From assembly GCA_003220935.1 (NCBI GenBank), contig QHTT01000067.1:1-64000 (forward strand): a stretch of DNA of 64,000 bases. Direction: 5' to 3'. The position numbers and the translations under genes are program-made. The DNA comes from Gemmatimonadota bacterium. GTDB taxonomy: Bacteria; Gemmatimonadota; Gemmatimonadetes; Gemmatimonadales; GWC2-71-9. The notes beneath the pieces were generated by a model. The model was not told the origin of the DNA, made no database searches, and saw only the letters and a program-made list of their open reading frames with translations. Shown here one piece after another: positions 1 through 64,000 of the stretch (position 1 is its first letter; each line of letters opens with the position of its first letter).

Positions 1-1178
1 TGCTGGCGGTCGTGGCGGTCGACGCTGTGGGCGGGATCGAGGCGATGAAGGCGAAGCTCGCCGTCATCGACCGGGTGCGCGCGGCGAGCGGGAGTCGAGG
101 ATCGGTCCTGAGCTTCGTCCCGGAAGTGGGCTCGGCGTGGATGCCGATGCTCACGTTCTTCGTCTACATCGCGGTGAACTGGTGGGCCACGTGGTACCCC
201 GGGGCCGAGCCTGGCGGCGGCGGCTATGTGGCGCAGCGGATGCTCAGCGCGAAGGACGAGAAACACTCGTTACTCGCGACGCTGTGGTTCAACATCGCGC
301 ACTATGCCGTACGGCCCTGGCCCTGGATTCTCGTGGCGCTGGCGTCCCTGATCTAGTTTCCCGGGCTGCAGGACCCGGAGACCGGCTACATCCGGGTGAT
401 GATCGACTACCTGCCGTCATCGCTCCGCGGCCTCATGGTCGCGGCGTTCGCGGCGGCCTTCATGTCGACGATCGCCACCCAGCTCAACTGGGGCGCGAGC
501 TATCTCGTGAACGACTTCTATCGCCGCTTCGTGCGCCGCGACGCGAGCGAGCCGCACTACGTCCTGGCGTCGCGGCTCGCGACGGCGCTGCTCACCGTGA
601 TCTCCGCGGCCGTGGCCTTCCGCATCGAGTCGATCGGCGGCGCCTGGAAACTGTTGATCATTACGGGCGCTGGGACGGGCGCCGTGCTGCTGCTGCGCTG
701 GTATTGGTGGCGCATCAACGCCTGGAGCGAGGTGGCGGCGATGATCACGGCGTTCGTCGTCTCGGTGCTGTTGCAGACCGTCGGCGGGCTCGACAGCGAC
801 CGACCGCTGGACTTCGCGCGCATCGTGCTCGTCACGGTGGCCGTCACGACCGTCGTGTGGCTCGTCGTCACCTTTGCAACGCGTCCCGAGATGGACGCGA
901 CGCTGGTCGCCTTCTACCGCCGGACGCGGCCGTCGCGCCTGGGCTGGGGGCCCGTCGCGGCGCGCGCCCCGGACGTCCGCCCCTCCACCGACGGCCTCGC
1001 GAACTTGCTCGACTGGGTCGCCGGATGTGTGCTCGTGTACGGGGCGCTGTTCGGCGTCGGCAAGCTGCTCTTGCACGAGACGCTGCCCGGCATCCTCATG
1101 CTCGGCGTCGGCGCGATCGGGGGGGTGGTGATCTACCGCGACCTGTCGCGGCGCGGCTGGCGCAGCGTGGTCGAGTAA
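1..1178 (+). pseudogene. Sodium:solute symporter (SSS family), 5'-truncated by window edge and interrupted by in-frame TAG at 354-356
   Basis: ORFs 12..356 and 396..1178 are in the same frame and read as one SSS protein: ...PWPWILVALASLI*FPGLQDPETGYIRVMIDYLPSSLRGLMVAAFAAAFMSTIATQLNWGASYLVNDFYRRFV. Confidence 0.75.
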
Positions 1179-1185
1179 CGCTTCC

Positions 1186-2385
1186 CTAGAGCTCCGGGTG
1201 GGTGAGGGCAGCGACCACGAGGTCCGCTACGTGCGGCCGGACCTTGAGAATCGCCGTGTTGGCGCGCGTGGGATGAACGCGGTTGGTGAGCAGAATGATG
1301 AACAGGTCTTGCTCCGGGTCCATCCACAGCGACGTCCCCGTGAAGCCGGTGTGGCCGAACGCGCGCGCCGACAGCTTCGTCCCGGCGCTCGCCGTCGAGT
1401 CGGGGGGATCGGGCGGCGTGTCCCAACCGAGCGCGCGCGACGAGTTCGGGACGACGCCCTGACGCCGTGTGAAGTCCGCGACAGTCTCGGAGCGGATCAG
1501 CTGCAACGTGTCCCACGCCCCGCCGTTCAGGAGCAGCGCCGCGAAGCGCGACAGGTCGAGGGCGTTCGAGAACAGCCCGGCGTGACCGGAGATCCCGCCC
1601 AGACGGCCCGCGTTCTCATCATGGACCTCGCCGCGTAGCATCCGGTGACGGTAGCTGGTGTCGTTTTCCGTGGGTGCGATGCGCTCGCGCCAGTCCTTGG
1701 GAGGCAGGTAGCGGGTGGCGGGCATACCGAGCGGCCGGAATACGCGCCGCTCGAGAAACCGATCCAGCGACTCGCCCGTGATGCGCTCGACGACCTCGGC
1801 GAGCACGATCGCGCCGAGATCCGAATACACATACGCCTGTGCCGGCGGCGTAGCCAGCGGGGTGGTGTTCACGACCCACAGGGCGGTGGCACGCGAGTCC
1901 GCTTCCCGATAGAGCGGGCGCCACGCCGGGAGCCCCGACGAGTGGGTGAGGAGATGGCGGATCGTCACCCGCTCCTTGCCGGCGCCGCGAAACTCGGGAA
2001 CGTAGCGCTGTACGGGCTCGTCGAGAGCGAGCTTCCCCTCGTCCACCAGCAGCATGCAGGCGGTCGTGAGCCCCACGACCTTGGTGAGCGACGCGAGATC
2101 GTAGATCGTGCCCGCGTCGACCGGGCGGGGGTCGTCGGCTCCATACCGACCGACGGCGACGAGGAGCGCGAGCCGCCCATGGCGTCCGACGGCCAGCACC
2201 GCACCGGGGAACGCGCCGCTGTCCGCTGCTGCCTTCACGTACGCGGCGGCCGCGGCAAGCCGCGTGCTGTCGAACCCCAGAGCGCCGGGCGCGGCGGGCG
2301 GAATGCCCGCGCTCGCCGGCAGCGGGACAGTGGCGCGGCAGGCGGCGAGGAGCCCCGCCAGCGCGCCGAGGCTGTGCGCCCTCAC
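1186..2385 (-). CDS. Serine beta-lactamase-like family protein (AmiE/YbbE-like esterase or amidase)
   Basis: SLTKVVGLTT (SxxK), YSD, HTGFTG motifs; next to nagZ and namZ-like genes; GTG start at 2383-2385 overlaps nagZ stop. Confidence 0.8.
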   Translation of the reverse strand: MRAHSLGALAGLLAACRATVPLPASAGIPPAAPGALGFDSTRLAAAAAYVKAAADSGAFPGAVLAVGRHGRLALLVAVGRYGADDPRPVDAGTIYDLASLTKVVGLTTACMLLVDEGKLALDEPVQRYVPEFRGAGKERVTIRHLLTHSSGLPAWRPLYREADSRATALWVVNTTPLATPPAQAYVYSDLGAIVLAEVVERITGESLDRFLERRVFRPLGMPATRYLPPKDWRERIAPTENDTSYRHRMLRGEVHDENAGRLGGISGHAGLFSNALDLSRFAALLLNGGAWDTLQLIRSETVADFTRRQGVVPNSSRALGWDTPPDPPDSTASAGTKLSARAFGHTGFTGTSLWMDPEQDLFIILLTNRVHPTRANTAILKVRPHVADLVVAALTHPEL

Positions 2386-4127
2386 GGGTGCGCGTCGGGG
2401 ATGGTCACGCCGAAGCCGATGCGGTAGTCCGGTGGGATGCGAATCGGCAGGTGCCCTGCGATCGGCACCTTGCCGAGCAGCGCAAGGGCCACGGCGCGCT
2501 CCGCGGCGCGCACGCCGCTCCAGGCGATCAGATAACACTTGGCGGCGGGCACCTGGTTCAGCAGATACGGGCTGCCCAGCGAGACGAGGACGGTGGGACG
2601 GCCCTGGTCCGTCGTCGTGACCAGCTGGGCGAGCGAGTCGGGGAGCGCGATGTTCCCGCGCCACGAGATCGGCCGCACGTTCGCGACGAACACGGTTGCG
2701 GGCGCCTGAGCGATCACCGCCCGCGCCGAGTCGTAGGACAGCGGCCCGGACATCGGCCACAGCCGGAAATAGTCCACCGTGTCGCCGCCCTGGCGCAGCA
2801 GCTCGGTCATGAACTGGCCCGCCGCCGCGTTGTGCTCGTCGGCATACGCGATGAGGGCGAAGCGTGATGGCCGGGCGCGCAGGGCGTGCAGCGGGCCGCC
2901 GATGTCGCGCACCAGGGTGAGCGCGCGGACGGCGATGTCGTTCGCGCCATCCTGAAACCGCTTGCTGCCGACGACGGTCATGATCGAGTCGAGCGCCACG
3001 ACGCGGTGCGCCAACAGGCCGAGCCGCCGCTTGATCTCGAGTACGCGGCGCACTGACGCGTCGAGCCGGTCCCGGGTGATCCGCCCGCCCTCGACGGCGA
3101 CGGTCATGGCGTTGAGGGCGGAGTCGGGATCCGCGGGCATGAGGAGCAGGTCAGAACCGGCGAGAAACGCCCGCACCGTCGCCTCCCCGGCGCCGTACTT
3201 CCCGACGATCGCACCCATCACCAGCGCGTCGGTCACGACCAGACCGCGGAAGTGCAGCGAGTCGCGCAACAATCCGGTGAGCACCGCAGCCGACACGGTC
3301 GCCGGATCGTCGGAGCCGGTGAAGGCAGGGAAGGCGATGTGCGCGCTCATCACCACGTCCGCTCCGGCAGAGATGCCGCCCCGGAACGGCACCAGCTCGA
3401 GCGAGTCGAGCCGCGGGTAGCCGGCCGTGATCACGGGGAGTCCGATGTGCGAATCACTCTGCGTGTCGCCGTGGCCGGGGAAATGCTTCAGCGTGGCGAG
3501 CATGCCGTGGTCGTGCAGCCCCCGGATGTATTCCTGCACCAGCCGCGACACCGCCCGCGGGTCCTCGCCGAAGGAGCGGATGTTGATGATGGGATTGAGG
3601 GGGTTGTTGTTGACGTCGGCGTCCGGAGCGAAATTGACGTGGATCCCGACTGCGCGGCCCTCGGTCGCGGCCGCCTCCCCGATGGTGTAAGCGTCGCGCG
3701 GGTTCCCGGTCGCGCCGACCGCCATGATCTGGGGAAAGGCGGTCCCGCCCACGACCCGCATCCCGGCACCCCATTCCAAGTCGGCCGAAATGAGGAGCGG
3801 CAAGCGGGAGCGGCGTTGCAGGGCGTTGAGCTTGGCGGCGATATCGAAGGGGGAGCCGACGGACATGATCAGGCCGCCGACGTGGAGAGTGTCGACCCAC
3901 CTGGCGGCCACCTGGAAAAGCGAATCGTCGAGGGCAGTGTAGCTTCCGGCGAGCCACGGGACGACGAGCTGGGCGACTCTGTCCCGCACGCTCAGGCTGG
4001 CCAGAATCGAGTCGACCTGTCCTGTCGGCACGACCGCCGGCGCGCTCGGAGCCGACGGGCCGACCGGGGGGCGGGCGGACGCGCAGCCCGTTATCAACGC
4101 TATCGCCAGGAGTCTATGCGCCTGCAT
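2382..4127 (-). CDS. nagZ: Glycoside hydrolase family 3 beta-N-acetylhexosaminidase
   Basis: KHFPGHGDTQSDSHIGLP motif, lipoprotein-like N-terminus (ALITGCAS). Confidence 0.88.
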   Translation of the reverse strand: MQAHRLLAIALITGCASARPPVGPSAPSAPAVVPTGQVDSILASLSVRDRVAQLVVPWLAGSYTALDDSLFQVAARWVDTLHVGGLIMSVGSPFDIAAKLNALQRRSRLPLLISADLEWGAGMRVVGGTAFPQIMAVGATGNPRDAYTIGEAAATEGRAVGIHVNFAPDADVNNNPLNPIINIRSFGEDPRAVSRLVQEYIRGLHDHGMLATLKHFPGHGDTQSDSHIGLPVITAGYPRLDSLELVPFRGGISAGADVVMSAHIAFPAFTGSDDPATVSAAVLTGLLRDSLHFRGLVVTDALVMGAIVGKYGAGEATVRAFLAGSDLLLMPADPDSALNAMTVAVEGGRITRDRLDASVRRVLEIKRRLGLLAHRVVALDSIMTVVGSKRFQDGANDIAVRALTLVRDIGGPLHALRARPSRFALIAYADEHNAAAGQFMTELLRQGGDTVDYFRLWPMSGPLSYDSARAVIAQAPATVFVANVRPISWRGNIALPDSLAQLVTTTDQGRPTVLVSLGSPYLLNQVPAAKCYLIAWSGVRAAERAVALALLGKVPIAGHLPIRIPPDYRIGFGVTIPDAHP

Positions 4128-5342
4128 CGTCTCTTCGTGTTGGGGTGGCTTGCCGGCACCGCGTCAGCGACCGCCCAGGTGCGGCCGGGCATCGACGTGC
4201 TGCTCTCGGACTCCGCCCACCTCATCGCCGGCCGGCGTCTGGGCTTACTGACGAACCAGACGGGCGTCGACGCATCCGGCCGCCGCGACGTGGACGTGCT
4301 GCTCGTTGGCGGCCATCGGCTGGCCGCGCTGTTCAGCCCCGAGCACGGCTTTCGCGGTCTGGAGGATCGCCCCGGCCTCCCCGACGCCGTCGACTCCGCG
4401 AGCGGCCTACCAATCTACAGCCTCTACGGCGGCGCGCCTCGGTCCCGCGTGGCGGCGCTGGACAGCCTGGACGCCGTGCTGATTGACCTGCAGGACATCG
4501 GCGCCCGTTATTACACCTACCCCGCGAGCGCGACGCAGTTGATGCGTGAGGCCGCGCGGCGCGGCAAGCCGGTCATTGTCCTCGACCGGCCCAATCCCGT
4601 CGGCGGCGACGTCATGCAGGGGAACGTGCGCACGCGCGTGGGCGACCCGGACTCGGCGTTCGTCGGTTTCCTTCCTATCCCGATGCGCCACGGCATGACG
4701 CTCGGCGAGCTGCTGCGCCTCGCAAATGATCGGCTCCGGCTCCACGCGGCGCTCACCGTCGTCCCGGCGGCCGGGTGGCGTCGCTCGATGTACTTCGATG
4801 CCACCGGGCTGCCGTGGGTCAAACCCTCGCCCAACATGCCCGATCTCGAGAGCGCGACCCATTATCCGGGAACGTGCCTGTTCGAGGGGACGAACCTCTC
4901 GGTCGGCCGGGGCACGGCGCTCGCGTTTCAGGTCGTGGGCGCGCCGTGGCTCGATACCACGCCGGTGCTGGGACGGCTGCGGGAGCGGGGAAAGGGGAAG
5001 GGGGAAGAGCTGGCTGGCGTGGAGATCCTCGGCGTGACGTTCACTCCGCGCGCGCCGACCGACGGGAAATACGACGGGGTCGAGCTGCGGGGCATCCGGC
5101 TGCGCGTCACGGACCGTGCGCGCTACGATCCCACTAAGACGGCGGTGGCGCTGCTCGCAGCGATCCGCGCCGCGCAGCGGGACTCGCTGCGTTTCAACGA
5201 GCGCAGCTTCGACCGGCTGGCGGCGGGGTCCGAGCTGCGACGGGCGCTCGTGGCAGGGCGCGCGCCGGCCGCGATCTGGCGCGGCTGGGAGGCCGCGCTC
5301 GCGCGGTTCCGGCGCTCGCGCGCCGCGTACCTGCTCTATTGA
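4116..5342 (+). CDS. namZ: DUF1343 family, exo-beta-N-acetylmuramidase (NamZ/YbbC-like)
   Basis: GLLTNQTGVD, FSPEHGFRG, DLQDIGARYYTYPAS, DRPNPVGG, FEGTNLSVGRGT motifs. Confidence 0.88.
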   Translation: MRLHRLFVLGWLAGTASATAQVRPGIDVLLSDSAHLIAGRRLGLLTNQTGVDASGRRDVDVLLVGGHRLAALFSPEHGFRGLEDRPGLPDAVDSASGLPIYSLYGGAPRSRVAALDSLDAVLIDLQDIGARYYTYPASATQLMREAARRGKPVIVLDRPNPVGGDVMQGNVRTRVGDPDSAFVGFLPIPMRHGMTLGELLRLANDRLRLHAALTVVPAAGWRRSMYFDATGLPWVKPSPNMPDLESATHYPGTCLFEGTNLSVGRGTALAFQVVGAPWLDTTPVLGRLRERGKGKGEELAGVEILGVTFTPRAPTDGKYDGVELRGIRLRVTDRARYDPTKTAVALLAAIRAAQRDSLRFNERSFDRLAAGSELRRALVAGRAPAAIWRGWEAALARFRRSRAAYLLY

Positions 5343-5376
5343 GACTCTTGCCGCCGCCCGCTACTTTCCCCGGGCC

Positions 5377-6075
5377 ATGAACGTGATCCCCCAACCGGTG
5401 CGGGACGGCTTCGGGCGGCTGCTCGACCCGCTGGTCCGGTGGTTGATCCGGAGGCACGTTCCCCCGAACGTCCTCACCACGGTGGGGACTCTGGTCTTGG
5501 TCGGGTCCGCGCTGACGTTCGCCGCCGCCAAGATCCACTGGGGCGGGTTCCTGCTGTTGTTCTCCGGCGTGTTTGACATGGTGGACGGGCGGGTCGCGCG
5601 CGAAGGGAGCATGACCACGACCTTCGGCGCGTTCTACGACTCGACGCTCGACCGCGTGGGCGAGTCGGCATTGTTCACCGGCGTCGCCGTTTATTTCCTG
5701 CGCGGCGGCGTGCCGCCGGAGCGGCTGGCGGCCGCGGTGCTGGCGTGCTTCGTCGCGCTGGCGGCCTCCCTCCTGGTGTCGTATACGCGCGCGCGCGCGG
5801 AAGGGCTGGGTCTCTCTGCGCAGGTGGGTGTCGCCCAGCGGGCCGAGCGGGTGCTCCTCCTCGGGGTGCCGACGCTGTTTTTCGGGGCCGGGAACCGGGG
5901 AGCGTTGCTGTTTTGGATCGTAGTCATTCTCGCGGTCGCGACGTCGGTCACCGTGGTGCAGCGCGTGATCTACGTCGCTCGCTCCGCCGGCACGCAGGGC
6001 GCGGGGCGTGCCGGGCGGCAGCGGGAGACGCTCCCCGGTCACGCGCCGGCACTGCAATCTCGGAAAGGACATTGA
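5377..6075 (+). CDS. CDP-alcohol phosphatidyltransferase
   Basis: FSGVFDMVDGRVAREGSMTTTFGAFYDSTLDRVGE, CDP-alcohol phosphatidyltransferase signature. Confidence 0.85.
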   Translation: MNVIPQPVRDGFGRLLDPLVRWLIRRHVPPNVLTTVGTLVLVGSALTFAAAKIHWGGFLLLFSGVFDMVDGRVAREGSMTTTFGAFYDSTLDRVGESALFTGVAVYFLRGGVPPERLAAAVLACFVALAASLLVSYTRARAEGLGLSAQVGVAQRAERVLLLGVPTLFFGAGNRGALLFWIVVILAVATSVTVVQRVIYVARSAGTQGAGRAGRQRETLPGHAPALQSRKGH

Positions 6076-6077
6076 TC

Positions 6078-7403
6078 GTGCCAGTTGAGGCCGGGCGGGA
6101 GATCGCGCCCGCTAAGGGGACGCTCGGGGTGATGCTCGTGGGGCTGGGAGCTGTCTCCACGACGTTCATTGCCGGCGTGGAAAACGTGCGGTGTGGCGGC
6201 GCGTTGCCGATCGGGTCGCTGTCGCAGATGGCGACGATCCGGCTCGGCAAACGCACCGAGCGCCGCGCCCCGAAGATCCGGGAGTTCGTGCCCCTCGCGA
6301 AGCTCACCGACCTGGTGTTCGCGGCCTGGGACCCGATTCCGGATGACGCGTACACCGCGGCCAAGAAGGCCGGTGTGCTCGAGCCGCACCACCTCGAGCC
6401 GGTGGGCGATTTCCTGCGGGGCATCGAGCCCATGCCTGCCGCGTTCGACCGCAGCTATGTGAAGCGCCTGAACGGCACGCATGTCAAAACGGGTAAGACG
6501 AAGCGCGACCTGGCCGAGCAGCTGCGCGCGGATATCCGCACGTTCAAGAAGACGTCGGGCGCCGACCGCCTGGTGATGATCTGGGCGGCGTCCACGGAGG
6601 TGTTCCTGACCCCCGGGCCCGCCCACCAGAGCCTGCCGGCGTTCGAGCGGGCGATGGAGCAGAACGATCCCGCCATCGCGCCCTCCATGCTGTACGCCTA
6701 TGCCGCACTGATGGAGAACGTGCCGTTCGCCAACGGCGCCCCGAACCTCACCGTGGACATCCCGGTCTTCGAGCGCCTCGCCGAAGAGCGCAAGCTGCCT
6801 ATCGGCGGCAAGGACTTCAAGACCGGTCAGACGATGATGAAGACTGTGCTCGCGCCCGCGTTCAAGGCGCGGATGCTCGGGCTCGCCGGGTGGTACTCGA
6901 CCAACATCCTTGGCAACCGCGACGGCGAGGTGCTCGACGACCCGGAGTCGTTCAAGACCAAGGAAGAGTCGAAGCTCGGCGTGCTCGAGTACATCCTCCA
7001 GCCGGACCAGTATCCCGAATTGTACGGCAACGTCTTCCACAAGGTGCGCATCAACTATTACCCGCCGCGGGGGGACAACAAGGAGGGCTGGGACAACATC
7101 GATATCTTCGGGTGGCTCGGCTACCCGATGCAGATTAAGGTCGACTTCCTGTGCCGCGACTCAATCCTGGCGGCTCCCATCGTGCTCGATCTTGCCCTGT
7201 TCTTCGACCTCGCCCACCGGGCACGGCTCTCCGGCATCCAGGAGTGGCTGTCCTTCTACTTCAAGAGCCCGCAGACCGCCCCGGGACTCTATCCCGAGCA
7301 CGACCTGTTCATCCAACAGATCAAGCTGAAGAACACGCTGCGGTGGTTGATGGGCGAGGACCAGATCACCCATCTCGGCATCGAGTATTACGAGAAGGCG
7401 TGA
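6078..7403 (+). CDS. ino1: Inositol-3-phosphate synthase
   Basis: GVMLVGLGAVSTTFIAGVE N-terminus; GGKDFKTGQTMMKT, NILGNRDGEVL motifs. Confidence 0.9.
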   Translation: MPVEAGREIAPAKGTLGVMLVGLGAVSTTFIAGVENVRCGGALPIGSLSQMATIRLGKRTERRAPKIREFVPLAKLTDLVFAAWDPIPDDAYTAAKKAGVLEPHHLEPVGDFLRGIEPMPAAFDRSYVKRLNGTHVKTGKTKRDLAEQLRADIRTFKKTSGADRLVMIWAASTEVFLTPGPAHQSLPAFERAMEQNDPAIAPSMLYAYAALMENVPFANGAPNLTVDIPVFERLAEERKLPIGGKDFKTGQTMMKTVLAPAFKARMLGLAGWYSTNILGNRDGEVLDDPESFKTKEESKLGVLEYILQPDQYPELYGNVFHKVRINYYPPRGDNKEGWDNIDIFGWLGYPMQIKVDFLCRDSILAAPIVLDLALFFDLAHRARLSGIQEWLSFYFKSPQTAPGLYPEHDLFIQQIKLKNTLRWLMGEDQITHLGIEYYEKA

Positions 7404-7825
7404 GCACCTCGCAGTACGCCGTCACGGCCGCCGGGATAGCCGCAATCGTCTGGGTGCTCTGGTACTTTCTTTACACGAGCGGGCCGGCCGTCGCCGCGAC
7501 CGTCGCGGCCGGAGTCCAGGAGGTGCGCATCACGGTGAAGGGGGGCTACACCCCGGACACGATCGTCGTGCAGGCCGGCACGCCGGTCCGGCTGCAATTT
7601 TATCGCGACGAGACGGTCGACTGCTCCGAGCGTGTCGTGTTCGAGGACTTCGGAATCGACGTGCTACTCCCCGCCTTCGAGACCACGGCAGTCGAGTTCA
7701 CGCCCCGGGCGGCGGGCGAGTTCCGCTTCCGCTGCGGCATGAACATGCTGAAGGGACTCCTGGTGGTGGAGCCTGCCGGCGGAGACCGCCGGCCCTCCAC
7801 CTCGCCGCACAAGCTCCATGAGTGA
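7400..7825 (+). CDS. Membrane-anchored cupredoxin-domain protein
   Basis: N-terminal [30 protein letters not shown]..., [10 protein letters not shown] copper-site-like motif; overlaps copA start. Confidence 0.75.
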
Positions 7826-10370
7826 GTCGCGCATCGTCCTCCCGATCGAGGGCATGAGCTGTGCGTCTTGCGCCGCTACGGTGCAGGAGGCGCTGAGCCG
7901 CGCGACCGGCGTCGCCACCGCCTCTGTCAACTACGCCACCGCGCGAGCCGCCGTGAGCTACGACGACGCCCAGACCAACGTCGCCGAGCTGATCAGGACG
8001 GTCCGCGCGGCGGGATACGATTGCGGCAAGGCCAGCGTCAGCTTCGGCGTCGAGCAGCTGCACTACGCGCCCAGCGTCGCACCCCTCGAGCAGGCGCTCG
8101 GCCGGCTCAAGGGGGTCCTCCGCGCAGCGGCGAACCAGGCGACCGAGACCGTCACGGTGGATTACGTCCCCGGGGCGACGACGGCTGAGGACCTCGAGCG
8201 GGCAGTCGAGCAGGCGGGCTTCCACGTGGCGGAGCCGATACCCACCGAGGACCCGGTGGAGCGTGAGCGCATTGCCCGCCGGCGCGAGATCCGGAGCCTG
8301 ACCTGGAAGCTCGTGCTCGCGGCCGCGGTAACGGTCATGGCGATGCTGGGCTCCATGCTGCTCATGGCGGAGCAGTCGGACACCACCTTCAAGCAGGTCG
8401 ACCTGCTCGGCCGGCTGCTCATGCCGCTCGCCATGAAGCTCGACGCGAGGCTCGGCGGACGACTCGCCCTCGATGCGCGATGGCTGAAGCTCGGCCTCGC
8501 GATTCTCACGCTCCCGGTGGTGCTGTGGTCAGGCCAGCAGTTCTACCGCGGCGCCTGGAGCGGGTTCAAGCACCGCACGGCGGACATGAACACGCTCATC
8601 GGCGTGGGTACCGGCGCCGCGTTCCTCTACTCGCTCGTCGCGACCCTCGCCCCCGGCTTGTTCACCAGGGCGGGGTTGCCCGCCGACGTGTACTACGAGG
8701 CCGTGTCCGCGATCATCGCGCTCATCTTGCTCGGCAGGCTGCTCGAGGCGCGCGCCAAAGGGCGGACATCGGAGGCGATCCGCCGGCTCGCTGGGCTGAA
8801 GGCGAAGGCGGCGCACGTGGTGCGAGAGGGCAAGGAGACTGAGCTCCCGGTCGAAGCGGTCGTGCCCGGTGATCTCGTCATCGTGAAGGCGGGGGAGAAG
8901 ATCCCGGTGGACGGCATCGTGACCGAAGGCGCGTCGGCGGTCGACGAATCGATGCTCACGGGGGAGCCGATGCCGGTCCCCAAGAAGATTGGTGACGAAG
9001 TGATCGGTGCGACGCTGAACACGACCGGGAGCATCACGTTCCGTGCGACCCGGGTCGGCAAAGACGCGGCGCTGGGCCAGATCGTCCAGCTCGTCGAGGA
9101 CGCGCAGTCCACCAAGGCGCCGATCCAGCGGCTTGCCGACCGGGTCGCGGGGGTGTTCGTCCCGGTGGTGATCGCGCTCGCCATCACCGCGTTCGTTGTG
9201 TGGTTCGACTTCGGGCCCGACCCGGCCGTCCTCTTCTCCACCATCGCGCTCGTCACCGTGCTGATCATCGCTTGCCCCTGCGCGCTCGGGCTTGCGACGC
9301 CGACGGCGATCCTGGTGGGCACAGGGAAGGCGGCCGAGCACGGCATTCTGATCCGGAGCGGGGAAGCGCTCGAGCGGCTGTCGCAGGTGCGCACGGTGCT
9401 GCTCGACAAGACGGGGACGATTACCGAAGGCAAGCCGACCGTGACGCACATCGTCGCCGCGAAGCGGCCCGACGGGTCGCCCATCGCCCCGGCGGAAGTG
9501 CTCAAGTGGGCGGCGGCCGTGGAGCAGCGCTCGGAGCACCCGCTCGCCGTCGCGATTCTCCGGGCGGCGAAGGAGAAGCAGGTGGAGATCCTGCCGGTCG
9601 AAAAGTTCGCGGTGATGGAGGGCCGCGGCGCCCGCGGCACCGTGGATCGCCGCGTTATCGAGGTGGTCTCACTGCGTCACGCGCGCGAGCGTAGCCTCGA
9701 CCTCGGCGCGCTCGGCCAGGACGCCGACCGGCTCGCGGTGCAAGGTCGGACGCCGGTCATCGTCGTGGTGAACAATACCGTCTACGCGGTGATCGCCATC
9801 TCCGACCCGATCAAGCCGACCGCCAAGGACGCGATCCTCCACCTGAAGCAGCTGGGCCTCGCGGTGACCATGGTGTCCGGCGACTCGAGGAAAGGTGCGG
9901 AGGCGGTCGCGCAGGAAGTCGCGATCGAGGACGTGATCTCCGAGGTGCTGCCATCGCAGAAGGCCGACCTGGTGAAGAAGCTGCAGAAGCTGGGGGCCCA
10001 CGTGGCGATGGTCGGCGACGGGATCAACGACGCGCCGGCGCTCGCGCAGGCGGACGTCGGCATCGCCATCGGCACCGGAACCGACATCGCCATGGAAGCC
10101 TCCGACGTGACCCTCATCCGCGGAGACCTGCGGGGTGTGGCGACGGCGATCCAGCTCTCCAGGCGCATCCTGCGCACGATACGCTGGAACCTGGTGTGGG
10201 CGTTCGGTTACAACGTCGTGCTCATCCCGATCGCGGCGGGCGTGCTGTACCCGTTCACCGGCTGGTTGCTCTCGCCTGTGCTGGCGAGCGCCGCGATGGC
10301 GTGGTCCAGCCTGTCCGTCGTCTTGAACAGCCTCACCCTCCGGCGGTTCCGGCCGGCATGGGCGGCGTGA
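7818..10370 (+). CDS. copA: Copper-translocating P1B-type ATPase
   Basis: HMA motif [54 protein letters not shown]. Confidence 0.95.
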
Positions 10371-10399
10371 CGCGAATGGTCTGTGTCGATCGGCGGGGT

Positions 10400-10451
10400 C
10401 CCGGGCTAGAGAGCCCGGGCTCGGCGAGACGTGGGCGCCCTGAGAGGGCGC
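10400..10451. terminator. Two tandem GC-rich hairpins downstream of copA, possible terminator without a T-tract
   Basis: CCCGGGCT-AGAG-AGCCCGGG (10400-10419, 8-bp perfect stem) and GCGCCCT-GAG-AGGGCGC (10435-10451, 7-bp perfect stem). Confidence 0.45.
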
Positions 10452-10542
10452 ACCCCCGGCCGAGCGCGGCCTGTCAGGGCGCGTATCACACGGAGCTGAA
10501 CTCCTGAAGTACTTCCACCGCACCAGCCTCTCGCCTGGCGTA

Positions 10543-10794
10543 GTGCTCGACGCCGCGAAAGCGTTCTTCGGCAGCCGCATGGCGCCGGCCGAAGAGGCGC
10601 CGCGGCGGCGGGCGTATGCCGGCTCACTCGGCAAGGTGACGATCTCCGCCAGGGCGGAGGGTGGGCATTACACGTTCATCGAGGTGAGCACCGACCAGGT
10701 GGGTGAGTCCGAGCTCGACCGGCTGGCGCGGCGCTTCCTGGCCGAAGTGCACCGCCAGGGAGAGCCGCAGCACGAACTGCGGGGCGCGTACTAG
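10543..10794 (+). CDS. Hypothetical small protein (frame is open upstream to a CTG at 10504 reading xKYFHRTSLSPGVV...)
   Basis: Open reading frame between copA and the convergent HMA gene. Confidence 0.5.
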   Translation: MLDAAKAFFGSRMAPAEEAPRRRAYAGSLGKVTISARAEGGHYTFIEVSTDQVGESELDRLARRFLAEVHRQGEPQHELRGAY

Positions 10795-11006
10795 CCGGCG
10801 AGCTTCGCCCGGTAGCCCGCTCGCTCGACCGCCGCGACCAGCTGTTGGGTCGTGACGGAATCGTCATTGAAGTCGATTTCCGCCTCGCCCGCCTGTAGGT
10901 CGACGATGGCCGAATACACGCCTGCGGTCGTTTTCAGTGCCTGTTCGACTCTCGTCTGGCAGTGGCTGCAGCTCATGCCGGTTACGCGCAGCTTCAGTGT
11001 GGCCAT
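10791..11006 (-). CDS. copZ: Heavy-metal-associated (HMA) domain copper chaperone
   Basis: MATLKLRVTGMSCSHCQTRVEQALKTTAGVYSAIVDLQAGEAEIDF. Confidence 0.85.
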   Translation of the reverse strand: MATLKLRVTGMSCSHCQTRVEQALKTTAGVYSAIVDLQAGEAEIDFNDDSVTTQQLVAAVERAGYRAKLAG

Positions 11007-11083
11007 AGGAGCCTCCCCCAGCTCCGCAGCAACTTGATTCTCCCGCCCCCTCCAGCCAAGTTTCACGCCCACTACAATTTACA

Positions 11084-12139
11084 ATGGCGTCCCGCACCGT
11101 TCCCACGACCCAACCTCCGGCCATCCCGGCGGGGCTCGCCCGCGAGCAGCTGCTGGAAATCTACCGCTATCTGCGGCTCACGCGGACCCTGGAGGAACGG
11201 CTCACGGCCCTGTACCGGCAAAGCAAAGTCATCGGTGGATTGTTCCGCTCGCTCGGCCAAGAGGGGGAAGCGGTGGGAGCCGCGTACGCGCTCGAGCGCG
11301 GCCGGAACCGCGACGTGCTGTCGCCGCTGACGCGGAATCTCGGCGCCATGCTCGTCATGGGTGCGCAGCCCATCGAGATCCTGCGCCAGTACATGGCGAA
11401 GGCAGGGGGCCCGACCCAGGGTCGCGACATGAACATCCACTTCAACGATCTCGAGCTCGGCTACCTCGGCCAGATCTCTCACTTGGGCGACATGATCCCC
11501 GTAATGGCCGGCATCACCCTCACCTTCCGGATGCGGGGCGAGCCGCGAGTGGGACTGGTGTACATCGGGGACGGCGGCATGTCGGCCGGCGCGTTCCATG
11601 AGGGAATCAACTTCGCCGCCGTGCAGCGTTGCCCGCTGGTCGTCATCGGCGAATACAACCATTGGGCCTATTCGACGCCGCCCCGGAAGCAGTTCGCGGT
11701 GGAGCACCTCGCCGACCGGGTGAAGGGATACGGCGTGGCCGCGGTGACCGTGGACGGCAACGACGTGTTGGCAGTGTACGAGGCGACGCAGCACGCGGTG
11801 GCACGCGCCCGGGCGGGCCAAGGTGTGCACTTTATCGAGGTGAAGACGTATCGTCGCAAAGGCCACGCCGAGCACGACGACCAGCACTATGTGGCGGCGG
11901 ACGAGCTCGACCGGTGGGCGAAGGAAAACGACCCGATCGACCGCTTCGTAAAGCAGTTGCGCCAGCATGACTGGGCGGACGAGCGGGACTTGACCGACAT
12001 CGACGCAGGCGTGCGGGCCGAGATCGACCAGGCCACCGACGCATGCGTCAACGAGCCGCTGCCGCCGCCGGAGTCAGCGCTCCCCGGCGTGTACGCAAGT
12101 CCTGCGGCCGCCGCGCGGCTCTGGTTCCGGAGTCTCTAG
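11084..12139 (+). CDS. pdhA: Pyruvate/2-oxoacid dehydrogenase E1 component alpha subunit
   Basis: TPP-binding GDGGMSAGAFHEGINFAAVQRCPLVVIGEYN; followed by E1 beta and E2. Confidence 0.9.
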   Translation: MASRTVPTTQPPAIPAGLAREQLLEIYRYLRLTRTLEERLTALYRQSKVIGGLFRSLGQEGEAVGAAYALERGRNRDVLSPLTRNLGAMLVMGAQPIEILRQYMAKAGGPTQGRDMNIHFNDLELGYLGQISHLGDMIPVMAGITLTFRMRGEPRVGLVYIGDGGMSAGAFHEGINFAAVQRCPLVVIGEYNHWAYSTPPRKQFAVEHLADRVKGYGVAAVTVDGNDVLAVYEATQHAVARARAGQGVHFIEVKTYRRKGHAEHDDQHYVAADELDRWAKENDPIDRFVKQLRQHDWADERDLTDIDAGVRAEIDQATDACVNEPLPPPESALPGVYASPAAAARLWFRSL

Positions 12140-13120
12140 ATGCCCGAAGTCACCTATCTGGAGGCGCTGCGGCAGGGGCTGTGGGAGGAGATGGAGCGCG
12201 ACGAGCGCGTCTTCATTCTCGGAGAGGACGTGGGGCTGTACGGCGGTGCCTTCAAAGTCACCGAGGGTTTCACCAAGCGCTTCGGCGAGCAGCGCGTGAT
12301 TGATACGCCGATCTCCGAAGCGGCGATCGTTGGGGCGGCAGCCGGGGCGGCCCACATGGGAATGCGGCCCGTCGCGGAGATGCAGTTCATCGACTTCATC
12401 TCGTGCGCCTACGACATGCTCACCAACTACGTGGCCACGGCCCGCTATCGCGCCGGCCTCGCGACGCCGATCGTCGTGCGCGGCCCCTGCGGCGGGTATG
12501 TGCGTGGCGGGCCGTTCCATTCGCAGAATCCGGAGGCGGCCTTCCTCCACACGCCAGGCCTGAAGATCGTCTATCCCGCCACCGCGCGGGATGCGAAGGG
12601 CCTCATCAAGGCGTCCATCCGCGACGACGACCCTGTGCTCTACCTCGAGCACAAGTGGCTGTACCGCCGCATCAAGGAGCAGCTCCCCGAAGGCGAAGAC
12701 ATCGTGACGCCGATCGGCGAGGCGCGGCTCGCGCGCGAAGGCAAAGACCTGTCGATCGTGACCTACGGGGCAACGCTGTGGAAATCGCTCGAGGCGGCGG
12801 AACGGCTCGAGCAGGAGAACGGCGTAGCGGCCGAGGTGCTGGATCTCCGGACGCTGCTGCCGATGGACGACGCGGCGATCATGCGCACCGTCAAGAAGAC
12901 CAACAAGGTGCTGATCGTGCACGAGGACACCCGCACGGGCGGCGTCGCCGGGGAGATCGCGGCGCGCATCAACGAGCAGGCGTTCGAGTGGCTCGACGCC
13001 CCGATCATGCGGGTGACGGCGCACGACGTGCCGCTGCCGTATGCACCGACGTTGGAAGACTTCGTGCTGCCGCAGACAGAAGACATTGTCAAAGCGGCGC
13101 GCTGGTTGGCGGCGTATTGA
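12140..13120 (+). CDS. pdhB: Pyruvate/2-oxoacid dehydrogenase E1 component beta subunit
   Basis: VTYLEALRQGLWEEMERDERVFILGEDVGLYGGAFKVTEG. Confidence 0.92.
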   Translation: MPEVTYLEALRQGLWEEMERDERVFILGEDVGLYGGAFKVTEGFTKRFGEQRVIDTPISEAAIVGAAAGAAHMGMRPVAEMQFIDFISCAYDMLTNYVATARYRAGLATPIVVRGPCGGYVRGGPFHSQNPEAAFLHTPGLKIVYPATARDAKGLIKASIRDDDPVLYLEHKWLYRRIKEQLPEGEDIVTPIGEARLAREGKDLSIVTYGATLWKSLEAAERLEQENGVAAEVLDLRTLLPMDDAAIMRTVKKTNKVLIVHEDTRTGGVAGEIAARINEQAFEWLDAPIMRVTAHDVPLPYAPTLEDFVLPQTEDIVKAARWLAAY

Positions 13121-13123
13121 GAA

Positions 13124-13175
13124 GCGCGATCAGCTTTCGGCGATCAGCTGCTGACAGCTGACAGCCGACAGCGCC
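13124..13175. repeat. Imperfect inverted repeat of heptamer-like units (c/gctgacag) between pdhB and pdhC
   Basis: gcgcgatcagctttcggcgatcagctg followed by ctgacagctgacagccgacagcgcc; arms partly complementary. Confidence 0.6.
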
Positions 13176-13189
13176 TCTTTGGAGATATC

Positions 13190-14527
13190 ATGGCTCGCGT
13201 TGACGTTGTCATGCCCCAGATGGGCGAGTCCATCGCCGAGGGGACCTTGAGTAAGTGGCTCAAGAAGCTGGGTGACGAGGTGAAGCGGGACGAGCCGCTG
13301 TTCGAGATCTCGACCGACAAGGTGGACGCCGAGATTCCGTCGCCCACGGCGGGCGTGCTGGCGGAGATCAAAGTTCAAGAGGGCCAGACCGTGCCGGTGC
13401 AGACGCTGGTGGCAGTGATCGAAACCGAGAAGGGAGCGACGGTGGCGGCTGCCGCGGCTCCCAAGGTGGCGCCCCCCGCGCCCGCGGCCGCGCCCGCCTC
13501 GCCGCAGCCGGCACCCGCCGTTGCCCCGACCGTCCCCGACCGTCCTCGACCGCCTTCGACCGCCCCGGCGGGGAAGGGTGGGGACGGGGGAATTGAGACC
13601 GCCGAGGAGCGGCTGCGTCGCCGCTCCACGCCCCTCGTCCGCAAGATCGCGGCGGAGCACTCGGTCGACATCTCGGCGATTCCGGGCACTGGGTTCGCGG
13701 GTCGGGTGACGAAGCAGGATATTCTGGGCTACATCGACCGGGGTGTCCCAGCTATCGCCCGAGCCCCTGGCCCCCACCCCCTGACCCCGACCGTCGTCAC
13801 GCACCCAGCCGTCGAGCCGTGGCCCGGCGACCGGGTCGAGCCGTTCTCGAAGATCCGCAAGATCACCGCGGACCACATGATCACGTCACGTCGCACATCG
13901 GCGCACGTGACGAGTTTCTTCGAGGTGGACTACACCCGCGTCGCCGAGCTGCGGAGGAAGCACAAGGCCTCATATGCCGAGCGGGGGGTGAACCTCACGT
14001 ACCTGGCCTTCATCGCCAAGGCCTGTGGCGAGAACCTCCGCCGGCACCCGGTCGTCAACGCCGCGGTGTCGGGCGACACTATCATTTACCGCGGCGACGT
14101 CAACATCGGGATCGCCGTCGCGCTCGAATGGGGCCTGATCGTGCCCGTCGTCAAACACGCCGACGAGCTGTCCCTGATCGGCATCGCCCGGGCGATCAAC
14201 GACCTGGGCGAGCGCGCGCGCACGAAGAAGCTCTTGCCGGACGAGATCCAGCGCGGCACGTTCACGATCACCAACCCGGGCGTCTTCGGTTCCTACGCGG
14301 GCGCGCCGATCATCAACCAGCCGCAGGTGGCGATCCTCGGCGTAGGGACAATCGAGAAGCGCCCCAAGGTAGTGACCCTGCCCGATGGCACCGACACGAT
14401 CGCGATCCGCACGCTGGGGATGGTCTCGATGTCGTACGACCACCGCATCGTGGACGGCGCTGATGCCGACCGGTTCCTCGCCGACGTGAAGCGGATGCTC
14501 GAGGACTTCCCCGAGGGAGCGATCTAG
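13190..14527 (+). CDS. pdhC: Dihydrolipoamide acyltransferase (E2) of 2-oxoacid dehydrogenase complex, single lipoyl domain
   Basis: Lipoyl domain FEISTDKVDAEIPSP, E3-binding domain, catalytic SYDHRIVDGADADRFL. Confidence 0.92.
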   Translation: MARVDVVMPQMGESIAEGTLSKWLKKLGDEVKRDEPLFEISTDKVDAEIPSPTAGVLAEIKVQEGQTVPVQTLVAVIETEKGATVAAAAAPKVAPPAPAAAPASPQPAPAVAPTVPDRPRPPSTAPAGKGGDGGIETAEERLRRRSTPLVRKIAAEHSVDISAIPGTGFAGRVTKQDILGYIDRGVPAIARAPGPHPLTPTVVTHPAVEPWPGDRVEPFSKIRKITADHMITSRRTSAHVTSFFEVDYTRVAELRRKHKASYAERGVNLTYLAFIAKACGENLRRHPVVNAAVSGDTIIYRGDVNIGIAVALEWGLIVPVVKHADELSLIGIARAINDLGERARTKKLLPDEIQRGTFTITNPGVFGSYAGAPIINQPQVAILGVGTIEKRPKVVTLPDGTDTIAIRTLGMVSMSYDHRIVDGADADRFLADVKRMLEDFPEGAI

Positions 14528-14529
14528 CC

Positions 14530-14844
14530 ATGTCCAAGGTGCTCACCGCCGCCCGGGTGCGCGTGCCCCCCGCGAACGAGGCCGATTATCTCGCCACGCT
14601 GCGGGAGCTGTGCCAGTTCGCGGAGGCGCGGGGCCAGCGGATCTGGCTGTTCCGCAACGCCAAAGATCCGCAGCTGTTCACCGAATTCTCCGAGAGCCCC
14701 ACCGAGATGTCCCACCGGGCGCAGGCATCGCGGCTGCCGGAAGAGGTCAAGCTTGAGAAGCGCTTGCAGAGTCTCGGCACCTACGCTCCCGACGCGTGGG
14801 AGCTGTGGACCGACGTCTCGCTCGCGGCGGCGGCCGAGGCGTAG
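14530..14844 (+). CDS. Hypothetical protein (antibiotic-biosynthesis-monooxygenase-like fold possible)
   Basis: ORF tightly coupled to the pdhC stop. Confidence 0.55.
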   Translation: MSKVLTAARVRVPPANEADYLATLRELCQFAEARGQRIWLFRNAKDPQLFTEFSESPTEMSHRAQASRLPEEVKLEKRLQSLGTYAPDAWELWTDVSLAAAAEA

Positions 14845-15114
14845 ATGGCGCGCCGTACCTTCACGGTGGACGGGGAGACGTGGGAAGTCTCGCCCTCCGG
14901 ACGCGTCACCGTGTACGGCCGGGACGAGTTCGGGCTGACGTTCCAGCAGGGGACTGGACCCGCGCGCCGGCGCCGCTTCACGCGGTACGCCCCGGTCGGG
15001 AGCCGTAGCGTCGACGCCTCGCTCGGCGAACTGTCGGACCCGGAGCTCATCGCGCTCTTCCGCCAGTCGCAACCGGCCTGGACGGCTCCGGAGAGCGCAT
15101 ACGGGGCGCGTTGA
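14845..15114 (+). CDS. Hypothetical protein
   Basis: MARRTFTVDGETWEVSPSGRVTVYGRDEFGLTFQ..., ATG adjacent to preceding stop. Confidence 0.55.
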   Translation: MARRTFTVDGETWEVSPSGRVTVYGRDEFGLTFQQGTGPARRRRFTRYAPVGSRSVDASLGELSDPELIALFRQSQPAWTAPESAYGAR

Positions 15115-15979
15115 TCTCCATTGTCACTCGACGGCATCCGACGGGGAGCTCGCGCCCGCCGAGGTGACACAGCGGGCGAAGGCAGCGGGCCTGGCGGCGA
15201 TCGCGCTGACCGACCACGACACGACGGACGGCGTGCCGGATGCCGCGCGGGTGGGAGAGGCCGTGGGCGTCCGCGTCGTGTCGGGCTGCGAGTTCAGCGT
15301 GAAGGCGCCGTGGGGCGAGCTGCACGTGCTCGGCTACTTCCTTCCGCCGGGCGAGCCGCGGCTCGAGGCGTTTCTCGTCGAGACCCGCGCCGCCCGGCGC
15401 CACCGCGCCGAGCAGATGGTCGGCCGGCTGCAGCGGCTCGGCGTGGACATCGCGTTCGACGACGTCGTGAGCGAGGCGGGGGCTGGCGCGGTCGGCCGAC
15501 CGCATGTGGCACGGGTTCTGGTGGAGCGCGGGGCGAGCGCGGACATCAACGACGCCTTCGTGCGCTATCTCGGTCGCGGCAGGCCGGCGTATGTCGAGAA
15601 ACCCCTGCCGGCGCTTCGCAGGGTGACCGACCTCGTCCACGCCGTCGGCGCGATCGCACTCGCCGCTCATCTCGGCGACCATGGCAGCGAGGGGCAGATC
15701 CGGGAGTTCCAGGCGCAAGGGCTGGATGGCCTTGAGGTGCGGCACCCGAGCCATGCACCGGCGGTCGAGCAGCGGCTCACGCGGATCGCCGAGCGACTGG
15801 GACTCGCCATCAGCGGGGGGTCGGACTGGCACGGCGATACCGAGCTCGGCGACGCGCACGCGTCGCTCGGCGGCCTCGACGTGCCGCTGGAGTGGCTGGA
15901 AAACCTCGAAGTGCGTCACGCGGGAGTCGTCGAGCAGAACCGTCGCGCAGCGGCGTCACGTGGAGGCGTGAATCGATGA
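15113..15979 (+). CDS. PHP-domain metal-dependent phosphoesterase; start unclear (first canonical start, 15164, lies inside the domain)
   Basis: DLHCHSTASDGELAPAEVTQRAKAAGLAAIALTDHDT...SGCEFS...GGSDWHGD in one frame. Confidence 0.8.
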   Translation, partial: DLHCHSTASDGELAPAEVTQRAKAAGLAAIALTDHDTTDGVPDAARVGEAVGVRVVSGCEFSVKAPWGELHVLGYFLPPGEPRLEAFLVETRAARRHRAEQMVGRLQRLGVDIAFDDVVSEAGAGAVGRPHVARVLVERGASADINDAFVRYLGRGRPAYVEKPLPALRRVTDLVHAVGAIALAAHLGDHGSEGQIREFQAQGLDGLEVRHPSHAPAVEQRLTRIAERLGLAISGGSDWHGDTELGDAHASLGGLDVPLEWLENLEVRHAGVVEQNRRAAASRGGVNR

Positions 15980-16425
15980 GCGATCTCCTGGCCATCGGGA
16001 GCAAGGCGCCGGGGTTCAAGGCCCAGGCCTCGGACGGGAAGAGCTACGCCCTGGCCGATGTCCTCAAGCGCGCGCACGTCGCGCTGGTCTTCTACCCCGG
16101 GAACAACACTCCCGGCTGAAACCGTCAACTCTCCGCCGTGCGCGATGAGATGGCCAAGCTCCAGCGAGCCGGGATCCAGGCCTTCGGCGTGAACCCCGCC
16201 GCGGTGGACAGTCATGCCAAGTATGCGACCAAACTGGGCTTCAACTTCCCGCTGCTGTCGGATCCCGACCGGGTGATCGCCCGCGCATACCACGCGCTCA
16301 AGGACGACGGACACGGCATCCAGCGCTCGGTGTACGGAGTGAAGCGGGACGGGACCATCGCCTTCGCGCAACGAGGTGCCCCGCCTGTCGACGAGATCGT
16401 CGCCGCGCTGGGGGGAACGAGCTGA
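15976..16425 (+). CDS. Peroxiredoxin (BCP/AhpC-TSA type), probable selenoprotein with Sec encoded by TGA at 16117-16119
   Basis: MSDLLAIGSKAPGFKAQASDGKSYALADVLKRAHVALVFYPGNNTPG[TGA]NRQLSAVRDEMAKLQRAGIQAFGVNPAAVDSHAKYATKLGFNFPLLSDPDRVIARAYHALKDDG; same frame on both sides of TGA. Confidence 0.8.
16129..16149 (+). promoter_or_regulatory. Putative bacterial SECIS-like hairpin for the peroxiredoxin
   Basis: CUCUC-CGC-[CGU]-GCG-c-GA-u-GAG: 8 bp with two single-nt bulges, GU in apical loop, loop about 21-23 nt from the U of UGA. Confidence 0.4.
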
Positions 16426-16429
16426 GGCT

Positions 16430-17152
16430 GTGGCGCCCGAGTTCCGGGGCAAGGTGGCCCTGGTCACCGGTGTGGGCCGCGTGGGGCAGATCGGTCAGGC
16501 GGTCGCCCGCGGCTTGGGCGCGGCAGGCGCGAAGCTCGTCATCGTGGACGTGAACGCGCCCGCCCTGCAGGACCGGGCGCAGGAACTCACGGCGGGAGGG
16601 ATCGCCGTGCGTGCCGTCGCGGGCGATCTCACCACGCCCGACACCGCCCGCCGGGCGGTTGCCGCAGCCAAGGAGGGCTTCGGAGGCCTCGACGTGGTCG
16701 TCAACGTCGCTGGGGGACTCCTGCACTACGGGTCGGCCCTCGACTTGCAGCCGGAGCAGCTCGAGCGCGAGCTGGCAGTTAACATCAAGACCGCGTTCTT
16801 CGTGTCGCAGGCGGCGATCCCCGCGCTGCTCGAGCGGGGCGGCGGCGCGATCGTGAACTTCGCATCGGTCGCCGTGCTCAAGCCTCAGAGTCAGATGGCG
16901 TCCTACATCGCGGCAAAGGCGGCCGTCGCCGGACTCACCCGCGCCCTCGCGCGGGAATTCCGCGATGGAGGTGTGCGGGTAAACGCTGTGGCGCCGGGCA
17001 CCATGAGGACGGCCGACAACCTCGCGCAGATGAAGGATGCCAAGGTGCGCTGGGTCGAGCTCGACGATCTGGTGGCCGCCGTGCTCTATCTGGCCAGCGA
17101 CGCGGCGCGGGCGGTCACGGGCGAGATCCTTCCCGTCGCGGGCGACGTCTGA
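16430..17152 (+). CDS. SDR-family oxidoreductase
   Basis: Rossmann N-terminus KVALVTGVGRVGQIGQAVARGLGAAGAKLVIVD; SYIAAKAAVAGLTRALAREF. Confidence 0.85.
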   Translation: MAPEFRGKVALVTGVGRVGQIGQAVARGLGAAGAKLVIVDVNAPALQDRAQELTAGGIAVRAVAGDLTTPDTARRAVAAAKEGFGGLDVVVNVAGGLLHYGSALDLQPEQLERELAVNIKTAFFVSQAAIPALLERGGGAIVNFASVAVLKPQSQMASYIAAKAAVAGLTRALAREFRDGGVRVNAVAPGTMRTADNLAQMKDAKVRWVELDDLVAAVLYLASDAARAVTGEILPVAGDV

Positions 17153-17157
17153 GTCGC

Positions 17158-17931
17158 ATGGTCGTCATGCGCGACGTCCTCGTGATCGGCGGCGGGTGTT
17201 ATGGCACGTTCTACGCGGGCCAGCTAGCGAGGGCGAAGCACAAGGGAAAGGCCAGCTACCGCCGGGTGATCGTCGTGGATCGGGATCCCGGGTGCCGGGC
17301 CCGCGCCGAGCTGGGCGAGACGCCCGATCGAGCGTTCGTGACGCGCGAGTGGACCGCCTACTTCGCGGAGCGTTTCGATCGGGCCGAGCCCTCGCGCGCG
17401 GGGGAGCCGCAGGATTATGTGGTCCCGTCGCCCCTCATGCCGCACCTCATGTTCGAGTGGGTGCTGGCGCGCGCCCGCCAGCGCTGGCCGGGTCGGGGAA
17501 TCGCGGTGGCGCCCGTTCCGGGCTCGCTCGGGACGCCCTACGACCGCGTCGCCCCCGACGGGACGCGCTACGTTTCCTTCGCCGACTGGATCTGCCCGAC
17601 CCACTGCATCGAGCCGGCCATCTGCCCGGCGATCGGCGGGCCGCGAACCTGGGAGATGGGGGACGCCGTGCGGGAGCTCGCCGAGCGGCTACGTGGATCG
17701 GGCGAGCAGGTGTTTGGTCCTGCGCTGTTCGTCTGCCGGCACCACGTCTTCGGCGTCGGCACCTTCTCGGTGAACGCGGTGCTGGAAGGGGACGGCATGG
17801 TCAAGACAGCAGGCGAGAGCGGCGAGCCGGCGGCGGTCCTCGTGGGTACGATCTCGGGTTGTCATGGGGCGCTGAATCTGTTGAGGCTGGACGCTGTCAG
17901 CCGTCGGCCGTCAGCGCCTGCTGATGGCTGA
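17158..17931 (+). CDS. Hypothetical Rossmann-type (FAD/NAD-binding) protein with Cys-rich motif
   Basis: VLVIGGGCYGTFYAGQLARA N-terminus; DWICPTHCIEPAICPAIGGPRTWEMG. Confidence 0.65.
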   Translation: MVVMRDVLVIGGGCYGTFYAGQLARAKHKGKASYRRVIVVDRDPGCRARAELGETPDRAFVTREWTAYFAERFDRAEPSRAGEPQDYVVPSPLMPHLMFEWVLARARQRWPGRGIAVAPVPGSLGTPYDRVAPDGTRYVSFADWICPTHCIEPAICPAIGGPRTWEMGDAVRELAERLRGSGEQVFGPALFVCRHHVFGVGTFSVNAVLEGDGMVKTAGESGEPAAVLVGTISGCHGALNLLRLDAVSRRPSAPADG

Positions 17932-17945
17932 CAGCCGATGGCGCC
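17889..17945. repeat. Inverted repeat, arms about 27 nt, spanning the stop of the upstream gene and the start codon of the DUF309 gene
   Basis: Left ggacgctgtcagccgtcggccgtcagcg, right tgctgatggctgacagccgatggcgcc. Confidence 0.7.
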
Positions 17946-18315
17946 GTTGTCAGCGGCAGAGCGTCAGGCCATCCTGACCCGTGCCCGTGACTTGTTCAAC
18001 TCCGGGGAATACTGGCTCGCTCACGAAGCCTTGGAAACTGTCTGGCGTTCTATTATTAGGGACGGCGACGACGACGTGGCACGCGTCTGGCAGGGGTTGA
18101 TCCAGGCCGCGGCGGCGCTGCTGCATCGGGAGCGCGGCAACCGGCACGGTGTCGCAGCCGTCGGGGGGGCGGCGCTGGAGAAGCTGGCGGGCCCGCTCCG
18201 ACCGGACGTCGAGTTCGAGATCGAGGGGTTTCGCGCGCAGCTCGCGCGCGCCCTGGCGGGAGAGGGGGATCCCCCGCGATTGGAATTCCGCACGGATGCG
18301 CGAGAGCGTCACTAA
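17938..18315 (+). CDS. DUF309 domain protein
   Basis: ARDLFNSGEYWLAHEALETVWR...WQGLIQAAAALLHRERGN. Confidence 0.8.
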   Translation: MAPLSAAERQAILTRARDLFNSGEYWLAHEALETVWRSIIRDGDDDVARVWQGLIQAAAALLHRERGNRHGVAAVGGAALEKLAGPLRPDVEFEIEGFRAQLARALAGEGDPPRLEFRTDARERH

Positions 18316-19264
18316 CGCTTACGACGTGATCATCGTCGGCGCTGGCCCGGCGGGGCTGTGCGCCGCGATGTACGCGGGGCGCGGCATGCTGAAGGCGGTC
18401 ACCATCGAGCGCGGGGCCCCCGGCGGCGAGCTCTTGAATACGGACCTGATCGAGGACTACATCGGGTTCGCGAGCATCAAGGGGTGGGATCTCGCTCAGA
18501 AGATGAGCGAGCACGCCACCAAGTTCGGGGCGGACATCGTCACCGACACCGTGGAGAGGATCCGTAAAGCGGACGACGGCTGGTTCGACGTCGAGACCGC
18601 AAGGGGCAAGGTATACCGCGCGCCGGCCGTCATCCTCACCGCCGGGGGGACGCCCGTGAAGCTCGGGGTGCCGGGTGAGCAGGAGTACGCGGGGAAGGGG
18701 GTCTCCTATTGCGCGGTGTGCGACGGCGCGTTCTTCAAGGGCGAGCTGCTTGCGGTCGTGGGCGGCGGCGACGCCGCCGTCGAGGAGGCGGACTACCTCA
18801 CCCGGTACGCGAGCAAGGTCTACATCGTGCACCGCCGCGATCGCTTCCGCGCCTCGAAGATCCTCCAGGAGCGCGCGTTGGCAAACCCCAAGATCGACGT
18901 GATCTGGAACAAACGGGTTATCGAGATCAAGGGTACCGAGAAGGGCACCGACCAGCTCGTGCTCGAGGACACAGCGACGCGCGCCCGCTCGACCCTCAAG
19001 GTGGGTGGGGTCTTCATCTTTATCGGGTTCAAACCCAACACCAGCGTAGTCGATGGGCACGTGAAGCACGACGCCGCGGGTTACCTCATCACTGACGATC
19101 GCATGATGACTTCCATTCCGGGTCTCTTCGCTGCCGGGGACGTGCGCAGCCAGCTGACGCGCCAGATCACGACCGCGGTGGGCGATGCCACCACCGCGGC
19201 CATCGCAGTGGAGAAATACCTCGCGACGGTGAAGGAAAGGGAGAAGGCCGGGGTCGTGTCGTGA
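18296..19264 (+). CDS. trxB: Thioredoxin-disulfide reductase
   Basis: YDVIIVGAGPAGLCAAMYAGR, active site SYCAVCDGAFF, GGGDAAVEEADYL. Confidence 0.93.
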   Translation: MRESVTNAYDVIIVGAGPAGLCAAMYAGRGMLKAVTIERGAPGGELLNTDLIEDYIGFASIKGWDLAQKMSEHATKFGADIVTDTVERIRKADDGWFDVETARGKVYRAPAVILTAGGTPVKLGVPGEQEYAGKGVSYCAVCDGAFFKGELLAVVGGGDAAVEEADYLTRYASKVYIVHRRDRFRASKILQERALANPKIDVIWNKRVIEIKGTEKGTDQLVLEDTATRARSTLKVGGVFIFIGFKPNTSVVDGHVKHDAAGYLITDDRMMTSIPGLFAAGDVRSQLTRQITTAVGDATTAAIAVEKYLATVKEREKAGVVS

Positions 19265-19899
19265 AGGTCGTCTCGATCCCGAACGGCCAATTCGTCGAGA
19301 ACAGCTATCTCATCATCGACGAGGTCGCCGCCCAATGCGCAATCATTGACCCAGGCGAAGAGGCGGGGCGGGTGCTGCACGAGGTCGCCGCCGCCGGCGC
19401 GCACCCCACGGCGATCTGGATCACGCATGCGCACCTCGACCATGTGATGGGCGTTGCACGCGTGCGCGCGGAGACCGGCGCGCCGGTCTATCTGCATCCC
19501 GCCGACCGCGACCTGTACGATCACGTGGTCCAGCAAGGCCTGGCGTTCGGCATCCCCGTCGACCCACCGCCGCCGCCCGACGGCGAGTTGGTCCCCGGGG
19601 AGACGGTTCGAGTCGGGACGGTCGCCTTCACCGTTCGGCACGCTCCGGGGCACTCACCCGGCAGCGTGTGCCTCGTGGGCGAGGGGGTGGTCTTCACGGG
19701 CGACGTGCTGTTCGCGGGTTCGATCGGCAGGACCGATCTTCCGGGCGGCGATTTCGAGACCCTGCTACGCAGCATCGAGCGTGAGTTGCTTACTCTTCCG
19801 GATTCCACCATCGTGTACAGCGGCCATGGACCCGAAACGACCGTCGGACAAGAGCGGCGCGCCAACCCCTTCCTCAGCGGCGTCCACCGTCTCGGCTGA
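19261..19899 (+). CDS. MBL-fold metallohydrolase (glyoxalase II-like)
   Basis: ITHAHLDHVMG, GHSPGSVCLV, FTGDVLFAGSIGRTDLPGG. Confidence 0.88.
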   Translation: MKVVSIPNGQFVENSYLIIDEVAAQCAIIDPGEEAGRVLHEVAAAGAHPTAIWITHAHLDHVMGVARVRAETGAPVYLHPADRDLYDHVVQQGLAFGIPVDPPPPPDGELVPGETVRVGTVAFTVRHAPGHSPGSVCLVGEGVVFTGDVLFAGSIGRTDLPGGDFETLLRSIERELLTLPDSTIVYSGHGPETTVGQERRANPFLSGVHRLG

Positions 19900-20011
19900 G
19901 CGGCCGGCCTGCCTGCGGTGTGGAGCGGAAGTCCTTGCCAAGCCCTGGGGGTGCAAGAACCCCTGTCCGAACTGCGGTTACATCTATCCGCTGGGTGACT
20001 GCTCGGACTAG
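19826..20011 (+). CDS. Small zinc-ribbon-like protein overlapping the MBL gene
   Basis: MDPKRPSDKSGAPTPSSAASTVSAERPACLRCGAEVLAKPWGCKNPCPNCGYIYPLGDCSD; ATG at 19826 in the open frame. Confidence 0.55.
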   Translation: MDPKRPSDKSGAPTPSSAASTVSAERPACLRCGAEVLAKPWGCKNPCPNCGYIYPLGDCSD

Positions 20012-20015
20012 AGCC

Positions 20016-20118
20016 ATGCGGAACGCGGCATTCGGAATGCGCAATGGACGGGCAACCTCGTGCGTCCGAGGCAAGGTCGTTCCTCCCCCCTGCCGCATTC
20101 CGCATGCTGCGTTCGCAT
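20016..20118. repeat. Inverted repeat with about 25-nt arms and about 52-nt spacer; right arm includes the ATG of the next gene
   Basis: Left atgcggaacgcggcattcggaatgcg (20016-20041), right cgcattccgcatgctgcgttcgcat (20094-20118), about 23/26 complementary. Confidence 0.7.
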
Positions 20119-21037
20119 GAGCCACCTTCTCGCCCTTGGGCTCCTGGCTCTCGATTGCGTCGTTCGCGCCTGGCGCATTCAGCTCGCCGCCTGGACCGCG
20201 GGTGGCCGGCTCGCCTTCAACGACGCGTTCCGCCTCAACCTCTACGGCGAGGCGGCGTCGCAGCTGACGCCCAACCGGCTGGGCGGGGAGCCGGCCCGTT
20301 TCCTCGGGCTCACCGAGTCGGGCCTGCGGCCGGTGACGGGGCTGGTGGCGATCGGGGTCGAAGTCGCCTGCGAGTGGCCCGTATTCCTGCTGGCCGCCGC
20401 CGCGCTCTTCGTCTATTACGTACCGGACTGGCGCGACGCCGCCGGCGTGTGGCTGCACCGCCACCGCGCGGGGGAGCTGGTCACGATCGAGGTCGTGGCG
20501 CTCATCGTGCTGCTCGCGGTCTACCTGCTGCAGCGCCTTGCCCGCTCGGGGATGATCCGACACCGAGTCCGGCGGCAGTGGCGCGTGGCCTGGGCGCACG
20601 TGCGGCGTGCCCCGCGCTGGGTGCTCGGCGCGGGGGCGCAGCTCACGATGGTGGGCGTCGCGGCGCGCGCGCTCATTCTGCCGGCGCTCGCCTGGGGGAT
20701 GCCGGACCGGCCACCATTCAGCCAGATGTTCTTCGGCGCGCTCGCGCTGATTCATGCCCCCCTCGTCGTCCCGCTGCCGTCTGGGGGCGGTGGCCTCGAG
20801 GTCGCGTTTCTCCAGGGCTTCGCTGGAGACTTCGGACCACACCAAGTGACGACACTGTTGCTGTGGCGGTTCTACACGGCCGTGCTGCTCACCGCGCTCG
20901 GCGTGTATCAGCTGGTGCGCACGCTCGGCTACCGCGCGGCGGTCGAGCTGTTCAAGATCGGCTGGGGAAAGACGAGGGGCGCAGACACACCGACGCTCAG
21001 CCGCATGGGGCGAGCGCGCAAACGCACGAGCGAGTGA
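20117..21037 (+). CDS. Lysylphosphatidylglycerol synthase TM-domain / flippase-like membrane protein
   Basis: Multiple TM segments; LNLYGEAASQLTPNRLGGEPARFLGLTESG and PSGGGGLEVAF motifs typical of the family. Confidence 0.75.
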   Translation: MSHLLALGLLALDCVVRAWRIQLAAWTAGGRLAFNDAFRLNLYGEAASQLTPNRLGGEPARFLGLTESGLRPVTGLVAIGVEVACEWPVFLLAAAALFVYYVPDWRDAAGVWLHRHRAGELVTIEVVALIVLLAVYLLQRLARSGMIRHRVRRQWRVAWAHVRRAPRWVLGAGAQLTMVGVAARALILPALAWGMPDRPPFSQMFFGALALIHAPLVVPLPSGGGGLEVAFLQGFAGDFGPHQVTTLLLWRFYTAVLLTALGVYQLVRTLGYRAAVELFKIGWGKTRGADTPTLSRMGRARKRTSE

Positions 21038-21045
21038 CGCATCCA

Positions 21046-21588
21046 ATGGCCGAGCCACGGATCAAGCCAGTGACACCGGACAAGGCGGCTCCGGAGGTGC
21101 AGCCGGTCTTCGAGACGTACCTGCGGGAGCGCGGCAATATACCCAACATGTTCCGTACGGTCGCCCTCCGGCCGGGCCACCTCCGCACGATGATCGCCCA
21201 CTTCCGCACCGTGATGAACGAGGGCACGGTGCCGCCGCTCCTCAAAGAGCTGTTGTGGGTGCGGATCTCGCACCTGAACCGCTGCCGCTACTGACTCAAT
21301 TCCCACACTGCCTTGGCAAGGCAGAAGGGGGCGAGCGATGAACTGGTCGAAGCCCTCCAGGACCGCGGCGGGGGCGCGGCGATCGAGCGGCTCGAGCCGG
21401 GGTGGCGCGCGGCGCTCGAGTATGCGGCCGTGATGCACCGATCGGGGCATGAGGTGAGTGACCAGCTGTACCGGCGGCTGCGGGCGGCGTGGGACGAGGG
21501 GCAGATCGTGGAGATCACGCTGGTCATTGGGATGACGGAGTACTTCAATAGGTTCAATGACGCGCTGCGGGTAGAACCGACCAAGTGA
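21046..21588 (+). CDS. AhpD-like / carboxymuconolactone decarboxylase family protein, probable selenoprotein with Sec encoded by TGA at 21292-21294 (CxxU)
   Basis: MAEPRIKPVTPDKAAPEVQPVFETYLRERGNIPNMFRTVALRPGHLRTMIAHFRTVMNEGTVPPLLKELLWVRISHLNRCRY[TGA]LNSHTALARQKGASDELVEALQ...; same frame on both sides. Confidence 0.82.
21301..21330 (+). promoter_or_regulatory. Putative bacterial SECIS-like stem-loop for the AhpD-like protein
   Basis: CTGCCTT-GGC-AAGGCAG perfect 7-bp stem (21308-21324), plus TCCC/GGGG lower stem across an internal loop; apical loop about 24-26 nt from the U of UGA. Confidence 0.55.
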
Positions 21589-21591
21589 AAA

Positions 21592-21660
21592 GATGCTGAG
21601 GTAAAGGTTCATCCACTCGGCGCCTCGGCGACTCGGCGTCTACCTCAGCGTCTACCCGTC
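21592..21660. repeat. Inverted repeat plus tandem 8-mer (actcggcg/cctcggcg) element between AhpD-like and cupin genes
   Basis: agatgctgaggtaaa ... tctacctcagcgtct arms; actcggcgcctcggcgactcggcg in the middle. Confidence 0.6.
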
Positions 21661-21992
21661 TAACTCGTGGGAGCTGGAGTGATGGCCACGAGAACAATGG
21701 TTCGCTCCAGCGCCTTCTCCACCCCGTGCGGCATGCCTGCGGGAGCCAGAATCAGGTCCCCCGTCCGGGCGTCCATGGTCCGGTCACCGACGGTGAACCT
21801 CGCCTTTCCCGAGACAACGAAATAGAATTTGTCGGCCCCGTCGTGCGCGTGGACGTGCTGCACCTGGCCCGGCTCGAAGCAGTTGAGGCCCACGAGCAGG
21901 CGGTCGGAGCGGAAGCAGTCGAGCTTTGTCATGTTGGCCGGCGAGAAGGTCGCGCGGGCGGGCACGTGTAGCATCAGGTCCTGGGTGGCCAT
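21660..21992 (-). CDS. Cupin-domain protein
   Basis: DRLLVGLNCFEPGQVQHVHAHDGADKFYFVVSGKARFTVGD. Confidence 0.8.
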   Translation of the reverse strand: MATQDLMLHVPARATFSPANMTKLDCFRSDRLLVGLNCFEPGQVQHVHAHDGADKFYFVVSGKARFTVGDRTMDARTGDLILAPAGMPHGVEKALERTIVLVAITPAPTS

Positions 21993-22044
21993 GGGCGATT
22001 CCTGGTTGGCGACGGACGGTGTCGTGACGGAACGGACGGAGGCG

Positions 22045-23451
22045 ATGAGCGCGACGCGCGTCGAACGCGATCCCCTGGGCGAGCTGCCGGTTCCCGCCGC
22101 CGCGCTGTATGGGATCCAGACCGAGCGGGCGCGCCGCAACTTCCCCATCTCTCACCTCGCGCCCCTCGCCCCGTTCGTCGACGCGGTCATCTGGATCAAG
22201 CGAGCCGCCGCGCTCACCCACAAGCAAACCAAGCGCCTCGACTCTAAACTCGCGGACGCCATCGTCCGCGCGGCAGACGAGGTGCTCGGCGGAGCCCACC
22301 GCGATCAGTTCGTCGTGGACCCCTACCAGGCCGGGGCGGGGACGTCGCACAACATGAACTGTAACGAGGTGCTCGCGAACCGCGCGAACGAACTGCTCGG
22401 GGGGAAGCGCGGCGAATACCAGCCGGTGCATCCCAACGATCACGTCAATATGGCGCAGTCGACCAACGACGTGATCCCCTCCGCCATCCGGCTCGCGGCG
22501 CTGGCTCAGCTGCCCGCCCTACTCGAGGCGATGGGCGAGTTGGCGCGCGCCTTTCTGGCGAAGGGGCAAGCGTTCGACGAGATCCTCAAGGCCGGACGTA
22601 CGCATCTCCAGGACGCGACGCCCATCCGCCTCGGACAGGAGTTCACGGCCTACGGCCGCACCATCGAACGAAACCGAGACCGCGTCGCCCAGGCGGCGGA
22701 CGCTTTGCGCGACCTCGGGATCGGCGGCACGGCGGTCGGCACCGGTCTGAATGCCGAGCCCGAGTATCCGCAACTGATGGTGAAACACCTCACGGCGATG
22801 ACGGGGATCGCGCTACGGGAGGGCACGGACCGGGTGCAGCTGATGCAGTCGATGGGCGACGCCGCGGCGTTGTCGGGCGCCCTGCGGACATACGCAATGG
22901 ATCTGGGCAAGGTGGCCAGTGACCTGCGGCTTCTGGCCTCGGGGCCCCGGACCGCGCTGGCGGAGATCGTCCTGCCGGCCGTGCAGCCTGGTTCGAGCAT
23001 CATGCCGGGAAAGGTGAACCCGTCCATCGCTGAGATGGTCAACATGGTGTGCTATCAGGTGCTCGGTAACGACGTCACGATCGCGGCCGCGGCGGAGGCG
23101 GGGCAGCTCGAGCTGAACGTCATGATGCCGGTCATCGCGCACAATCTGCTGTTCACACTGGCGATTCTCACCAACGCCACGCACGTATTCGCCCAGCGCT
23201 GTGTTGAGGGAATCGAGGCCGACCGGGCGCAGTGCGAGCACTGGCTGGAGCGCAGCCCGGCGCTGGTCACGGCCCTCGCGCCGAAGATTGGCTACGCGGA
23301 AGCCGCGCAGCTGGCTAAGGAAGCGGTCGCCAAGAACGTCACCGTTCGGCAGCTCGTGATGGAGAAGGGCATTCTCAAAGGGAAGGAGTTGGACGAGGTG
23401 CTGGATCTGGTGGCGATGACCGAGCTCGGGGTGCCGGGGAAGCGCAAGTAG
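22045..23451 (+). CDS. aspA: Aspartate ammonia-lyase / fumarase-family lyase
   Basis: LYGIQTERARRNF, TNDVIPSAIRLAAL, signature PGSSIMPGKVNPSIAEMVNMV. Confidence 0.85.
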   Translation: MSATRVERDPLGELPVPAAALYGIQTERARRNFPISHLAPLAPFVDAVIWIKRAAALTHKQTKRLDSKLADAIVRAADEVLGGAHRDQFVVDPYQAGAGTSHNMNCNEVLANRANELLGGKRGEYQPVHPNDHVNMAQSTNDVIPSAIRLAALAQLPALLEAMGELARAFLAKGQAFDEILKAGRTHLQDATPIRLGQEFTAYGRTIERNRDRVAQAADALRDLGIGGTAVGTGLNAEPEYPQLMVKHLTAMTGIALREGTDRVQLMQSMGDAAALSGALRTYAMDLGKVASDLRLLASGPRTALAEIVLPAVQPGSSIMPGKVNPSIAEMVNMVCYQVLGNDVTIAAAAEAGQLELNVMMPVIAHNLLFTLAILTNATHVFAQRCVEGIEADRAQCEHWLERSPALVTALAPKIGYAEAAQLAKEAVAKNVTVRQLVMEKGILKGKELDEVLDLVAMTELGVPGKRK

Positions 23452-23499
23452 GGCGGATGGGCTGTCAGCAGTGCACACTCGATCGGGGGAGGGCACGCT

Positions 23500-23919
23500 A
23501 TGAACTGGATCGTCGCGGGGCTCATCGGTGGCGTCGGGGCGTTCTTTGCCGACTTTGTGATGTGGGGGAAGGTGTTCACCAAGGGGATGGAGCAATACGG
23601 CACCATGGCGGCCACGCCCGAGGAAGGAAAGAAGATGATGGCGGCTAACATGCCCAAGGCCGCCGGCCTGGCACTGCTGTTCGGCCTGCTACTGGCGTGC
23701 TTCTATGCGCGGCTCAGGGGCGGGCTGTGGGTGCAGGGCGGCGGTCCGCTCGCCGGCATGGAGTTCGCCACCATGCTCTGGTTATGCACCATCGCCCTCC
23801 AGACGCTCGGCAGCGGCGTGTGGTACGACAAGCTCCGTCGCATGAACAAGGCGACGTTCTGGTCGTGGCTCGTCCGGATGAACGTCGCGGGACTGCTCAT
23901 CGGGCTGCTGCTGAAGTGA
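23500..23919 (+). CDS. Hypothetical membrane protein
   Basis: Several hydrophobic segments: MNWIVAGLIGGVGAFFADFVMWGKVFT... Confidence 0.65.
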   Translation: MNWIVAGLIGGVGAFFADFVMWGKVFTKGMEQYGTMAATPEEGKKMMAANMPKAAGLALLFGLLLACFYARLRGGLWVQGGGPLAGMEFATMLWLCTIALQTLGSGVWYDKLRRMNKATFWSWLVRMNVAGLLIGLLLK

Positions 23920-23935
23920 TCTCCGGGCGCGAGGG

Positions 23936-23955
23936 GCCGTGACTCGAGTCACGGC
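23936..23955. repeat. Perfect 20-bp palindrome
   Basis: GCCGTGACTCGAGTCACGGC is its own reverse complement. Confidence 0.9.
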
Positions 23956-23988
23956 ATCCGGCCTCTCGCTGGTGCTACCCGTTGGTCC

Positions 23989-25026
23989 ATGCATAAGACT
24001 CTCCTCGCGGCCGCGCTCGGACTCGCGGTCGCGACGGCGGCGCCGGCCCAGCGACAGTTCCGGGTTGGCCCCACCTATTCGTCGATCACGCTCGAGGATC
24101 TCTCGGGCAACGGCCATACCTTCTCGTCGTTCGGCGGCTCCGCGGCGTTGATCACCGGAGACGAGGGAGAGACTGGAGTGAGTGTCTCTCGGTACACCGA
24201 CCTCTCCACCGACGGCGGTCGGCGACGTCTGACGCTGTTCGGGCTGGACTCGTACTACTATCCGATTGGGGCCCGCGGCGTCGCGCCCTTCGCCGCGACC
24301 GAGCTCGGGCTCGCGCGCGTCGCAGAATCCGCGCCGGCGACGCAGTGCCCCCCGCTGCTGTGCCAGGATACCGTCTCCACGTCGAGTCAGCTCGCCTTGG
24401 CGTTCGGACTCGGCGTGCGGGTCAACCTCGGAAGCAGCGCCGTGGCGGCGCTCGAAGGGCGCTTCTTGCAGGTGCCGGGCAGCCAGATCCAGTCGCTCGA
24501 AGCCCGACTCAACGCGTCCGTCGCGCTCGGCAGGCAGCACAGGGGCGACTTCTTGGAAGGGACCTTGGGGCCCGCGGCGAGCGTCTTCTTTCCGGTGTCC
24601 GGGGCGTTGCGGGCCCGCGCGCCTTTCGCAGGGGTGCGATTCCGCCGCGACACCAAGAAGGCCGGCACGGTGGGCCTGCAGATCGACTTCGCGCCGCTCA
24701 GACTCACCGCCAGCTGCTCGCCGATGGGCTGCAATGAACCCAACGCGATCCTGTTCGCTCCAGGCTATGAGACCGCCCTGCACCCTGCCTGGGGCCGGGT
24801 GTACGGCGAGGTCGGCGTGCTCCTCGCCGGCATCTACACCCAAGGTCCCGACCGCGGCGTCGCCCAGGGGCTGCACGGCGGCGTGGGCTGCGACTTCTCC
24901 AGCGCGCAGCTGCTGTGGAACCTCAATTCCCGTCTGCTGTGGCTGCGACGGAACTCGGGGGAGAACGTCTTCGGCGTGCAGGTGGAGGTGAGCCTGAGCC
25001 CGAGATTGGGCGCTGGCAGGCGGTAG
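23989..25026 (+). CDS. Hypothetical secreted/outer-membrane protein
   Basis: Signal peptide MHKTLLAAALGLAVATAAPAQ followed by amphipathic sequence. Confidence 0.55.
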   Translation: MHKTLLAAALGLAVATAAPAQRQFRVGPTYSSITLEDLSGNGHTFSSFGGSAALITGDEGETGVSVSRYTDLSTDGGRRRLTLFGLDSYYYPIGARGVAPFAATELGLARVAESAPATQCPPLLCQDTVSTSSQLALAFGLGVRVNLGSSAVAALEGRFLQVPGSQIQSLEARLNASVALGRQHRGDFLEGTLGPAASVFFPVSGALRARAPFAGVRFRRDTKKAGTVGLQIDFAPLRLTASCSPMGCNEPNAILFAPGYETALHPAWGRVYGEVGVLLAGIYTQGPDRGVAQGLHGGVGCDFSSAQLLWNLNSRLLWLRRNSGENVFGVQVEVSLSPRLGAGRR

Positions 25027-25108
25027 GCAGCCGGCTGGCCGCCCGTCCCCGCCTGCGCCGCCCCTGGTGGGGTTGGGTTGCGCGGGGCTGCCGCCCTATA
25101 TTATCCCC

Positions 25109-25477
25109 ATGCGCGTCACCACTTGCGAGCGGTTGCCGCACGATTACGTCGAGCAGATCCTGCTGCGCCTGCGGCGCGCCGGTCTGGTCGACTCCGTCCG
25201 GGGCGCCAAGGGCGGCTACCACCTCGCGCGTGAGCCGCAGGCCATCACTGTAAAGGACGTCATCGAGGCCTCGGAGCACGTCACCTTCGAAGTCAACTGT
25301 GATCTCCACCCCGTCGATCCCCAGCGATGTAGTCCGGATGCATCATGCAGCATCCGGCCCGTTTGGCGGATGCTGGAGCAGCGGATCAACGACCTGCTCG
25401 CCAGCGTTTCGCTGGCGGACTTGATGCACGACGAGCGCGAGCTGTACCAGATCGCCGGGGTCATGGCCGGGAACTAA
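25109..25477 (+). CDS. Rrf2/IscR-family regulator, apparently lacking part of the N-terminal helix-turn-helix
   Basis: MRVTTCERLPHDYVEQILLRLRRAGLVDSVRGAKGGYHLAREP...; Cys triad NCDLHPVDPQRCSPDASC. Confidence 0.75.
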   Translation: MRVTTCERLPHDYVEQILLRLRRAGLVDSVRGAKGGYHLAREPQAITVKDVIEASEHVTFEVNCDLHPVDPQRCSPDASCSIRPVWRMLEQRINDLLASVSLADLMHDERELYQIAGVMAGN

Positions 25478-25508
25478 TCCCGCCGTCCCATCTGTTTTTT
25501 TTCACATC

Positions 25509-25533
25509 AAACCCGACTCGACCTGTCGGGTTT
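25509..25533. promoter_or_regulatory. 25-bp palindromic operator candidate (IscR type-1-like geometry)
   Basis: AAACCCGAC-TCGACCT-GTCGGGTTT, 9-bp perfect arms, GAC-N7-GTC core; between rrf2 and the sulfur operon. Confidence 0.6.
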
Positions 25534-25551
25534 AACCGATTGGAGGTCGCT

Positions 25552-26403
25552 GTGGGATACGCTCATCCCGAAGCACTGGTTTCCACCGAGTGGGTGGCTC
25601 AGCATCGCAACGATCCGGGGTTGCGCTTGATCGAAGTCGACGTGGATACGACGGCCTACGACTCGGGACACCTGTCGGGCGCGGTCGGCTGGAACTGGCA
25701 GTCGCAGCTGAACGACCGGGTCCGGCGTGACATCCCCGACAAGAAGGCGTTCGCCGCGTTGCTTTCCGAGGCGGGCGTCACGCCCAAGACTACGGTCATC
25801 CTGTATGGCGACAACAACAACTGGTTCGCCGCCTTCGCGTTCTGGCTCCTGCAGCTATACGGCCACACGAACGCGAAGCTGATGGACGGCGGGCGGGCGA
25901 AGTGGGTGGCGGAGGGTCGGCCCCTCGTGACCGAACGTACGAGCGTGCGCGCGACGGTCTACCCAGTCCCCACGAAGCTGAACGGCAGCCTGCGGGCCAA
26001 GCGTCCAGACGTCGAGAAGGCGCTGAAAGCCAAGAAAACCGTGTTGGTGGACGTCCGGTCGAAGCCGGAGTTCGTCGGCGAGATCATCGCACCGCCCGGC
26101 ATGACGGAGACGGCGCAGCGCGCCGGTCACATCCCCGGCGCGAAGAACATCCCCTGGAGCCAGGCCGTGGCCCCCGACGGCAGCTTCAAGCCGTTCGAGG
26201 AGTTGCAACAGCTGTACAAGGGGGCGAAGGCTATAGACGGCGGGAACGAGATCATCGCCTACTGCCGCATCGGCGAGCGGTCGAGCCACACCTGGTTCGC
26301 GCTCAAGTACCTGCTCGGCGTCAAGAAGGTGCGGAACTACGACGGGTCGTGGACCGAGTGGGGCAACCTCGTCGGCGCGCCGATCGCGAAGGGAGCGGAA
26401 TGA
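25552..26403 (+). CDS. sseA: Thiosulfate/3-mercaptopyruvate sulfurtransferase (two rhodanese domains)
   Basis: STEWVAQHRNDPGLRLIEVDVDT..., IIAYCRIGERSSHTWFALKYLLGV active-site loop. Confidence 0.88.
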   Translation: MGYAHPEALVSTEWVAQHRNDPGLRLIEVDVDTTAYDSGHLSGAVGWNWQSQLNDRVRRDIPDKKAFAALLSEAGVTPKTTVILYGDNNNWFAAFAFWLLQLYGHTNAKLMDGGRAKWVAEGRPLVTERTSVRATVYPVPTKLNGSLRAKRPDVEKALKAKKTVLVDVRSKPEFVGEIIAPPGMTETAQRAGHIPGAKNIPWSQAVAPDGSFKPFEELQQLYKGAKAIDGGNEIIAYCRIGERSSHTWFALKYLLGVKKVRNYDGSWTEWGNLVGAPIAKGAE

Positions 26404-27359
26404 AGGCGGCGACGGACCGTCGGACGGTCGGACGGTCGGACAGACGGGTGTTCCGGGAGCCAGCACTGTGGACTCTGGTCGGCAATACGCCGCTCATTCC
26501 CGTCCGACTGTCCGACGGTCCGACCGTCCAACTCAAGTGCGAGTGGCTCAACCCCGGCGGCTCGGTGAAGGACCGCGCCGCCCTGTTCATCTTGCGAGAC
26601 GGGATCGCCCGGGGCGAGCTGCCGGGTAAGCGGCTGCTCGACGCGTCGAGCGGCAATACGGCGATCGCGTACGCCATGCTGGGCGCCGCCGCGGGGATCG
26701 GCGTCACGGTCTGCGTGCCCCGGAACGCGAGCGCGGAGCGTCAGGCCCTGCTCGGCGCCTACGGCGCGGAGGTGATCTTCACCGATCCGCTCGAAGGCTC
26801 CGACGGCGCGATTCGGGAAGCGCGCCGGCTCGCGGCGGAGCGATCCGATGACTTCTGGTACGCCGACCAATACAACCACCCCGCGAACCCTCGTGCCCAC
26901 TATCTCACGACCGCCGCAGAGATCTGGCGCCAGACGGCCGGTCGGGTCACGCATTTCGTTGCCGGCCTGGGTACGACCGGCACGCTCGTGGGAACCGGCA
27001 CGCGTTTGAAGGAATTGGGTCCTCGGATCGAGCTCGTAGCGGTGCAACCGGATGGCCCATTCCATGGGCTCGAAGGTTTGAAGCACCTCGAGACGGCCAT
27101 TGTGCCGGGGATCTACGATCCGAGACTGCCCGACCGGACGGAGTTCGTCGCGACGGAGGAGGCGGACGGAATGGTGCGCCGTATGGCGCGCGAGGCCGGC
27201 CTCTTCCTGGGTTGGTCCACGGGGGCTGCGCTCGTAGCCGCAGAGCGCCTCCTGACCGCCCGACCGCCTGATCGCCCAACCGTCGTCGTGGTCATCGCTC
27301 CCGATTCGGGGTACCGCTATCTGAGCGAGCGGCAGCGTCTGGCGGGAGACGCCGCATGA
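26400..27359 (+). CDS. cysM: Cysteine synthase family protein (CysM-like)
   Basis: LVGNTPLIPVRL, NPGGSVKDRAALF, DASSGNTAIAYAMLGAA. Confidence 0.9.
   Translation: MKAATDRRTVGRSDRRVFREPALWTLVGNTPLIPVRLSDGPTVQLKCEWLNPGGSVKDRAALFILRDGIARGELPGKRLLDASSGNTAIAYAMLGAAAGIGVTVCVPRNASAERQALLGAYGAEVIFTDPLEGSDGAIREARRLAAERSDDFWYADQYNHPANPRAHYLTTAAEIWRQTAGRVTHFVAGLGTTGTLVGTGTRLKELGPRIELVAVQPDGPFHGLEGLKHLETAIVPGIYDPRLPDRTEFVATEEADGMVRRMAREAGLFLGWSTGAALVAAERLLTARPPDRPTVVVVIAPDSGYRYLSERQRLAGDAA
26411..26529. repeat. Inverted repeat of 8-mer (cggacggt) units inside the 5' end of cysM
   Basis: Left gacggaccgtcggacggtcggacggtcggacagacggg (26411-26448), right cccgtccgactgtccgacggtccgaccgtcc (26499-26529). Confidence 0.65.
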
Positions 27360-27799
27360 CGCTCGTCCTCGAGCCGCGGCACGCGACGGCGATCCGACGC
27401 CACGGCGAGGCCGATTACCCGGCCGAGGCGTGTGGGCTGATCGGCGGCACGGTGGACGGCGCGCGCAAGAGAGCGATGGCGCTGGTGCCGCTCGTGAATC
27501 AGCGGACGGACGCGGCGCGGAATCGCTATCTCATCGATCCCGTGTCCTTCCGCCGGGCGCAGGAGCGGCTCGACCGCGACGGGCTCGACGTGATCGGTGT
27601 GTATCATTCACACCCCGACCACCCGGCGGTGCCCTCCACGTTCGACCGGGAGCACGCGTGGCCGTGGCTCTCGTACGTGATCGTGGGAGTGACCCGCGGG
27701 AACGCGGCGGAAATGAAGAGCTGGACGCTGTCGGACGACCGCGCGGCGTTCGACGAAGAGTCCATAACCATAGAGGAGCGGAAGGTCGTATGGCAGTGA
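27356..27799 (+). CDS. mec: JAB1/MPN+ (JAMM) metallopeptidase, Mec-like
   Basis: EACGLIGG, HSHPDHPAVPSTFDREHAWPWLSYVIV (JAMM HxH...D pattern); between cysM and cysO-like genes. Confidence 0.85.
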   Translation: MTLVLEPRHATAIRRHGEADYPAEACGLIGGTVDGARKRAMALVPLVNQRTDAARNRYLIDPVSFRRAQERLDRDGLDVIGVYHSHPDHPAVPSTFDREHAWPWLSYVIVGVTRGNAAEMKSWTLSDDRAAFDEESITIEERKVVWQ

Positions 27800-29253
27800 C
27801 CGTCTTGATTCCCACACCGCTACGCCCCTACGTGGGCGGTCGCGACGCTGTCCAGGTGGAGGCCGCCAGCATCGGCGAGCTCTTGCACCGGCTGTCCGGC
27901 GAGCACATCGCACTGCGTAAGCACCTGTTTGCCGACGACGGGCGGTTGCGCAGCTTTGTCAACGTCTACGTAAACGACCGGGATATCCGCCAGCTCTCCG
28001 CTCAGGAGACGCCGGTGCGGTCGGGCGACACCGTTTCGATCATCCCGAGCATCGCCGGAGGCACGGGGGGCACGGCAGCGACGGAGGTGCGTGCAGGGAT
28101 GCAGCATGCGGCGCCCTTACCCAGCCTGTCGCACGAGGAGATTCTGCGGTATTCGCGCCACCTGATCCTTCCCGATGTTGGGCTAGAGGGCCAGAAGCGG
28201 CTCAAAGCCGCGCGTGTGCTGCTCGTTGGCGCGGGCGGGCTCGGCTCTCCGGCCGCGCTGTATCTGGCGGCCGCCGGCGTGGGGACGATCGGCCTGGTCG
28301 ACTTCGATGTCGTGGACAAGACGAACCTGCAGCGGCAGATCATCCACGGCACGGCCACGGTGGGAAGACCCAAGCTCGAATCGGCGACCGAGCGCATCCA
28401 TGACCTGAACCCCAACGTCCGAGTCGAGGCCTTCGAGACGCGCCTCACATCGGAGAACGCGCTCGACATCATCCGCGATTTCGACATCGTGGCGGACGGC
28501 ACCGACAACTTCCCGACCCGCTACCTCGTGAACGACGCCTGCGTACTGCTCGGCAAGCCGAACGTGTACGGCTCGATCTTCCGATTCGAGGGACAGGCGT
28601 CGGTGTTCTACGCCAAAGCAGGCCCGTGCTACCGTTGCCTGTACGCCGAGCCGCCACCCCCGGGACTCGTGCCCTCGTGCGCCGAGGGCGGTGTGTTGGG
28701 CGTGCTTCCCGGGATCATCGGGTCGATTCAGGCGATGGAGACGATCAAGCTGATTCTCGGCGCGGGCGAGCCGCTCATCGGACGCTTGGTGCTGTTCGAC
28801 GCGTTGAAGCTGCAGTTCCGGGAGCTCAAGCTCGAGAAGGATCCCGACTGCCCGGTGTGCGGCAGCCATCCCAGCGTCACCGAGCTGATCGACTACGAAG
28901 CGTTCTGTGGGATCGGTGCCGAGCCGTCCTATGACGGAGCGGAGATCACCGCGCAGGAGCTCAAGACGGAGTGGGAACGAAACCCGGACCTCCTCGTCGT
29001 CGACGTGCGCGAGCCGCACGAGTACGAGATCGCGCACATCGACGGCGCGGTGCTCATTCCGTTGGGCGAGCTACCGGACCGTCTGGGAGAGGTGGATGGT
29101 CACCGTGAAGTCGTGACGCACTGCCACCACGGTGCGCGCTCGCTCAAGGCGCTCGAGATCCTGAAGGCGGCGGGCTTTTCGAAAGTGCGCAGCCTGCGCG
29201 GCGGCATCGATGCGTGGGCGGTGAACGTGGATCCGTCGCTGCCGCGGTACTGA
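27790..29253 (+). CDS. moeZ: CysO/MoaD-type sulfur carrier fused to MoeB/ThiF adenylyltransferase and C-terminal rhodanese domain
   Basis: MAVTVLIPTPLRPYVGGRDAVQVEA...VNVYVNDRDIR...VSIIPSIAGGTGGTAATEVRAGMQHAAPLPSLSHEEILRYSRHLILPDVGLEGQKRL...; VDVREPHEYEIAHIDGA. Confidence 0.88.
   Translation: MAVTVLIPTPLRPYVGGRDAVQVEAASIGELLHRLSGEHIALRKHLFADDGRLRSFVNVYVNDRDIRQLSAQETPVRSGDTVSIIPSIAGGTGGTAATEVRAGMQHAAPLPSLSHEEILRYSRHLILPDVGLEGQKRLKAARVLLVGAGGLGSPAALYLAAAGVGTIGLVDFDVVDKTNLQRQIIHGTATVGRPKLESATERIHDLNPNVRVEAFETRLTSENALDIIRDFDIVADGTDNFPTRYLVNDACVLLGKPNVYGSIFRFEGQASVFYAKAGPCYRCLYAEPPPPGLVPSCAEGGVLGVLPGIIGSIQAMETIKLILGAGEPLIGRLVLFDALKLQFRELKLEKDPDCPVCGSHPSVTELIDYEAFCGIGAEPSYDGAEITAQELKTEWERNPDLLVVDVREPHEYEIAHIDGAVLIPLGELPDRLGEVDGHREVVTHCHHGARSLKALEILKAAGFSKVRSLRGGIDAWAVNVDPSLPRY
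28093..28120. repeat. Degenerate copy of the 28-bp palindrome inside the CysO-MoeB linker
   Basis: gcagggatgcagcatgcggcgcccttac versus gtaggggcgcagcatgctgcgcccctac, 23/28 identical. Confidence 0.65.
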
Positions 29254-29279
29254 TCGAATCGGAGATGGTGCGACACACT

Positions 29280-29307
29280 GTAGGGGCGCAGCATGCTGCG
29301 CCCCTAC
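29280..29307. repeat. Perfect 28-bp palindromic repeat
   Basis: GTAGGGGCGCAGCATGCTGCGCCCCTAC is its own reverse complement. Confidence 0.9.
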
Positions 29308-29319
29308 GTCGCATTCGGC

Positions 29320-29404
<85 letters not shown>

Positions 29405-29425
29405 TCGGAGGCGCGGGGAACGGCG

Positions 29426-29455
29426 AATATAGGCCGCGGTATAACCTCAAGTCAA
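29426..29455 (-). promoter_or_regulatory. Sigma70-like promoter for tRNA-Leu
   Basis: Minus strand TTGACT-N18-TATATT, about 22 nt upstream of the tRNA 5' end. Confidence 0.6.
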
Positions 29456-29463
29456 CTCTTGGC

Positions 29464-29492
29464 TTGACCGCTCTCAGCCCGGTTTCTATCTT
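29464..29492 (+). promoter_or_regulatory. Sigma70-like promoter for smpB
   Basis: TTGACC-N17-TATCTT just upstream of the smpB start (29504). Confidence 0.55.
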
Positions 29493-29503
29493 GCCCATGC
29501 CCG

Positions 29504-29959
29504 GTGGACAAGCTCGCCATCGCCCGCAACCCGCGGGCGCGACATGACTACCATCTCCTTGAGACGTGGGAGGCCGGCCTCGTGCTTACGGGGACGGAGG
29601 TCAAGTCATTGCGGGCTGGCAAGGCGAGCCTCGGTGAGGCCTACGCGCACGTGAAGCGCGGTGAAGTGTGGCTCGAGGGCCTGACGATCGCAGCCTACTT
29701 GCCGGGGAGCTACAACAACCCCCCTCCGGCCCGCTCGCGCAAGCTGCTCCTCCACGCACACGAGATCCGCAAGCTGATCGGTGGCACGAGCCGCAAGGGC
29801 CTCACCATCGTCCCGCTCGAGCTGTACTTCAAGGACGGCGTCGCCAAGGTCGCGATCGCGCTCGCTAAAGCGAAGAAGCTGCACGACAAGCGCGAGGACT
29901 TGAAGCGCAGGGCCGAAGAGCGGGAGCTCGCCCGCGATATGCGGGCGCGACGCGGATGA
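29504..29959 (+). CDS. smpB: SsrA-binding protein
   Basis: ARHDYHLLETWEAGLVLTGTEVKSLRAGKASLGEAYAHV. Confidence 0.95.
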   Translation: MDKLAIARNPRARHDYHLLETWEAGLVLTGTEVKSLRAGKASLGEAYAHVKRGEVWLEGLTIAAYLPGSYNNPPPARSRKLLLHAHEIRKLIGGTSRKGLTIVPLELYFKDGVAKVAIALAKAKKLHDKREDLKRRAEERELARDMRARRG

Positions 29960-31197
29960 TCCCGCTCGCTTGCTTCCTTCTGATGATCACGCAACCGCCG
30001 ACGGTCGTGATCGCCACGCCGCGCGGCGAGACGATCGTTCCGCTCACGCTGGAGCGTGGCAGCGCGGCCGTAGCGGCGCCGCTGCTCAGCGGACCGCTCG
30101 GCCTCACGGTGGCGCTGGAGGGGTCGCGCGCGACCGTGATCCTCGCCGGTGCGACGTTCGTCTTTCAGCTCGGCGCGCCGTTCGTGCGCGCGGGCGGCGT
30201 GGTTTACGGACTCGTGGGAGAGCCCTATCTGACCCGCGACACGCTGTTCCTGCCGCTGCATTGGCTCGCCGACTGCGTGCCGCGGGCGCTCGGGGCGCGC
30301 TATCACTGGAATCCGACGGCTAGCCGATTCGAGGAGCTTCCCGTCGCGGGAGCCGTCGCCGCGGCGCCCCCCTCCGCCGCACCCGCTCCGTCCCCCGTCG
30401 CTCCCGTCGCCCCCGCGCCCCCGCCAGCCGGTCGCCCCGCCGCGGTGCCCCATCCGCTCACCGGTCTGCGCCACCACCATGCGGTCGTGATCGATCCCGG
30501 CCACGGCGGTGCGGACCCGGGGAATCCGGGCCGGTACTTCTCCGGGGGACTGGTTGAGAAGGACATCACGCTCGCGGTCGCGCGGCTGTTGCGCGCGGAG
30601 CTGGCGCGGCGAGGCATCCCCGCCACCCTCACCCGCACGATCGACACGCTGATCGATCTCGCGGACCGGGGAGCCCTGTGTCGTGCGGACTGCGACCTCT
30701 TCGTCAGCGTCCATGTGAACGCCATGCCGGATGGGAGAAACATCGAGCGGACCAGCGGCGTGGAGACCTACTTCCTGTCCGATGCGAAGACCGAGGACCA
30801 GGAGCGCGTCGCCAAAATGGAGAACGACGCACTCCGGTTCGAGACGGCTCCCGCGGGTGGCTCGCGCGGCCCGGTGGACTTCATCTTGAAAGACCTCCAG
30901 CTCAACGAGTACCTGCGCGAGTCCGCGCGGCTGGCGGAGCTGGTGCAGGACAAGGTCGTCGCCGTACATCCGGGCGGAGGCCGCGGGGTGCAGCAGGCGG
31001 GCTTCATGGTGCTGACCACGGCGCGGCGCCCGGCTATCCTCGTCGAGGCCGGGTTCGCGACCAACCGCATCGATGGCGCGTTTCTCGCATCCAGTCTCGG
31101 ACAGCACAAGATCGCCTCCGCGATCGCCGACGGTATCGTCGCGTATCTGCTCGAGTTCGAGCGCAAACTCGTCGCGGCACCGGCAGGCGGGACGTGA
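29956..31197 (+). CDS. N-acetylmuramoyl-L-alanine amidase (Amidase_3)
   Basis: VVIDPGHGGADPGNPG, FVSVHVNA, ILVEAGFATN. Confidence 0.9.
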   Translation: MIPLACFLLMITQPPTVVIATPRGETIVPLTLERGSAAVAAPLLSGPLGLTVALEGSRATVILAGATFVFQLGAPFVRAGGVVYGLVGEPYLTRDTLFLPLHWLADCVPRALGARYHWNPTASRFEELPVAGAVAAAPPSAAPAPSPVAPVAPAPPPAGRPAAVPHPLTGLRHHHAVVIDPGHGGADPGNPGRYFSGGLVEKDITLAVARLLRAELARRGIPATLTRTIDTLIDLADRGALCRADCDLFVSVHVNAMPDGRNIERTSGVETYFLSDAKTEDQERVAKMENDALRFETAPAGGSRGPVDFILKDLQLNEYLRESARLAELVQDKVVAVHPGGGRGVQQAGFMVLTTARRPAILVEAGFATNRIDGAFLASSLGQHKIASAIADGIVAYLLEFERKLVAAPAGGT

Positions 31198-32627
31198 GCC
31201 GCGCGCTGATCCTGCTCCTGGCGCTGAGCCCTGGCGCGGGATGCGTCTATTACAACGCGATGTGGAGCGCGGAACAGCTCGCGAAGCACGCGCGCCAGGC
31301 GGAGGAGCGGGGTGGCTCACTCGACGCGCGCTCCTATTGGGCAAAGGCAGCGCTGAAGGCCGAATCCGTCGTGGCGCGACACCCGCGCAGCCGCTGGGCC
31401 GAGCCGGCGCTGGTGCTGCAGGGGGAGGGGCTCGCCAAGAGCGGCGCATGCGACCGCGCCACCTCACCGCTCGAGACGGCCTTACGCGCGGCCCGGTCGG
31501 AGGCGCTGCGCGAGCGCGCCGCGCTCGCGCTGGCCGAGTGCGCCCTGGCGGCGAACGCGCCAGGCGCGGCCGCCCCCCACCTGGTGGAGGTGACGAGATC
31601 GCGCGACGCCGGGCGGCGCTCCCAGGCTGCGCTGCTCGCGGGTCGCGCCGCCGAGCTCGCTGGCGACGCTGCTGCCGCGGCGCAGTGGTACGGCCGGTCG
31701 ACGGCGGCTGCAGCGGCGCCGGCGCGGGCGCGCGTCCTGCTGGCGGCGGGACGCGTGCCGGAGGCGGTGGACACGGCCACTCGGACGCTGGACGCGCTGC
31801 TCGTGCGAGCCCGGGTGCCCCTCGGTGCGCGCGGCCGACTGCTGCTCGCCGATGGCGACCGCCTGTCCGCCGCCGGGCGGGCCCCGGCGGCGGAGGCACG
31901 CTACGCCCAGGTCGTCGGCCTCGTGCCGGATTCGCTCGAGGGGCAGCAAGCTCAGGTGCGCGTGCTCCGGGCGTTGGCTGCTCAGACCGACAGCATGCCA
32001 GACCTGGTCGCGGTGCGGGCCCGGCTGGGCCGCCTCGGCCAGGGCGCTGCGGCCGGCGAGGCGCGCGCGCTCGAAGCACTGCTGCGTCGCGTGCTCGACG
32101 CCGAGGCCGGCGAGGGCAGCCAATTCCGCACGGCCGAGCTGACCCGCGACTCCCTGGGCGCACCGCGTCTGGCGGCGCGGCTATTCGTCGCCTTCACGGC
32201 CGCGCATCCCGGCTCCCTGTTCGCGCCCAAGGCGCTGGTGGCCGCCGTAGCGTTGCTTCCGGACGCCCGCGACTCGCTGGTCGCCGTGCTCGATGCGCGC
32301 TACCCCACTTCCCCGTATACGCTCGCGCTGCGCGGCGCTGCCAGCCCTGCGTTCGCGGCAGCGGAGGATTCGCTGGCGCACGCGCTCGGCGTGGAGCGAG
32401 CGGCGCTCCCGGAGCTGCTGCTGTTCGCGCGCGTCGCGCCGCCCGTACCCGGCCCGCGCGGCCCGATGCTCGATCCACCGCCTGTCGGGACGCTGGCAGC
32501 GGCGCCGCCCGCCTCCCCCGCCGTCGACGGAGCGCGCGGCGCGCCGCGCCCCTCCGGGAAGCGCGACGACGGACCGGTGCACCGGCCGCGGCCTGCCGAC
32601 CAGCCCACCCCCCGGGACTCGCTGTGA
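31194..32627 (+). CDS. TPR-like lipoprotein/tetratricopeptide protein
   Basis: LLLALSPGAGCVYYNAMWSAEQLAKHARQAEERG; Ala/Leu-rich helical repeats. Confidence 0.65.
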   Translation: MSRALILLLALSPGAGCVYYNAMWSAEQLAKHARQAEERGGSLDARSYWAKAALKAESVVARHPRSRWAEPALVLQGEGLAKSGACDRATSPLETALRAARSEALRERAALALAECALAANAPGAAAPHLVEVTRSRDAGRRSQAALLAGRAAELAGDAAAAAQWYGRSTAAAAAPARARVLLAAGRVPEAVDTATRTLDALLVRARVPLGARGRLLLADGDRLSAAGRAPAAEARYAQVVGLVPDSLEGQQAQVRVLRALAAQTDSMPDLVAVRARLGRLGQGAAAGEARALEALLRRVLDAEAGEGSQFRTAELTRDSLGAPRLAARLFVAFTAAHPGSLFAPKALVAAVALLPDARDSLVAVLDARYPTSPYTLALRGAASPAFAAAEDSLAHALGVERAALPELLLFARVAPPVPGPRGPMLDPPPVGTLAAAPPASPAVDGARGAPRPSGKRDDGPVHRPRPADQPTPRDSL

Positions 32628-33463
32628 CGGCGGTTCGGCTCTTCGGCGTCGACTTCCAAAACCCCGTCCTGCTCGCCTCCGGTACCGCCGGCTTCGGCCG
32701 GGAGGTAGAGGGTGTGATCGACCTCGATACCTTGGGAGGCATTGTCACCAAGGCCGTGACGCTGGAGCCGCGGCGCGGCCATGCCGCGCCGCGCGTGGCG
32801 GAGTTCGCGGGCGGCATGCTGAACGCGGTGGGCCTCGCGAACCCGGGGCTCGCGACCGTGCGGGAGCACGAGCTGCCGTGGCTCGCGGCCCGGCTCACGC
32901 GCGCCCGCGTGCTCGTGAACGTGGCGGGTGCGACGGTGGCGGACTACGTCGACGTGATTGCAGGGCTCACCGGTCAAGCAGTGATCGCCGCGTTCGAAAT
33001 CAATGCGTCCTGCCCCAACACGACGGCGGGTGGGCTCGAGTTCGGAGCCACACCGGAAGGGCTGCGGGAGTTGGTGCGTCGTTGCCGCGCCGCCGCGACC
33101 AAGCCGATTTCGGTCAAGCTCTCGCCGGTGCTGCCCGACATCGTGGCAATGGCGCGCATCGCGCAGGACGAGGGCGCCGATGCCGTGACCCTCGTGAACA
33201 CCATTCCCGGAATGCTCGATCGCCGGCTTGCCAACGGCTCGGGGGGCGTGAGTGGGCCCGCGTTACTGCCGATCGGCGTGCTCGCGACGCACCAGGTCGT
33301 CCACCGGCTGGGGATGCCGGTGATCGGCGTGGGCGGCATCGGGAGCGCGCAGGACGCCCGGCAGTATCTGTCCGCAGGGGCATCGCTGCTTGCCATCGGC
33401 ACCGCAGCCCTGGCCGACCCGCGTGTGCCCGGGCGCGTGGCGCGGGAGCTCGCCGGTGGCTGA
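32624..33463 (+). CDS. pyrD: Dihydroorotate dehydrogenase (class 1B-like)
   Basis: FGVDFQNPVLLASGTAGFG, NASCPNTTAGG, VGGIGSAQDARQYLSAGAS. Confidence 0.9.
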   Translation: MTAVRLFGVDFQNPVLLASGTAGFGREVEGVIDLDTLGGIVTKAVTLEPRRGHAAPRVAEFAGGMLNAVGLANPGLATVREHELPWLAARLTRARVLVNVAGATVADYVDVIAGLTGQAVIAAFEINASCPNTTAGGLEFGATPEGLRELVRRCRAAATKPISVKLSPVLPDIVAMARIAQDEGADAVTLVNTIPGMLDRRLANGSGGVSGPALLPIGVLATHQVVHRLGMPVIGVGGIGSAQDARQYLSAGASLLAIGTAALADPRVPGRVARELAGG

Positions 33464-34130
33464 GCTCGTGGTTGCCTTCGACACGGCGAGCGGCTGCGAA
33501 GCACTCGCCCTCGCCGAACGGCTTCCCGCCCTCAAGTGGGCGAAGCTCGGGTCGCTGCTCTACGTCCGTGAGGGCCCGGCGGTGGTGCAGGAGTTCCGGG
33601 CGCGCGGCGTGCAGGTCTTCTTAGACCTCAAGTGGCACGATATCCCGAGCGTGGTTGCCGGTGCCGTGACAGCGGCGCGCGACCTGGGCGTGGCGATGGC
33701 GACGGTGCACTGTCTCGGCGGATCCGCAATGCTCGCCGCCGCCGTGCAGGCCGCGGGCGAGCTGGCGCTCGTGGGCGTCACGGTCCTGACTTCGCACGAC
33801 GCGGCGGGCTTCGAGCAGGTCGTGGGCCGGGGCGTCCCCGACTTGGGGTTGGAAACGGAGCGCCTCGCCCGGTTGGCGCTGCACGCCGGTCTGCGCGGGG
33901 TCGTGGCCTCGGGGCGCGAGTTGGCCCTGCTGCGCGCGGCGCTCGGCCCCGATCCCTGGATCGTCGTCCCGGGCGTGCGCAGCCCCGGGGACGCTCCTCG
34001 CGACCAGGCTCGGACCGTCGCGCCGGACGACGCCGTGCGCTGTGGTGCGACCCACCTCGTGGTCGGCCGGCCGATCACCATGGCCAAGGACCCGGCCGGG
34101 GTGTACCAGCGGTTCATGGAGATCGTATGA
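33456..34130 (+). CDS. pyrF: Orotidine 5'-phosphate decarboxylase
   Basis: VAFDT...FLDLKWHDIPSVV...TVLTSHD...VPGVRSPGD...LVVGRPIT. Confidence 0.92.
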   Translation: MAELVVAFDTASGCEALALAERLPALKWAKLGSLLYVREGPAVVQEFRARGVQVFLDLKWHDIPSVVAGAVTAARDLGVAMATVHCLGGSAMLAAAVQAAGELALVGVTVLTSHDAAGFEQVVGRGVPDLGLETERLARLALHAGLRGVVASGRELALLRAALGPDPWIVVPGVRSPGDAPRDQARTVAPDDAVRCGATHLVVGRPITMAKDPAGVYQRFMEIV

Positions 34131-34555
34131 GGCGGTGGCTCGCCGGCGTCGCGTTGGTCTTGAGCCCGGCCCTCACGTGCGGTACTCGGCTCGCCGCGCA
34201 GGCGTCGCTCGCGGCTGCGACCGAGCAGGCGCGCAGCGCGTGGCTCGCCCACGATCCCCAAGGCCTTGTCGGGCAAAGTGGTAGCATCGCGCTCCAGATT
34301 CCGGGCGCCGATCCGTCGTCGCCACTCGATCGGGCCCAGGCCGCGGAGCTGCTGCGCCGACACTGGCGCACAGCCGTGGAGCGATCGTTGACCGTGCGGG
34401 GCGTGCACGAGTTGGAGTCGGGGAAAGGGTACGCGGAGCTGGAGCGGTGCTACGTCGTGGCGGGGACGTCCGACGAGCGGCAGGAAACGATCTTCTTGGG
34501 GTTCCGGAAGGTAGGGGCGTCCTGGTGGCTGACGGAGCTGCGGAGTGCACCCTAA
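34127..34555 (+). CDS. Hypothetical secreted protein
   Basis: Signal-peptide-like start [25 protein letters not shown]. Confidence 0.6.
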
Positions 34556-34564
34556 TTAGGCCCC

Positions 34565-34593
34565 TTGCGGGAACTTACGAGGTCGTCTATAGT
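34565..34593 (+). promoter_or_regulatory. Promoter candidate for the rpmJ-rpsM-rpoA operon
   Basis: TTGCGG-N17-TATAGT. Confidence 0.45.
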
Positions 34594-34632
34594 TCGAGAT
34601 TCAATTGGATTTTTTTCCCGGAGCCGACCCCG

Positions 34633-34749
34633 TTGAAGGTTCGCACCAGCGTTAGACCGATCTGCGAGCACTGCAAGGTGATCAAGCGGCGAGGCGTCAT
34701 CCGCGTCATCTGCAAGCGCAGCCCCAAGCACAAGCAGCGGCAGGGGTAG
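34633..34749 (+). CDS. rpmJ: 50S ribosomal protein L36
   Basis: [38 protein letters not shown], TTG start. Confidence 0.92.
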
Positions 34750-34752
34750 GGA

Positions 34753-35136
34753 ATGGCACGTATTGCGGGCGTGGATCTGCCGCGCGACAAGAAAATCCAG
34801 TACGCCCTTCCGTATATCTTCGGCATCGGACCCTCGAACGCGAAGAAGATTCTCGCCGAGACGGGGGTCAGTCCTGACGCGCGAGTGCGCGACCTGCGCG
34901 ACGCCGAGGTGGCACGCCTGCGGCAGGTGATCGAGCGGGACTACAAGGTCGAGGGCGCGCTGCGCACCGAGGTGGCGATGAACATCAAGCGACTGATGGA
35001 CATCGGGACGTACCGCGGGTCGCGGCACCGCAAGGGACTGCCGGTGCGCGGCCAGCGCACCCACACCAACGCGCGCACCAAGAAGGGGCCGCGGCGCGCC
35101 ATTGCGGGCAAGAAAAAGCCCGTGCTCAAAAAGTAA
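34753..35136 (+). CDS. rpsM: 30S ribosomal protein S13
   Basis: [26 protein letters not shown]... Confidence 0.97.
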
Positions 35137-35535
35137 ATGGCACAAGCGAAGCCGGCAGGGGGAAGCGCGAAGCGCGCCAAGAAGGTCGTCGAGGCCGAGG
35201 GCATCGCTCACGTCACGGCGACGTTCAACAACACGCTCATCACGATCACCGACATGCAGGGCAACGCCATCACGTGGGGCTCCTCCGGCAAGGCCGGGTT
35301 CCAGGGGTCCAAGAAGTCCACGCCCTTCGCGGCCACCGTGGCTGCGGAACAGGCGGCGCGCGAGGCGCTCAACCTAGGGGTGCGCCGGGTGCACGTCCGG
35401 GTCCAGGGGCCGGGCTCGGGCCGCGAGTCGGCGATCCAGGCACTCGCGACCGCGGGCCTGCAGATCCGGTCGATTCGCGACGTCACGCCGATTCCGCACA
35501 ACGGCTGCCGGCCGCCCAAGAAGCGGCGCGTCTGA
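35137..35535 (+). CDS. rpsK: 30S ribosomal protein S11
   Basis: [39 protein letters not shown]. Confidence 0.97.
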
Positions 35536-35538
35536 CCG

Positions 35539-36174
35539 ATGGCACGCTACACCGGACCCGCCTGCAAGCTGTGCCGCCGCGAGGGGACGAAGCTCTTCCT
35601 CAAGGGGACGCGCTGCCTCACGGAGAAGTGCGCCGTGGAGCGGCGCGCCTACGCCCCCGGCCAGCACGGCCAGTCCTCCGGGCGCCGGCGCAAGGCATCG
35701 GAGTACGCCCGCCAGCTGCGCGAGAAGCAGAAGGTCAAACGGATCTACGGGCTATCAGAGCGCCAGTTCCGCAACATTTTCGATCGCGTGCTCAAGGAGC
35801 CAGGCGTGACCGGCGAGGCCCTGCTGGTGGCGCTGGAGAGTCGCCTGGACAACCTCGTCTACCGGATGGGCTTCGCCGTCTCGCGGCGGCAGGCCCGCCA
35901 GCTCGTGCGGCACCGCCACATCCAGGTGAATGCCCGGACCGTCGACATCCCCTCGTACCGGGTCCGCCCGGGGGATGAGGTGAAGGTGGCCGACGCGAGC
36001 CGCGAGCTAGTACTGGTGAAACACGCGCTCGAGCAATTTGGTCGCTCGCAGCCCGTGACATGGATTCATGTCGATCCCGACAAGGCGCTCGGCAAGATGA
36101 CGGAGCGGCCCACTCGCGACGCCATCCCGATTGCCGCGCAAGAACAGCTAATCGTCGAGCTCTATTCCAAGTGA
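35539..36174 (+). CDS. rpsD: 30S ribosomal protein S4
   Basis: MARYTGPACKLCRREGTKLFLKGTRC; S4 domain ESRLDNLVYRMGFAVSRRQARQLVRH. Confidence 0.97.
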   Translation: MARYTGPACKLCRREGTKLFLKGTRCLTEKCAVERRAYAPGQHGQSSGRRRKASEYARQLREKQKVKRIYGLSERQFRNIFDRVLKEPGVTGEALLVALESRLDNLVYRMGFAVSRRQARQLVRHRHIQVNARTVDIPSYRVRPGDEVKVADASRELVLVKHALEQFGRSQPVTWIHVDPDKALGKMTERPTRDAIPIAAQEQLIVELYSK

Positions 36175-37229
36175 TGACGACTCTGGATTTGACCGGCCTC
36201 GTCCGGCCCCATCTGGTCGAGATGACCAAGCGGGAGGACAACCAGAACGCCGCCGAGTTTCGCTTGCAGCCGCTTGAGCGGGGCTACGGCTACACCCTCG
36301 GCAACTCGCTGCGACGCATGCTGCTCTCCTCGCTCCGCGGCGCGGCGGTGTGGGCGTTCCGCCTGGACGGCGTGGTGCACGAGCACCAGACCATTCCGGG
36401 CGTCGTCGAAGACGTGCACCAGATCATCCAGCGGCTGAAGCAGCTCACCCTCGTCGTCGCGCCCGACGTCGACGAGGCGGTGCTCCATATCAAGCATGGC
36501 AAGTCGGGACCCGTCTACGCCCGCGATATCGAGGCGCACAGCGCCGTCACCATCGTGAACCCCGATCAGCTGCTGTTCACGCTGCAAGAGGACCGGGAGA
36601 TCGGGGGCGAGCTGTACGTCAACAAGGGGCGCGGCTATGTGGAGGCCGAACAGCATCCGCTCGACCGCACTATGCCCGTGGACGTCGTGCGCATCGACTC
36701 GATCTACAACCCGGTGCGGCGGGCGAACTTCACCGTTGCGGAAACGCGCGTCGGGCAACGCACCGACTATGACCGGCTCACGCTCACGGTCGAGACGAAC
36801 GGGACGATCACACCGGAGGACGCAGTGGCGTACGCCGCCGCGCTCGCGCAGGAACATTTCCGCTTCTTCGTCGACTTCGGCAAGGTGCCGATGGTAGCGG
36901 CGCAGCCCGCCGGCAACGGCGGCGCCGCCACCGGCCGGCTCCGCGAGGTGCTGAACCGCAGCATCGACGACGTCGGCCTGTCCGTGCGGTCGGTGAACTC
37001 GCTCAAGAACTCGAACATCCGCACGCTCGGCGACCTGGTCCAGTACCGCGAGGAGGACCTGCTCAAGGTGAAGAACGTCGGCGAGAAGGCGCTGGGAGAG
37101 ATCGCCGAGCTGCTGCGCCGCGAAGGGCTGAACTTCGCGATGAAGGTCGAGGAGGCCGAAGGGGAGCTGCGCGTGCTGGAGCAGGGCGTGCCGCCCCAGG
37201 CCCAGCTCACGGAGGGAGAGGGGGAGTAA
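36174..37229 (+). CDS. rpoA: DNA-directed RNA polymerase subunit alpha
   Basis: [28 protein letters not shown]-terminal [32 protein letters not shown]. Confidence 0.97.
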
Positions 37230-37585
37230 TGCGGCACCGCGCCAAGGGCCGGCAGCTGTCGCGGACCGCGAGTCACAAGAAGGCGCTGCTCGCTAATTTA
37301 GCCACCAGCCTGTTCCGCCACGACCGCATCGTCACGACGGAAGCGAAGGCCAAAGAGCTGCGGCCCTACGCCGAGCGTCTCATCACGCTCGCGCGGCGCG
37401 GCGATTTGCACGCCCGCCGCCAGGTGGAGCGGCGCATCAAGGACCGGGCGGTGACCCACCGGCTCTTCAAGGACCTGGGGCCGCGCTTCGCCGCCCGTCC
37501 CGGCGGTTACACCAGGATCATCAAGCTGGGCCATCGCTCTGGCGACGGCGCCGAAGTGGCTCGGATCGAACTGCTGGGTGAGTGA
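37229..37585 (+). CDS. rplQ: 50S ribosomal protein L17
   Basis: [45 protein letters not shown]. Confidence 0.96.
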
Positions 37586-37614
37586 CGGAACGGCGGGGAG
37601 ACGGCGCCAGCGCG

Positions 37615-37639
37615 AGGGGGACCCTGGGTCCCCCTTTTT
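37615..37639 (+). terminator. Rho-independent terminator of the ribosomal operon
   Basis: AGGGGGACC-CTG-GGTCCCCCT perfect 9-bp stem followed by TTTT. Confidence 0.9.
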
Positions 37640-37640
37640 G

Positions 37641-39853
<2,213 letters not shown>

Positions 39854-39870
<17 letters not shown>

Positions 39871-42800
39871 CCTCCGCCGCATCCTGCTGCTGGGGTCGGG
39901 CCCGATCGTGATCGGGCAGGCCGCCGAGTTCGACTATTCGGGCACGCAGGCCGTGAAGGCCCTCAAGGAAGAGGGCTACACGGTCGTGCTCGTGAACTCG
40001 AACCCGGCCACGATCATGACCGACCCCGAGCTCGCGGACCGGACGTACATCGAGCCGGTCACATCGGAATGGGTGCGCAAGGTGATCGAGCGCGAGTGCC
40101 CCGACGCCCTGCTGCCAACGATGGGGGGGCAGACCGCGTTGAACGTGGCGATGGCGCTCTCGCGGGATGGCACGCTCGAGCGTCACGGCGTGGAGCTGAT
40201 CGGGGCGAACGCCCGCGCGATCCAGATGGCCGAGGACCGCGCCGAGTTCGCTGCAGCGATGCACCGCATCGGCTTGGCTACGCCCGTGGGGCGCACTGCC
40301 GCGACGGTGGCGGAGGCGCTGGTGATCGTGGCCGAGACCGGATATCCGGCGATCCTTCGCCCGTCGTTCACGCTCGGCGGGACCGGTGGGGGTGTCGCCT
40401 ACAATCGCGCCGAATTCGAGGAGCTCGTCGCGCGCGCGCTCGAGCTCTCGCCGGTGCACACCACGCTCATCGAGCGCAGCGTGCTCGGGTGGAAAGAGTT
40501 CGAGCTCGAAGTGATGCGCGACGCCCGCGACAACGTGGTGATCGTCTGCTCGATCGAGAACATCGACCCGATGGGGGTTCACACTGGGGACTCCCTCACC
40601 GTCGCGCCCGCGATGACCCTGACCGACCGTGAGTACCAGCGGATGCGGGACTCGGCGATCGCTATCATTCGCGAGATCGGGGTCGAGGCCGGCGGCTGCA
40701 ACATCCAGTTCGCCGTGAATCCCGCCGACGGCGAAATGCTGGTGATCGAAATGAACCCGCGGGTGTCGCGCAGCTCCGCGCTGGCGTCCAAGGCGACCGG
40801 ATTCCCCATCGCGCGCATCGGCACGAAGCTCGCGGTGGGCTACACCCTGGACGAGCTCCCCAACGACATTACCCGTACGACGCCGGCGTCGTTCGAGCCG
40901 GTGCTCGACTACGTCGTTGTGAAGGTACCGCGGTTCGCGTTCGAGAAGTTCCCCACCGCGGACTATCGCCTCACGACGCAGATGAAGTCGGTCGGTGAGA
41001 CGATGGCGATCGGGCGGACCTTCAAGGAAGCGTTTCAGAAGGGGCTGCGCGCGCTCGAGGCCGGGCGGCCCGGATGGGCGATCGGGCCGACGCTCGCCGA
41101 CGACCGGTTGACGAGCGACAGTGTCGATGACCTGCGCGTCGCGCTCCGCACCCCGACGCCGGAGCGCGTCTTCCAGATCAAGCGAGCGCTGCTCGCGGGA
41201 GTGCCCGTCGACGCGGTGGCCGAGGCGACGGGCATCGACCCGTGGTTCCTCTATCAAATGGAGGAGCTGATCGTGGCCGAGCGCTGGTTCGCGCGGCTCG
41301 AGGGAGTCGGCGCGGCCCAGCTGCGGCGCATGAAGCGGCTGGGGTTCAGCGACCGGCAACTCGCTGACCTGCGCGGCGCCTCCGAGGACGCGCTGCGCGC
41401 GCGGCGCTGGGAGCTGGGCATCCACCCCGCGTACAAGACGGTGGACACGTGCGCCGGCGAGTTCCCCTCCGCGACGCCGTACCTCTACAGCTCGTACGAC
41501 GCCGAGAACGAGTCCGAGCCGTTCGGAGAGCGGGGGATCGTGATCCTCGGGAGCGGTCCGAACCGCATCGGGCAGGGGGTGGAGTTCGACTACTGTTGCG
41601 TCCGCGCTGGGCTCGCCTTCCGCGAGCTGGGCTATCGGACCATCATGATCAACTCCAACCCCGAAACCGTGTCAACCGACTTCGACATCTCGGACAAGTT
41701 GTACTTCGAGCCGCTCACCTTCGAGGACGTGATCGAGATCGTCCGCTGGGAGCGACCCAAGGGAGTGGTGGTCCAGTTCGGCGGGCAGACGCCGCTCCGG
41801 CTCACCAAGCCGCTCGAGGCGGCCGGCGTCTCGATCCTCGGTACGCCGCCGGATTCGATCGACGTCGCCGAGGACCGCGAGCGGTTCGAGGCGCTGGCCC
41901 GGCGCCTGGGCGTGACGCAGCCGGCGAACGGCACGGCGCGCTCGGTCGCCGACGCGGTAAAGGTGGCCCAGCGTATCGGGTATCCCGTGCTGGTCCGGCC
42001 CTCCTACGTGCTCGGCGGTCGGGCCATGGAGATTGTGTACGACGACGGGTCCCTGCGCGATTACTTCGAGAAAGCCGCCCGCGTCGCGCCCGAGCATCCG
42101 GTCCTGATTGACCGCTTCCTCGAGGACGCCTTCGAGGGCGACGTGGACGCGATCGCCGACGGCCGCCGGACGGTCATCGCGGGGGTGATGCAGCACATCG
42201 AGGACGCCGGCGTGCACTCCGGAGACTCGGCGTGCGTCATGCCACCGTATTTGATCGGCGACCGCCAGGTCGCGGAGATGCGCCGCTACACCAAGGCGTT
42301 CGCGGAAGCGCTCGGGGTCGTCGGGCTGATCAACGTCCAGTACGCCATCAAGGATGGGGTGGTCTACGTGCTCGAGGTGAACCCGCGGGCCTCCCGCACG
42401 GTTCCGTTCGTGAGCAAGGCGACCGGGGTGTCGCTGGCCAGGCTCGCCGCCGCGGTCACCGTCGGGAAGACCCTGGACGAACTGGGGCTTCCCGATGACC
42501 TTCCGCTCCCCGGGGTGGCGGTGAAGGAGGCGGTCTTCCCCTTCACGAAACTCCCCGGGGTCGATACCATCCTGGGCCCGGAGATGCGGTCGACCGGGGA
42601 GGTAATGGGGTTCGCGGACAGCTTCGGGATGGCGTTCGCCAAGGCGCAGATCGCCGCGGACGGGAGCCTGCCGCTCGCGGGAGCGATCTTCGTGACGGTG
42701 AACGACTCGGACAAGCCGACCGTGGTCCCGATCGTGCGCCGTTTCCACGAGCTGGGATTCCGGATCGTGGCCACGGCAGGGACAGAGCAATACCTGCGGG

Positions 42801-43150
42801 CGCGCGGCGTGCCGGCCGAGCGGGTAGCCAAAGTACACGAGGGACGCCCCAACGCGATCGACTTGATCGTGTCGGGGGAAGTCCAGCTGCTCATCAACAC
42901 GCCCCTCGGCAAGTTCACGCAGGCGGACGATTACGCGATCCGGCGCGCGGCGCTGATGCACCGCGTCCCGTACACGACGACGATGTCGGCCGCGAGCGCC
43001 GCCTGCGACGCGATCATCGCTTTGCGCAGCCGAACCGGCAGCGTGAGGAGTCTCCAAGAATGGCACGAAAGGACAACCGTCCAAAGCCGGACGCCGGGAG
43101 TCGCAAAGGCGGCGGCGGCGCCAAGCCGCACGCCGGCCGGCCGGGCGTAG
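39854..43150 (+). CDS. carB: Carbamoyl-phosphate synthase large subunit
   Basis: [33 protein letters not shown] and [21 protein letters not shown] tandem halves. Confidence 0.96.
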
Positions 43151-43976
43151 CCAAGGCGTCGACCAAGCCGGCGAGCTCGGGCAAGGGGCCCGCACGCCCT
43201 GCGCCGTCCGCTCCGCCCGCCCCGAAGCTCAAGTTCCGCGGGCGCATGCTCGAGAACGAGCCGCTCGCGGCGTCTACCACGTACCGGATCGGGGGGACAC
43301 GGGCTTCCCTGGTGTCGTGATCCGCCTCGGCAAGGGGCTCGACCGGTTCGAGATGAAAGGCGCGACGGCAATCGTCGGGGCGGGCCTCCCGACGCCGCTG
43401 CTGGCGCGCCGCACTGCCGAGGCCGGGTTCGCCGGCGTGGAGCGCTTCATCGGAGTCCCCGGCACCGTGGGGGGCGGCGTTTACATGAACGCCGGCTGCC
43501 ACGGCGCGGAGTTCGCTGAAGTCGTGACGGAAGTCACCGTGATGGATGCGAAAGGCAAGATCAAACCGCTCCCGCGCAAACAGATCTCGTACAAGTACCG
43601 CGCGTCGAACCTCGGCACCGTGATCGTGCTCGAGGCCAAACTGGCGCTGATCGAGGAGCCGCCCGCCAAACTGAAGGAGCTGCAGGGGAAGCTGCTCCGC
43701 TGGCGCAAGGCCGGGACACCGTTCGACCAACCGTGCTGCGGCTCGGTGTTCAAGAACCCGGGCGGCCCGCGCACCGCCGGGACCTTGATCGACGAGGCGG
43801 GCCTCAAAGGGTTTACCCTCGGCGGCGCGCAGGTGTCGCCGCTGCATGCGAACTACTTCGTCAACACCGGCAGCGCCACGGCGAGCGACGTCCTCAAGCT
43901 GATCGAGCACGTGCGCAAGACCGTCGCCAAGAAGCTGGGCGTCGAGCTGGAGCTCGAGGTCAAGGTCATCGGCTAG
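43060..43976 (+). pseudogene. murB: UDP-N-acetylenolpyruvoylglucosamine reductase, disrupted by an apparent internal deletion/frameshift near 43300
   Basis: Frame 1 ends ...LENEPLAASTTYRIGG; frame 2 resumes DTGFPGVVIRLGKGLDRFEMKGATAIVGAGLPTPLLARRTAEAGFAGVERFIGVPGTVGGGVYMNAGCHG. Confidence 0.8.
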
Positions 43977-44566
43977 TGCCCGACTACTTCGTCCACGAGT
44001 CGAGCTACGTCGACGAAGGCGCCCGGGTCGGCAAAGGCACGAAGATCTGGCACTTCTGTCACGTCATGCCCGGCGCCGTGATCGGCGAGCGCTGCAACCT
44101 GGGCCAGAACGTCGTGGTGATGCCCGGGACGCGCGTCGGGAACAACGTGAAGATCCAAAACAACGTCTCGATCTACGAGGGCGTGGTGCTCGAAGACGAC
44201 GTGTTCTGCGGGCCGTCGTGCGTGTTCACCAACGTGGTGAACCCGCGCGCCCATGTCTCCCGCAAGCACGCGTACCGGCCGACCCTCGTGAAGCGCGGCA
44301 GCTCGATCGGCGCCAATGCGACGATCGTGTGCGGCGTGACCTTGGGCGAGTACGCCTTCATCGGCGCGGGCGCCGTCGTCACCGCCGATGTTCCCGCCTT
44401 CGGCCTGATGCTGGGCGTTCCCGCCCGACGCGTCGGGTGGATGTGCCAGTGCGGCGAACGGCTCGTGGTGGTGGGCGCCCGGAGCGAGTGCGCTGCCTGC
44501 GGCGCTACGTACGAGGAGTCGAACGGCGCGCTGCGGCTGATTGCCTCGCCCCGCCGTCCCGGATAA
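43976..44566 (+). CDS. wbpD: UDP-sugar N-acetyltransferase (WbpD-like left-handed beta-helix) with C-terminal zinc ribbon
   Basis: Hexapeptide repeats; [41 protein letters not shown]...CAACG. Confidence 0.82.
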
Positions 44567-44596
44567 ATTGTTGCGCCTTCGAAGGATACCGACCAC

Positions 44597-45712
44597 GTGA
44601 ACGTGCCGCTGTTGGACCTCGTGGCGCAGTACCGCGCCATCCGAGACGAGGTGCTGCCCGCCCTGCAGGCAGTCATCGAGTCCCAGCAGTTCGTCATGGG
44701 CCCCCCCGTGGTGCAGCTCGAGGCGGCGGTGGCGAGCCTTTGCCGGGCGCCGCACGCCATCGCGTGCGCCAGCGGCACCGACGCGCTGCTGCTCGCGCTC
44801 AAAGCGCTGCGGCTCGAACCCGGGGACGAGGTGATTACCACCCCGTTCACGTTCTTCGCGACCGCCGGCGCGATCCACAACGCAGGCGGCACGCCCGTCT
44901 TCGTGGACGTCGAACCGGACACCTTCAACATCGACCCTGCAGCCGTCGCTGCGGCGCTGACCCCGCGCACCCGGGCGATCGTGCCGGTGCACCTGTACGG
45001 GCAAATGGCCGCGCTGGAGCGGCTGTTGCCGCTGGCGCGGGCGCGCGATGTGAAGATCATCGAGGACGCCGCTCAGGCGATCGGGGCACGCCGCAAGATC
45101 GACGGCCAGTGGCGCATGGCCGGCGAGCTGGGCTGGGTGACCGGCTTTTCTTTCTTTCCGAGTAAGAATCTCGGTGCCTGGGGCGATGGCGGGATGATGG
45201 TTACTGCGGACGCTGCTGTCGCGGAGCGCCTGCGCAAGCTGCGACTGCACGGCGGCGCCAAGCAGTACCATCACGACGAGGTGGGTACCAACTCCCGGCT
45301 CGATACCGTGCAGGCAGCGGTGCTGCTCGCGAAGCTGCCCCATCTCGTGTCCTGGTCCGGGCGGCGACGCGAGATCGCGGCCTATTACACCGAGCGACTG
45401 GCCGACCTGCCCACGCTGCAGCCCCCGGTCGTGGACCCCTGCAACGAGCCCATCTTTCATCAGTACACGGTACGGGTCGAGCGCCGCGACGCGCTGCAGG
45501 CATACCTCAAGAGCAAGGCCATCGGCACGGCGATCTACTACCCGGTGCCGCTGCATCTGCAACACTGCTTCAGCCACCTGGGCTACCAGCCTGGCCAACT
45601 GCCACAGTCGGAGCGCGCCGCGACCGAGGTGCTCTCGCTGCCGGTGTATCCGGAACTCACCCGCGATCAGCTCGATTACGTGATCGATGCGATCCGCGGA
45701 TTCTATCGGTGA
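44597..45712 (+). CDS. wbpE: DegT/DnrJ/EryC1 family aminotransferase (WbpE-like)
   Basis: CASGTDALLLALKALRLEPGDEVITTPFTFFATAGAI; FSFFPSKNLGAWGDGGM. Confidence 0.88.
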   Translation: MNVPLLDLVAQYRAIRDEVLPALQAVIESQQFVMGPPVVQLEAAVASLCRAPHAIACASGTDALLLALKALRLEPGDEVITTPFTFFATAGAIHNAGGTPVFVDVEPDTFNIDPAAVAAALTPRTRAIVPVHLYGQMAALERLLPLARARDVKIIEDAAQAIGARRKIDGQWRMAGELGWVTGFSFFPSKNLGAWGDGGMMVTADAAVAERLRKLRLHGGAKQYHHDEVGTNSRLDTVQAAVLLAKLPHLVSWSGRRREIAAYYTERLADLPTLQPPVVDPCNEPIFHQYTVRVERRDALQAYLKSKAIGTAIYYPVPLHLQHCFSHLGYQPGQLPQSERAATEVLSLPVYPELTRDQLDYVIDAIRGFYR

Positions 45713-46709
45713 GCCGCCTGAAGCTGGGCGTCATCGGTGCGGGGGTGTGGGGCAAGAATCACGTACGGACGGCGGCTGGCCTGGCGGACGCCGAGCTCGC
45801 CGCGGTGTGCGACACCGACACCAAGGTCCGCGACCGAGTGGCGCGGCAGTACCCGGTTACGCACGTCACCGCCGACGTGGTCGATCTGCTCGGCCGGGTG
45901 GACGGAGTGATCGTGGCCTCGCCGGCGGCCAGCCACGCCCGCATCGCGCTACAATGTGTCGAGGCTGGGAAGCCGTGCCTCGTGGAGAAGCCGTTTGCGT
46001 TGACGGTCCGGGACGCCGAAGCGGTTGCCCGCTCGGCCGCCGACCGCAAGGTGAGCGTCGCGGCCGGTCACCTGCTGGTGTTTCATCCGGCAGTGGAACG
46101 GCTGCGAGCCCTGGTGCAGGAGGGCGAGCTTGGTAAGATCTTCTACCTCTATGGGTTGCGCGTCAATCTCGGGCAGATCCGCGCCGACGAGAACGCCCTC
46201 TGGAGCTTCGGGCCGCACGATGTATCGATGGCACTCTACTTGCTCAACGACCAACCGATACGGGTCGCTGCGCAGGGGCGGAGCTACCTCCAGCCCGGGG
46301 TGGAGGACGTGGTCTTTCTCACGATGGAATTCGCCAGCGGCATCCTCGCGCACGTGCAGCTTTCTTGGCTCGACCCACACAAGGAACGGAAGCTGACGGT
46401 GGTTGGAGCGAAAAAGATGGTAGTGTTCGACGACATGGAGCCGCGCGAGAAGCTCCGGATCTACGACAAAGGCGTGGACCGCCCGCCCGAGTACGGCTCC
46501 TATGGGGAGAGCCTGGCGATTCGGGAGGGCGACATCTTCATTCCCAAGATCCCGAACATCGAGCCACTCGCAGCGGAGCTGAGCCACTTCGTTCGCGTGG
46601 CGCGCGATGGCGAGGTCCCGCGGGCCAGCGCCGCGGACGGGGTCCGCGTCGTACGGGTGCTCGACGCTGCGACGCGTTCGCTCGCCGCCGGCGGGACGCC
46701 GGTAACCCT

Positions 46710-46713
<4 letters not shown>
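45709..46713 (+). CDS. wbpB: Gfo/Idh/MocA family oxidoreductase (WbpB-like)
   Basis: LGVIGAGVWGKNHVRTAAGL; CLVEKPFAL. Confidence 0.85.
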
Positions 46714-48022
<1,309 letters not shown>

Positions 48023-48026
<4 letters not shown>

Positions 48027-49233
48027 ACGTCGCGGTGATCGGAACCGGATATGTCGGCCTCGTGGTGGGCGCGTGTCTCGCCGAGACAGGGAACGACGTG
48101 ATCTGCGCCGACGTGGACGAGGGTAAGATCGCCGGGCTGCGGCAGAGCCGGCTGCCGATTTACGAGCCGGGCCGCCCGATGAGGACGGCTCGGCGGACTT
48201 GCAGCACGTGCTGGACGTGGCCCGGACGGTCGGCCAACGCATGAACAAGCCGAAGATCGTGGTCACGAAGAGCACGGTTCCGGTGGGCACGGCGGAGCGG
48301 GTCCGGGCGGAGATCGCGAAGCACACGACCGTCCCGTTCCAGGTGTGCGCGAACCCCGAGTTCCTGAAGGAAGGGGCGGCCGTCGAGGACTTCATGAAGC
48401 CCGACCGCGTCGTGGTAGGGGTCGATTCCCAGGAGGCAGCGCAGGTCATCGGGGAGCTGTACGCACCGTTCGTGCGGACGGGTAACCCGATCATTTTCAT
48501 GGACGTCCCGTCGGCCGAGATGACGAAGTATGCGGCGAACGCGATGCTGGCAACCCGGATCTCGTTCATGAACCAGATCGCCCGCTTGTGCGAAGCTGTC
48601 GGTGCCGACGTGACGCACGTCCGCAAGGGCATCGGCACCGACCGCCGCATCGGATCCGCCTTCCTTTTCCCGGGGCCGGGCTACGGCGGCTCGTGCTTTC
48701 CCAAGGACGTCAAGGCGCTGATGCGGACCGCGGAGGCGAACGGCGTGTCGCTCGACGTCGTCCAGGCAGTCGAGGTCTCGAACGAGCGCCAGAAGCGGGT
48801 GCTGTTCGAAAAGCTGCAGCGCCACTTCGACGGCAACCTGGACGGGCAGACCATCGCTGTCTGGGGCCTCGCCTTCAAGGCGGAAACCGACGACGTGCGG
48901 GAGAGCCCGGCGCTCGTGCTGGTGGAAGAGCTGCTCTGTGCCGGCGCCAAGGTGCGCGTGCACGACCCGGCGGCGCTCGAGACCGCGCGGCGACAGCTCG
49001 GCGATCGCGTCACGTACGCCGCCCAGGCATACGACGCGCTGCAAGGCGCCGCGGCGCTGGCGATCGTCACCGAGTGGCTCGAGTACCGCAACCCGGACTT
49101 CGCGAGGATCAGGCAGCTGCTCTCGCGGCGGCTCATCGTGGACGGGCGGAATCTCTACGACCCGTCGCGTCTCGCCCGCCTGGGCCTGACCTACGATAGC
49201 ATCGGCCGCCGGTTGGCATGCGCGTCCTCGTAA
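48023..49233 (+). pseudogene. ugd: UDP-glucose 6-dehydrogenase, disrupted by an apparent internal deletion/frameshift near 48175
   Basis: [50 protein letters not shown] then [43 protein letters not shown] in another frame. Confidence 0.82.
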
Positions 49234-50153
49234 CGGGGGCCGCGGGATTCCTCGGCTCGCACCTGTGCGACCGGTTGCTCGCGCAGGGCCATCGCGTCGT
49301 GGCTATGGACAACTTCATCACTGGGTCCCCCGCCAACGTGGCCCACCTGCGGGAGCACCGCGACTTTCAGTTCGTGCTGCACGACGTTACCAACTTCATC
49401 GAAGTCCAGGGGCCGCTCGACGGTGTGCTCCACTTCGCCAGCCCCGCCAGCCCCGTGGATTACCTGGAGCTGCCGATTCAGACCCTGAAGGTGGGCTCGC
49501 TCGGCACGCACAAGGCGCTGGGGCTTGCCAAGGCGAAGCGCGCCCGGTTCCTGCTCGCCTCCACCTCTGAGGTGTACGGCGACCCACTCGTGCACCCCCA
49601 ACCCGAGAGCTACTGGGGCCACGTGAACCCGGTAGGCCCGCGCGGCGTCTACGACGAAGCCAAGCGCTTCGCCGAGGCCATGACGATGGCCTACCACCGC
49701 TATCACGGTCTCGATACGCGCATGGTGCGGATCTTCAATACCTACGGCGCGCGCATGCGGCCCAATGACGGGCGCGTCGTGTCCAACTTTATCGTGCAGG
49801 CGCTCAAGGGCGAGCCGCTGACGGTGTATGGCGACGGCTCGCAAACCCGCTCGTTCTGCTACGTGGACGACCTGATCGACGGGATCGTGCGGCTGTTCGA
49901 GCGGGGCGATTCCGAGCCCACCAACATCGGCAATCCGAACGAGTTCACCGTGCGTCAGCTCGCTGAGGTCGTGTTGCGGCTCACTGGCAGCCGCAGCCAG
50001 ATCGTGGAGCGGCCGCTCCCTGTTGACGATCCCAAGGTCCGCCAGCCGGACATCGCGCGCGCGCGGGCGACGCTCGGCTGGGAGCCCCAGGTCTCGCTCG
50101 AGCAAGGGCTGCTGCGCACCATCGAGTACTTCCGCACGCTCATTTGCAAGTGA
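49218..50153 (+). CDS. uxs: UDP-glucuronate decarboxylase (UDP-xylose synthase-like)
   Basis: [76 protein letters not shown]. Confidence 0.9.
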
Positions 50154-51154
50154 GTCCGCGGGTCCTGGTCACGGGGGCCGCGGGCTTCATCGGCTCGCAC
50201 GTGTGCGAGGCGCTGGTCGGGCGCGGGGACGAGGTCGTCGGCGTCGACAACTTCGACCCGTTCTACGCGCGGGCCATGAAGGAGCGCAACCTCGACGGCC
50301 TGCGCCGCCAGCCGCGATTCCGGTTCGTCGAAGCGGACGTGGTGCGCGACCCGCTGCCCCTCGACGGGGTGACCGTCGTGCTGCACCTGGCGGCCAAGCC
50401 GGGTGTGCGGCCCTCCCTCGAGAATCCGGCCGCCTACAGCGAAGCCAACGTCACGGGGACGGTCCGCGTGCTCGAGGCGGCGCGGCGCGCCGGGATCCGG
50501 CGGGTGGTGTTCGGATCGTCCTCCTCGGTGTATGGGGACGCCACTCCCGCGCCGTTCGCTGAAGACACGGCCGCCGTCTGGCCCATCTCGCCGTACGCGG
50601 CGAGCAAGCGCGCTGGGGAGTTGATGGCACACGCCTTCGCGCACTTGTATGGGATGCAGATCGCCTGCCTGCGCTTCTTCACCGTCTACGGGCCGCGGCA
50701 GCGGCCCGATCTGGCCATCCACCGCTTTACCGACTTGATCGCCCACGGCAAGCCGGTGCGGATGCACGGCGACGGGTCGGCCGAGCGCGACTATACCTAT
50801 ATTACGGACTGTGTGGAGGGCGTTCTGGCGGCGGTGGAGTGGACGGCCCGGGCGCAAGGGAGCGGGGGACGTGGTGCGGGGGGTGGTGGCGGCGGGGCGG
50901 GGATTGCCGAAGCGATCAACATCGGCGGCGGTGCGCGGGTGCGGCTGGACCGCCTGATCGAGTTGGTCGGGCACACGCTGGGACAGGAGGTGCGGATCGA
51001 GCGCCATCCCGATCAGCCGGGCGACGTGCGGCTGACGGCGGCCGATCTGCGCCGCGCCGAGCGCCAGCTCGGCTACCGGCCCAAGGTCGGCATCGAGGAG
51101 GGAATCCAACACTTCGTGCGCTGGTACCAGGAGATACATGGACGTCAGTCCTGA
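50150..51154 (+). CDS. NAD-dependent epimerase (UDP-glucuronate 4-epimerase-like)
   Basis: [56 protein letters not shown]. Confidence 0.87.
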
Positions 51155-51950
51155 GCACCTCGTGGCGCAGGCTCGCGAGCGGTTCGACCTCCAGGACTAT
51201 TACGGCGCGATTCACCTGCTCGAGGAGGTCGTCGCGAGCGGGCGGGCGTTCGCCGACGCGCATCATCTGTTGGGGTTGTCGTACTCACTCGCCGGCCAGC
51301 AGGAGCAGGCGCTGGCGCACCTCGACCGCGCGCTGGCGCTGAACGCGCGCTACGTCGAGGCGCTCGTCCATCGGGCGATCGTGTTGAATGAGCTGGGGCG
51401 CGAAGCCGAGGCGGACGCGGCGTTCCGGCGGGCGGCACAGGTGGGCGGCGAGTCGCGCCAGGGGCTGCCGGCCCACGTGGCAGCCAAGCTCGCCAACCAA
51501 CACGCCGCGCTCGGCGACGCCTACTGCGAGGCGGGCGCGCTGGCCCAGGCGATCGACCAGTACCACGCCGCACTCGCCCTCGGACCCGCATTCCACGACC
51601 TGCGGTATAAGTTGGGGCGGATGTTGCTGCAAGCCGGCCGGGCCCTCGACGCACGGGAGCATTTCGAGATCATCGTCCGCGCCCGACCGAACTACCTGGA
51701 CGCGGCCGCGATGCTCGGGCTCGCGTGCTACCTCGGCGGCGACGGTCTCGGGGCGAAGCAGGTGTGGGAGGCGTGCCGGGACCGGCGACCGGAAGATCCG
51801 CGCGTGGAGGCCTATCTCGCCATGTTGGCGCGCAACGACACGGGCGCGGCGGCGGCTGGGGCCGGCGAGCTGGCGCCCTCCACCGTTCCGCCCGACCATC
51901 CCACCCCTCCTGCGGCGAAGGGCAGGGGAGGCAAGAGGAAGAAGCCGTGA
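51138..51950 (+). CDS. Tetratricopeptide repeat protein
   Basis: Successive TPR-like units ALAHLDRALALNARYVEALVHRAIVLNELG. Confidence 0.8.
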   Translation: MDVSPEHLVAQARERFDLQDYYGAIHLLEEVVASGRAFADAHHLLGLSYSLAGQQEQALAHLDRALALNARYVEALVHRAIVLNELGREAEADAAFRRAAQVGGESRQGLPAHVAAKLANQHAALGDAYCEAGALAQAIDQYHAALALGPAFHDLRYKLGRMLLQAGRALDAREHFEIIVRARPNYLDAAAMLGLACYLGGDGLGAKQVWEACRDRRPEDPRVEAYLAMLARNDTGAAAAGAGELAPSTVPPDHPTPPAAKGRGGKRKKP

Positions 51951-52867
51951 GGCGACTGGTGGTCGCGGGGCTCGTGCTGGCCTGCGCCTGCTCGCGCAGC
52001 GCCGCCGATCATGAGGAGCTGGGCGACCGCGCCTATGCGGCGGGGGAGTTCCGCAACGCGCTGGCCGAGTACCAACTGGGACTGAAAGCCCACCCGGGGA
52101 GCGCCGACCTGTCCGCCAAGGCTGGCGCGGCGGCGCTGCATACCGGCGAGTATGCGCTCGCTGCCGCCCAGTACGTTGCCCTCGGCCAGACCGACCGCTC
52201 CCGCGCGGCCGAAGCTGCGGATGGCCTCGAGCGGGTGGTCCGTGCCGCGCTGGCTGCGAACGAGCGCAACGCGGCGGCGACCGCGCTGCAGGGGTTGCGG
52301 GCGGTGTCGCCCAGCCGGCCGCTCGGCAAGTACACCCGGCTCGCCGCGCTAGACGCCGCGGAACGCGGCGACACGGCGGCGGCCCTCGCGCTGTTGCCCA
52401 GCGCTGTGGCCGCCGCGGGCAGCGGGCGCACTGCGGATTCGCTGCTGTTCGTCTACGGGATGGCCGCCGTGCGGGCGCACGCGTGCAGTACAGCCGTGCC
52501 CGCGTTCGAGAGCGTGATCCGCCGCCAGCGCGAGCCCGCTATCGCCGAAGGGGCGCGCGAGGGGCTGGGGCTGTGCGCCCTGATCGAGGGCCAGCGGCTG
52601 CTCGCCGCCGGCAAGCCCGCCGACGCCGAGGATTGGTTCCGGCGCGCCTCCGCGCCGGGGTCCCCCCCGGATGTGGTGCGCGGCGCGTTCCTGGGCTTGG
52701 GGGACGTGAAGCTGGCGCAAGGCGACATTCCGGATGCGCTCGAGAACTACCAGCAGGCGATCGCCGGCGGCACGCCCGGCGACACGATCGCGCAGCGGGC
52801 GCACGAGAAAATCAACGCGGTAGGGAAGGCCGACGCGCCGTCGACCACGCCCCCGAAATCGCCGTGA
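51947..52867 (+). CDS. Tetratricopeptide repeat lipoprotein
   Basis: VRRLVVAGLVLACACSRSAADHEELGDRAYAAGEFRNALAEYQLGLKAHPGSADL. Confidence 0.78.
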   Translation: MRRLVVAGLVLACACSRSAADHEELGDRAYAAGEFRNALAEYQLGLKAHPGSADLSAKAGAAALHTGEYALAAAQYVALGQTDRSRAAEAADGLERVVRAALAANERNAAATALQGLRAVSPSRPLGKYTRLAALDAAERGDTAAALALLPSAVAAAGSGRTADSLLFVYGMAAVRAHACSTAVPAFESVIRRQREPAIAEGAREGLGLCALIEGQRLLAAGKPADAEDWFRRASAPGSPPDVVRGAFLGLGDVKLAQGDIPDALENYQQAIAGGTPGDTIAQRAHEKINAVGKADAPSTTPPKSP

Positions 52868-53634
52868 GGACCCTGACTCGGCTCCGCCTGGTCGCGCTGC
52901 TCGGTCTCGTGGCGTGCCATCATGCGCCGAAGGTGACGCCCGCGTCCCAGCCGGAGCTGGAGCTCGCGCGCGCCCGGCGCCAGTTCCACAGCGGTGACTT
53001 CGCACACGCACAGATCTCGCTGCGGCGACTGACCTTCGAGCTCGGCCCCGCGCAGCCCGAGCTGGTGGAGGTCCGGTATGACCTGGCGGAGTGCTACTTC
53101 CAGACTGGCGACCGGGTCCAAGCCGCCCACGAGTTCCGCCAGGTGGCGGACCAGTACCCCACGAGCGAATACGCCCCACTCGCCCTGCTGCGCGCAGGCG
53201 ATGCCAACCTGCGCCTGTGGCGGCGCCCTGAGCTCGATCCGACCTACGGCCAGTCGGCGCTGGCGATCTATCAGGAGCTCGCCGGCCGCTACCCCGGCAC
53301 CACGGCCGCTGCCCGCGCGCAGCAGCACGTGCAGCAGTTGCGGGAGTGGTTCGCAGAGAAGGACTACAAGAACGGGCTGTTCTACCTGAAGCGGCGGGCG
53401 TTCGATTCCGCGATCATTTATTTCAAGGACGTGATCGCGACCTATCCCGGGACGCCGCGCGTGCCCGACGCGTTGCTGCGGCTCGTCGACAGCTACCGTG
53501 GCATCGGGTACGCCGACGAGCTGAAGGAGACCTGCATCCACCTGCGCCGCTACTACCCGCAAACGCGCGGTCTGGACGAGACCTGCCCGGCCGATTCGAG
53601 TACCAGCGCGCCGTCCACGCCGTCGCCTTCCTGA
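52864..53634 (+). CDS. bamD: Outer membrane protein assembly factor BamD
   Basis: Lipoprotein start LLGLVACHHAPK; ARRQFHSGDFAHAQISLRRL...VADQYPTSEYAPLALLRAGDANLR. Confidence 0.82.
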   Translation: MRTLTRLRLVALLGLVACHHAPKVTPASQPELELARARRQFHSGDFAHAQISLRRLTFELGPAQPELVEVRYDLAECYFQTGDRVQAAHEFRQVADQYPTSEYAPLALLRAGDANLRLWRRPELDPTYGQSALAIYQELAGRYPGTTAAARAQQHVQQLREWFAEKDYKNGLFYLKRRAFDSAIIYFKDVIATYPGTPRVPDALLRLVDSYRGIGYADELKETCIHLRRYYPQTRGLDETCPADSSTSAPSTPSPS

Positions 53635-53643
53635 GCCGGAGCG

Positions 53644-54204
53644 GTGGAGGTCCTGTTCGGCGGCTCGTTCGATCCGGTGCACGTCGGGCATCTGATCGTG
53701 GCGGAGGCAGCAGCCGAGCAGCTCGACGCGGCCGTGCGGTTCGTCCCGGCGCGCGAGCAACCGTTCAAGCGGGCTGCGCACGGCGCCACCGCCGAGCAGC
53801 GCGCGGCGATGCTCGACCTCGCAGTGGCGGGCAATCCGCGGCTCTCCGTCGACCGTATCGAGCTCACGCTCCCCTCCCCATCCTATACGATCCGGACGCT
53901 CCAGGCCTTGGCGCGACGCGAGCCTGGGAACCGGTTCACGCTACTGCTGGGGGCGGACGCCGCGCAGGAACTGTCGAGCTGGCACGAGGTCGAGGCACTG
54001 CCCGGGCTTGCCGAGCTCGCGGTGTTCGCTCGGCCCGGTGCGGCCGTGCCGCGGCACCGCCTGATTCGTCGCGTGCTCGAGGTGCCCGGTGTGGAGGTGT
54101 CGGCTACTCTGGTCCGGGAGCGCGTGCGGCGCGGCCTGTCCATCCGATATCTCGTCCCCGACGCGGTGCGCGACTACATCGTGGCGCGCGGGTTGTATCG
54201 TTAG
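53644..54204 (+). CDS. nadD: Nicotinate-nucleotide adenylyltransferase
   Basis: [55 protein letters not shown]-type C-terminus. Confidence 0.92.
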
Positions 54205-54211
54205 AGGACTG

Positions 54212-57531
<3,320 letters not shown>

Positions 57532-57532
<1 letters not shown>

Positions 57533-57617
57533 ACGCGGAACGCGGAACTCGGAACGCGGAACAGACGGGCCGACATCCGTAGTGCTGTTGCGCGTTCCGA
57601 CTTCCGCGTTCCGCGTT
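57532..57617. repeat. Hairpin-forming inverted repeat, 33-nt arms of gcggaac-type heptamers
   Basis: Left aacgcggaacgcggaactcggaacgcggaacag, right ctgttgcgcgttccgacttccgcgttccgcgtt, 31/33 complementary; inner ACGG/CCGT. Confidence 0.85.
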
Positions 57618-57660
57618 ATTCGGGTACCCGGATATCTCCCGTCCCACCTATGTTCCACCC

Positions 57661-58344
57661 ATGCCCCTGCGCCTCGCCGAGCACCCCGAGCACGACCGCC
57701 CCCGCGAGCGGCTCTGGAGAGTGGGCCCGGCCGCCTTGACCGGGCAGGAGCTCTTGGCGCTCCTCCTCGGAACAGGGTGCGCGGGCCGGGATGCGCTGGT
57801 TGTGGCGGGAGAGCTGCTGGGCGTCGTCGACGGCTCGCTGCGGCGGCTTGGCAGCCGGCCCCTGGCGGAGCTGGCGCGCATCCCCGGCGTGGGCCGGAGC
57901 AAGGCCGCACGGGTGGCGGCGGCGCTCGAGCTCGGGCGGCGCGTCGGCTCCGAGACGGAACCGCCGGTGGCGCGGATCCGCGGGCCCGCGGACGTGCAAC
58001 GGCTCTACGGCGCGCGGTTGCGGGATCTCGCTGTCGAGGAGTTCCACGTGCTGGCGCTGGGAAGCCAGAGCCAGGTGCTCGGCGATTTGCTGATCACCCG
58101 GGGGATCCTCAACAGCTCGCTCGTCCACCCGCGGGAGGTGTTCCGGGCGGCGATTGCGGAGGCGGCGGCAGGGATCATCGTCGTCCACAACCACCCGAGC
58201 GGCGATCCGACGCCCTCGGCGGACGACCGGGCGGTGACGCGGCAGCTCGTAGACGCAGGGCGGCTGCTCGACCTGCCGGTGTACGACCACGTGGTCGTGG
58301 CGGGCGATCGTTACGTGAGCTTCGCCGAGGCGGGATTGTTATAG
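57661..58344 (+). CDS. radC: DNA repair protein RadC (JAB domain)
   Basis: PRERLWRVGPAALTGQELLALLLGTG; HNHPSGDPTPSADDRAVTRQL. Confidence 0.93.
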   Translation: MPLRLAEHPEHDRPRERLWRVGPAALTGQELLALLLGTGCAGRDALVVAGELLGVVDGSLRRLGSRPLAELARIPGVGRSKAARVAAALELGRRVGSETEPPVARIRGPADVQRLYGARLRDLAVEEFHVLALGSQSQVLGDLLITRGILNSSLVHPREVFRAAIAEAAAGIIVVHNHPSGDPTPSADDRAVTRQLVDAGRLLDLPVYDHVVVAGDRYVSFAEAGLL

Positions 58345-58430
58345 TGCCCCGTGCGGCCAGGGAGCCGCCCGCGCCGGGCCTTTCTTGCCCCCGCGTTGAC
58401 TCGGCGGCCGAGTCTCGCCATCGTCCACAG

Positions 58431-60528
58431 GTGACCAGCACCGCCCCCATCCTCGCCCCCGAGCTCGCGCGGGCCGTGGCGGCCCAGCGGGACCGCCTCG
58501 ACCTGGACCTGGTCTCGCGCGCGTACCGCGTGAGCGCCCAGGCCCACCGCGGGCAGAAGCGGGAGTCCGGAGACGACTACGTCTCTCACAGTGTGGCGGT
58601 GGCCACGATTCTCGCCGAGCAGCTGATGGACTCTACGACCATCGCCGCGGCGCTACTGCACGACGTGGTCGAGGATTCGAACACGTCGCTGGACGACATC
58701 CGCCGCGACTTTGGCGCCGAAGTCGCGGAGCTGGTGGACGGCCTCACGAAGCTGTCGACGCTGACGTTCCGCTCGACCGCCGAAGAGCAAGCGGAGAACT
58801 ACCGCAAGCTGCTGCTCTCGGTCGCGAAGGACGCGCGCGTCATCATCATCAAACTGGCCGATCGGTTGCACAACATGCGCACGCTCGAGCATCTCGATGT
58901 GGAGAAGCAGCGCCGCAGCCTTCAAGTTTCTCGAGCACGACGAGTACCGGGCGCTGTCGCGCAAGGTGCGCGCGAAGAAGGCGGAGCGCGAGCGCACCAT
59001 CGAGCGGCTGCGCGAGCCGCTGGCCGAGGAGCTGACGCGCGCCGGGCTGGTCGGCTTCGAGATCACCGGCCGGCCGAAGAACCTGTGGTCCATCTACAAG
59101 AAGATGCGGAGGCGCGACAAGCCGTTCGAGGAGATCTACGACCTCCTCGCGGTGCGCGTGCTGGTGAACACCATCCCCGAGTGCTACCACGTGCTCGGCA
59201 TCATCCACCACGAGTGGACGCCGCTTCAGGAGCGCATCAAGGACTACATCGCCAGCCCCAAATCCAACGGCTACCAGTCGCTCCACACGACCGTCTTCGG
59301 GCCCGGGGGCCAGCTGTACGAGATTCAGATCCGCACCCGCGAAATGCACCATACCGCCGAGTACGGCATCGCGGCGCACTGGCTGTTCAAGGAGGGGAAG
59401 AGCCCGGATGAGCTCGACCGGCACCTGGCGTGGTTCCGCCAGCTCATCGAGCTGCAGCAGGACGCGCACACGCCCGAGGAGTTTCTCGAGTTTCTCAAGG
59501 TCGACCTCTACCAGGATGAGATCTTCGTCTTCACGCCGCGCGGGGACGTGAAGCGGCTGCCGAAGGGGGCGACGCCGATCGACTTCGCCTTCGCCGTGCA
59601 CACGGAGGTCGGCCAGCACTGCCAGGGCGCTCGCATCAACGGCCGGATCGCACCCCTGCACCGTCCCCTCAAGAACGGCGACACGGTCGAGGTCATGACG
59701 AGCCCGCAGGCGAAACCCTCTCGCGACTGGCTCGCACACGTGCAGACGGCGCGCGCCCGCCACAAGATCCGTCAGTGGATCCGCCAGGAGGAGCATGAGC
59801 GGAGCCTCGAGCTGGGGCGCGACATCTTGGCGCGTGAGGTCCGACGGCGGCGGCTCGAACCGCCCGACGCGGCCCGCCTCGAGCGCGCCGCTGCCACCCT
59901 GTCGGTCGGCACAGCCGAGCAGCTGCAGGCGGCGCTTGGCACCGGGGACATCGCGCTCGGCACCATCATGCGTGCGCTGTACCCGGACCTCCCCGCCGAC
60001 GAGCTGCAACTGCCTAAGCCCACCGCGTTCGGCCGCGTCATTGAGCGGCTGCGGCTCGGTCGGGGCATCAAGATCCAGGGAGTGGACGGGTTGATGGTCC
60101 GGTATGCCCAGTGCTGCCAGCCGGTGCCGGGGGACGCGGTGGTGGGTTATGTCACGCAAGGACGCGGCATCTCGATCCACCGGAACGACTGCCCGAACCT
60201 GCTCGTGCTCTCGACCGAGGCGGAGCGGCGCGTAGAGATCGACTGGCAGGAGTCGGAGGGAGAGACGTTCGTGGTGCGGCTCGCGGTAGGCGGTGAAGAC
60301 CGCCGCGGTCTGTACGCCGACATCTGCACCGCGATCAGCGAGTCGGGCACCAACATCAAGAGCGCCGAGCTCTCGACCAAGGACGGAGCGGTCTTCGGAT
60401 CGGTGCTCGTGGAAGTCGAGAACCAGACCCACCTGAACAAGGTGATCCGGGCGATCCGGCGGTTGAAGGGCGTGACGGAGGTGTCGCGCCGCGAGTCGGG
60501 TCCTCAGACACAGCCGCTCGTTAGTTAA
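58431..60528 (+). pseudogene. RelA/SpoT bifunctional (p)ppGpp synthetase/hydrolase, disrupted by an apparent internal deletion/frameshift near 58915
   Basis: Frame 1 ...LADRLHNMRTLEHLDVEKQRR; frame 2 (from about 58915) AFKFLEHDEYRALSRKVRAKKAERERTIERL...SPKSNGYQSLHTTV; TGS and ACT domains follow. Confidence 0.85.
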
Positions 60529-60538
60529 CTTTCACGGG

Positions 60539-62563
60539 ATGCCTTTCGACCTCGTTGCCCCCTACCCGCCGGCGGGGGATCAGCCGCGCGCCATCGGCGA
60601 ACTGGCCCAGGGCCTCACCCGGGGCGACCGCTACCAGACGCTGCTGGGCGTCACGGGCTCCGGGAAGACGTTCACCATGGCGCACGTGCTCGCGAGCTTC
60701 GGCCGCCCGACGTTGGTGCTGTCACACAACAAGACGCTCGCGGCACAACTCTACGGCGAGCTGAAGGGGTTCTTTCCGAGGAACGCCGTCGAATTCTTCA
60801 TCTCCTATTACGACTATTACCAGCCCGAAGCGTACGTCCCCCAGACGGACACCTACATCGCCAAGGACTCCTCGATCAACGACGACATTGACCGCCTGCG
60901 GCTGCGGGCGACGTCGAGTTTGATGGAGCGCGACGACGTCATCATCGTGGCGAGCGTCTCGGCGATCTACGGCCTGGGCGATCCGGAGTTGTACCGCCGG
61001 CGGCTCGTGACGGCAGCGGTCGGCGAGGAGCGGGGCCGGGACGACCTGCTCGAGGCGCTCGTGGCGGTGCAGTACCAACGCAACGACGTCGCCTTCGAGC
61101 GGGGCACGTTCCGGGTGCGGGGCGACACTGTCGAGGTCTTCCCGGCGTACGACGAGCAGGCCGTACGGATCGAGTTTTGGGGCGACGCGGTGGAGCGCAT
61201 CGCGAAGATCGATCCGACGAGCGGCGACACGATCGCCGAGCTGCGGCGCGCCGCCGTGTATCCGGCGACGCACTTCGTCACCGAGCGGCCCACGATCGAG
61301 CGCGCCGTCGCGGCCATCCGGCAGGAGCTGAAGACGCACCTGGCGGAGCTCCGCGCCCAGAACAAGCTGCTCGAGGCTCAGCGGCTCGAGTCGCGCACCA
61401 ACTTCGACATCGACATGCTGCTGGAGGTCGGGCGCTGCACGGGCATCGAAAACTATTCGCGCCACCTCACCGGGCGGCAGGTGGGGGAGCGCCCCGCCTG
61501 CCTGCTCGACTACTTCCCAGACGACTACCTCTGCATTATCGACGAGTCACACCAGACCATGCCGCAGCTCGGCGGGATGTACGAAGGCGATCGCTCGCGC
61601 AAGCAGACCCTCGTCGACTACGGATTCCGCCTGCCGTCGGCGCTCGACAACCGGCCGCTGCGGATCGACGAGTTCATGGGTCTCGTGCCCCGCATCGTGT
61701 TCGTGTCTGCGACGCCAGGGGACGAAGAGCTGAAGCTCTCGGGCGGCATCGTGGTGGAGCAGATCATCCGGCCGACCGGCCTCGTGGACCCCGCCGTCGA
61801 GACGCGTCCGGTGAAGGGGCAGGTAGACGACCTGTTGCACGAGATCCGGCTGCGGGAAAAGAAGAATGAGCGCGTGCTCGTCACGACACTCACGAAACGC
61901 ATGGCCGAGGACCTCACGGACTACCTGCAGCAGCATGGAGTGCGCGTGCGCTACCTGCACTCCGAGATCGACGCCATCGAGCGCGTGGAGATCATCCGTG
62001 GCCTGCGGCTCGGGGAGTTCGATGTCCTCGTCGGGATTAACCTGCTACGCGAGGGGCTCGACCTCCCCGAGGTGTCCCTCGTCGCAATCCTCGACGCGGA
62101 CCAGGAAGGGTTCTTGCGCTCCGACCGCTCCCTCATCCAGACGGTCGGGCGAGCGGCCCGAAACCTGAGCGGCAAGGCGATCCTCTATGCCGACCGGGTC
62201 ACCGGCTCGATGCAGCGCGCGCTCGACGAGATGCAGCGTCGGCGGGGGCGACAGCAGGCCTACAACGACGCACACGACATCACGCCGCGCTCGATCGTCA
62301 AATCCGTGGACCAGGTGCGCTTCACCACGCGTGTCGCGGACGCCAAGACGGCCAAGGCGATGGGTCCCGTGCTGCGGCGCCCAGCGGACGCGCGCGAGCG
62401 GGAGGCGCTCATCCGGCTGCTCGAGACGCAGATGCAAGCCGCGGCCGAAGAGCTGGACTTCGAGCTGGCCGCGGTGCTGCGCGACCAGCTCCTCGAGCTC
62501 AAGGCCGAAGGGGATGCGGTGCACCATGCGCCTCCGCGCGGACGAGCTCAACCGGTTCGGTGA
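60539..62563 (+). CDS. uvrB: UvrABC system protein B
   Basis: [59 protein letters not shown]. Confidence 0.97.
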
Positions 62564-62933
62564 GGAGTTGGGCCGCGGCCTGGCACCCCCGGCCGTCATC
62601 GGGCTCTCGGGCGAGTTGGGGTCCGGCAAGACGACTCTGGTGCAGGCGATTTGCCGCGGCTTGGGCGCGCGGGCGGCTGCGACGAGTCCCACGTACGCGC
62701 TGGTGCATCACCACGAAGCTCGAGCCGCTCCCATCTACCACGTCGACTGCTACCGCCTCAAGTCGCCCGACGAGGCCCGGGACATCGGATTCGCGGACAT
62801 GACGCGCGAGCGCGCTATCGTGCTCATCGAATGGCCGGAGCGGGCGGGGGCATGGGCGCCGCCGCTGGATCGGCACTTCCGCCTCAGCTACGGTGAGGAG
62901 CCCGATATCCGAGAGGTGGAGGAGATCCGGTGA
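62526..62933 (+). CDS. tsaE: tRNA threonylcarbamoyladenosine biosynthesis protein TsaE
   Basis: [43 protein letters not shown] lies inside the uvrB 3' end. Confidence 0.92.
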
Positions 62934-62983
62934 TGGGTCTGGGGACGGTGCTGGCAGGCGTTCCGCGTTCGGGAGGGGCGCGG

Positions 62984-63724
62984 ATGAGCGGTCGCTGGCT
63001 GGCGATCGATACCGCCACTGAGATCGCGAGCGTCGCCGTCGGATCGCCAACTGGCGCAGCGGCCGGAGCGTTTGTGCAGGGAGCGCGCCGTCACGCGGCC
63101 GCGATCGTTCAACTCGTCGATCACGTGCTCACGCAGGCGGGACTGCGGCCGGCGGATTTGGAGGGCATCGTCATCGGGGATGGGCCGGGAAGCTTCACAG
63201 GCCTGCGGATCGGTTGGGCAGCGGCGAAAGGGCTGGCGCAGCAGGCGGCTGTGCCGCTTCGCGCCGTGCCGTCGCTCATGGCGGCGGCGGCCGGCGTCGC
63301 CGCACGGCTGGACTCAGTGCCCGTTGCTGCTTGCTACGACGCCCTGCGCGGACAGGTGTACGGTGCGGTGTACGTGTTCCGTCCCGGTGAGGTCGAAACC
63401 GCGATGCCGCCGGCGGTCACCACCGTCGCGGAGCTGGCGCGCGTCACCCCTCCCCCGATCCGCCCGCGGGTCGTTGTCGGCGACGGGGCGATGCGCTATC
63501 CAGACGACATCCTCAAGTGGAGCGGTGCCGCGCCAGTACCGCTGGAGAGCGTGATGCCGAACGCCACGACGCTGCTCTCGCTCTTCGCCAGGAAAGGGGC
63601 GGCGCGCTCGCTGGATGATCCCTTCGTCGCCGAGCCCGCCTACGGCCGGCCGGCCGAAGCGCAAGCGAAATGGGAGGCCCGCCACGGCCGGCCCCTTCCG
63701 GATCCGTCTCGCCCAAGCGGCTGA
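62984..63724 (+). CDS. tsaB: tRNA threonylcarbamoyladenosine biosynthesis protein TsaB
   Basis: LAIDTATEIASVAVG, GDGPGSFTGLRIGWAAAKGLA. Confidence 0.9.
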   Translation: MSGRWLAIDTATEIASVAVGSPTGAAAGAFVQGARRHAAAIVQLVDHVLTQAGLRPADLEGIVIGDGPGSFTGLRIGWAAAKGLAQQAAVPLRAVPSLMAAAAGVAARLDSVPVAACYDALRGQVYGAVYVFRPGEVETAMPPAVTTVAELARVTPPPIRPRVVVGDGAMRYPDDILKWSGAAPVPLESVMPNATTLLSLFARKGAARSLDDPFVAEPAYGRPAEAQAKWEARHGRPLPDPSRPSG

Positions 63725-64000
63725 CGTGGCGCCTGTCGCCGCGATCGAGCGCGCCGTCTTCGCGGACCCCTGGTCGGCTAATGACTTCACTGAGTGCTTG
63801 GCCGCCGGAGCGCCGTTCCTCGTCGCCGTCGTGGGCCGCGCCGTCGCGGGCTACGCCGTCGCGCATTGCGCCGCGGACGAAGGGGAGGTTCTCAACCTGG
63901 GCGTCGCCCAGCCGCACCGCCGCGGCGGCGTCGGGCGGGCGCTGGTGGAGCGGGTGCTCGACACGTTGCAGGGTCGTGGCGTGCGAGTCGTTTACCTCGA
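63615..64000 (+). CDS. rimI: Ribosomal protein S18 alanine N-acetyltransferase-like (GNAT), truncated at window end
   Basis: FRIRLAQAADVAPVAAIERAVFADPWSANDFTECLAAG...LNLGVAQPHRRGGVGRALVERVL; in-frame ATG at 63615 inside tsaB. Confidence 0.82.
   Translation, partial: MIPSSPSPPTAGRPKRKRNGRPATAGPFRIRLAQAADVAPVAAIERAVFADPWSANDFTECLAAGAPFLVAVVGRAVAGYAVAHCAADEGEVLNLGVAQPHRRGGVGRALVERVLDTLQGRGVRVVYL

Follow-up and report, generated by a model that had tools for sequence, protein, structure and literature searches.

The locus at positions 21046-21588 of the window, i.e. the whole 64,000-nucleotide stretch of Gemmatimonadota DNA analysed here, raises the question of whether a TGA codon lying within a conserved gene specifies selenocysteine (Sec), terminates translation or results from an error. 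The genes and elements of the window for which coordinates are given below are located on the forward (+) strand.

A gene interrupted by a single in-frame UGA

The reading frame 21046-21588 runs from an ATG through NRCRY-TGA-LNSHTALARQ to PTK and a terminal TGA, the internal TGA at 21292-21294 being its sole interruption; once read through, it encodes an AhpD-like protein of the CMD family of 180 aa, in which Sec is residue 83. A standard ORF caller returns two pieces, namely 20044-21294, with an unrelated upstream ATG as start, and 21313-21588, with a TTG start. The initial annotation considered these same-frame ORFs as one gene split by ORF calling, a view upheld here; the read-through product matches both the Pfam CMD model PF02627 (48.2 bits, cut-off 23) and the AhpD core domain TIGR00778 (51.7 bits, cut-off 27.8). 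Full-length matches are also obtained with TIGR01926 (peroxidase-related enzyme, 72.2 bits) and NF053654 (YciW-related (seleno)protein, 88 bits), the latter being explicitly a (seleno)protein family, but both scores are under the curated cut-offs (81.8 and 310, respectively), so that neither model would name the gene. From the YciW-type NCBIfam match, we infer membership of COG2128. In Foldseek comparisons with solved structures, the AlphaFold2 model (pLDDT 93.5) comes closest to AhpD-type proteins (6k40, 2pfx, 2prr and 3c1l; TM about 0.85 to 6k40 and 2pfx) and, by this predicted fold, the product is an all-helical AhpD-like protein of the peroxidase-related, COG2128/YciW type, whose dithiol-like centre is formed by C80-x-x-U83, together with E68 and H87.

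The redox motif C80-R-Y-U83-L-N-S-H87 (21283-21306) is aligned to the CxxC of PDB entries 6k40, 2oyo and 2pfx, the Sec column facing the second Cys of the solved AhpD-type structures, and E68, C80, Y82, U/C83 and H87 are invariant in an alignment of 15 sequences (A2). As proposed initially, the TGA stands where CxxC proteins have their second redox residue (NxCxYUxxSH). The alignment of AhpD-like homologs at this column, which had been suggested as a check, agrees with this, with Sec in 26 and Cys in 4 of the 30 extracted homologs and no other residue, within an N-x-C-x-Y-[U/C]-x-x-[S/A]-H context in all but one row. In a sample of 395 Gemmatimonadota genomes searched with a homolog threshold of E <= 1e-15, a match is present in 42, of which 33 have a single TGA (one of these 33 also has a TAG), and the codon is identical, in the same column, in the 26 aligned Sec homologs; the earlier argument that a random error is unlikely is strengthened accordingly. 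Regarding selection, dN/dS values are mostly 0.10-0.18 on the 3' side of the UGA, with one value of 0.30, and 0.05-0.21 on the 5' side, and the coding sequence downstream of UGA 21292 is, judging from these ratios, under purifying selection.

Of the TGAs with open flanks in the window, 698 in all, those at 21292 and 16117 are the only ones shared by four or five distant loci in synteny; three more are each seen at two loci, of which two are on the strand opposite to the fumarase gene and one is at the tRNA-Leu; a first and looser scan for conserved TGAs was swamped by antisense and out-of-frame matches and was rerun with distant loci only. The TGA at 16117-16119, 5,175 bp upstream, lies in a peroxiredoxin (Prx) gene (NTPG-U-NRQ) and corresponds to the second replacement of a Cys by TGA within 5.2 kb that had been announced from the sequence. 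An in-frame UGA within a conserved gene could also be expected from a genome-wide reassignment of UGA to a standard amino acid (codes 4 or 25). UGA, however, terminates both the AhpD-like and the Prx genes, a contradiction upon which reassignment was rejected; besides, only two of the 698 TGAs recur as described, ARAGORN reports a tRNA-SeC(TCA) and no residue other than Sec or Cys is seen at this position in homologs, which together make this explanation practically inconceivable.

The downstream hairpin and the selenium machinery

Immediately 3' of the UGA, a bacterial SECIS hairpin is found at 21308-21324, where 21308-21314 pairs with 21318-21324 around the loop GGC (21315-21317); taking the T of the TGA as nucleotide 1, this 7-bp stem with its GGC loop starts at nucleotide 17 in Sec homologs. 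Over 26 distinct Sec sequences, 99.5% of the cells are paired and compensatory changes occur at 5 of the 7 pairs. The covariation score was equalled in 0 of 500 shuffles, the signal was destroyed when the partner was slid by 1-3 columns, and the same helix is predicted unaided by RNAalifold. In a second set, from named genomes, all 7 pairs are formed in 48 of the 50 Sec loci, these 48 being from Gemmatimonadota, Acidobacteriota, Eisenbacteria and one Ktedonobacterales MAG, and 1-4 pairs are formed in 12 of the 13 CxxC loci, the exception (L206) having an intact hairpin. Single-sequence folding of the region gives z = -1.6 (61 nt) and -0.2 (79 nt) and is no proof by itself, so that the SECIS assignment is drawn from covariation.

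The two Sec loci without the hairpin at nucleotides 17-33 are from Bacillota (L207 and L211; a Clostridia MAG and Petromonas) and have a different sequence there, in which a longer CUGCC...GGCAG pairing may serve as a substitute SECIS.

As for the selenium machinery, whose search had been recommended initially, the host genome contains a tRNA-Sec starting at base 63 of contig C128 (ARAGORN SeC, anticodon TCA; Rfam 78.9 bits), SelA (544 bits) and SelD (403 bits), the latter (G000, contig C129, 14227-15153; L017, 1501-2427) with an in-frame TGA in the motif HGAGUACK and being itself a predicted selenoprotein. One component is missing from this picture, as SelB was not found in the host draft, which is 85% complete, using either the family model or the protein of a sister genome, with matches only to EF-Tu-like and other GTPases. 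In that sister genome (G114), SelB adjoins a gene that its sequence identifies as recO; the host draft yielded no recO either, in a search run without a positive control from this draft, and since recO is also missing, the absence of SelB likely reflects an assembly gap. Across the phylum sample, SelB was found in 283 of the 395 genomes, three of them from the host genus, and the Sec trait is, on this genomic evidence, widespread in Gemmatimonadota. Moreover, tRNA-Sec is detected in 31 of the 33 genomes with the TGA form against 2 of the 9 with a stop-free match (Fisher p = 4e-5).

These data bear directly on the possibility that the TGA is a sequencing or assembly error for a true Cys codon or the stop of a dead gene, to which the single base separating TGA from TGC or TGT and the draft nature of the assembly lend some credit. 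The same TGA nevertheless recurs in dozens of genomes that were assembled independently, some of them as a single contig, and it co-occurs with the Sec machinery. Sequencing error and pseudogene were both rejected on this recurrence, on the covariation of the SECIS hairpin after the TGA and on the purifying selection acting on both sides of it, leaving a negligible probability to such an origin.

As Sec read-through competes with termination in bacteria, the UGA could also act mainly as a stop, giving an N-terminal fragment of 82 aa, while the full-length Sec protein would be made only in the presence of selenium. The 82-aa product would be devoid of the second redox residue and of His87, and the entire downstream half of the gene is under purifying selection; a regulated truncation of this kind is quite improbable, although it is compatible with Sec insertion and not exclusive of it. 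Selenocysteine at UGA 21292 is almost certain, and would be inserted by tRNA-Sec and SelB as directed by the hairpin 21308-21324. That the gene is a genuine selenoprotein gene, considering as a whole the SECIS-directed UGA decoding, the CxxU AhpD-like product and the mechanism proposed below, appears very probable.

Exchange between Sec and Cys

In a wider quick tree of 72 rows, comprising 51 Sec and 21 Cys forms, at least 6 changes are needed. In two Gemmatimonadota genomes where tRNA-Sec was not detected (G033 and G313), Cys is present in both Prx and the AhpD-like protein. In a locus from Terriglobia (Acidobacteriota; L206, 3278-3796), a Cys codon, TGT, is combined with the intact hairpin mentioned above, and tRNA-Sec was not detected in the corresponding genome; at this locus, Sec was likely replaced by Cys recently, the SECIS persisting as a relic.

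Two other Acidobacteriota loci, L205 and L208 (genomes G418 and G419), have the Cys form without hairpin, yet tRNA-Sec is present in their genomes, and Sec-to-Cys conversion is thus not tied to the loss of the Sec trait. In seven further Acidobacteriota loci (L216, L217, L219, L221, L224, L225 and L227), the first Cys of the motif is lost (TPYC) and a single Cys remains at the Sec column.

The genomic island and a candidate selenium relay

The AhpD-like gene belongs to an island conserved across the order, in which E2 lipoyl acyltransferase-PHP-PrxU-SDR-TrxR-MBL-AhpDU-FumC (fumarase) follow each other with further genes between. In the window, the genes for 2-oxoacid dehydrogenase E1 alpha (11084-12139) and E1 beta (12140-13120), both named from their sequences, lie 5' of the one for the E2 dihydrolipoamide acyltransferase with its lipoyl domain (13190-14527), the island being located downstream of this 2-oxoacid dehydrogenase operon. 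By synteny, E2 is a possible lipoamide donor to the Sec-containing AhpD-like protein, and a thioredoxin reductase-like flavoprotein with a CAVC motif (18359-19264) is a possible electron donor. The Prx selenoprotein gene (AhpC/TSA family; 15976-16425) has Sec at the peroxidatic position within the motif TPGU. From its UGA onward, about 33 nt (16117-16149) are almost invariant, synonymous sites included, in 30 genomes of the family, a level at which covariation is not assessable; this stretch, a putative SECIS, suggests a strongly constrained element different from that of the AhpD-like gene.

At the active site, Sec83 would act as the nucleophile on an oxidised partner or a peroxide, Cys80 would resolve it as a Se-S bond, and H87 with E68 would form a proton relay by analogy with AhpD, an assignment of roles to U83, C80, H87 and E68 that leans on what is generally known of AhpD. 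The residue roles in Mycobacterium tuberculosis AhpD are likewise general knowledge, and the present protein shares with it a CxxC-type centre set among an acidic residue, a Cys and a His, and, as candidate partners, an E2 and a peroxiredoxin; in contrast, Sec here replaces the second Cys and is also found in the peroxiredoxin, and the use of these partners is putative. The lipoyl group of the E2 encoded upstream and/or the neighbouring thioredoxin reductase system could reduce the protein again, and the electrons would then go on to the Sec peroxiredoxin encoded in this island. In Mycobacterium, electrons flow along NADH-Lpd-DlaT-AhpD-AhpC (PMC12028322), and AhpD-like adaptors using Lpd/SucB have been described (PMC10460364). 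By this analogy, the assignment of partners, from E2 or TrxR to the AhpD-like selenoprotein and on to Prx, is about evenly poised between right and wrong. The broader proposal of an order-wide selenium relay, running from the lipoyl group of E2 (and/or TrxR) through the CxxU AhpD-like protein to the Sec Prx and switched jointly to Cys upon loss of the Sec trait, is put forward as rather less likely than not.

The AhpD-like selenoprotein could instead be a stand-alone peroxidase, or exhibit some other activity of the CMD fold, rather than being an adaptor to the neighbouring Prx. The family holds other chemistries, such as the debrominase Bmp8 (6ohi/6ohj), some genomes with the Sec form have no match to the island Prx, and in other phyla it is found without the island. 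In the neighbourhoods of other Gemmatimonadota families and of Acidobacteriota, the only partner gene found in common was an E2, now and then, and, the AhpD/Prx/E2 synteny being limited to the order, the functional link is suggestive only. Against a stand-alone role are the order-conserved island with E2, TrxR and PrxU and the adaptor precedent for AhpD (PMC12028322; PMC10460364), and such a role is regarded as a real but rather doubtful possibility.

The kind of selenoprotein described here is already known from marine metagenomes, as the initial annotation had stated, with 27 AhpD-like CxxU sequences from the Sargasso Sea (PMC1088965) and 299 sequences of GOS AhpD-like 1, COG2128, also CxxU (PMC2398784). 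The features of the GOS family, namely the CMD domain, CxxU and a SECIS, are all found here; with the AhpD-like 1/2 proteins of both surveys (PF02627), the present one shares the CMD/AhpD domain, the CxxU motif, a SECIS right after the UGA and widespread Cys homologs. Whereas those sequences are metagenomic reads, the gene is placed here in the genome of a Gemmatimonadota bacterium, whose marine origin is not shown and whose closest named relatives are MAGs, together with the machinery, an order-wide synteny and a Sec-to-Cys history. Similarly, the neighbouring Prx is of the type of known Prx selenoproteins (TxxU; PMC2398784), with the difference that it is linked here to the AhpD-like selenoprotein in one syntenic island. 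Two reviews, from 2022 (PMC9312934) and 2026 (PMC13188914), list the AhpD-like kind of selenoprotein and do not mention Gemmatimonadota, and text searches of a literature collection listed no paper whose title concerns selenoproteins of this phylum. The gene is thus a well-supported further member, in Gemmatimonadota, of a known kind.

An AhpD-like selenoprotein known earlier mainly from marine metagenome reads is now placed in Gemmatimonadota genomes with its machinery, SECIS, synteny and history. With SelB present in most of the sampled genomes of the phylum, such genes are likely missed or cut short there by standard annotation. The Terriglobia locus captures a probable Sec-to-Cys conversion while the SECIS is still intact. 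Beside a lipoyl-enzyme operon, the gene is paired with that of a Sec peroxiredoxin in an arrangement conserved within the order, which offers a concrete and testable selenoenzyme relay; if true, two selenoenzymes would act one after the other in the same electron chain.
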